Shown here piece after piece: positions 1 to 37,442 of a stretch of DNA of 37,442 nucleotides; position 1 is the stretch's first letter; the number at the start of each line of letters is the position of its first letter. Under the pieces are notes generated by a model, which saw only the letters and a program-made list of their open reading frames with translations, had not been told where the DNA came from and ran no database searches. Origin of the DNA: Bifidobacterium breve. GTDB lineage: Bacteria; Actinomycetota; Acidimicrobiia; Acidimicrobiales; Acidimicrobilacustridaceae. A program made the position numbers and the translations under genes. The DNA lies in NCBI GenBank assembly GCA_945862505.1, contig CAMAYJ010000020.1:1-37442 (forward strand), given 5' to 3'.

Positions 1-380
1 CCGAAGACGCCACCACTAGTTCCGACATCGACGTAGTGAATGCCTTTCGGTGCGAGCGCCTCGGCACGGTCGACATCGTCGCGGTAGTAGGTATTTCCTC
101 CATCGATCACGATGTCGCCCGACTCCATGAGTGCGGCAAGGTCATCCACGGTGCCACCGGCATATGCCGCCGGAACCATCACCCAGGCGGCGCGGGGCAC
201 ATCAAGCCTCGCGACGAAATCAGCGAGATCGCTGGCTCCGGTAATGGCATCACTTTCGGCCGCGAGGGTTGCGACCGCCTTGGCATCAACATCAAACACC
301 ACGCAGGTATGGCCATCACGAACGAGACGACGAACGAGATTTGCACCCATACGCCCAAGACCGACCATGCCGAGCTGCAT
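1..380 (-). CDS. gnd: 6-phosphogluconate dehydrogenase, NAD-binding part (5' portion; runs off the window)
   Basis: The minus-strand frame opens with ATG at 380-378 and stays open to the window edge, giving 126 residues. The protein starts MQLGMVGLGRMGANLV, a Rossmann-fold nucleotide-binding start (GLGRMG), and later shows IDGGNTYY and DVGTSGGVF. These are typical of the 6-phosphogluconate dehydrogenase / 3-hydroxyisobutyrate dehydrogenase superfamily; DGGN followed by GTSGGV points to the short, decarboxylating 6PGDH type (about 300 residues, GntZ/YqeC-like). Such enzymes oxidise and decarboxylate 6-phosphogluconate to ribulose 5-phosphate in the cytosol. The catalytic Lys and C-terminal helical domain lie outside the window, so the exact substrate cannot be settled. 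It is divergent from the membrane gene starting at 522. Confidence 0.85.
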   Translation of the reverse strand, partial: MQLGMVGLGRMGANLVRRLVRDGHTCVVFDVDAKAVATLAAESDAITGASDLADFVARLDVPRAAWVMVPAAYAGGTVDDLAALMESGDIVIDGGNTYYRDDVDRAEALAPKGIHYVDVGTSGGVF

Positions 381-521
381 CAGAGTCCTTTCGATCCCGC
401 CGGGTAGCGGGGCTACCATCCTGCCAAACACCACCCGCGTCTGCTGACAAAGCCACGCAACCGACTGAAATCGACCAGCGGTGTGGCAGGTTTTCTGAGT
501 CCAAGGGCGAAGGTGTCACGA

Positions 522-2846
522 ATGACCGCTACAGCAGGCCAACAATCAGGCGCACGAACTCGAAAGCCCACCGCCCGTCACCTGGGCTCGGTCGTCTGCG
601 CATTTCTTTTCTTTGTGACGTTCACTCTCGGGGTGACCTCCATTTGGACCCGAATGACGGTTTTCGATTCGGCCCGATTCGCGGAACGAGCCGAGAGGGT
701 CCTTGACTCTCAAGCGGTGCGGTCAACGCTTGCTGACGAAATCACCGATGCCATCATCAATACCGGCCCGTCGAATCTTGCGTCGTTTCGCACGATCATC
801 CGCTCGACACTTGATCCGATTTTGCAAACACCCGCGTTTCGTTCCATCTTCCGAAGAGCCCTCGACACCAGTCACGATTACCTCTTTACCCAAAACGGCA
901 ATAGCCAACTCATCAACCTGAGCGAAGGTCTCAATGTGCTTTCGGGAAGCCTTCAGGCGACGAACCCCGACGTGGCGACATCAATCCCGACAGGAACCAA
1001 TGAACTACTCGTAAAGATCGGCGACCAAACCCGTGGCCTTGGGCTTTGGAGAATCGCCGAAAGGTTGACCCTCGCAGGTGCCGGCCTTCTCCTTGCGGCT
1101 GGTCTTTTTGCATTCGGCACGATCGCCCTCGACTCCAACCGTCACAGGTCCACGTTTGCTCTAGGAATTTCCGCGGCATTCAGCGGAATCGTCATGTTTG
1201 TTCTGGCGACGATCGCGCCGATCATTGCCGGTTCGTATGCCAGCAATTCTGAAACTCAGCGAGCACTCGTTTCCGCTACAGAGTTCTTTGTCAGTGATTA
1301 CCGGCTCTATTCCATATGGATTGTTGGAATCGGCGTGGTGCTGTGTGCGTTCGGAACTGCAACAACCCCTCATGGTGAAGTTGTCACTGTTCTGTCAGTG
1401 ATTAATCGAGTGCGCTCTGCAATCGATCGACACAAGCCAACTTCGCAGCGCGGACGAGTCGCTCACGCCCTCGCCCTTATGGCCATCGGGCTCCTGATGG
1501 TCATTGGGCGAGAGACGATCATTCCCCTTATCGTCGTTGTCTTCGGCGCAGTCCTCGCCTACGTCGGCGCATCCCAACTCCTTTCCATCGTTGGCCGCCG
1601 ATCACCAGTTACAACACGAAGCGCGATAGCGGCCGACGTCAAGAACGTTCGGTTCAATAGCCCATCTACTCGCGTTGCACTTGTCACTCTGGTGCTGTTC
1701 GTCACAATCGGCATCGGAGCATGGACTACGACTTCGGGAGCTCGGTCGAAGTCCACAGCAAACGAGCAACGTAAGTGCAACGGATCTGCCGAATTGTGCG
1801 ACAAGCCGCTTAACGAGGTCGCCTTCCTGGGCGCTCACAATGCAATGTCAACTGCTGCTGATCCGGGCTGGTTGTTCTACGAACAAACCAAAAGCATCCC
1901 CGCACAGCTGGATTTCGGAGTGCGCGCTCTTCTCGTGAAGACCCACTACGGCATTCCCACAACCGTCAATATCACTGGCGCAAATGCTGTCATCACGGAC
2001 AGCATTGCCGAGCGTGCAGTGAACCCCATCGATCAAGACAATCAGTACTCGAATGAACAGCAAGCAAAAGCAAAAGAGCTTCAGGCCAACATCAAGGTTG
2101 ATCCGAATCTCCGAGACGTCTACTTGTGCCACGTCTATTGCGAATATGGCGCAACCAAGTTCACAACAGCGCTTTCTTACATTAATCAGTTCCTCATCAC
2201 TAACCCTGACAATGTCATCATGCTGTTCGTCGGCGATTACGTCTCGAAGGCCGATACTGAGAAGGCACTTCGCGAGGCAAAGGTCTTTGACAGAGTTTGG
2301 GACTACGACCCCACTGCACCGATGCCCACGCTTGGCGAGATGATTGATGCGCAGAAGAACATCATCATGATCTCTGAGTTCAGCGGCGCACCACCAGCGT
2401 GGAACATTCGCGGTTACGGGGTTTTTCAAGACACACCGTTTACATTCCGCAAGGACTCCGAGCTCTACACCCCGGGCTCGTCTAGGTACACCGGAACAGC
2501 GACGGTGGAAGGCCCGGTCCCTGCGACCGTCACGGGTGCAGATGGATCCGAACAATGGACCAAGGACTGGACTGGCCTCCCGAGTTGCGCCCCGAACCGC
2601 GGAACCCCCAGTTCAACACTTTTCCAAATCAATCACTGGATCACTCCAGCCGGCGCCGCCCCCACCATTGGCGAGGCCAAAGATCTCAATGCCTATGACG
2701 TTCTCATGCCTCGGGTGCGGGACTGCATGACCCAACGAGGCAAATTCCCCACGATCGTTGGGGTGAACTTCGTCGAAATTGGCGATGCCCTGCAGGTCGT
2801 CAACGAACTCAACTCCGGCAAGATCCTGCCGATTTCTGCCCCGTAG
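522..2846 (+). CDS. Multi-pass membrane protein with C-terminal PI-PLC-like phosphodiesterase domain
   Basis: 774 residues from ATG 522, chosen over the in-frame GTG at 483 because GAAGG lies about 10 bases upstream. Hydrophobic segments appear near residues 22-43, 182-203, 211-237, 262-281, 315-357 (probably two) and 385-402. The first is followed by a loop of about 140 residues that probably lies outside the membrane. After the last segment comes an approximately 370-residue domain resembling the PI-PLC X-box superfamily: LGAHNAMS (His439), LDFGVRAL (Arg468) and YLCHVYC (His537), matching the order His-Arg-His of bacterial PI-PLC active sites. The first His is followed by Asn rather than Asp, as in several PLC-like phosphodiesterase families, so the substrate may not be phosphatidylinositol. 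A role in lipid-headgroup or surface-glycolipid cleavage is inference. The stop is followed by a GC hairpin and then the aldehyde dehydrogenase gene on the same strand. Confidence 0.75.
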   Translation: MTATAGQQSGARTRKPTARHLGSVVCAFLFFVTFTLGVTSIWTRMTVFDSARFAERAERVLDSQAVRSTLADEITDAIINTGPSNLASFRTIIRSTLDPILQTPAFRSIFRRALDTSHDYLFTQNGNSQLINLSEGLNVLSGSLQATNPDVATSIPTGTNELLVKIGDQTRGLGLWRIAERLTLAGAGLLLAAGLFAFGTIALDSNRHRSTFALGISAAFSGIVMFVLATIAPIIAGSYASNSETQRALVSATEFFVSDYRLYSIWIVGIGVVLCAFGTATTPHGEVVTVLSVINRVRSAIDRHKPTSQRGRVAHALALMAIGLLMVIGRETIIPLIVVVFGAVLAYVGASQLLSIVGRRSPVTTRSAIAADVKNVRFNSPSTRVALVTLVLFVTIGIGAWTTTSGARSKSTANEQRKCNGSAELCDKPLNEVAFLGAHNAMSTAADPGWLFYEQTKSIPAQLDFGVRALLVKTHYGIPTTVNITGANAVITDSIAERAVNPIDQDNQYSNEQQAKAKELQANIKVDPNLRDVYLCHVYCEYGATKFTTALSYINQFLITNPDNVIMLFVGDYVSKADTEKALREAKVFDRVWDYDPTAPMPTLGEMIDAQKNIIMISEFSGAPPAWNIRGYGVFQDTPFTFRKDSELYTPGSSRYTGTATVEGPVPATVTGADGSEQWTKDWTGLPSCAPNRGTPSSTLFQINHWITPAGAAPTIGEAKDLNAYDVLMPRVRDCMTQRGKFPTIVGVNFVEIGDALQVVNELNSGKILPISAP

Positions 2847-2855
2847 GACTTCACC

Positions 2856-2872
2856 CCGGCCCGGTGGGCCGG
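2856..2872 (+). terminator. GC-rich hairpin after the PLC-like gene
   Basis: CCGGCCC-GGT-GGGCCGG forms a perfect 7-bp stem ten bases after the stop codon. No T-run follows, so it is at best a weak or factor-assisted terminator, or just a pause or mRNA-stabilising hairpin. Confidence 0.3.
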
Positions 2873-2941
2873 CACGTCCGTGGGCCGATAGATTCACTCC
2901 CCTGAACACCCGGCCGATCCGGGTAATGAGAAGGGGAAGTC

Positions 2942-4402
2942 ATGCTGACGTACGACAAGTTCTTTATCGGAGGCGAGTGGGTCGAACCCGCCGGGAACGA
3001 AACGCTCAAGGTGCTCTCGCCAACGACCGAAGAGGTCATTGGTTCCGTTCCTGTTGCAACCAACGCCGACATGGATCGCGCCGTTGCCGCAGCCAAGGCA
3101 GCACTCACCGGCCCTTGGGCCGATTACACGCCGCAGGAGCGTTCCGCTCTGCTCGCGAAGGTTGCTGAGCTCCTTACCGCTCGCCAGGAAGAGTTCACCA
3201 ACCTCATCGTGAGCGAAGTTGGTGCTCCGTACTACTTCTCCATGTTCGGTCAGGTCCTGTCCGCAACCATGGTGCTCAACTCATTCGCACAGCACACGTT
3301 GAACTTCCCGTTCGAAGAGCGTCGTGATGGCGCTCTCGGCGGACAGATCATCGTTCGCCGCGAACCAGTTGGCGTTTGCGCCGGCATCATTCCGTGGAAC
3401 GTGCCGCTGTTCATCACCACCCTCAAGGTTGGCCCGACACTTGCTTCGGGTTCGACCATCGTGTTGAAGCCCGCTCCGGAAACTCCTCTCGATGCCAACC
3501 TCTTTGCCGAGGTGCTCATCGAAGCTGGCGTTCCTGCTGGCGTCATCAACATCGTTCCGGCCGACCGCGAGGTTGGCGAGTACCTCGTGCGTCATCCTGA
3601 CGTCAACAAGGTCAGCTTCACCGGTTCGACCGCTGCCGGCCGCAAGATCGGCGCCATCTGCGGCGAACAGCTCAAGCGCTGCACCCTCGAACTTGGTGGC
3701 AAGTCCGCAGCAATCATCTGCGACGACGCCAACATCGAAGAAGCAGTCGGCCACATCATTCAGGGTGGCCTCATGAACAACGGTCAGGCTTGCGTGGCAC
3801 TCACTCGCGTTCTTGCTCCAGCGAGCAAGTACGACGAGATCCGCGATGCGCTTGCTGCTGCAGTGAGCGCACAGGTTGCCGGTGACCCCGCCAATCCCGA
3901 AAACATGTGTGGACCACTCATCGCCGAACGTCAACGTGAGCGCGTCGAGGGCTACATCGCCAAGGGTGTCGCCGAAGGCGCAACCGTTGTTGTCGGTGGC
4001 GGACGTCCCGACGAAGCAAAGGGTCACTTCGTGTCCCCCACGCTGTTCGCCGATGTCACCAACGACATGACCATCGCCCGTGAAGAAATCTTCGGCCCAG
4101 TGCTGTCGCTCATCAAATACGACACCCTCGAAGATGCCATCGCCATTGCGAACGACAATGATTACGGCCTTGCCGGCGCCTGCTACACCGCAGACATCGA
4201 AAAGGGCATCAAAGTCGCTCGCAAGGTTCGCACCGGCACCTTCGGCGTGAACACTGCTCAGGGCATGGACTTCAACGGCCCATTCGGTGGCTTCAAGAGC
4301 TCTGGCGTAGGCCGCGAGCTTGGCCCCGAAGGCATCGAAGCATTCTGCGAGTGCAAGACCATCTCGCTCCCCGGTGGCATTGATCTTCCCATCGGCGGCT
4401 GA
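2942..4402 (+). CDS. NAD(P)-dependent aldehyde dehydrogenase
   Basis: 486 residues, full length for the ALDH superfamily (usually 480-500). ATG 2942 is preceded by a strong purine-rich site (AGAAGGGGAAG). Family residues are all visible: PWN with Asn153, FTGST at 226-230 in the cofactor site, general base Glu250 in LELGGK, nucleophile Cys284 in NNGQAC, and EEIFGPV further on. The enzyme oxidises an aldehyde to the carboxylate in the cytosol. The overall pattern resembles broad-specificity or betaine-aldehyde-type ALDHs, but substrate cannot be assigned from sequence alone. A bidirectional-looking terminator follows, so the gene is probably transcribed alone or with the PLC-like gene upstream (95-bp gap). 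Confidence 0.93.
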   Translation: MLTYDKFFIGGEWVEPAGNETLKVLSPTTEEVIGSVPVATNADMDRAVAAAKAALTGPWADYTPQERSALLAKVAELLTARQEEFTNLIVSEVGAPYYFSMFGQVLSATMVLNSFAQHTLNFPFEERRDGALGGQIIVRREPVGVCAGIIPWNVPLFITTLKVGPTLASGSTIVLKPAPETPLDANLFAEVLIEAGVPAGVINIVPADREVGEYLVRHPDVNKVSFTGSTAAGRKIGAICGEQLKRCTLELGGKSAAIICDDANIEEAVGHIIQGGLMNNGQACVALTRVLAPASKYDEIRDALAAAVSAQVAGDPANPENMCGPLIAERQRERVEGYIAKGVAEGATVVVGGGRPDEAKGHFVSPTLFADVTNDMTIAREEIFGPVLSLIKYDTLEDAIAIANDNDYGLAGACYTADIEKGIKVARKVRTGTFGVNTAQGMDFNGPFGGFKSSGVGRELGPEGIEAFCECKTISLPGGIDLPIGG

Positions 4403-4427
4403 TCGCTCCACCAACGTTGTGCAGTTC

Positions 4428-4466
4428 CCGGGGGTCGACCACACGGTCGGCCCCCGGTTCCGTTTT
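4428..4466. terminator. Rho-independent terminator between converging genes
   Basis: A 13-bp stem (CCGGGGGTCGACC / GGTCGGCCCCCGG, one G-T pair) with loop ACAC is followed by TTCCGTTTT on the plus strand. It sits 25 bases after the aldehyde dehydrogenase stop and just before the end of the converging minus-strand operon, so it probably serves the plus strand and may act on both. Confidence 0.75.
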
Positions 4467-4471
4467 ACGAC

Positions 4472-5779
4472 TTAGTTATCTGGCCGCCAGGCCACGACTG
4501 AACCAGCAAGATCGACGAACTCTGCGGCGGCCGAAAGGTCGACAGCAATACCGGTGACGCTCACGCCTGAATCACTCATGGCCGCAACAAGATTTGCTCG
4601 GTGTTGCGAAGGATCGCTGCCGGAGACATCGTCGCCCCATTGCTCAACGACTATGGAGAGATCGAGTGATGCGGCAAGATCGAGCAACTCGTTCTCAAGC
4701 AATCCACCTGGCGTCGTAATTGCCACTGAACGAGTGCCATCAAGCGCGGCAACGATCGCCGAAGCGATCGCGAAACCATCAGCGATCAGAGCGGGCACTA
4801 CAACGCGACCCATCGGAACAGGAACGAGGCCGCGAGCGAACCAAAACCCTGCAGCGCCGCCATCGACGTAGACCTGCACATCAGCATCGATTGCATCGAA
4901 GACATCGAGCACGGCGCGAACGGGATGTAACGGCGAAGTGTTCGCATCTCGGTGATCGCCGAACACCGCCGCGCACGCTTCGACGAGCGACGACCGAGCA
5001 GGTTCCGGTTTGACCGTGGGCCAGTCCGTTGCGAGGAACGGTAGATGCCACGGCTCAACTTCAAGGAGTTGCGCGTTCACCGGCAATGACTCACCGAGTT
5101 CGTCATCGTCAACACCAACCGCTACAACAAGTTCGCATTCATCGAGACCACCCAGCGCAGGATCATCAGACTGAATCCCGACAACACCACACCATGACGG
5201 GTGATCGAACGGAACAACCCCAGTCGCGCCCATCGTGGTCATAACTCCGGCACCAGTGCGCGTAACGAAATCGGCAACATCGGCCCCAACGCCGTCACGG
5301 ATCACACCCGGGCCAATGACGATCATCGTGCGGAAGTCGGCGAGACCAGATGAAAGACGAAGGAGCTGATCACTTCGTTGCAAAATAAGTGGTTGGGCGC
5401 CTTCCGGAGCCTCGGCCAGCAGGTCACCCGGCAGTTCAATCTCGATCGCACTGAACACACGGCCCAGCGACCAGCCCGCAATTGCAGCCGGCAAATCTTC
5501 TATCGCAATTGAAAGTGGGGCCGTCTCCTCGCCTGGTTGCGAAGAAAGACGCAACCGACGACCAGGAAGAAGTGCGACACCTGGCCGAGCATCGGGCGTA
5601 ACAGACAGACGTCCGTCAGCATCGGCCAGTGCAATCGCCGCAGCCTCTGATGCGACAGGAATGAGCGCAATGCCTTCGAGTGCGTCGAGTCCGTGACCTT
5701 GAGCAGCAAATGCTCGAGTCGCTCCGGCTGCGCGCAAACAGCGCGAAACAAGCGAGGCAACTGACTCAGATGTGGTCAC
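4472..5779 (-). CDS. ThDP-enzyme-like (acetolactate-synthase fold) protein, degenerate cofactor site
   Basis: 435 residues using GTG 5779, four bases past the stop of the upstream gene; ATG at 5836 gives 454 residues but overlaps that gene by 53 bp. The layout mimics ThDP-dependent decarboxylases. The N-terminal PYR-like part has ASEAAA (Glu45), in the place of the glutamate that activates ThDP. The middle domain carries IGPGVIRDG. The C-terminal PP-like domain has VDGGAAGFW and then ITTPGGLLEN (about 353-362) where active enzymes carry the Mg/diphosphate motif GDG...N. Loss of GDG and short length (normally about 550) suggest a non-catalytic or strongly diverged protein. It is the last gene of the operon 8-7-6 kb and is likely co-transcribed with two acyl-CoA dehydrogenases. 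It could be a related but uncharacterised lyase subunit. Confidence 0.65.
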   Translation of the reverse strand: MTTSESVASLVSRCLRAAGATRAFAAQGHGLDALEGIALIPVASEAAAIALADADGRLSVTPDARPGVALLPGRRLRLSSQPGEETAPLSIAIEDLPAAIAGWSLGRVFSAIEIELPGDLLAEAPEGAQPLILQRSDQLLRLSSGLADFRTMIVIGPGVIRDGVGADVADFVTRTGAGVMTTMGATGVVPFDHPSWCGVVGIQSDDPALGGLDECELVVAVGVDDDELGESLPVNAQLLEVEPWHLPFLATDWPTVKPEPARSSLVEACAAVFGDHRDANTSPLHPVRAVLDVFDAIDADVQVYVDGGAAGFWFARGLVPVPMGRVVVPALIADGFAIASAIVAALDGTRSVAITTPGGLLENELLDLAASLDLSIVVEQWGDDVSGSDPSQHRANLVAAMSDSGVSVTGIAVDLSAAAEFVDLAGSVVAWRPDN

Positions 5780-5783
5780 GAGA

Positions 5784-6803
5784 TCAGGCGTCGAGCAATA
5801 GGTGAGCCACGCGACGGCGATGCCATGCCGCGTCACCCCAACTTGATGCGAGCGCCCATGAACGCTTCAGCCAGAAGTGCAGATCGTGTTCGGTGGTGTA
5901 GCCGATGGCGCCGTGATTTTGCAGCGCCTTTCGGGCAACGACCTCGGCGGCATCGGATGCGAAACATTTCGCCATCGAGACTTCACGATCGACATCAGCC
6001 GAACCATTGGCAAGGCCATAGGCAGCAGCCCAAACCGCTGGTCGAGCAAATGACACCTTGAGTTCGGCATCGGCCAAGTGATGCTTGACTGCTTGGAAGC
6101 TTCCGATCGGTACACCGAATTGCTTGCGATCAACGACATAGGCGACAGTCATCGCAATCATTTGCTCTGATAAGCCGATGAGTTGTGCGGCTGTCGCGGC
6201 CGCACCGCGGTCAAACGCGCGGTTCGCTGCTTGCAGAGCGGCTTCGCCCGAAACGACGAGTTCGGCATCGGCTTCGTCCCATTCGATACTGAACAAACGA
6301 CGTGCGCCATCGACGGACACCTGCGGAGTCGAGCGAACGTGTTCGGCGGGAATGGCAAAGAGTTGATCACCACGCTGCGCAATCAAAAGGTTGGCGATGT
6401 GCATGTCGTTCACAAACGGCTGATCATCGAGTTGAACGGTTGCGATAACGGAACCGTCGGCGATTCCTGGCAACCACTTTTCGGCAATTGCCGCGGGAGC
6501 CGACTCGGTAAGAAGCGGAGCGACAACGGCAACTGTTTCAACAAGGGGCGCCGGGTAGGCGTAGCGACCGGCTTCGGTCAGGATCGGCAGCAGGTCAATC
6601 TCGTTCATCCCCATGCCACCAAAGGCTTCGGGAACAGTGAGGCCAATCACACCCATTTCAGCGAGTGCCGCCCATGTTGACGCGTCGCGACCGACCGCGT
6701 CGTCCCATGACCAGCGCACCTTTTCGGGCGGGCATTCATTGGCAAAGAATTCAGCGACGGTGTCGCGAAACAGCAGTTGATCTTCGGTGAAAGCGAATTG
6801 CAT
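5784..6803 (-). CDS. Acyl-CoA dehydrogenase, small-type (beta-like) subunit
   Basis: 339 residues starting MQFAFTEDQLLFRDTV, the usual N-terminal helix of the family. GLTVPEAFGGMGM (about 53-65) is the conserved VPE.(Y/F)GG region. The C-terminal part carries KALQNHGAIGYTTEHDLHFWLKR, matching the conserved HG.IG...EHDL..YLKR segment of the C-terminal domain. The protein is shorter than the usual 380-400 residues. Start ATG lies six bases from the stop of the 392-residue acyl-CoA dehydrogenase gene upstream. A long and a short acyl-CoA dehydrogenase side by side is the arrangement of actinobacterial alpha2beta2 FadE heteromers (e.g. the mycobacterial cholesterol side-chain enzymes), so a two-gene complex is likely. 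The acyl-CoA substrate is unknown. Confidence 0.88.
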   Translation of the reverse strand: MQFAFTEDQLLFRDTVAEFFANECPPEKVRWSWDDAVGRDASTWAALAEMGVIGLTVPEAFGGMGMNEIDLLPILTEAGRYAYPAPLVETVAVVAPLLTESAPAAIAEKWLPGIADGSVIATVQLDDQPFVNDMHIANLLIAQRGDQLFAIPAEHVRSTPQVSVDGARRLFSIEWDEADAELVVSGEAALQAANRAFDRGAAATAAQLIGLSEQMIAMTVAYVVDRKQFGVPIGSFQAVKHHLADAELKVSFARPAVWAAAYGLANGSADVDREVSMAKCFASDAAEVVARKALQNHGAIGYTTEHDLHFWLKRSWALASSWGDAAWHRRRVAHLLLDA

Positions 6804-6809
6804 CTCGGC

Positions 6810-7988
6810 CTACTTCCGGGGCAGACCGAGCACGCGCTCGGCGACGACGTTGCGTTGAATTTCATTCGTGCCCGCATAGATCGGGCCACTCAGTGCGAAC
6901 TCGAATCCCTTCATCCACGCTCCCCCATCGACTGCATCGGGTGAGGTTTCAATGAGTTCGGCGGCAGGGCCGAGCAAACGAAGCGCGGTCTCATTGAGTT
7001 TCACATCAAGTTCCGACCAGTAGATCTTTGTGAGACTTGATCGAGCGCCCTGTGAAACACCCTTCACAAGACCAGTGACATCGACAAGTGTGGCCAGTCG
7101 ATACGCCTCGGCTTCCATCCACGACTGCGCTACATCGCTGCGCAGCGAATCGATGCGCTCTGGATATTCGCCGGCAGCAGCCTGACGCTTCCAAAGATCA
7201 ACAAGGCGATCGGCAGCTGCACAAAAACGACCAGGAGAACGCAGGGTGAGGCCACGCTCAGAAGATGCAGTCGCCATGGCGACGCCCCAACCTTCGTTGA
7301 CGCCACCCAATACCAAGTCATCGGAAACGAAGACGTCGTCGAAGAACACTTCAGCGAAACCTTCATCGCCATCAAGACGCTCAACGCCGCGCACAGTCAC
7401 GCCAGGTGCATCGAGCGGAACCAAGAGGTACGTCATGCCGCTGTGGCGCGCCGCTTCTGGGTCGGTGCGGAACAAACCGAATACCCAATTGCAGAACGCA
7501 CCGCGAGTTGTCCAAGTCTTTTGACCATTAATGACCCAGCCGCCGCGCTCATCGTCGCGTGCAGCTCGGCTCTTGATGCCAGCAAGATCGGAACCAGCGT
7601 CGGGTTCCGACCATCCCTGACACCACAGGTCATCGGCCGCTGCCATGCGCGGAAGGAAACGCTCCTTCTGCTCGTCGGTTCCAAACTCAAAGATTGTTGG
7701 TGCGAGAAGGAAGATGCCGTTCTGTGTCACGCGCTGCGGACCACCGACTCGGTAGTACTCCTCTTCAAAAATCAGCCATTCCCACAACGATGCACCGCGC
7801 CCGCCGAATTCCTCGGGCCACGACACCACTGACCAACGAGCTTCGAACAGTTTCTTTTCCCACTCGACGTGAAGGGCAAAGCCCTCGGCGGTATCGCCGG
7901 AAGGAAGGCCGACAGGAACATTGGCTTCGAGCCATTCCCGAGCTTCGGCCCGAAAGGCCTCTTCGGCCGGTGTGAAGGTCAGATCCAT
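6810..7988 (-). CDS. Acyl-CoA dehydrogenase, long-type (alpha-like) subunit
   Basis: 392 residues from ATG 7988 (CGGAG eight to nine bases upstream), beginning MDLTFTPAEEAFRAEAREWL. An in-frame start at 8144 would add 52 residues without family similarity and would read through the palindromic operator, so it is rejected. Visible family features are PEEFGGRGA, the FAD-contacting WSEPDAGSDLAG, and the C-terminal YAGTNEIQRNVVAERVLGLPR. It is FAD-dependent and introduces a 2,3 double bond into an acyl-CoA. It is first in an operon with the short acyl-CoA dehydrogenase and the ThDP-like gene. Transcription is probably controlled from the 27-bp palindrome at 8100-8126, which also faces the amidohydrolase gene, so degradation of a shared compound is plausible. 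Confidence 0.92.
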   Translation of the reverse strand: MDLTFTPAEEAFRAEAREWLEANVPVGLPSGDTAEGFALHVEWEKKLFEARWSVVSWPEEFGGRGASLWEWLIFEEEYYRVGGPQRVTQNGIFLLAPTIFEFGTDEQKERFLPRMAAADDLWCQGWSEPDAGSDLAGIKSRAARDDERGGWVINGQKTWTTRGAFCNWVFGLFRTDPEAARHSGMTYLLVPLDAPGVTVRGVERLDGDEGFAEVFFDDVFVSDDLVLGGVNEGWGVAMATASSERGLTLRSPGRFCAAADRLVDLWKRQAAAGEYPERIDSLRSDVAQSWMEAEAYRLATLVDVTGLVKGVSQGARSSLTKIYWSELDVKLNETALRLLGPAAELIETSPDAVDGGAWMKGFEFALSGPIYAGTNEIQRNVVAERVLGLPRK

Positions 7989-8099
7989 GGGGACTCCGTT
8001 GGGGGAACGTTCGCTCCGGAGGGGCGATCGTAGGCCCTCCATCATTGATCGGTCAGGTTGAGCGGCCTCAGCGACGAACGTCACGCGACTGATTCGTAG

Positions 8100-8126
8100 C
8101 AAAACCTGACGGGTCGTCAGGTTTTG
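8100..8126. promoter_or_regulatory. 27-bp near-perfect palindromic operator between divergent genes
   Basis: Arms CAAAACCTGACG and CGTCAGGTTTTG are exact reverse complements around the three bases GGT. The site lies in the intergenic space between the minus-strand acyl-CoA dehydrogenase start (7988) and the plus-strand amidohydrolase start (8183). Size and symmetry fit a TetR-family dimer (or dimer pair). A lone half-site-like GGTCAGGTTG occurs at 8051-8060. No regulator gene is next to it in the window. Binding by a TetR-type acyl-CoA-responsive repressor is inference. Confidence 0.75.
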
Positions 8127-8135
8127 TCCTAAAGT
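8106..8135 (+). promoter_or_regulatory. Possible promoter for the amidohydrolase gene, overlapping the operator
   Basis: CTGACG at 8106-8111 and TAAAGT at 8130-8135 are 18 bases apart, each 4 of 6 to the consensus. The -35 element falls inside the palindrome; because the palindrome is symmetric a matching CTGACG also faces the minus-strand operon. A bound repressor would block both directions. Weak elements, so only a suggestion. Confidence 0.35.
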
Positions 8136-8182
8136 CCTCTGCACGGGGACTAGCCCCGATGTCAGCGCCCTTGAGGAGAGCC

Positions 8183-9427
8183 ATGACCATCACCGCTCCC
8201 AATCCCGCTTCGCCCGACACGAAGCGCGTCATTCCGAAGATCGTTTCCGTCGATGACCACATCATCGAACCGGCCGATGTTTGGACGAGTCGCCTCCCGA
8301 AGAAGTACCTCGACGTTGGCCCGCGCCTTGAGCGTTTGCGCGTCGACAACCTCAAGTTCGACGGCATGAACTACTCGTTCGACATCGTCGGCGACAACAG
8401 CCCCGGCGGAAAGTTCGCTGACTTCTGGTGCTACGAGGACCTCAAGGTCCCGATGCGTCGCATCATCACTGCCGTTGGCTTCGACGTCGAAGAGCGCACG
8501 ATGCTTCCGGTTACATACGAAGAAATGCGCAAGGGATGTTGGGATCAAACCGCTCGCCTTGCCGACATGGACGCAAACCACACCGAAGCATCTCTTTGCT
8601 TCCCAACCTTCCCTCGTTTCTGCGGACAGACTTTTGCTGAAGCCAAAGACAAGGAACTCGCACTTCTGTGCGTCCAGGCGTACAACGATTTTATGGTCGA
8701 GGAATGGTGCGGCGGCGCCGGCAAGGGCCGACTCATTCCGCTCATCATTGTTCCGATGTGGGATGCCGAACTCGCCGCTGCCGAGATCTACCGCAATGCC
8801 GCACGCGGTGTGCACGCAGTGTGCTTCTCGGAAGTTCCGCACTTCCTTGGCCTCCCCACCATTCACTCGGGCTACTGGGATCCGTTCTTCCAGGCCTGCA
8901 ACGACACCCAAACCGTTATCAACATGCACATCGGTTCGTCCTCACGAATGCCCGCAACGTCACCCGATGCACCGGCTGCCGTGCAGGCCACGCTGAGCTT
9001 CAACCAAGGAATGGCGTCGTTGGCTGACTGGATCTTCTCCGGCATCCTCCCCCGTTTCCCCGACATCAAGCTCGCCTACTCCGAAGCGCAAATGGGATGG
9101 ATCCCGTACTTCCTCGAGCGGGCCCAGAACGTGTGGTCGGAATTCCGCGGTTGGGCATTCGACCCCGAAATCGTCAGCGAACCGCCCGAGTTCTACTTCC
9201 GTCGCCAGGTCTACGCATGCTTCTTCCGCGACAACTTTGGTCTGAAGAATCTTGAAGACATCGGCATCGACAACGTCACGTTTGAAACCGATTATCCGCA
9301 CTCCGATTCAACGTGGCCGCACACTGAACAGTTCATCCGTGACATGGCTGTCGATCTCGACGATGAGTCGCTGTACAAGATCATCCGTGGCAACGCCATC
9401 AAGATGCTGCATCTTGATCTCGACTGA
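8183..9427 (+). CDS. Amidohydrolase-family metal-dependent hydrolase (PF04909 type)
   Basis: 414 residues from ATG 8183, which has TTGAGGAG just upstream; the in-frame ATG at 8159 is rejected for lack of a site. The N-terminus has SVDDHIIEP (about 22-30), the metal-ligand strand of the TIM-barrel amidohydrolases related to ACMS decarboxylase. Later come INMHIGSS, and near the C-terminus FETDYPHSDSTWP, which carries the conserved Asp. Actinobacteria encode many such proteins, often beside acyl-CoA dehydrogenases and other catabolic genes, but few have known substrates; decarboxylase or hydrolase activity is equally possible. It is divergent from the acyl-CoA dehydrogenase operon and shares its palindromic operator. 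Confidence 0.88.
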   Translation: MTITAPNPASPDTKRVIPKIVSVDDHIIEPADVWTSRLPKKYLDVGPRLERLRVDNLKFDGMNYSFDIVGDNSPGGKFADFWCYEDLKVPMRRIITAVGFDVEERTMLPVTYEEMRKGCWDQTARLADMDANHTEASLCFPTFPRFCGQTFAEAKDKELALLCVQAYNDFMVEEWCGGAGKGRLIPLIIVPMWDAELAAAEIYRNAARGVHAVCFSEVPHFLGLPTIHSGYWDPFFQACNDTQTVINMHIGSSSRMPATSPDAPAAVQATLSFNQGMASLADWIFSGILPRFPDIKLAYSEAQMGWIPYFLERAQNVWSEFRGWAFDPEIVSEPPEFYFRRQVYACFFRDNFGLKNLEDIGIDNVTFETDYPHSDSTWPHTEQFIRDMAVDLDDESLYKIIRGNAIKMLHLDLD

Positions 9428-9474
9428 ATCCGCCACAACCTGAACACTTCGATCGAGGGGGCTACGGTTCTTCC

Positions 9475-10017
9475 GTGGCCCCCTCGTCGCCTTCCCGTGC
9501 AAAGCGCACCAGCACACTGCGCGCCTACGGACCTCCGTTCTGGCGCGATGTCATGTTCTGGATCGCCGCTGCACTGTCAGTGGGCATCGGAGCCTTGCTG
9601 GTCATCGTGCTGTTCATGCTGTTGAGCACACCTCGTACCGGCCCCGGGTGGGCCTGGACTATCGGACTCTTCCTCGTCGGAACGTGGATGGGCTTCGTCG
9701 TCCTGTCACTCGGACTGAACACTGCCCGTGGCGTGCAACGCGGTGCCCAAGAAGCCGATGCCGCCCGGGGTGACCGCCTCGAAGCACATGGTCGCAAAGC
9801 GGGAAAGGTCGTCGGAAGCGGTCTCGCCAAAGTCACCGGCCGATCGCAACCAACGCCCGCGAGTTCCGACACGTCGGCTGAGTCGAAGACAACTGGATCG
9901 GCCTCTTCAGACTCCGATTCTCAGGTGTCGCCTCCCAAACCGACACTTGATGATGCAGCTCGATCCATCGGCATGATGGTCGGACGTCGACTCAAAACCC
10001 AAAAGGACAAACCATGA
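9475..10017 (+). CDS. Small membrane protein with two transmembrane helices, unknown function
   Basis: 180 residues from GTG 9475. A basic N-terminus (to about residue 22) is followed by two hydrophobic helices near 28-48 and 61-82, then a charged, low-complexity tail rich in Ser, Thr, Ala and Lys (about 85-180) that is probably cytoplasmic. No family was recognised. The stop overlaps the start of the PPK2 gene by four bases (ATGA), so the two are translationally coupled and may be functionally linked, for example by membrane placement of polyphosphate metabolism; that link is inference. Confidence 0.65.
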   Translation: MAPSSPSRAKRTSTLRAYGPPFWRDVMFWIAAALSVGIGALLVIVLFMLLSTPRTGPGWAWTIGLFLVGTWMGFVVLSLGLNTARGVQRGAQEADAARGDRLEAHGRKAGKVVGSGLAKVTGRSQPTPASSDTSAESKTTGSASSDSDSQVSPPKPTLDDAARSIGMMVGRRLKTQKDKP

Positions 10018-10841
10018 GTCCCGATCGAATCGATCCTGACGCGTACCGGGTTCAACCCGGCTCGTCGGTTGATCTGGGCCGATGGTCAACCAACACCACC
10101 GATGGCTTCGACGGCGACAAGCAGCAAGGCGCTGCGCTACTCCCCGACCTCAACGAACAACTCGCTGCCCTGCAGGGAATGCTTTACGCCGAATCCAAAC
10201 ACAAGGTGCTTATTGTGCTGCAGGGTATGGACACCTCCGGCAAGGACGGAACGATCAAGCACGTGTTCCGAATCATCAACCCTGTCGGCGTGAAAGTAAA
10301 AGACTTCAAGCGACCAAACGATGTCGAACTGGCCCACGATTACCTGTGGCGAGTGCACGAGCACACCCCACGAAACGGCCGCATCGTGATCTTCAATCGC
10401 AGCCATTACGAGGACGTTCTCGTGGTCCGCGTGAATGAACTCGTGCCCAAGAAGGTTTGGGAAAAGCGTTATGAGCACATCCGCGGGTTCGAGAACATGC
10501 TGGCCGATGAGGGCACGACCATCATCAAGATCTTCCTTCACATCTCCAAGGACGAACAGCGGGCACGACTGCAGGAGCGACTTGATAACCCCGCGAAACA
10601 TTGGAAGTTCGAACATGGAGATATCGCCGAGCGGGCCCACTGGGACGCCTATACCGCAGCCTATGAACAAGCCATCTCCGAAACATCGACGGAGAACGCC
10701 CCTTGGTACATCGTTCCCTCCGATCGCAAGTGGTACCGAAACCTCGTGATTTCACAATTGCTGATCGACAAACTTGAATCGCTGAATATGTCCTACCCCG
10801 AGCCCGCAGTCGGGATCGAGAACATCGAGATCAGCGACTAG
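10014..10841 (+). CDS. ppk2: Polyphosphate kinase 2 family protein (polyphosphate:nucleotide phosphotransferase)
   Basis: 275 residues, the size of single-domain PPK2 enzymes. The P-loop is LQGMDTSGKDGTIKH (69-83). The Walker B / lid region is IFNRSHYEDVLVVRV (126-140). AERAHWDAYTAAYE and the C-terminal PWYIVPSDRKWYRN are also typical. PPK2 enzymes transfer phosphate between polyphosphate and nucleotides (AMP, ADP or GDP). The DTSGKDG loop is like classes II/III, but class cannot be settled by eye. ATG overlaps the preceding membrane-protein stop; AAAAGGA precedes it. A diverged second copy of the last 40 or so codons occurs at 13288-13411. A small hairpin (CGGAGA-ATC-TCTCCG, 10868-10882) follows the gene. 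Confidence 0.93.
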   Translation: MSPDRIDPDAYRVQPGSSVDLGRWSTNTTDGFDGDKQQGAALLPDLNEQLAALQGMLYAESKHKVLIVLQGMDTSGKDGTIKHVFRIINPVGVKVKDFKRPNDVELAHDYLWRVHEHTPRNGRIVIFNRSHYEDVLVVRVNELVPKKVWEKRYEHIRGFENMLADEGTTIIKIFLHISKDEQRARLQERLDNPAKHWKFEHGDIAERAHWDAYTAAYEQAISETSTENAPWYIVPSDRKWYRNLVISQLLIDKLESLNMSYPEPAVGIENIEISD

Positions 10842-11060
10842 GACGGGTTGAGGTGAACGCTTGAGCTCGGAGAATCTCTCCGGAAATCGACTGTTCGCAA
10901 CGCCTTTATCGGCGCATTGGGTCAACCCCAAGCGTCAGCGCCACTAGTGCGGTAACGCCCCTCCCTCCGAGATAGAAGCGTCGCTCCACGCTACTGAACG
11001 ACCCGGCTCCACCGGAGTTGGAAACAAATGACCCCAGCTCTTTATCAAACCCAACATGAA

Positions 11061-11651
11061 TCACTCGAGCTCGATGTCCAGAGTTGGGGGTATGGGCAGC
11101 ACCTCGTTCGCACCTTCAATCCTCAGTGCATACCGACCCGCGGGCAGATTCGGAAGAAGTCCGTCCGAAGTGCAACCAACAACGCCGATGGCGTCAGAAC
11201 GAGTGCAACTCAACAATGTCGTCGGGACACGCACTGACCACGATGACTCTCCTACTGGGATCTGACGGGGCTCGCCCATGCACGTGAGTTGGGATCCAGT
11301 CTCACCGCTGCGAACGCCCGCGTCTCCATCCTCCAGATAGCCGGAATACGGCAGATTGCCGCACGTCTGATAGGGGATCTCAGCACCCGAATAATTCGCT
11401 ACGACGACGACGACGTTGACCCATTCACCTGAAGCGAAGGTCGTCCGCTCGACTTCGAGTCGAGCTTGCGACTGTCCCGATAACCAAGCCTCAGGTGTCG
11501 ACGGAATCGCCTCCGCTGGTTCTGGTGTTGCTTTCGATGCACCGGCAATTCCACAACTCACGGCGACGACCAAAGAACACAACCCGAGACAGAAGCGGAG
11601 GCGGCTCAAGACGAGCGAAATCTGGCGGATGGACTTCGAATGATCGGTCAT
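11061..11651 (-). CDS. Putative lipoprotein, paralogue of the one at 17517-18029
   Basis: 196 residues. The N-terminus has basic residues followed by a hydrophobic stretch ending in VVAVSC (Cys33), an acceptable though not ideal lipobox, so export and lipid anchoring are likely. The mature part is a single beta-rich-looking domain with VVVVANYSGAEIPYQTCG, LTCMGEP and IPVGESSWSV, and four cysteines that could form two disulfides. The same pattern (VVVVNRTGAPI..ASCG, LTCLGPP, IPVGESRWPV) occurs in the lipoprotein next to atpC, so the two are paralogues. Function unknown. ATG overlaps the protease stop by four bases, so the two form an operon; a chaperone, inhibitor or anchoring role for the protease is only a guess. 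Confidence 0.75.
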   Translation of the reverse strand: MTDHSKSIRQISLVLSRLRFCLGLCSLVVAVSCGIAGASKATPEPAEAIPSTPEAWLSGQSQARLEVERTTFASGEWVNVVVVVANYSGAEIPYQTCGNLPYSGYLEDGDAGVRSGETGSQLTCMGEPRQIPVGESSWSVRVPTTLLSCTRSDAIGVVGCTSDGLLPNLPAGRYALRIEGANEVLPIPPTLDIELE

Positions 11652-12904
11652 GGCGTCGACGGTGTGTTCAGAGTAAGGCCCCAGAAGAACTTGTGATAGG
11701 CAACTGCAGTTCCGAACGACTGCGAGTAGAACGAGTTCGACCCCGTGATCGTTCCGACCGCCCCGAAACCGTAGATCGACGAGTAACTGATGTATCCACC
11801 GCTATCGCCAGGCAGGCTTGCGCTTCCGTCCCACCGAAACAGCCCGCAAAAGGTCAAACCCAGGTTCTTGAACCATTCGCAAGTATCGACCAGCGCCACG
11901 TTTCCGCAGTTGGTGCCCCAATAGGCCGCAGTGGTGACACCCTGTCCACAGACTTGCATCCCCACAACTGGGTCCACTGCTGCCATCGTGATGCGGCGGA
12001 CTCCAGGGCCTGCTCCTTCCCAGAAGTACTGGCTCGAATTCGTAGAAATGATCCCGACCTCAGGGTAATAATTTGAGTAGATGCGGGAAGTCATCGGGCC
12101 GACAGGGTTGTTGAGTTGCGGGTTTCCGAAATTCGTGTTGTAGAAGAAATTCATCCCGCAGTGTGCGGCCATCAGAAGGAACCGGTTTCCCTGCGAATCG
12201 TGTGCGCCAGGGCCACTTGAACACGCGTAGGTGGCATTCCCTCCCAGCGAAATAGCCAACATGTCACCACCGTTCCACGGTTGCGAGTCCGAATAGCGGT
12301 CGGCTGTCGTTTGCGAAGCAGTTGCAGCCCGTATCTCGATGCGGACGTCTGGAAATTGCTGATCGAGTAGCGATTGAAGAGATTCGACTTCCTCATAGCG
12401 CTCAACACCGACTTCAACGCCATCGAACCCGATCCCGACCGAAACGATTCCGAATCGCGCTCGGGCCTCCTCGCTCTTCATGAGGTCGACGACCAGATTC
12501 CGAGCCAACTTAAGCCGCTGGAATGTGACTGGGTATTGCTCAAATCGATACTCAATCGTTCGACCGACCCGTTCAAACGAATCCGCCTGAACAGCACGAA
12601 CGAACGAAATCAACTCCTGGGCCGATGCTGACTCGAGGTCGACAACCCGAATCACCGAAACGTCTTTCGAAATCTCAAACATCCCGCCGTACGACTTCTC
12701 GAATTCGCGCTCGAGTGTCGACGAAATCGAAAGTACGACGTTGGCAACTGCAGACAGCTCGACTTCATCTGACGAAACGGTTCCAACGCTATGGCCGATC
12801 GCAGCAGCGGCCGGATGAATTGGAAGCGCACTGGCTGCCCCGACAACTACAGAAAAGACCCCGAAAATCGCGAGAACCCACCATCTGAGCAATCTAATTC
12901 CCAT
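11648..12904 (-). CDS. Secreted chymotrypsin-like (S1) protease with propeptide; Glu at the usual Asp position
   Basis: 418 residues: signal peptide or anchor (about 7-27), a propeptide-like region (about 40-205) and an S1-type catalytic domain (about 208-410). The catalytic His248 is in LLMAAHCG and Ser368 in LPGDSGG. At the position expected for the catalytic Asp (D.GI(V/I) in streptogrisin/alpha-lytic type enzymes) the sequence reads YYPEVGIIS, so Glu282 replaces Asp. Six or more cysteines in the domain suggest disulfides and an extracytoplasmic location. Layout resembles alpha-lytic protease-like enzymes of actinobacteria. It may be a secreted protease of reduced activity, or another residue may supply the acid. 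TATGAT at 12957-12952 (minus) could be the -10 element. It is first in a two-gene operon with the lipoprotein. Confidence 0.82.
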   Translation of the reverse strand: MGIRLLRWWVLAIFGVFSVVVGAASALPIHPAAAAIGHSVGTVSSDEVELSAVANVVLSISSTLEREFEKSYGGMFEISKDVSVIRVVDLESASAQELISFVRAVQADSFERVGRTIEYRFEQYPVTFQRLKLARNLVVDLMKSEEARARFGIVSVGIGFDGVEVGVERYEEVESLQSLLDQQFPDVRIEIRAATASQTTADRYSDSQPWNGGDMLAISLGGNATYACSSGPGAHDSQGNRFLLMAAHCGMNFFYNTNFGNPQLNNPVGPMTSRIYSNYYPEVGIISTNSSQYFWEGAGPGVRRITMAAVDPVVGMQVCGQGVTTAAYWGTNCGNVALVDTCEWFKNLGLTFCGLFRWDGSASLPGDSGGYISYSSIYGFGAVGTITGSNSFYSQSFGTAVAYHKFFWGLTLNTPSTP

Positions 12905-13287
12905 GACATTGCCGCCTTTTCCCGAGCCTCAAAACGCTCTTCCGCCTCCACATCATACCTCAAGCGTCGTCAGCACTTATGACAACGACATCGCATGCGG
13001 ACCGATCGTTTCGGTGCCTGCATTTCCGTTATCAGCGCGATACCACTTTTGACGAAAAGAAATACCGTCCGAGAACAGCATGGCAAGCGGCTCCTCCGAG
13101 TCCACCCCCCGCCACGCGTCCCGCTGCCGCAGAACCGCTTCGCGCGATCACCTAAGAATCTCTACCAGTAGCATCGATCATGTCGCAACCAGCGAATCGA
13201 TCAAGACACATCCGTCCTGTGCCTACCACCGTCGGACACCGGCCAAGAGTTGCTAGGTGATCCGGTTGCCATAGCCCCCCTTATCGC
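12905..13287. other. Intergenic region without a recognisable gene
   Basis: 383 bases between the protease start and the ppk2-like remnant. The end near 12905 probably holds the protease promoter (TATGAT on the minus strand at 12957-12952, without a clear -35). The remainder carries only short open frames lacking family features. ACCGA-TCGTT-TCGGT near 13003 could form a small hairpin. No tRNA or known RNA was recognised. It may contain decayed coding sequence connected with the duplication that follows. Confidence 0.5.
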
Positions 13288-13411
13288 CTTCGATCGCAAG
13301 TGGTACCGGAATCTCGTGATTTCGCAATTGCTAATCGACAAACTTGAAGCGCTGAAGATGTCCTTCCCCGAACCAGCGATCGGCATCGAGAACATCGTCA
13401 TCGATCGCTAG
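13288..13411 (+). pseudogene. ppk2: Remnant copy of the ppk2 3' end
   Basis: From CGATCGCAAGTGGTACCG (starting 13291) to TAG at 13409-13411 this stretch matches the last 121 bases of the intact ppk2 gene (10721-10841) at about 102 of 121 positions by eye, without gaps. It encodes DRKWYRNLVISQLLIDKLEA and the rest of the C-terminus in frame to the stop, but no P-loop, lid or start is present. Most differences in the first two-thirds are isolated single substitutions. The divergence suggests origin in a related lineage or an old duplication rather than a recent copy. Its stop is shared, as the palindrome CTAG, with the converging GAP/Sap-like gene. Confidence 0.9.
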
Positions 13412-14070
13412 GTGAGCGATCGCACAATGGCAACACTGCCCTTCGCGATCAAGAATGCCGACACCACGCTGAACAAACCAACAAGCACCTGCTGCCAGTG
13501 TTTGTTGAGCCACCGGTGCCAGACGCCCAACAAGAGTTCACGGCTCTTCGGTCGAACGGTGAGATACAGCACGGGCAGAACTTCAAGGGTGGAACCAATA
13601 GCAACGTACAGAGCGACTGCGATCCACTTCTCGGCGCTGTGGTAGTGCTGCTGCACGATTTCGCTTCCGGCGGCGTAGGAAAGCACATTGGCTGGCAGAA
13701 AGAGGCCAAGCCCGTAGGCAGGTATGACCGACATCGTGCCGACTCGGTTCATCCACTTCGGCAGTTCCCGGGCACTCGTGCTGCGCGATCGTCGGAACTC
13801 GCGTAGCGCAAAGAACGCCACGACAAGGCCGATCCCAAGATCAATGGCGCCGAGCCACCAGTGTCTGCGATGCGAAGAACCTGAACCATGGACCGCTCCG
13901 CCAACAAGAACGATCGCGAGACACGCCACTCCGATTGAGGTCGCCCATCCGAATGCTGCGGCCCATGAGGTTCGCACCTTTTCTGATTCCGACATCATTA
14001 CGACGGCGGCGATGATGAATAGGGGCGAGATCGTCGTGGCGAGGCCGAGGATCAGCAGGTTGATACTCAT
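13408..14070 (-). CDS. GAP/Sap-like (LysE-superfamily-like) multi-pass membrane protein
   Basis: 220 residues from ATG 14070, chosen because GGGAGA lies about nine bases upstream; the 34-residue extension to 14172 lacks sense. The N-terminus MSINLLILGLATTISPLFII is the first of about six hydrophobic helices, with a Pro in the first helix as in the GAP / Sap (sulfolipid-1-addressing protein) family of actinobacteria. That family is thought to take part in export or placement of surface glycolipids, and resembles LysE-type exporters; the role here is inference. It lies between the ppk2 remnant (stop codons overlapping as CTAG) and the atpC remnant, so it appears to have come with them as one fragment. 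Confidence 0.7.
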   Translation of the reverse strand: MSINLLILGLATTISPLFIIAAVVMMSESEKVRTSWAAAFGWATSIGVACLAIVLVGGAVHGSGSSHRRHWWLGAIDLGIGLVVAFFALREFRRSRSTSARELPKWMNRVGTMSVIPAYGLGLFLPANVLSYAAGSEIVQQHYHSAEKWIAVALYVAIGSTLEVLPVLYLTVRPKSRELLLGVWHRWLNKHWQQVLVGLFSVVSAFLIAKGSVAIVRSLT

Positions 14071-14181
14071 CGTGTCTCCCACGCCGATCGAACGAGTCCA
14101 AACACTAGTGACCCTCGACTCGGAAGCGAACGAGACGCCCCTAGGCGCCCCGTACAAACCAAGTGTCGTCACACAATCGGT

Positions 14182-14420
14182 CTAGTGAAAGCCTTCGACC
14201 GTCGTGAGACAAGCGGTTGCACGAGCAAGCGCTGCGATCGCGTCGGCGTCGTCGGAGTTCTGCACTGCCGCTTGGGCCTTTTCCTGCGCCTTGCGAGCAC
14301 GTTCAACATCGATCGTGGATGCGAGCTCAGCCAGGTCGGAAAGGATCTTCACGTGGTCATCGCTGACCTCGATGAAGCCACCATGTACCGCCGCCTTTTC
14401 ACTGCCACCTTCAGCAAGCG
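14182..14420 (-). pseudogene. atpC: Truncated second copy of atpC (C-terminal part of the epsilon subunit)
   Basis: Read on the minus strand, this matches the intact atpC (18053-18290) from LAEGGSEKAA to the C-terminal FH: 69 of 78 residues identical by eye, with a TAG stop at 14184-14182. The similarity stops abruptly near 14420. Beyond it the frame continues as unrelated sequence up to 14577, across the promoter of the HTH-ImmA gene, so the beta-sandwich N-terminal half of epsilon is missing. The retained part is the end of the beta domain and the helical C-terminal hairpin. It cannot encode a normal epsilon subunit, although the frame of the retained part is intact. Confidence 0.9.
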
Positions 14421-14504
14421 CAGTCCTAGCTATTCGCTGATTTCCGCAGACAAGGTTGATCCTGATCTCGGTAGTCAGCGTGAAAAAAGAATCAAGGGAA
14501 CAAG

Positions 14505-14534
14505 TTGACGGGAAATATCCACAGGCCTTATACT
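14505..14534 (+). promoter_or_regulatory. Promoter of the HTH-ImmA gene; probably leaderless transcript
   Basis: TTGACG (14505-14510) and TATACT (14529-14534) are separated by 18 bases, each 5 of 6 to the sigma-70 consensus, the best promoter seen in the window. The GTG start codon begins at 14542, seven bases after the -10, so the transcript would begin at or next to the start codon. No Shine-Dalgarno sequence is present, which fits leaderless translation, common in actinobacteria. Confidence 0.75.
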
Positions 14535-14541
14535 CGATTCC

Positions 14542-15663
14542 GTGATTCCCCGAAATAACGATAACACTTCGCTTCAAGCGAGCGGCCCTGAATTGGCCGA
14601 GTTTCAGTCATTATCGGCCGCGATCGAATGGCACATGGGTCGGCGGCAATGGTCTCAATCTGATCTCGCTCGCGTTCTAGGTTGGTCAACACAGTCGTTG
14701 TCCGATCTCGTGAATAGCCGCTCTCGCCTTCGGGCTAGCGAAGCGTTAGACCTGAGTCATGCTTTCGGCAGGCCAGCTGTCGATTGGCTCAGCGTTCAAG
14801 CACGAGCTGATGTCACCGATGAGCTTCAAGTTGCCGGGGTAATGGAACGACTTAGCGACGTGGCATCTAGGGCGCGCGTAGAAGAGAAGTTACCTACGCG
14901 AGAGTTGATCCGTAGAGGAACGCTTCCAAATGCAAGTCCCAGCGAGATCGAGGATGCTGCTTTACATCTACTTGAGATCTCTTCCATAGACGATGAGATC
15001 CCGTTTGCTGCGTCCGCCCGACGATCCAATCGGGAACTAATCCCGTCGCGGCATCAACTCGCCTGGGTCGCCGAGGCGCGCAGGAAAGTCACATCCGAGT
15101 TCCCGCCCCTAGCACCCAACGCCTCACTAATAGATCTCGGTAAGTCACTGTCGACAACAGTTCGAACTCAAGACGACCTGCGCGAACTCCCGAAACGTTT
15201 TGCGGAACTTGGAGTGGCTCTCATCTACGTGCCAGCGATTTCAGGATCGAAAATTGATGGCGTATGCACCACCGTCAATTCACACCCGCTAATTGCGATA
15301 TCTGGTCGCGGCGGTAGAGCAGACAAAGTGATTTTCACGATCGCTCACGAGCTCGCGCACCTCAGCCTCGGGCATCTTGAGTTGCAGTCGATGTTCGTCA
15401 GCGACGGAGAGCTCACATCCAGTAGTTCAACAGATGTGCGCGAAGACCAAGCAGACCTGCAAGCTGCTAACTGGTTGATCGCCGATTTCGACGAACTTCG
15501 CGGCCGTTCAATCACTTGGGCACGAATCGTTGAATTTGCCGAACAGCGTGGAATCAGCGAATCCCTTGTAATCGGACGTCTTCAAAAAGAGGGCATGATT
15601 CCGTGGAATTCTCAATTCAACAAACGAATTCCGTCCGTGATGGAAACGCTAATGAGTTGGTAA
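14542..15663 (+). CDS. HTH-domain protein fused to ImmA/IrrE-type metallopeptidase
   Basis: 373 residues. Residues about 25-75 form an XRE/HigA-like helix-turn-helix (WSQSDLARVLGWSTQSLSDL). Residues about 200-345 form an ImmA/IrrE-type zinc peptidase: TIAHELAHLSLGH supplies HExxH (His269, Glu270, His273), and Glu301 in REDQADLQAANW is a candidate third ligand. Such fusions act as repressors and/or proteases that control mobile elements, stress responses or toxin-antitoxin pairs. The start GTG sits directly behind a strong promoter. It heads a group of four plus-strand genes of lower GC than the surroundings. Autoregulation is likely from the HTH, but no operator was recognised. A gene for a classical HigB toxin was not found next to it. 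Confidence 0.85.
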   Translation: MIPRNNDNTSLQASGPELAEFQSLSAAIEWHMGRRQWSQSDLARVLGWSTQSLSDLVNSRSRLRASEALDLSHAFGRPAVDWLSVQARADVTDELQVAGVMERLSDVASRARVEEKLPTRELIRRGTLPNASPSEIEDAALHLLEISSIDDEIPFAASARRSNRELIPSRHQLAWVAEARRKVTSEFPPLAPNASLIDLGKSLSTTVRTQDDLRELPKRFAELGVALIYVPAISGSKIDGVCTTVNSHPLIAISGRGGRADKVIFTIAHELAHLSLGHLELQSMFVSDGELTSSSSTDVREDQADLQAANWLIADFDELRGRSITWARIVEFAEQRGISESLVIGRLQKEGMIPWNSQFNKRIPSVMETLMSW

Positions 15664-15668
15664 GCATA

Positions 15669-15700
15669 CGGGCGGGCGGAGTTGCACCTCCGCCCGCCCG
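15669..15700. terminator. Perfect 13-bp GC-rich hairpin downstream of the HTH-ImmA gene
   Basis: CGGGCGGGCGGAG and CTCCGCCCGCCCG are exact complements around a six-base loop (TTGCAC), five bases after the stop. There is no T-run, so it is a factor-assisted terminator, attenuator or mRNA-stability element rather than a classical one. It would uncouple the regulator from the three genes that follow. Confidence 0.55.
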
Positions 15701-15763
15701 AACAAGGCAGAACAAACTGCCTTCTCCCAATACCCAGTCAGTGAATATGAAGGAGTTTCAGTA

Positions 15764-16456
15764 ATGATACGCATACCAAAGCGCCCGACGACGTCGCCTT
15801 GGATATTGATCGGTGATTCATCGTGGGTTCCCGCGTGTGAGACGGAAGGGACGGAATCAATCCCAATTTTGAGCCGCCAATCTCCGAGTATGACCAGTTT
15901 TTCAAGACTGGTTCCATTTCATAAACGCAAGTCGGAGAAGTCCTGCGACCGAACCCTTATTCACTTTTTCGTGTCGGATGAAAAATTTCGCCCTCTTGCG
16001 CACAATCCTGCACCGTACCTCCACGGGTTGAGCCGTTTCGACGCCGTAGCGACTCCAGACTTTTCGATGTACCGGGATATGCCCCGCCATCGTCGAATTG
16101 CGAGTGTCTGGGCAAACAGAGCGATTGGATCGTATTTCCAGTCGCGAGGCATCCACGTCGTTCCAACGATTCGCTGGTCCATGGAATCCGACTACGACTA
16201 CTGCTTCGCCGGGGTCCCGAAAGGCGAGACAGTGATTGTCTCAAACCATGGTTGCTGGAGGTCTCGGGATGACAAGTATCACTTCATGCATGGCTTTGAA
16301 AGGATGGTCTCTGTCCTCAATCCAAAGCGAGTCATTCTCCATGGTTCTCGATTGTCCGGCGCTGTCGATCATTTGCTCCCTGAACAATCAGTTCAATACT
16401 TCGAGCCCGAAGTTCGAATGATGAAGCAAAGTAGGTCACGTAATGGGTGGCGGTAG
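15764..16456 (+). CDS. DUF4417-like protein
   Basis: 230 residues from ATG 15764, preceded by GAAGGAG at good spacing. The central part reads HGLSRFDAVATPDFSMYRDM (88-107), then NRAIGSYFQSRGIHVVPTIRW (118-138), FAGVPKGETVIVSNHG (148-163) and LNPKRVILHG (185-194). This series (target Phe-Asp, pDFS.Y, iG.yfq..Gi.viP...W, f.G.p) is what I recall for DUF4417, a family of bacteria, plasmids and phages with unknown function. The first 80 residues are poorly conserved-looking and Ser-rich. The end overlaps the Gly-rich gene by 14 bp in another frame. Family name is from memory; function unknown. Confidence 0.7.
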   Translation: MIRIPKRPTTSPWILIGDSSWVPACETEGTESIPILSRQSPSMTSFSRLVPFHKRKSEKSCDRTLIHFFVSDEKFRPLAHNPAPYLHGLSRFDAVATPDFSMYRDMPRHRRIASVWANRAIGSYFQSRGIHVVPTIRWSMESDYDYCFAGVPKGETVIVSNHGCWRSRDDKYHFMHGFERMVSVLNPKRVILHGSRLSGAVDHLLPEQSVQYFEPEVRMMKQSRSRNGWR

Positions 16457-16817
16457 CGGCAAAGGTGATCGTTCCGGTTCAATTCGCGAGAATCTCTCAC
16501 CTGTTGCTCGGGCATTTGGTGGAATCAGGAATGGTTACTTTGGCTCACCAGGGTCAACCTCCAGAGTGCGAGAGATCTCGTCCGATAATCCGAATCAAGC
16601 TTCAGTTCAATTCTTCAAACTGGCAAGCCAAGGTGCAAAGATCAATCCCTCCCGCGATGGCTCGGTGACAGTCGCTCGTTTTCCCGATGGATCTGCAGTA
16701 AGCCTTCGACCTACTTCGCGGTTCGACGGGAGCCCCGCAATACAAATCAAGCCAACAAAAAGTAGTGGAGTCGTGAAAGCTCAGAAGATTCACTTTGTGG
16801 AGGAGAAAGTTCAATGA
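16443..16817 (+). CDS. Small protein with Gly/Ser-rich start and compact C-terminal domain, unknown
   Basis: 124 residues starting MGGGSGKGDRSGS, a flexible-looking leader. Residues about 45-124 look like a small beta-rich domain: ASVQFFKLASQGAKI, VARFPDGSAVSLRPTSR, GSPAIQIKP and the terminal KIHFVEEKVQ. This end (PDG..V.LRP, GSPAI.I, KIHF) resembles terminal domains I associate with polymorphic toxin and secreted or phage proteins, but no firm match can be given. It overlaps the DUF4417 gene by 14 bp (+1 frame relative to it) and the next gene by four (ATGA), so the three are translated together. A Gly-rich linker directly after a DUF4417 domain may mean that the two were once one protein. 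Confidence 0.6.
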   Translation: MGGGSGKGDRSGSIRENLSPVARAFGGIRNGYFGSPGSTSRVREISSDNPNQASVQFFKLASQGAKINPSRDGSVTVARFPDGSAVSLRPTSRFDGSPAIQIKPTKSSGVVKAQKIHFVEEKVQ

Positions 16818-17389
16818 ATGTGTTCGCAAACCACTTGAGCGTGGTGGAACTCTCGGCACTCAGCTCGGCTATCGGGTCAAATTGGGACAATTACGGAGGT
16901 TCATCGCTTTCAGACGATGGACGATTCGCGTTCGAAGATTGCTACTTGAAGACGTCGAACGGGACTTACACGATTTCAAGTTCGTTGATCCAGTGCCCTT
17001 TACCAACTGGAGAAGAAGAGATAACGCAACTTTCGATTCGGATCGGCACCACTGATAGCAGGAAAGCTTCGAAACTTGGACTCCAATTTTTCCAACACAA
17101 GGGCGAGTGCATCGAGTCGATTTCGATCGTCCAAGCAACTGTCCATATGTTTGAGAATGGAGTCCAAACATTTTCACTCACTTTTGACCATGGAATCATT
17201 TTCCATCTAACTAATGGCGTTGTTTCTATCTCACGTGACAGTTGGTTCCTTGAAGATATTCGCGTCGATATGTTCAGTTCATTCGATCACCTAACTATCG
17301 ACGACCGAGCAATCGACTGGGATTCTGACCTAACAACTGAGTACCGCGTAAGCCACAATGTGGTCGATCTCAAAGATCTTCTTCGTTGA
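16814..17389 (+). CDS. Hypothetical protein, possible partner of the preceding small protein
   Basis: 191 residues, soluble-looking, with no signal peptide or membrane helix. The N-terminus NHLSVVELSALSSAIGSNWDNYGGSSLSDDG is followed by alternating beta-type stretches (QLSIRIG, KLGLQFFQHKG, VQTFSLTFDHGIIFHL) and an acidic end. No family was recognised. ATG overlaps the stop of the Gly-rich gene (ATGA), so they are translationally coupled. An acidic small protein coupled behind a toxin-like domain is the usual pattern of an immunity protein, but nothing in the sequence proves it. Base composition is low: 27 G+C in the 60 bases 17041-17100, against 36 in 18841-18900 of atpD. Confidence 0.6.
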   Translation: MNVFANHLSVVELSALSSAIGSNWDNYGGSSLSDDGRFAFEDCYLKTSNGTYTISSSLIQCPLPTGEEEITQLSIRIGTTDSRKASKLGLQFFQHKGECIESISIVQATVHMFENGVQTFSLTFDHGIIFHLTNGVVSISRDSWFLEDIRVDMFSSFDHLTIDDRAIDWDSDLTTEYRVSHNVVDLKDLLR

Positions 17390-17418
17390 ATGGCATCGAA
17401 ATCGGCAATCAGCGATAG

Positions 17419-17473
17419 CTAATTGCGAAGCCGCTGCGAAACAGGCTGACGCACGAGCCAACGCTGCGACCGC
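17419..17473 (-). pseudogene. atpC: Decayed trace of the atpC 3' end (third copy)
   Basis: GCACGAGCCAACGCTGCGACC and the two bases after it (17451-17473) match the atpC remnant at 14219-14241 at 20 of 23 positions. The flanking 18 bases match at about 10, and a CTA (stop on the minus strand) occurs in the expected place at 17419. Reading frame and the rest of the gene are lost. The stretch lies between the hypothetical gene and the second lipoprotein, in the same orientation as the other two atpC copies. The similarity is short, so chance cannot be fully excluded. Confidence 0.45.
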
Positions 17474-17508
17474 TTTAACGCAATCGTGACCTACGCCTCA
17501 CGAAATAG

Positions 17509-17528
17509 ACCATTCCTCAACGAATGGT
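17509..17528 (-). terminator. Possible terminator at the end of the atp/lipoprotein transcript
   Basis: ACCATTC and GAATGGT form a 7-bp stem with a six-base loop that includes the lipoprotein stop codon. On the minus strand the stem is followed by CTATTTCG, only a short T-run, so efficiency is uncertain. Confidence 0.4.
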
Positions 17529-18029
17529 GACGTCAACCTTTGCGGGAATCGGGGCACGAGGGTCGGAACCGCCTACGACGAGCCGATAGTCGCCGGTGGG
17601 CAGCGACGGGGGTCGGCCATCAACACAGGCCGGAGGTGGTCGCAGTCCTGTACCGCCGCAACCCGAATACCTCGCTGCAGCCGTGACTGGCCAGCGCGAT
17701 TCCCCGACAGGGATGGAGACCGGGGGTCCCAAGCAGGTCAAGAATGAAGGAGCGGTGTGAGTCACTGTGTCCGATTCAAACCCCGCGCCATAGAAGGTGG
17801 GGCCGCAGGAAGCAATCGAAATCGGCGCTCCGGTGCGATTCACTACGACCACTGTTGCCGCCAACTCTCCACCAGCAACCACCGAGGTAGTAGGCACGTC
17901 CAAATACGCACCCGCTGTGCCTTCGGCGATTGCGGGAATGGTCGTGGTCGTCGTAGATGACGTCGTTGACGGCGAAGACGTTGCCGTTGAACCGCACGCA
18001 ACCAAAATCACCGCCAGCACCAGCACCAC
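17517..18029 (-). CDS. Putative lipoprotein, paralogue of the one at 11061-11651
   Basis: About 170 residues from GTG 18029. The start MVLVLAVILVAC gives a good lipobox (LVAC, Cys12), followed by a Ser/Thr linker (STATSSPSTTSSTTTTT) typical of actinobacterial lipoproteins. The basic n-region of a signal peptide is missing from this start. Upstream codons read NPRRLGAA in frame without a standard start codon, so the true start may be non-canonical or overlap atpC. The mature domain shares VVVVNRTGAPI, SCG, LTCLGPP, IPVGES.W and LPTGDYRL with the other lipoprotein, including four cysteines. It is 23 bases downstream of atpC and may be read from the atp transcript. Function unknown. Confidence 0.7.
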   Translation of the reverse strand: MVLVLAVILVACGSTATSSPSTTSSTTTTTIPAIAEGTAGAYLDVPTTSVVAGGELAATVVVVNRTGAPISIASCGPTFYGAGFESDTVTHTAPSFLTCLGPPVSIPVGESRWPVTAAARYSGCGGTGLRPPPACVDGRPPSLPTGDYRLVVGGSDPRAPIPAKVDVTIR

Positions 18030-18052
18030 TGCGGCGCCAAGGCGGCGAGGAT

Positions 18053-18447
18053 TTAGTGGAACTGTTCTACCGCCACAAGACGGGCAGTGGAACGAGCAAG
18101 CGCTGCGATCGCGTCGGCATCGTCGCCGTTTTGCACAGCAGCCTGGGCTTTTTCCTGCGCCTTGCGAGCACGTTCAACATCGATCGTCGATGACAGCTCG
18201 GCAAGATCGGAAAGGATCTTCACTCGGTCGTGACTGACTTCGATGAAGCCACCATGCACCGCGGCCTTTTCACTGCCACCTTCGGCGAGGGTGATCTCGA
18301 CCGTCGCGATGGCCAATGCACCGACGAACGGAGCATGGCCAGCGAGAAACGCGATATCGCCACCACCCACGGTGCGCGCACGCACCATGGTGGCGTCACC
18401 CGAGAACAACGTGCGCTCGGGAGAAACGAGTTCGACGGCCAGAGGCA

Positions 18448-18448
<1 letters not shown>
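18053..18448 (-). CDS. atpC: ATP synthase F1 epsilon subunit
   Basis: 131 residues. The start MPLAVELVSPERTLFSGDATMV and the beta-sandwich segment GGGDIAFLAGHAPFVGAL are the epsilon hallmark, followed by AAVHGGFIEVS and a charged helical C-terminus (ERARKAQEKAQAAV). Epsilon belongs to the central stalk and inhibits ATP hydrolysis. ATG overlaps the atpD stop by one base. It is last of the operon, as is usual. A truncated second copy (14182-14420) and a possible third trace lie downstream. Confidence 0.95.
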
Positions 18449-19938
<1,490 letters not shown>

Positions 19939-20916
19939 TTAGTGAATCGACGGCGCGTGATCTGTTCGGTCGAGGTGGACGGGGAAAGCATGTTGCGGTT
20001 CAAGATGAGACGGAATGAGTTCGTGTGCCGAACCCTTATCGGCCGACATTGCCTCGGCACCACCGACGATCTCCATTATCTCGGTCGTGATGGAATCCTG
20101 ACGAGCCCGGTTCATGATGCGACTGAGCGATGTCTTCAGGTCTTCGGCATTTTCGGTTGCGGCCTTCATGGCCCGCTGACGTGATGCATGCTCCGACGCT
20201 GACGCATCGAGAAGCGCTGAGAACAGCCGCGACTCGAGGTAACGGGGAAGGATCTCGTTGAGAATGCCGGTGGGCGACGGTTCGTATTCCAGATCGGCGC
20301 TGGGACCAGCGGCCTCATCGATAGCCGGAGTTTCAAGCGGAAGGAAGCGACGCAAAACCGCTTGCTGAACGCCAGAGGAAAGAAAGCGTGTGTAGGAAAG
20401 ATCGACCGAAGCGAGCTCGCCTGATTCGTAACGACGACGAACCGCAGCGGCAATGTCGCGTGCGTTGTCGTAGATCGGCTGATCGGTCATGCCTTCGAAT
20501 TCCGCATCGATCTGAAGTCCGCGGAATCGGAAGTGCTTGATGGCCTTCTTGCCGACAGCGATGACCGAATAACCCTGGCCTTGAGCACGAGCGGCATCGA
20601 TTGCCCGCTCGGCCATGCGCAACACGTTGGTGTTGTAACCACCGCACATGCCACGGTCAGAAGTGATGACAACAAAGGCGGCGACGTTCGCGGTGGGGTT
20701 GTCACGCAGAAGCGGGTGTTCCTTGGCCGCACCAGCGCGAAGAAGGTCGACGATCACTGAAGTGATTTCGTCGCTGTAAGGACGCGCTGAAGCGGCGCGG
20801 TCCTGGGCCTTCACGACACGAGTGGCCGCGATGAGCTCCATGGCGCGCGTGATCTTCTTCGTTGACTCGACGCTCTTAATGCGTCGACGAAGGATCCGCT
20901 CCTGACCACCAGCCAT
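19939..20916 (-). CDS. atpG: ATP synthase F1 gamma subunit
   Basis: 325 residues from ATG 20916 (one base after the atpA stop; the longer in-frame extension to 21111 lies inside atpA). The N-terminal MAGGQERILRRRIKSVESTKKITRAME is the conserved gamma coiled-coil start, SDRGMCGGYNTNV is the usual SDRGLCG motif, and NRARQDSITTEIMEIVGGAEA is the C-terminal helix. A tail of about 35 residues after the usual end (DKGSAHELIP... to SIH), rich in His and Pro, is longer than in typical gammas. Gamma is the rotating shaft in the F1 core. Confidence 0.97.
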   Translation of the reverse strand: MAGGQERILRRRIKSVESTKKITRAMELIAATRVVKAQDRAASARPYSDEITSVIVDLLRAGAAKEHPLLRDNPTANVAAFVVITSDRGMCGGYNTNVLRMAERAIDAARAQGQGYSVIAVGKKAIKHFRFRGLQIDAEFEGMTDQPIYDNARDIAAAVRRRYESGELASVDLSYTRFLSSGVQQAVLRRFLPLETPAIDEAAGPSADLEYEPSPTGILNEILPRYLESRLFSALLDASASEHASRQRAMKAATENAEDLKTSLSRIMNRARQDSITTEIMEIVGGAEAMSADKGSAHELIPSHLEPQHAFPVHLDRTDHAPSIH

Positions 20917-20917
20917 G

Positions 20918-22465
20918 TCAGTCCTCGACAGATCCGGTGGAAGCAGCGGCGGTCGGCACGAACTCTTGCGTGAACGCTTCGACAGCACCCTTGACGGAAT
21001 CGGGAAGGTCTCCGGTGGAACGGATCTCGTCGAGCAGCGAGCTGTAACGGCCTCGCATGAAATCGAGAAGGTCCGTTTCGTAACGCTTGACATCGGTGAC
21101 CGGAATGGCATCGAGGTAACCGTTCGCGCCGGCGAAGATCACAACAACCTGCTCTTCGACGGGCATCGGGGAGTTGAGGTTCTGCTTGAGCAGTTCAACG
21201 AGGCGGTAGCCACGTTCAAGCTGAGCGGCAGAGATCTTGTCGAGTTCGGAACCGAAGGTTGCGAACGCTTCGAGTTCACGGAACTGCGCAAGGTCGAGCT
21301 TGAGTGTGCCCGAAACCTTCTTCATGGCCTTGATCTGTGCGGCAGAACCCACACGAGACACCGAGATACCTACGTCAACCGCAGGACGCACACCGGACTT
21401 GAACAGATCGTCCTGGAGATAGACCTGACCGTCGGTGATCGAAATCACGTTGGTCGGGATGTAAGCCGACACGTCGCCGGCTTTGGTCTCGATGACGGGG
21501 AGAGCGGTGAGTGAACCAGCACCGAGAGCGTCGGACAATTTCGCCGAACGCTCAAGAAGACGGCTGTGGAGATAGAATACGTCACCGGGGTATGCCTCGC
21601 GGCCTGGTGGGCGACGAAGAAGAAGTGACATCTGGCGGTAGGCCTCGGCCTGCTTGGAAAGATCGTCGTACACGATGAGGCTGTGTTCGCCGTTGTCCAT
21701 CCAGTGCTGACCAATTGCGCAACCAGCGAATGGTGCGAGGTACTTGTAGGGCGCCGGATCAGAGGCGGGAGCCACAACCACGACGGTGTAGTCCATCGCA
21801 CCGAATTCGGTGAGCAGGCTTACGGTCTGCGCAACGGTCGATGCCTTCTGACCGATGGCGACGTAGATGCACTTCACGCCAAGACCCTTTTGGTTCAGGA
21901 TCGTGTCGATGCACACCGTGGTCTTGCCGGTCTTGCGGTCACCAATAACGAGTTCACGCTGACCACGACCGATTGGGGTCATGGCATCGATTGACTTGAT
22001 GCCGGTCTGCAATGGCTCGTGTACGGGCTGACGGCCAGTAATGCCAGGAGCCTGAATTTCCATACGACGGGAAATGGCACCAATGATTGGTCCCTTGCCA
22101 TCGATCGGCTCACCGAGAGCGTTCACAACGCGACCAAGAAGCGGATCGCCTACTGGCATCGAAAGAATGCGGCCGGTGGCACGAACGGGCGAGCCCTCTT
22201 CCACCGCTGCCGCGTGTTCGCCATCGCCGACGATAACGGCGCCGATCGAGTCTTCGTCGAGGTTGAGGGCGAGACCAACGGTGCCGCCTTCGAACTCGAG
22301 GAGCTCGTTCACGCCGACATCGGGAAGACCCGACACGCGAGCAATACCGTCGCCCACTTCGAGCACACGGCCGACCTGCGTCGACTCAAGTGACGGGTTG
22401 TATCCCGACAGATTCTTTTGGAGGGCGGCAGTGATGTCGCCGGTGTTGATGGTGAGTTCAGCCAT
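20918..22465 (-). CDS. atpA: ATP synthase F1 alpha subunit
   Basis: 515 residues. The P-loop is [14 protein letters not shown], with [22 protein letters not shown] and the alpha signature [14 protein letters not shown]. The N-terminus [15 protein letters not shown] is the crown region that binds the delta/b stalk. Non-catalytic nucleotide-binding subunit alternating with beta. It lies 17 bases downstream of atpH. Confidence 0.98.
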
Positions 22466-22482
22466 TACGGGATCCTCTGATC

Positions 22483-23007
22483 TCAGAACGATTCGCGGAG
22501 TTGGGACAGACGTTGGCGCACCGAGCCGTCAATAACGGTGTCGCCGATCTGGGTAACGATGCCGCCGAGAACCGACGGATCGACAATGACGATGATCTCG
22601 ACCTGCTTGCCTTGGCTCTTGGCCAGGGCAGCAGCGAGACGCTGGATTTGGTCGTCGGACAGTGCGACGGCCGAACGAACCTGGGCGACAACTTTCTCGC
22701 CTTTGGCCGCATTGAGGTCAAGAAGACGCTCAACGATTTGGGGAAGTTCACGAATTCGACCATTGCCGACAACAAGTGAAACAAGTGATGTCGTTAATGG
22801 AAGCGCCTTGTCTCCGAGAATGTCTTCGATGATCTGCTGACGCTTGTCGGCAGGAAGTCGCGGATTGGAAAGCGCCTGATTCAGTTCGTCATTGCCCTCG
22901 ATCGTTCGAGAGATTCGGAACAGCTCGTCGGTTACCTCGTTGCCGCTTCCCTCTGCTCGGAGGAGCGAGAGAAAGGCATCGGCGTAAAGAGCACTGTGTT
23001 CACTCAT
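22483..23007 (-). CDS. atpH: ATP synthase F1 delta subunit (OSCP-type)
   Basis: 174 residues: [13 protein letters not shown] near the start, then [20 protein letters not shown] and the conserved C-terminal [29 protein letters not shown]. It links the top of F1 to the b-type peripheral stalk. The length is normal, not the large b-delta fusion of mycobacteria. ATG overlaps the atpF stop by four bases. Confidence 0.96.
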
Positions 23008-23543
23008 GAGCCAGCACCCACCTTCTGGATGTAGTTCTCGATGAGTTCGGCTTGCGTCGCACTATCAAGATTGTTCGCTACGACCTTTTCAGCAGCACCA
23101 AGTGCGAGCACAGCGATTTCTGCCTGGAGATCGCTGGTGGCTTGGGTCTTCGCGGAGTCAACATCGGCGGCGCCACGAGCACGGAGATCCGATGCATCGG
23201 TGCCAGCCTTCGCAACAATCTGCGTCTTGAGCGATGCAGCGGTTTCGCGGGCTTCGTCAAGGATGCGCTGACGTTCGGCATCGGCGTTGGCAATATCGGA
23301 ATCGATCTTGGCCAACTTGGCTTCTGCTTCTGAACGTGCCGCTTCAGCAGTTTCGATCTCGGAACGGATGCGTGCGATGCGAGCGTTCCACATGTTCTTG
23401 ATTGCCGGACCGCCCTTCCAGACGATCAACGTAAAGACAGTAAGAAAGCCGATGGTGCCCCAGATGACCTCATTGATATCTGAAGGCAGCACGAGGCTGT
23501 TGGGCTCATGAGCCTCGGAAGCGAAAAGGAGAAATGCATTCAT
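23004..23543 (-). CDS. atpF: ATP synthase F0 b subunit
   Basis: 179 residues. A short periplasmic N-terminus and one membrane helix (INEVIWGTIGFLTVFTLIVW, about 24-43) are followed by a long charged helix rich in Ala, Glu and Arg (ARIARIRSEIETAEAARSEAEAKLAKI) that forms the right-handed coiled coil of the stator. GGGGGA lies about nine bases before ATG 23543. It is second of two b-like genes; it ends overlapping atpH. Confidence 0.93.
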   Translation of the reverse strand: MNAFLLFASEAHEPNSLVLPSDINEVIWGTIGFLTVFTLIVWKGGPAIKNMWNARIARIRSEIETAEAARSEAEAKLAKIDSDIANADAERQRILDEARETAASLKTQIVAKAGTDASDLRARGAADVDSAKTQATSDLQAEIAVLALGAAEKVVANNLDSATQAELIENYIQKVGAGS

Positions 23544-23557
23544 TGGTCAGTTCCCCC

Positions 23558-24124
23558 TTAGTTCTTTCCGGCTTGAGCGACATAGTCCTCGACCACGCTC
23601 ACCTGAGCGGAACGATCGATCGACTTTTGAACAACGGCTTCGGCAGCTCCGACGGCAATGTCGGTGATGCTCGAGGTGAGTTCGCCGCGAGCACGTTCCT
23701 TGGCGCCTGCAATTTCCGCAGCAGCCTCGGTTCGCAGCGAAGCGACATCGGCCTCGGCAGCTCCGACCTGAACGCGACGCTCAGCGTCGCCTTCGGCACG
23801 AGCTTGCTCGATGAGCTTCACAGCCTCTGAACGAGCACCAGCAAGACCAGCTTCGTACTGTGCGAGACGATCGACCCGAGCGGTATCGGCGGCTTCTGCA
23901 GCCTGTTGGTCGTCGCGGACCTTGTCGGCACGCTCTTTAAACGTGCGCATGACTGGTGGCAACAGAACGAACTTCATCAGGGCCCAGAGAATGGCAAAGA
24001 ACACCAAGGTCCAGAACATTTCGTTCACGACCGGGAGAATTGGGTTCTTTGCCGTCACCTCAGCGACAGCCTGATTCACATCGTTTGCCGCTGTTTCAGC
24101 GAAAACATTGACGAGTGCAAGCAC
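23558..24124 (-). CDS. atpF2: ATP synthase F0 second b-type subunit (b or b')
   Basis: 188 residues from GTG 24124, with AAGGAG six bases upstream. One helix near residues 33-54 (EMFWTLVFFAILWALMKFVLL) is followed by PPVMRTFKERADKVRDDQQAAEAADTAR, the standard b-subunit pattern, and a coiled coil to about 160. Its sequence differs clearly from the next b gene, so the stator is probably a b/b' heterodimer as in cyanobacteria and alphaproteobacteria, instead of the b2 homodimer. Which one corresponds to b' is not settled. Confidence 0.88.
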   Translation of the reverse strand: MLALVNVFAETAANDVNQAVAEVTAKNPILPVVNEMFWTLVFFAILWALMKFVLLPPVMRTFKERADKVRDDQQAAEAADTARVDRLAQYEAGLAGARSEAVKLIEQARAEGDAERRVQVGAAEADVASLRTEAAAEIAGAKERARGELTSSITDIAVGAAEAVVQKSIDRSAQVSVVEDYVAQAGKN

Positions 24125-24225
24125 TGCGTACTCCTTGGAGCGTCGGAGTCAAGAAAGGACAGGCCGGGAGTGCCGTCCGCCTCCGCCGAAGCGAAGACGG
24201 ACAGGCGCAACACCCAGAGGATGGT

Positions 24226-25356
<1,131 letters not shown>

Positions 25357-25360
<4 letters not shown>

Positions 25361-25818
25361 TGGGCTGACGACTCCTTGGAGACAGCGGAGGGCTTGAGCG
25401 CCGGGAAGGCGAGGGACGCAGAGATGAACTTCATCTCCCAAAACAAAAGACCGAGGTGGGCGATGATAATCGTGAGGCCAAGTGGCAGCATCACGACCCA
25501 GGCTGCGTCACGAACGAGCCAGATCGCTGTAAATATAAGAGCAAGACGGATGAGGTAGCCAAACAGCGCTGCACCCATCATCAAACCAGCGGAGATATTG
25601 GCTGACCAAGTCAGTAATGCCGCGGCAAGCGCGAAATTACTTACGACTATCGCCAAACCATAGGCCGCTGAAAAGGCACCGTTCATACCCCAAATGAGAC
25701 CAGAAACAAGAAGGAATGCCGGGGTGACATAGGCGGCGCGCTTGATGATGTCGCGTGCAATTACGGCCTCGGGAGCCGGGCCTTCAACCCGAGCGGTGGA
25801 AGTGATCAGCGCACCCAT
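25357..25818 (-). CDS. AtpI-like membrane protein upstream of atpB
   Basis: 153 residues with four hydrophobic helices (about 29-50, 52-73, 82-103, 105-127) and a Lys/Ser-rich end. Size, topology and place between AtpZ-like gene and atpB identify it as an ATP synthase subunit I-type protein. Members help assembly of the c ring and/or Mg2+ supply. Stop overlaps the atpB GTG; start overlaps the preceding gene by 13 bases. Sequence match is weak, so identification rests mainly on position. Confidence 0.7.
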
Positions 25819-26051
25819 GGGCCTGCCGCATCGTGTTGTTCCATCTCGGTCCGGTAATTGATATACAGCTTCACAACAACACCAACGAAACCGAGCACAG
25901 CAAACAGCACGGTGAATACCGGAACAGTGCCGAACAACTTGTCGATTCCGAATCCGATAAGGGCGAGGATCAACGGTGACAAAACGAGCTCATACCCACC
26001 GGCGGAGCGGTTCATTTGCTCTGTAATCTCGCGCCGTTGCGAAACTGCCAC
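25806..26051 (-). CDS. AtpZ/AtpI-like small membrane protein
   Basis: 81 residues, two helices (about 22-39 and 46-65). The pattern GYELVLSPLILALIGFGIDKLFGTVPVFTVLFAVLGFVGVVVKLY fits the AtpZ (F0F1-ATPase subunit, putative Ca/Mg transporter) family, with a G.. . .D loop between the helices. First gene of the ATP synthase operon proper; it overlaps the AtpI-like gene. The 154 bases upstream up to the wecA-like gene may carry the operon promoter, but no clear element was found. Confidence 0.75.
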   Translation of the reverse strand: MAVSQRREITEQMNRSAGGYELVLSPLILALIGFGIDKLFGTVPVFTVLFAVLGFVGVVVKLYINYRTEMEQHDAAGPWVR

Positions 26052-26205
26052 CGAAAGTGCCCTGTCGTCAGCGGCCTACAGATTGAGGAGACCCAAGCGA
26101 ACTCGGGACTCTCGACTCCGCAGTGCCGGGTGCTTGTGAATGTTTGCTCAAACTAGGACACAACCTTCGGTGCTGCAACTTTCGCCGAGGTCTCATGCTC
26201 CGCTC

Positions 26206-27333
26206 TCACGAGCCTTCATCGCGCTCAAGCCGCCGCCGTTCAAGACGGACCCCGGGATGGAGAACGGTGAAGAGAGAAAGCAGAATCGCAGCGATCCCAA
26301 AAGGCGCAATCCCGTCGCCCGAACCGCTGTAAATGGGCCAGAGAACAAAGCCGCTGAGTAACGCGGTCCAGGTCCACAAGATGAGCACGCTGCGGCGGTG
26401 TCCGTGCCCCAGTGCCATGAGGCGGTGATGGAGGTGGCCCTTATCGGCATTGGAGATTCCACTGCGAGATCGGGCTCTACGGATGATGGCGAAGAGGGTG
26501 TCGATGATGGGTACGCCCAGAATCACCAATGGGATCAGCAGAGGGGCGAAGAAGAAGAAGGAATTACCCGAGTAGGACCGATCGGTGCGACCACCAACGA
26601 CCATGGTTGATGCTGCCATCAACAAACCCAATAGGAGCGCTCCGGCATCGCCCATAAAAATTTTGGCGGGATGGAAGTTGTGCGGCAGAAAGCCGATACA
26701 GGCCCCGAGCGCAACAACGGCAATAAGCGGGCCAACGTTGCCGGCAGCAAGCAAACCGTCACCACTTAATTCATGGGCGTAAAGAAAGAACGTGGCTGCC
26801 GCGATGGCGACGATTCCGCCGGCCAGGCCATCAAGCCCGTCAATGAGGTTGATGGCATTGGCCATACCGACGACCCAAAGAACCGACAACAAGTACGACC
26901 AGTCGGTAGAGAGCAAAAAGACTCCGGCAAACGGCACTCGAAAAACGAGAATCGAAATACCAGAAATAACCAAGACGCTCGCAGCGATAACTATTCCTGC
27001 GACTTTCGCAGGCGCAGAAACATCGCGGAGATCATCAATCGCTCCGACGCCAGCGATGACTAACGCGGCAAGCACTAACCCAAGTGGTTCAGTGCTCCCA
27101 TTGAAAACAACATCGAACGAACCCATACACCACGCTGTAAACATGCCGGCAAGAACACCAAGCAGCATGGCGACCCCGCCGAGAGTTGGCGTTGATCGCT
27201 CGTGCACATGTCGTGCATCGGGGCGAACGACTGCACCGATTCGAACCGACAAACGTCGGACTCCGAACAACGCGACAAACGTCGTGACGGCGACGACCGC
27301 CAAAACGATTGCGTATGCGCCGATGCTTGGCAC
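26206..27333 (-). CDS. wecA: Undecaprenyl-phosphate sugar-1-phosphate transferase (MraY/WecA family)
   Basis: 375 residues with ten or eleven hydrophobic helices. Family motifs in order are GVGAIDDLRD (Asp100-Asp101), NAINLIDGLDGLAGG (159-173), FMGDAG (226-231) with the metal-site Asp229, and KGHLHHRLMALGH (298-310) in the substrate loop. HLHHR is typical of WecA/TagO/Rfe rather than of MraY. The enzyme transfers GlcNAc-1-phosphate or a similar sugar phosphate from UDP-sugar to undecaprenyl phosphate on the inner membrane face, starting polysaccharide or arabinogalactan-like glycan synthesis. GTG 27333 is the start, 20 bases after glyA. Position between glyA and atp genes resembles mycobacterial rfe next to atp. 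Exact sugar not known. Confidence 0.9.
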   Translation of the reverse strand: MPSIGAYAIVLAVVAVTTFVALFGVRRLSVRIGAVVRPDARHVHERSTPTLGGVAMLLGVLAGMFTAWCMGSFDVVFNGSTEPLGLVLAALVIAGVGAIDDLRDVSAPAKVAGIVIAASVLVISGISILVFRVPFAGVFLLSTDWSYLLSVLWVVGMANAINLIDGLDGLAGGIVAIAAATFFLYAHELSGDGLLAAGNVGPLIAVVALGACIGFLPHNFHPAKIFMGDAGALLLGLLMAASTMVVGGRTDRSYSGNSFFFFAPLLIPLVILGVPIIDTLFAIIRRARSRSGISNADKGHLHHRLMALGHGHRRSVLILWTWTALLSGFVLWPIYSGSGDGIAPFGIAAILLSLFTVLHPGVRLERRRLERDEGS

Positions 27334-27353
27334 GAGGTCGAAGACTTCCCGGC

Positions 27354-28595
27354 TCAGTCGTAGGGAGTGAACTTGGCGCAGAGCGCAGCGACATCGGAAC
27401 GCACTGCAGCAACTGCCGCGTCGTCGGTACGACCGCGAAGCGCTCGGGCAATGAGCGAAGCGATCTGAGCCATTTCCGGTTCTAACATTCCCTGCGTTGT
27501 GACCGCAGGAGTTCCGATGCGAACACCACTCGTTACAAACGGCGAACGAGGATCGTCAGGAATGGTGTTCTTGTTCAGCGTGATCCCCGCAAGATCGAGC
27601 ACTGCTTGCGCTTCTTTGCCAGTGAGTTCGGCATCGAATCCGCGCAGATCAACCAAACAGAGGTGATTGTCGGTGCCGCCCGAAACCAAACGGAACCCTT
27701 CCTTTGCAAGTGCTTCAGCAAGTGCAGCGGAGTTCTTGACGATCTGTTGCGCGTAACCCTTGAACGAGGGATCGGCCGCTTCACGGAATGCAACAGCTTT
27801 GGCAGCAATCGCATGTTCGAGCGGACCACCCTGCAAGCCCGGGAACATCGCTTTGTCGATCGCTGCTGCATGTTCAGCGCGACTGAGGATGCAGCCACCA
27901 CGAGGACCGCGGAGTGTCTTGTGTGTCGTAAAGGTAACGACATCGGCGTACGACACCGGATTCGGATGCACTCCACCGGCGATAAGCCCGGCGATATGCG
28001 CAGCATCGAACATCAGTAGCGCGCCAATTTCATCGGCGATCTCACGGATCGGCGCAGGGTCAATGATGCGTGGATAGGCAGTGGCCCCAGCGATGATCAT
28101 CTTCGGGCGCTCACGCAATGCGATTTCGCGCATTTGATCCATATCGATTCGTTCATCAGACGGGGTGACGCCATAGGCAACAAAGTTGTAGAAGCGCCCA
28201 GAAATATTCACCGGTGACCCGTGCGTGAGATGACCACCGTGATCAAGGCTTAGACCCATCACGGTGTCGCCCTGCTCAAGAAGTGCGAGGTACACGCCGA
28301 GGTTGGCATTGGCGCCCGAATGAGGTTGGACGTTGGCATGTTCAGCGCCAAAGAGTTCCTTCACCCGATCGCGAGCAATGTCCTCGATCTCATCGACGAT
28401 CTGATTGCCGCCGTAGTAGCGCTTGCCCGGGTACCCCTCGGAGTACTTGTTCGTGAGAACTGAGCCAGTTGCTCGCATCACGGCGGGAGAGGTGAAATTC
28501 TCCGAGGCGATGAGTTGCAACGTGGTGTTCTGACGTTCGACTTCGGAGTCGATGAGTCCGAAAAGCGTGTCGTCGTTGTCAGCAGGCCATGGCAT
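27354..28595 (-). CDS. glyA: Serine hydroxymethyltransferase
   Basis: 413 residues from ATG 28595, which has GAGGAG eight bases upstream (an upstream in-frame start at 28730 lacks a site and homology). SHMT features are [20 protein letters not shown] near the N-terminus, [35 protein letters not shown], and the PLP lysine in [12 protein letters not shown]. It converts serine and tetrahydrofolate to glycine and 5,10-methylene-tetrahydrofolate in the cytosol. First of a likely transcript running into the wecA-like gene. Divergent from the acyltransferase gene at 28760. Confidence 0.98.
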
Positions 28596-28759
28596 AGCGA
28601 ATCTCCTCGTGCGGTGTCGTAGGGATCGTAGTGCCGCACCACCGCTCCCCTTCCGTCTCGCCTCCGAGTTATCGGGACCTCCATCCGATCGGTCGTGCGG
28701 CCCCCAAAGCGATCTCTGTGAAGCGCTCATCGACGTCGTACAACTAAAGTCCCAAGTAA

Positions 28760-29995
28760 ATGGGGTCCATACGAAGTTTTACCCGTGCACACATTCACGG
28801 CATCGACGGCCTGAGGGCGCTCGCAGCGTTTGCGGTAGTGGCACATCACGTCGGGTTCGATACCGGAACAACGTCCCGTTCCCGATTCGGCATCATTCTC
28901 GAGCAACTCGATATTGGTGTCGCCGTATTCTTTGTTCTTTCGGGTTTCCTGCTGGGAGCACCGTTCATTAAGCGGATCCTCGACGACCGACCGATCGACG
29001 GGATTGGTCGTTTCTGGTTGCGACGTGTCCTACGCATCTACCCCGCGTATTGGCTCGTACTCACGTGCATGGTCCTCTTTCTCGGCACGTCCATCACGTC
29101 GCTCTACCAGTTCGTCGTGTACTACGGCCTCGTTCAGATCTATGACGCCGACCTTCTCTTCGGGGGCATGGTGCAGGCGTGGACCTTGTGCACGGAGCTC
29201 GCCTTCTATGCCGTACTTCCGTTCATCGCCATTTCCGCGAAGTTCTTGGTGGGAAGGTTGAAGCGGATCCGCCCCGATACCGCCCTTCTCGCCGGTTGCA
29301 TTTTTCTTTATCTCGCCAGCACGGCATGGCGACTGGCGATGTACGGATTCCATCCCTCGTTCGGTCGCGTCGCGCTTTTGTGGTTACCAGGCCAACTCGA
29401 TCTCTTCTCCCTCGGTCTCGGTCTCGCTGTGCTGCGAGCACGGACCGAACGCGACGAGCGGTTCAATCAACGGATCCAGGCTTTCGTCCGGACACCGGCG
29501 CTGTGGTGGATCGCCACGGCTTGCGTCTTTGCCTTCACCTGCGCCGCCGGTCTCCGTCGCCCCATCGTTCCGGTTGGCACCCCGTTTTCATTCGGTGACA
29601 GCACAGAATTCACGCGTCAGATCGCGTTCGGGTTGTTCGCAGTGCTGCTCATCGCACCCATCGCTCTGCGCCGTCTTCCCGATCGCCTCACGTCGGTCAC
29701 TCTTGGTTCACGACCGATGGTGATGCTCGGTGTCGTGTCCTACGGCGTCTACCTCTGGCACAAGAGCCTGATCCCGAAAGTTCAGGAATGGTTCGGCTGG
29801 GGATTTTTCGAAGGCAACTTCTTCGTCGTCTTCTTTGCGGTGGCAACGCTAAGCACAGCACTGGCATGGCTCACTCATCGGTGGATCGAGTCTCCGATGT
29901 TGCGTCTCGCCGACACAGGTGGGACCCGCTCGGCGGTTCCCGAACAAAACGGCGCCAATCGACCCTCCGTCGATCCCGACACCTCCAAAGACTAA
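28760..29995 (+). CDS. Acyltransferase 3 family membrane protein (OafA/YrhL-like)
   Basis: 411 residues, about ten hydrophobic helices. [20 protein letters not shown] (11-30) carries the family start and the putative catalytic His, [13 protein letters not shown] follows, and [16 protein letters not shown] is the conserved Arg-rich loop. Such enzymes move acyl groups across the membrane and onto surface sugars or lipids (O-acetylation of polysaccharide is usual). No C-terminal SGNH domain is present. ATG 28760 lacks a Shine-Dalgarno sequence. Converges with the second, longer acyltransferase gene (26 bases apart). Confidence 0.88.
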
Positions 29996-30021
29996 GAGCT
30001 CTCGTCTCGCGGATCGGTCCG

Positions 30022-32025
30022 TCAGCGGACGAGGCAGCCACCCTTTGGATCGTCATAGCGCGCGTCGGTTGTCCAACTGCCTACTTGCCAACCAGTGACG
30101 GCCCGATTCGACCAACCGATCGAGGCAGTTTTGGTATTGATCGCATCTGCTACACGAGCGGCCCCCACCGGACACAAGTGCCAATTATCAGGCTTTCGCA
30201 ACATGATGGTTTGACCCGTCGCGTCGACGTAGGACCGCGGGTAGTCGCCAAACTCGCCGGCGGGTCGGCGGAGAGAAGATTCAATATCGGTGAAGGCAAC
30301 GTTGCCGGCATAAAAAGAAGGAACCATCTCGAACACCCGATCGGTGTCGCGCTGTGGGGTAGTACCGCCCGGGAGCATGCTGATCCAGAGGACTTTTGCG
30401 CCATTGGTTGTGAAGAGTTCTGTCGCCTCCTTCGCGATCTGCAAATAGGCGGCATCACCCTTTTCCTTTTGAAAACCGAGATCCCAACCGCCGAGCATGA
30501 TCATGACGAGCGTCGGATGGTGCTCGTCGATCAGTTGTTTCCATTTTGTGCGCCAGTCGATCTTGGGATTTGTGAGTCCGTATCCAGGGAATGCACCGCT
30601 CACGAATAGGCGAGTTCCGCTGGCGTTGAACGCCGCGCCGACCGCTGGAGCCTCGTCGTAGGCCCCTGAATCGCCAAGCCACAGAACCGAGTCGGCGGTC
30701 GCCCCGGCGATGCTGGGAGCAACCGGTCCCGTCGACGTTTCTCCCTTGAACACCTGAGACTGCTGACTTCCGATGTCGAAGTTGGCAAAAGGGATCTTGC
30801 TCGCTGGCGGTTTCAGTGTGACAGCGAACGCGACCGCCACAACGACCACAGCACCCACGAGCGCCGAGCTCAACGCCAAACTATCGGTCTTGAGCATCGT
30901 GCCGCGCCGGATGGGGTTCTCAACCAAATAATACGAAGCAAGCGCAATCGCGATCGTGACTGCCATGCGCAGTGCAAACAGAATCGCTTGATTGTTGATA
31001 CCGGTCCGCTCGGCATCGAGCCAAAGGAAAATTGGCCAGTGATAGAGATAGAGCCCGTAAGAGATCATGCCGGCCCAGCAAAGAACCTTGATCGAGATCA
31101 TCTTTGCGATCAGGCCGTTCCGGGTGACGGCAAAGATGATCGCCGTGGTCCCACACGCGTAGAGCGGGAACCCGCCTCGGGCTAACCCCATGGAACTTTC
31201 TGGGACCGCATACCAGGCCCAGAACATCCCAACGATCGCGAGTCCACCAAGCGCATCGGTCCAGAGTGTTGACACTCCTCGGTCTCGCCGGGTTTTTTGA
31301 TCGACTGTCGAAGATTGTCGCCCAGACCACCACACCGCGAGCAGGCAACCAAGGAGCAACTCTGCCGCCCGAGTGTCGGTGCCGTAATACACGCGGTCCA
31401 CGTTGTTGCGCAGGACGACTTCGAGAATTACCGACGCGCCGGTCGCCATAACCAGAAGCGTTGTAAGCAACCGGCGGCCGCCGACCTTCATCACGATCAT
31501 GACGAACAAGGGAAAGATCACATAGAACTGCTCTTCTATTGCTAGCGACCAAAAATGCTGGAGCGGACTCGGCGAAAGGAAGAGGTCGGCGTAGCTCTTG
31601 CCCCCCGTAAGGAAGCGCCAGTTGGCGACGTAACCGAGAGCGGCAAGCATGTCGCCGCGCAGGCTGTTCAATTGCTCGGCTGAACCGATCCTCCACCAGA
31701 CGACGCCCACGAGCGCGATGGCGATAAGAGCAGCAGGCAAAAGTCGACGGAACCTGCGAGCCCAGAAACGACCGAGGTTGATTCCCTCCGAACGATCCCA
31801 CTCGCGCACGAGCAGGTTGGTGATGAGAAAGCCGGAAAGGGTGAAGAACGTGGAGACGCCAAGGAATCCACCCTTTGCCCACGTGAAGCCCCCGTGGAAG
31901 AGCAGTACTCCGATGACTGCAAGTCCGCGCAGTCCATCGAGGCCCGGCAGATGGGGCATCGCATTCGACGGACGCTCCAGCTCATTCGCTGCACTAGCTT
32001 CCCGATCAAGTGCTGTGTCAGCCAT
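30022..32025 (-). CDS. Acyltransferase 3 with C-terminal SGNH domain (OafA-like)
   Basis: 667 residues. The N-terminal membrane domain (about 25-400) has LPGLDGLRGLAVIGVLLFHGG, GVSTFFTLSGFLI, RFWARRFRRLLPAAL and FWSLAIEEQFYVIFP. The C-terminal extracytoplasmic part (about 430-667) is an SGNH hydrolase-type domain: LWLGDSGAY (block I Ser), MLGGWD, and DNWHLCPVG with the Asp-His pair. This two-domain form O-acetylates lipopolysaccharide, peptidoglycan or capsule sugars in other bacteria; the membrane part is thought to hand the acetyl group to the SGNH part. Target glycan not known. Divergent from the GT2 gene. Confidence 0.93.
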   Translation of the reverse strand: MADTALDREASAANELERPSNAMPHLPGLDGLRGLAVIGVLLFHGGFTWAKGGFLGVSTFFTLSGFLITNLLVREWDRSEGINLGRFWARRFRRLLPAALIAIALVGVVWWRIGSAEQLNSLRGDMLAALGYVANWRFLTGGKSYADLFLSPSPLQHFWSLAIEEQFYVIFPLFVMIVMKVGGRRLLTTLLVMATGASVILEVVLRNNVDRVYYGTDTRAAELLLGCLLAVWWSGRQSSTVDQKTRRDRGVSTLWTDALGGLAIVGMFWAWYAVPESSMGLARGGFPLYACGTTAIIFAVTRNGLIAKMISIKVLCWAGMISYGLYLYHWPIFLWLDAERTGINNQAILFALRMAVTIAIALASYYLVENPIRRGTMLKTDSLALSSALVGAVVVVAVAFAVTLKPPASKIPFANFDIGSQQSQVFKGETSTGPVAPSIAGATADSVLWLGDSGAYDEAPAVGAAFNASGTRLFVSGAFPGYGLTNPKIDWRTKWKQLIDEHHPTLVMIMLGGWDLGFQKEKGDAAYLQIAKEATELFTTNGAKVLWISMLPGGTTPQRDTDRVFEMVPSFYAGNVAFTDIESSLRRPAGEFGDYPRSYVDATGQTIMLRKPDNWHLCPVGAARVADAINTKTASIGWSNRAVTGWQVGSWTTDARYDDPKGGCLVR

Positions 32026-32191
32026 CGCAACGTCCAGAGGAATTTTTGGAGTGCAGTAGATGCCTGCGCACTTCCCGGAAAACGCAACATAGCAGTGGAC
32101 CCGGAGTGATCATGTTCAGTCCTCCGGGCGGCCTTCATCTCGCCGATGCGTATCGCACCAGCGTTTGCTACACGAGAAGTACGCTTGGCGA

Positions 32192-32905
32192 GTGAGCGCG
32201 CCGCAGGAACCACACGCGAATCCCCACATCTCAGTGGTAGTCGCCGCTTACAACGAAGAAGACACCATCGGCGCCGTGCTCGATGCACTCGGCGAACTCG
32301 ACCTCGATATGGAAGTCATCGTCGTAAACGATGGTTCCACGGATCGAACCGCTGCAATCATCGAGTCACGAACCGGTCCGCGTCTCCAGCTCATCTCCAA
32401 GCCAAACGGCGGCAAGGGCACGGCATTGCGCGCCGGATTCGAGGCTGCATCGGGCTCCATCATCGTGATTCAAGATGCCGATGTTGAACTCTCCCCGGCC
32501 CGAATCCCCGATCTCATCGCTCCGATTCTCGCCGGAGATGCCGATGTCGTTTTTGGTTCCCGATTCCTCGAACCCGTGCCAGGACTCGGCTGGGAACGTC
32601 GCCTTGCAAACTGGTTCCTCACGATGCTTTCGAATATCTCGTTCCACACGAAATTGACCGATATGGAAACGGCCCACAAGGCCATCCGCGGAACGTACGT
32701 GCAACAGTTCACGCTCGAAGCCACCCGCTTCGACGTCGAGGTGGAACTGACCGCCAAGCTCTCGCGACTCGGAGCCCGAATTATCGAGATCCCCAGCCCC
32801 TACACACCACGTACGGTTGCTGAGGGCAAGAAGATCGGTTTCGGCGACGGCATTCACGCAGTGCAGGCAATCCTTCGCTGGCGTCGCTGGCGACCACAGA
32901 CCTGA
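32192..32905 (+). CDS. Family 2 glycosyltransferase (polyprenol-phosphate sugar synthase-like)
   Basis: 237 residues from GTG 32192; TTG 32165 would add nine residues without family match. ISVVVAAYNEEDTIGAVL begins the GT-A fold, VIVVNDGSTDRT and IQDADVELSP supply the nucleotide-sugar and metal Asp residues, and DMETAHKAIRG lies near the acceptor site. There are no C-terminal membrane helices, so it resembles DPM1/Ppm1-type dolichyl- or polyprenyl-phosphate mannose/glucose synthases. It may make the lipid-linked sugar donor for the GT39-like enzyme at 35378; that link is inference. TACGCT ends seven bases before GTG, which would fit a leaderless transcript, but no -35 is seen. Confidence 0.88.
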   Translation: MSAPQEPHANPHISVVVAAYNEEDTIGAVLDALGELDLDMEVIVVNDGSTDRTAAIIESRTGPRLQLISKPNGGKGTALRAGFEAASGSIIVIQDADVELSPARIPDLIAPILAGDADVVFGSRFLEPVPGLGWERRLANWFLTMLSNISFHTKLTDMETAHKAIRGTYVQQFTLEATRFDVEVELTAKLSRLGARIIEIPSPYTPRTVAEGKKIGFGDGIHAVQAILRWRRWRPQT

Positions 32906-32926
32906 TCGATCAGACGCAATCGTTGG

Positions 32927-34243
32927 TCAGAGGCGCTCGATCTGTTCGTTCGTCGGCACGCCGCCGGCATTGACCGCGTCGAAAATATGTGCGCCGCTCT
33001 CGATCCATCTGCCAATCGGCCACGAGAGGTGCTTCACGAGAACAAGAACGACGTCATAGTCATTTGGATTGATCGTGTCAGGATTGATCGACTGACGTTC
33101 GCGCCCCGAGATGGTGATCGATGGAACCATTGGGTCTGCGTAGTCAACGATCGCTCCTTCCGCCTCGAGGAGCTTAATGACCTGCACGGCGCGAGAGTTC
33201 CGAGTGTCGGACACACCCTCTTTAAACGCCACTCCGAGTGCGAGAACCTTTGCCCCGTTCAGTGTCTTTTCACGTCGATTCAAAAAGCGCGAGACCCGCA
33301 GGCAGACGTAATCGGCCATACCGAGATTTGTGTCGGCGGCCAACTCGATGAACTTGGTTTGGAAGTCGTAGGCCCGCGCTTTCCACGAGAGGTAATAGGG
33401 GTCGACTGGAATGCAGTGGCCACCAGGCCCGATGCCAGGCCAGAACGCTTGAAAACCAAAGGGCTTTGTGGAGGCCGCCGAAATTACTTCCCAGAGATCG
33501 ATTCCCATCTTTTCCGAGAGCACCGCTAACTCGTTCACAAGTGCAATGTTCACGGCGCGATAGGTGTTTTCAAGAAGCTTGGTCATCTCGGCCGCGTCGG
33601 GCGAACTCACACACGTCACCAACCCGGGTTCGTCCATCACGGCTTCAAGCAACGCTCGTGCGCACTGCGTGCTTTGCTCGTTGACGCCTCCCACGACCTT
33701 GGGGGTATTGCGAACAGTGAAACGCACGTTGCCGGGATCGACACGCTCGGGCGAAAACGCGAGCATGAAATCGATACCCGACCGAAGCCCAGTCTCTTCG
33801 AGGATCGGTTGCATGATCTGCGTCGTCGTTCCCGGGGAGGTCGTCGACTGAAGGATGACCAGCATCCCCGGCCGAAGTATGGACGCCACCGACGCTGCCG
33901 CAGATTGGATGAACGAAAGATCCGGAGTCTTCTGGTCGTCGTGCGGAGTCGGAACGCAAACGAAGACCACATCGACGGTCGACAGGTCGGCCAGATCTGA
34001 GGTCGCAAGCATCTTTCCCGAATTAACGACAGCAGCTATGCGAGCCGACTCGATGTCTTCGATGTGACTGTGTCCGGAGTTAAGGCCCTGGATCCGAGGC
34101 TCATTGAGGTCGAAGCCCACCGCTCGAAATCCAGTTTCCGCGTAGCCCACCACCAACGGCAGACCGACGTAACCGAGACCCACCACACCGACCGACAACG
34201 TCCGTTCCGAAACAGCTGCTTCAAATTCGGTAGTTGTTTTCAT
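32927..34243 (-). CDS. UDP-sugar 6-dehydrogenase (UDP-GlcNAc/UDP-Glc dehydrogenase family)
   Basis: 438 residues. NAD site VGLGYVGLP (21-29), VCVPTP (95-100), LQSTTSPGTT (131-140), AFSPERVDPG (162-171), E.TKLLENTYRAVNIALVNE (219-238) and the catalytic Cys277 in GPGGHCIPVDPYYL. The last motif (HCIPVDP) is typical of UDP-N-acetylglucosamine/-mannosamine 6-dehydrogenases such as WbpA/WecC/TviB. They oxidise C6 of the sugar to a uronic acid. ATG overlaps the stop of the epimerase gene by four bases (ATGA), so the two make a UDP-HexNAcA-type sugar for surface glycan together. Confidence 0.93.
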   Translation of the reverse strand: MKTTTEFEAAVSERTLSVGVVGLGYVGLPLVVGYAETGFRAVGFDLNEPRIQGLNSGHSHIEDIESARIAAVVNSGKMLATSDLADLSTVDVVFVCVPTPHDDQKTPDLSFIQSAAASVASILRPGMLVILQSTTSPGTTTQIMQPILEETGLRSGIDFMLAFSPERVDPGNVRFTVRNTPKVVGGVNEQSTQCARALLEAVMDEPGLVTCVSSPDAAEMTKLLENTYRAVNIALVNELAVLSEKMGIDLWEVISAASTKPFGFQAFWPGIGPGGHCIPVDPYYLSWKARAYDFQTKFIELAADTNLGMADYVCLRVSRFLNRREKTLNGAKVLALGVAFKEGVSDTRNSRAVQVIKLLEAEGAIVDYADPMVPSITISGRERQSINPDTINPNDYDVVLVLVKHLSWPIGRWIESGAHIFDAVNAGGVPTNEQIERL

Positions 34244-35223
34244 TGCGCCACCATCAGAGGCTCGTTGTTATCACGCCACCACTCGACCGTGATGGGAAGA
34301 CCTTCGTCTATTGACACCGCGGGAGCCCAGCCGAGAATCTTCGCGGCCTTGCTCACGTCGGGCACACGTCGCATGGGATCCTCGAATCCGGGACCATACG
34401 CTTCGTCGTAAGAGATATGTGAAATCTTGCTCGATGACCCCACTGCGCGGCAGATGCGTTCCGCGAGTTCGTTGATCGAAATCTCAATCGAGGTTCCGAT
34501 GTTGAAGGCCTGCCCAAGAGCTTCATCAAGCGTTCCTGCAAGATAGGTACCGCGAATGGTGTCGCTGACAAATCCGAAACATCGCGTTTGATTCCCATCG
34601 CCGTGAATGACAATCGGATCGTCGGCGAGAGCCTGTGCCGTCATGCTGGCAACGACCGATCCGTAACCGTTCTGGTGGAGTCGGGGCCCGTAGGTATTGA
34701 AATATCGAACAATCGACATGCGCAGACCTCGCTCCGCTGCATAGGCGAACGCGAGATGCTCATCGAGTGCTTTTGAGGTGCTGTACGACCACCGGGAGAC
34801 GTGGGTTGGCCCGACAACGCGGTCATCGTCTTCACTCATCGGGGACTTCAGTGCTTTGCCGTAGATCTCAGAGGTTGATGCCAGCAGGACTCGAGTGTCG
34901 TGTCGAACACAAGCCTCGAGAACACTCTCGGTCCCGTCGACATTGGTGCGTATCGATCGGAGCGGGGCTTCGATGATATTTCGCACACCCACAGCAGCGG
35001 CGAGATGGAAAACCAAATCGGCGCCTCCGACGACCCGCGACACGAGATCGACATCGAGAATCGAGCCCTCGTGGAATTCGATCGATCCTTCGAGATGGGC
35101 AAGGTTCGACGCCCGACCGGTCGAGAGATCGTCGATGACTTTCACCTCATGACCTTCAGCGAGTAGGAGGTCAACCAAATTCGAGCCGATGAAGCCGGCA
35201 CCGCCAGTCACGAGGATTTGCAC
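34240..35223 (-). CDS. NAD-dependent sugar epimerase/dehydratase (SDR, UDP-glucose 4-epimerase-like)
   Basis: 327 residues from GTG 35223, chosen because MQILVTGGAGFIGSNLVD begins exactly there; an in-frame extension to 35478 covers the divergent gene's start. Rossmann motif GGAGFIG (7-13), Ser118 in ASTSEIYG, and catalytic Tyr147/Lys151 in YSTSK are seen; VRYFNTYGPR is the substrate-side motif. It could be a 4-epimerase or a UDP-uronic acid decarboxylase/epimerase; the neighbour suggests WbpP-like C4-epimerisation of UDP-GlcNAc or a uronate step. No Shine-Dalgarno sequence; TACTGT ends seven bases before GTG, possibly a leaderless promoter. Confidence 0.9.
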   Translation of the reverse strand: MQILVTGGAGFIGSNLVDLLLAEGHEVKVIDDLSTGRASNLAHLEGSIEFHEGSILDVDLVSRVVGGADLVFHLAAAVGVRNIIEAPLRSIRTNVDGTESVLEACVRHDTRVLLASTSEIYGKALKSPMSEDDDRVVGPTHVSRWSYSTSKALDEHLAFAYAAERGLRMSIVRYFNTYGPRLHQNGYGSVVASMTAQALADDPIVIHGDGNQTRCFGFVSDTIRGTYLAGTLDEALGQAFNIGTSIEISINELAERICRAVGSSSKISHISYDEAYGPGFEDPMRRVPDVSKAAKILGWAPAVSIDEGLPITVEWWRDNNEPLMVAQ

Positions 35224-35377
35224 AAATGCAACAGTAGCGAAAATTGCGGCTATCGCCGTTCGTGCTCGGCAATCACGCGAACGACCGTGCTTACTCACAG
35301 ATACGCAAGCGTTTCTCGTTCTGTCGGGACCAACCGCCGCCTTCCACCGTGGCTGGCTCACAGTAGGCTCCCCGACG

Positions 35378-36811
35378 ATGCCAGCGTCATCCCGACCCAC
35401 TCGATGGTTCCTGACGGTTCTGGCGCTGATCTGTTTTCTCGGCGCAACGATCCGCGTTTCGTATGTCGTGTTTTTCAAACCCGCTGTTTCGCCGTGTGCT
35501 GCAACGCAGCTCGAGAGAAACTCCGTCTTCGAATCCGTTAGAACGACCTACTTCATAGGACGCGCCCCCGAAAACATTTGCGGCGATGCTCTCGTCTACC
35601 ACGACGGCGCGAATCTGCTCGCCAAAGGCGAGGGCTTCATCTCCCCGATCCGCTTCATCTACACCGATGGTGTGAGGTTCAACTCCGCAGACCATCCGCC
35701 GCTGTACATGCTCTACCTCGCGGGGTTCTCTGTCGTCGGTCTCGACGGTGTCTTGGCCCATCAATTAGCGAGCTGTTTTCTCGGCGTCGTCTCCATCGCC
35801 ATCATCGGATTACTGGGTCGACGCCTCGCAAACGAAAGAGCTGGTCTCATCGCGGCATTCCTCGCCAGCATTTACGTTTACATCTGGATCAACGATGCCT
35901 TGGTGATGTCAGAAACAATCGCCATCACTGCCACAGCGGCACTTCTCCTACTCACCTATCGGTACGTTTCCGACTCCTCTCGTCGGAACCTTGTATTCCT
36001 CGGGCTCATCGCCGGAGTGACCGTGATGACACGCGCCGAACTACTGCTCTTCATCCCCTTGGTGATGCCGTTTGTCGCGTGGCGGGTTTCGCACGCGTGG
36101 CGGCCCTTCCTCCTGCGACTCCTCGCAATTGGAGCGCTCGCCGGAGCGGTGATGGCCCCATGGGTCATCCGAAACCTCACGACATTCGAAAAGCCGGTGA
36201 CATTGTCGACCGGGGTTGGAATCACCCTGACCTACACGAACTGCGACGCGACCTATTACGGGGACCTTCTCGGTTACTGGAACTTCCCATGCATCGCTCC
36301 CGTGCCAAACGAGGCCGATCAATCGCTCGACGAGGCCCTCTTGCGCAAGCGGGGTATCGACTACATCACTTCCCATAAGAGCCGGATTCCCGCTGTCGTT
36401 ATGGCGAGGGTAGGTCGGCAGTGGGGCCTCTATCGACCAATGCAACACGTCGAAAAGGACGTTTACGATGACCGTCCGGCAGCCCTCAGCCGGATCGGCT
36501 TGGCCCAGTACTACGCGTTCATGGCACTGGCGACCGGCGGCGCTGTGGTTCTGTATCGCCGGAAAGTCTGGCTGTGGCCGCTTCTCTCCATGTTCGTGGT
36601 TGTGACAATCACTGCGGCAACCTCCTACGGCACCACACGGTTCCGGACACCTGCAGAAGTGAGCATCGTTGTCCTCGCCGGTATCGCCATTGACGCCATC
36701 GTGAACCGCTGGCGACGCCGGACCGCGGTCGGCCCCGCCCCCGAACCTGGAATTCCTCCCGCCCAGAATTCGGAAATGGCTTCGGCGAATCCTTCTTCAC
36801 CATCGCTATGA
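35378..36811 (+). CDS. GT39/ArnT-like membrane glycosyltransferase
   Basis: 477 residues from ATG 35378 (the frame opens at 35189, inside the divergent epimerase region; the N-terminal helix starts directly after this ATG). About ten hydrophobic helices. The first loop has GDALVYHDGANLLAKGEGF and then DHPPLYMLYLAG, the pattern of the polyprenyl-phosphate-sugar-dependent transferases (ArnT, PMT, GT39/GT83). The enzyme would use a polyprenyl-linked sugar outside the membrane. The C-terminal tail is Pro/Ser-rich. It is followed by a thiolase-like gene with ATGA overlap. TAGGCT ends eight bases before ATG, with no Shine-Dalgarno. Confidence 0.85.
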   Translation: MPASSRPTRWFLTVLALICFLGATIRVSYVVFFKPAVSPCAATQLERNSVFESVRTTYFIGRAPENICGDALVYHDGANLLAKGEGFISPIRFIYTDGVRFNSADHPPLYMLYLAGFSVVGLDGVLAHQLASCFLGVVSIAIIGLLGRRLANERAGLIAAFLASIYVYIWINDALVMSETIAITATAALLLLTYRYVSDSSRRNLVFLGLIAGVTVMTRAELLLFIPLVMPFVAWRVSHAWRPFLLRLLAIGALAGAVMAPWVIRNLTTFEKPVTLSTGVGITLTYTNCDATYYGDLLGYWNFPCIAPVPNEADQSLDEALLRKRGIDYITSHKSRIPAVVMARVGRQWGLYRPMQHVEKDVYDDRPAALSRIGLAQYYAFMALATGGAVVLYRRKVWLWPLLSMFVVVTITAATSYGTTRFRTPAEVSIVVLAGIAIDAIVNRWRRRTAVGPAPEPGIPPAQNSEMASANPSSPSL

Positions 36812-37442
36812 GTGAACGTCTTGATCCCCGACTCCCAATAATCGTCGGCACCGGACAGATCATGATCCGCGACACTTCGACCGAACCGCTCGAACCGGCC
36901 GACCTCATGGCCGAGGCGTTGCGACTGGCCGAAGCAGACAGTGGCGGCCGCGGCCTACTCGCCCAGGCCGATCAAGTGCTCACCGTCAGTGAGCTTTCGT
37001 GGCGGTATCGGAATCCGGCTTTGGCCGTGGCCGAGCGCATCGGCGCCTCACCGAGGCGACTGGCGACCTCAGTGGTGGGCGGAAACCTGGCCGGAGTCAT
37101 AGTCGCCCGGGCTGCGGCCGACATTCAGGCGGGTGCCGCCGACGTGATCGTCATCACCGGTGGCGAAGCAACACGGACCCGATCCCGTCTCCGCAAAGCC
37201 GGTCTCGAGCCCCAGTGGTCCACCCAGTCCGAAGACATTGCCCCGCCAGAGTCAATCGGCGATCAGCGCCCACTGGTCAACGAGACCGAAAGTGCTCGCG
37301 GGCTGCAGATGCCAATTCACATTTATCCCTTATTCGAAATTGCGCTCCGAGCTCGACTTGGTCTCACTATCGATCAGCACATCGACCGAATCGGTTCACT
37401 GTGGTCGGCATTTTCGGACGTCTCGGCCACGAATCCAAATGC
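36808..37442 (+). CDS. Thiolase-like protein (acetyl-CoA acetyltransferase family), 3' end outside the window
   Basis: 211 complete codons are seen, open at the right edge. MSERLDPRLPIIVGTGQI begins a thiolase-superfamily N-terminal domain, and SVVGGNLAGVIVARAAADIQAGAADVIVITGGEA matches the helix-strand segment of the domain. At the site where thiolases have the acyl-carrying Cys (usually in ...C.SG...A) the sequence is VVGGNLAG, so the nucleophile is missing, as in actinobacterial thiolase-like proteins (TLP). Such proteins are often annotated acetyl-CoA acetyltransferase without proof of activity. The start overlaps the GT39 stop (ATGA). Confidence 0.8.
   Translation, partial: MSERLDPRLPIIVGTGQIMIRDTSTEPLEPADLMAEALRLAEADSGGRGLLAQADQVLTVSELSWRYRNPALAVAERIGASPRRLATSVVGGNLAGVIVARAAADIQAGAADVIVITGGEATRTRSRLRKAGLEPQWSTQSEDIAPPESIGDQRPLVNETESARGLQMPIHIYPLFEIALRARLGLTIDQHIDRIGSLWSAFSDVSATNPN

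Follow-up and report, generated by a model that had tools for sequence, protein, structure and literature searches.

A conserved palindrome upstream of an amidohydrolase gene as the probable operator of a TetR-type catabolic repressor in Acidimicrobiales

The closest described systems are TetR-type repressors of mycobacteria and related bacteria. KstR2 is the repressor of steroid C/D-ring catabolism in mycobacteria and Rhodococcus, and its operator is a palindrome of 14 bp, AnCAAGnnCTTGnT, found 22-82 bp from start codons and also between divergent genes (PMC3068626). The KstR2 regulon, as tabulated in the literature (Table 3 of the paper cited), includes fadD3, acyl-CoA dehydrogenases, and further ring-degradation genes, and kstR2 (KR76_25115) is numbered adjacent to fadD3 (KR76_25120) (PMC7807495). 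BkaR, a mycobacterial TetR protein, is described as a repressor that controls its own gene and has its palindrome at several promoters (PMC3920632).

The window, that is, the whole stretch of 37,442 nucleotides under analysis, is one contig of a genome of 2.3 Mb in 115 contigs. It carries a 27-bp palindrome at 8100-8126 between an amidohydrolase gene and a divergent operon. This palindrome is likely to be the operator of a TetR-family repressor (PF00440 at the N-terminus, PF19352 at the C-terminus) acting on the amidohydrolase promoter, the divergent operon having a promoter of its own. The features of the locus are the following:

4472-5836, minus strand: ThDP-enzyme-like protein, PF00205 at residues 169-246; start uncertain, overlaps the previous gene
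5784-6803, minus strand: second acyl-CoA dehydrogenase, without a middle-domain match; best NCBIfam model IpdE2, below its cut-off
6810-7988, minus strand: acyl-CoA dehydrogenase, first gene of the divergent operon; PF02771, PF02770, PF00441
8027-8032, minus strand: predicted -10 of the acyl-CoA dehydrogenase promoter, TACGAT, 18 nt from CTGACC
8051-8056, minus strand: -35 of the acyl-CoA dehydrogenase promoter, CTGACC (the "half-site" of the preliminary description); CTGAC[CG] in 19 of 19 loci
8100-8126, no strand: putative palindromic operator with exact 12-base arms; core 8106-8120, CTGACGGGTCGTCAG
8106-8111, plus strand: predicted -35 of the amidohydrolase promoter, CTGACG, which is the left operator arm; 18-nt spacer to TAAAGT
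8130-8135, plus strand: predicted -10 of the amidohydrolase promoter, TAAAGT; TAAAGT or TAGAGT in 13 of 13 aligned rows
8183-9427, plus strand: amidohydrolase, PF04909; closest solved relatives DitZ (8uyr) and PtmU3 (6omp)

The amidohydrolase matches DitZ with an E value of 1e-63 and PtmU3 with 1e-29 in the PDB, and its named nearest relatives come mostly from Acidimicrobiales or Microthrix-type MAGs. DitZ belongs to diterpenoid degradation and PtmU3 to the synthesis of a diterpenoid antibiotic. The nearest PDB entry of the second acyl-CoA dehydrogenase is 6wy8 (Tcur3481), and 4x28 is also matched; both are presumably parts of heteromeric steroid acyl-CoA dehydrogenases. Against IpdE2 the acyl-CoA dehydrogenase of the window scores 155.6, the cut-off being 450. 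In the ThDP-like protein only the central domain is recognised by Pfam, and the protein is perhaps a degenerate or non-catalytic member. The preliminary description had grouped it with the two acyl-CoA dehydrogenases and the amidohydrolase in one catabolic regulon; the sole basis for its place in the operon is the overlap with the preceding gene.

The palindrome reads CAAAACCTGACG GGT CGTCAGGTTTTG, its 12-base arms being exact complements around GGT, as had been stated before. With arms of at least 12 bases and a loop of at most 10, the window has a single other perfect inverted repeat, the GC-rich hairpin at 15669-15700, while 40 simulated windows (first-order Markov) contain 0.1 such repeats on average and any at all in four. 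That hairpin (GGGCGGGCGGAG...CTCCGCCCGCCC) lies directly past a reading frame ending at 15663 and is probably a terminator. The core pattern CTGACGNNNCGTCAG occurs in the window's genome in three exact copies versus one for the reversed pattern, which taken alone is weak evidence beyond chance. Patterns with two to three mismatches barely exceed the control in this genome (134 versus 151 and 89 versus 67), so that only exact and one-mismatch sites were used. The 181 unique sites show a preference for A at -9 and for T or C at -8 in the flanks, and for purine-N-pyrimidine in the centre.

All 37 genomes of the family contain the core in 1-18 copies each, versus 0-1 for the reversed control (252 versus 5 in total), and it is present in 126 of 298 genomes of the order and in 91 of 396 in a sample of the phylum. 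Among 78 relatives of the amidohydrolase, a set that omits L243 (no upstream sequence) and includes a few windows shortened by contig ends, 46 have a site with at most one mismatch upstream, as against none of the 78 in-gene windows. The Streptomyces loci all have it (12/12); the 32 relatives without a site include several other Acidimicrobiia as well as the loci of Pseudofrankia, Blastococcus, and Sphaerimonospora. Orthologous loci were taken from 19 of the 21 genomes of the genus, chosen for a visible GGGTC/GACCC-type palindrome (G008 and G012 were left out), and in the 13 of these intergenic regions that were aligned the longest invariant block is AACCTGACGGGTCGTCAGGTT. The palindrome is found before orthologous gene pairs, and two further exact cores exist in the genome; the preliminary proposal, which absence from both would have contradicted, is therefore not contradicted on this point. 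Judged by these comparisons, the palindrome is a functional and widely conserved DNA switch.

The regulator of this operator is probably a TetR subfamily combining PF00440 and PF19352. A first look for TetR genes beside sites gave only one, about 1 kb off, in another genus of the family (L053), and it was in larger stretches of site-rich genomes that the candidate came to light, one subfamily being found near sites in G166, G240, G296, and G022. None of the other TetR genes near sites (L249, L253, L262, L276, and L286) recurred, so they were discarded. The window's genome (G000) has two copies, G000:C30:22014-22643 and G000:C86:1251-1874. The C30 copy follows an isochorismatase-fold gene and lies opposite a thiolase gene (L338:927-3653), and the 450 bp upstream of it contain no site with up to three mismatches. 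PF00440, the TetR_N helix-turn-helix, scores 28.8-35.7 bits in these two and in the proteins of G166 and G296 and 26.8 bits in the g207 copy of L361 (cut-off 24); PF19352 (TetR_C_38), a TetR-type C-terminal ligand domain, reaches 67-243 bits in all five, its cut-off being 23.9. Two proteins of the subfamily reached no NCBIfam model at its cut-off. In 69 distinct orthologues each position of the helix-turn-helix segment SPATFYQYF is 97-100% conserved.

Orthologues, defined by a best match with E < 1e-30 (all of at least 146 bits, the next genomes reaching at most 64), occur in 85 of the 298 genomes of the order. Of the 66 genomes with at least three sites, 64, belonging to 19 families, have one, versus 21 of the 232 with fewer (odds ratio 321). 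One control TetR from the same genome is distributed as 44/66 versus 51/232 (odds ratio 7), and this association indicates that shared ancestry explains part of the signal. Contrasts within families argue against shared ancestry alone: in f54 five TetR-bearing genomes have 5-9 sites and five without it have none, and in f14 G315 has the TetR and six sites, the nine others having neither. Outside the order, at least three sites are found in 14 of 18 TetR-bearing genomes (11 of the 18 being of genus g207) versus 9 of 348 lacking it, one of the nine (G393, 62% complete) having a weak TetR match.

It is conceivable, if improbable, that the operator and its regulon are genuine and that the regulator is another protein co-occurring with this TetR. 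Such a reading would accommodate the 12 of 85 TetR-bearing genomes of the order with zero or one exact site and the two site-rich genomes in which the TetR was not detected, G112 (six sites) and G260 (four sites, 86% complete). It would also fit the fact that the majority of the TetR genes are not themselves preceded by a site: 40 of 50 TetR loci have none (at most one mismatch) just upstream, and in genus g207 none of 11 has one within the 3.6 kb examined. Against this reading, the association is far tighter than that of the control TetR, also outside the order, and among the TetR-type genes in the scanned loci no other recurs beside sites. Moreover, in two genomes the candidate TetR is the last gene of an operon with a site at its head, exact in G020 and with one mismatch in G000, and a site with at most one mismatch lies within 140 bp upstream in 10 of 50 TetR loci, versus 50 of 1000 random windows from the same loci. 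In G000 this site, C86:6016, heads four genes, namely, a FadD3-family ligase, a second ligase, an SDR, and the TetR. The FadD3-family ligase passes its NCBIfam cut-off (757 and 758 versus 657). The PF00440/PF19352 subfamily remains the probable regulator.

The CTGACG elements in the arms had been placed as -35 boxes in both directions. The plus strand fits this placement, with TAAAGT after 18 nt; in L068, which is outside the alignment, TACACT stands at the same -10 position. The minus-strand arm has no TANNNT at spacers of 16-19 nt. Of the 307 site orientations that open onto an ORF of 150 aa or longer, 35 have TANNNT at a distance of exactly 18 nt from the arm, compared with some 0.8 per offset, most of these rows being from the window's genus and many being mutual orthologues. 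Seven of the 35 are from loci that were not drawn from this genus (L058, L180, L250, L265, L267, L275, and L285), of which L180 was not placed in a genus and L285 has a doubtful reading frame. In a second peak of 17 rows TANNNT begins one base past the palindrome, and this class is predicted to be a second promoter type whose spacer is filled by the operator. A start codon is predicted 13-17 bp past the palindrome in 10 of these 17 rows, which suggests leaderless mRNAs.

On the divergent side a separate promoter is apparent. CTGAC[CG], 18 nt, and TAC[GC]AT are found in this order in all 19 loci of the genus and precede the acyl-CoA dehydrogenase frame in each (in L063 the contig end cuts the frame). 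The half-site-like copy reported at 8051-8060 does exist, as the 8 bases GTCAGGTT at 8052-8059, and its role appears to be that of the -35 of this promoter. At its position a full second palindrome is present in six of the 19 loci (L066, L067, L068, L075, L076, and L078) and one with two mismatches in L069; L067 and L075 have two palindromes about 560 bp apart, each before one of the two genes. The element at 8051-8056 would be the remnant or the precursor of a second operator.

These findings bear on the original proposal that one palindrome is the common -35 and the switch of both divergent promoters, which now seems very unlikely. In its favour are the symmetry of the palindrome and its position between the two genes, and such a design is predicted elsewhere: at L346:7657 and L090:2638 both arms of one palindrome serve as -35, each with TANNNT after 18 nt, and this palindrome, separating a FadD3-type ligase from a divergent enoyl-CoA-hydratase-like gene, is the predicted shared switch of the pair. 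In the window, however, the minus side offers no TANNNT at 16-19 nt, and the divergent promoter with its own half-site -35 is present in all 19 loci of the genus, in six of them with a palindrome of its own. That the inverted repeat arose by chance, or works at the RNA level as a hairpin for termination or attenuation, can be set aside as hardly credible. The repeat is indeed perfect, but different families, and genomes outside the order as well, keep it in front of genes that are not related to one another. Transcripts from the amidohydrolase promoter would not contain it, since the predicted -10 comes after it, and no terminator-like site was found in 7900-8300, where a promoter and terminator scan, with a total-match rule stricter than the pattern used here, returned nothing.

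The preferred explanation remains a TetR operator on the amidohydrolase promoter. While the site, its conservation, the neighbouring genes, the TetR co-occurrence, and the promoter spacing come from comparison, binding, repression, and ligand are inferred. Bound to the palindrome, a TetR dimer would mask the -35 of the amidohydrolase promoter together with its spacer and keep RNA polymerase off, and an acyl-CoA-type intermediate would release it. The acyl-CoA dehydrogenase operon, with its own promoter whose -35 is a half-site form of the same sequence, may be a weaker or former member of the regulon.

The other sites give an indication of what is regulated. Of the exact cores in the window's genome, C1:48809 is upstream of a paralogous amidohydrolase (PF04909, 51% identical to that of the window), and C1:79522 has an Amidohydro_3 gene on one side and an aldehyde dehydrogenase on the other. 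Five of the seven one-mismatch sites (C12, C34, C58, C74, and C80) were set aside because they are located within listed reading frames; besides C86:6016, there is C57:2348, upstream of an FTR1 iron permease (L022). An FTR1 permease also has an exact operator upstream at L093:2570 and L119:2523 (G007 and G017). A second palindrome, TTAGGTTGCCCTAA, stands beside the C57:2348 site and presumably resembles an IdeR/DtxR box. Iron uptake may be part of the regulon.

A Pfam survey covered 107 site-adjacent ORFs outside the genus, drawn from 76 sites after 16 of 123 flanking ORFs had been left out (6 duplicates, 10 others). The most frequent families were SDR (9), AMP-binding ligase (7), Amidohydro_2 (7), and luciferase-like (6), followed by acyl-CoA dehydrogenase (5), ChsH2-type OB fold (5), CoA-transferase III (3), and enoyl-CoA hydratase (3); the counts are from the best 25 of 49 families, the remaining ORFs having rarer families or no match and some surely being spurious. 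A catabolic regulon, as first suggested, is supported by these acyl-CoA dehydrogenase, ligase, hydratase, and amidohydrolase genes. On the basis of the neighbour families and of the DitZ/PtmU3 and steroid-type acyl-CoA dehydrogenase matches in the PDB, the degradation of polycyclic carboxylic acids is the best guess for its function.

Most likely, then, a TetR-type repressor controls the breakdown of ring-shaped, lipid-like acids in many uncultured actinobacteria. A bolder version, offered tentatively and with somewhat less than even confidence, is that the PF19352 TetR subfamily is a previously undescribed master repressor of the degradation of polycyclic, steroid- or terpenoid-like acids in Acidimicrobiia and beyond (including Streptomyces), that its ligand is a CoA thioester which its own FadD3-type ligase produces, and that it corresponds to KstR2 but acts through an unrelated operator whose arm doubles as a -35. 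Owing to this double use, operators could decay to half-sites with the promoter surviving, and one of two divergent promoters could lose or gain the shared repressor and still be a promoter. For the widespread uncultured Acidimicrobiia the analysis provides a candidate regulator together with its operator, and a list of genes across whole genomes (as many as 38 sites in one genome). A large number of uncharacterised enzymes, namely, amidohydrolases, acyl-CoA dehydrogenases, and luciferase-like proteins, would thereby be tied to one control circuit.

A string search of the open literature for core sites and the Pfam accession, with most subscription journals outside its coverage, gave no relevant paper, and one 13-mer site string was matched solely in papers unrelated by their titles and the beginnings of their abstracts. 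The best PDB match of the TetR profile is EthR, another TetR-family protein, with an E value of 3e-8 across roughly 150 residues; by this profile match it is a distant relation. None of the best 60 of 112 PDB matches of the C86 TetR is named KstR or KstR2. The KstR operator is also unlike the palindrome described here.

With KstR2 this system shares the TetR-type candidate, the palindromic form of the putative operator, and the sites between divergent genes, and its gene set, with a FadD3-family ligase, may be similar. It differs in the operator, which is CTGACGNNNCGTCAG here (CTGACGGGTCGTCAG in the window) and AnCAAGnnCTTGnT for KstR2 in its published description (PMC3068626), and the earlier opinion that the motif is not of the KstR type agrees with this difference. 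Unlike those of KstR2, the sites in the present case are spread around the genome, and their neighbours include amidohydrolases, luciferase-like oxidoreductases, and CoA-transferases. BkaR is similar in being of the TetR type with a palindrome recurring at several promoters, but its operator, GTTA(N)T(N4)A(N)TAAC, and its branched-chain keto-acid genes are different (PMC3920632). By its sequence relations, the palindrome behaves like the operator of a TetR catabolic repressor and is not a KstR2 site.
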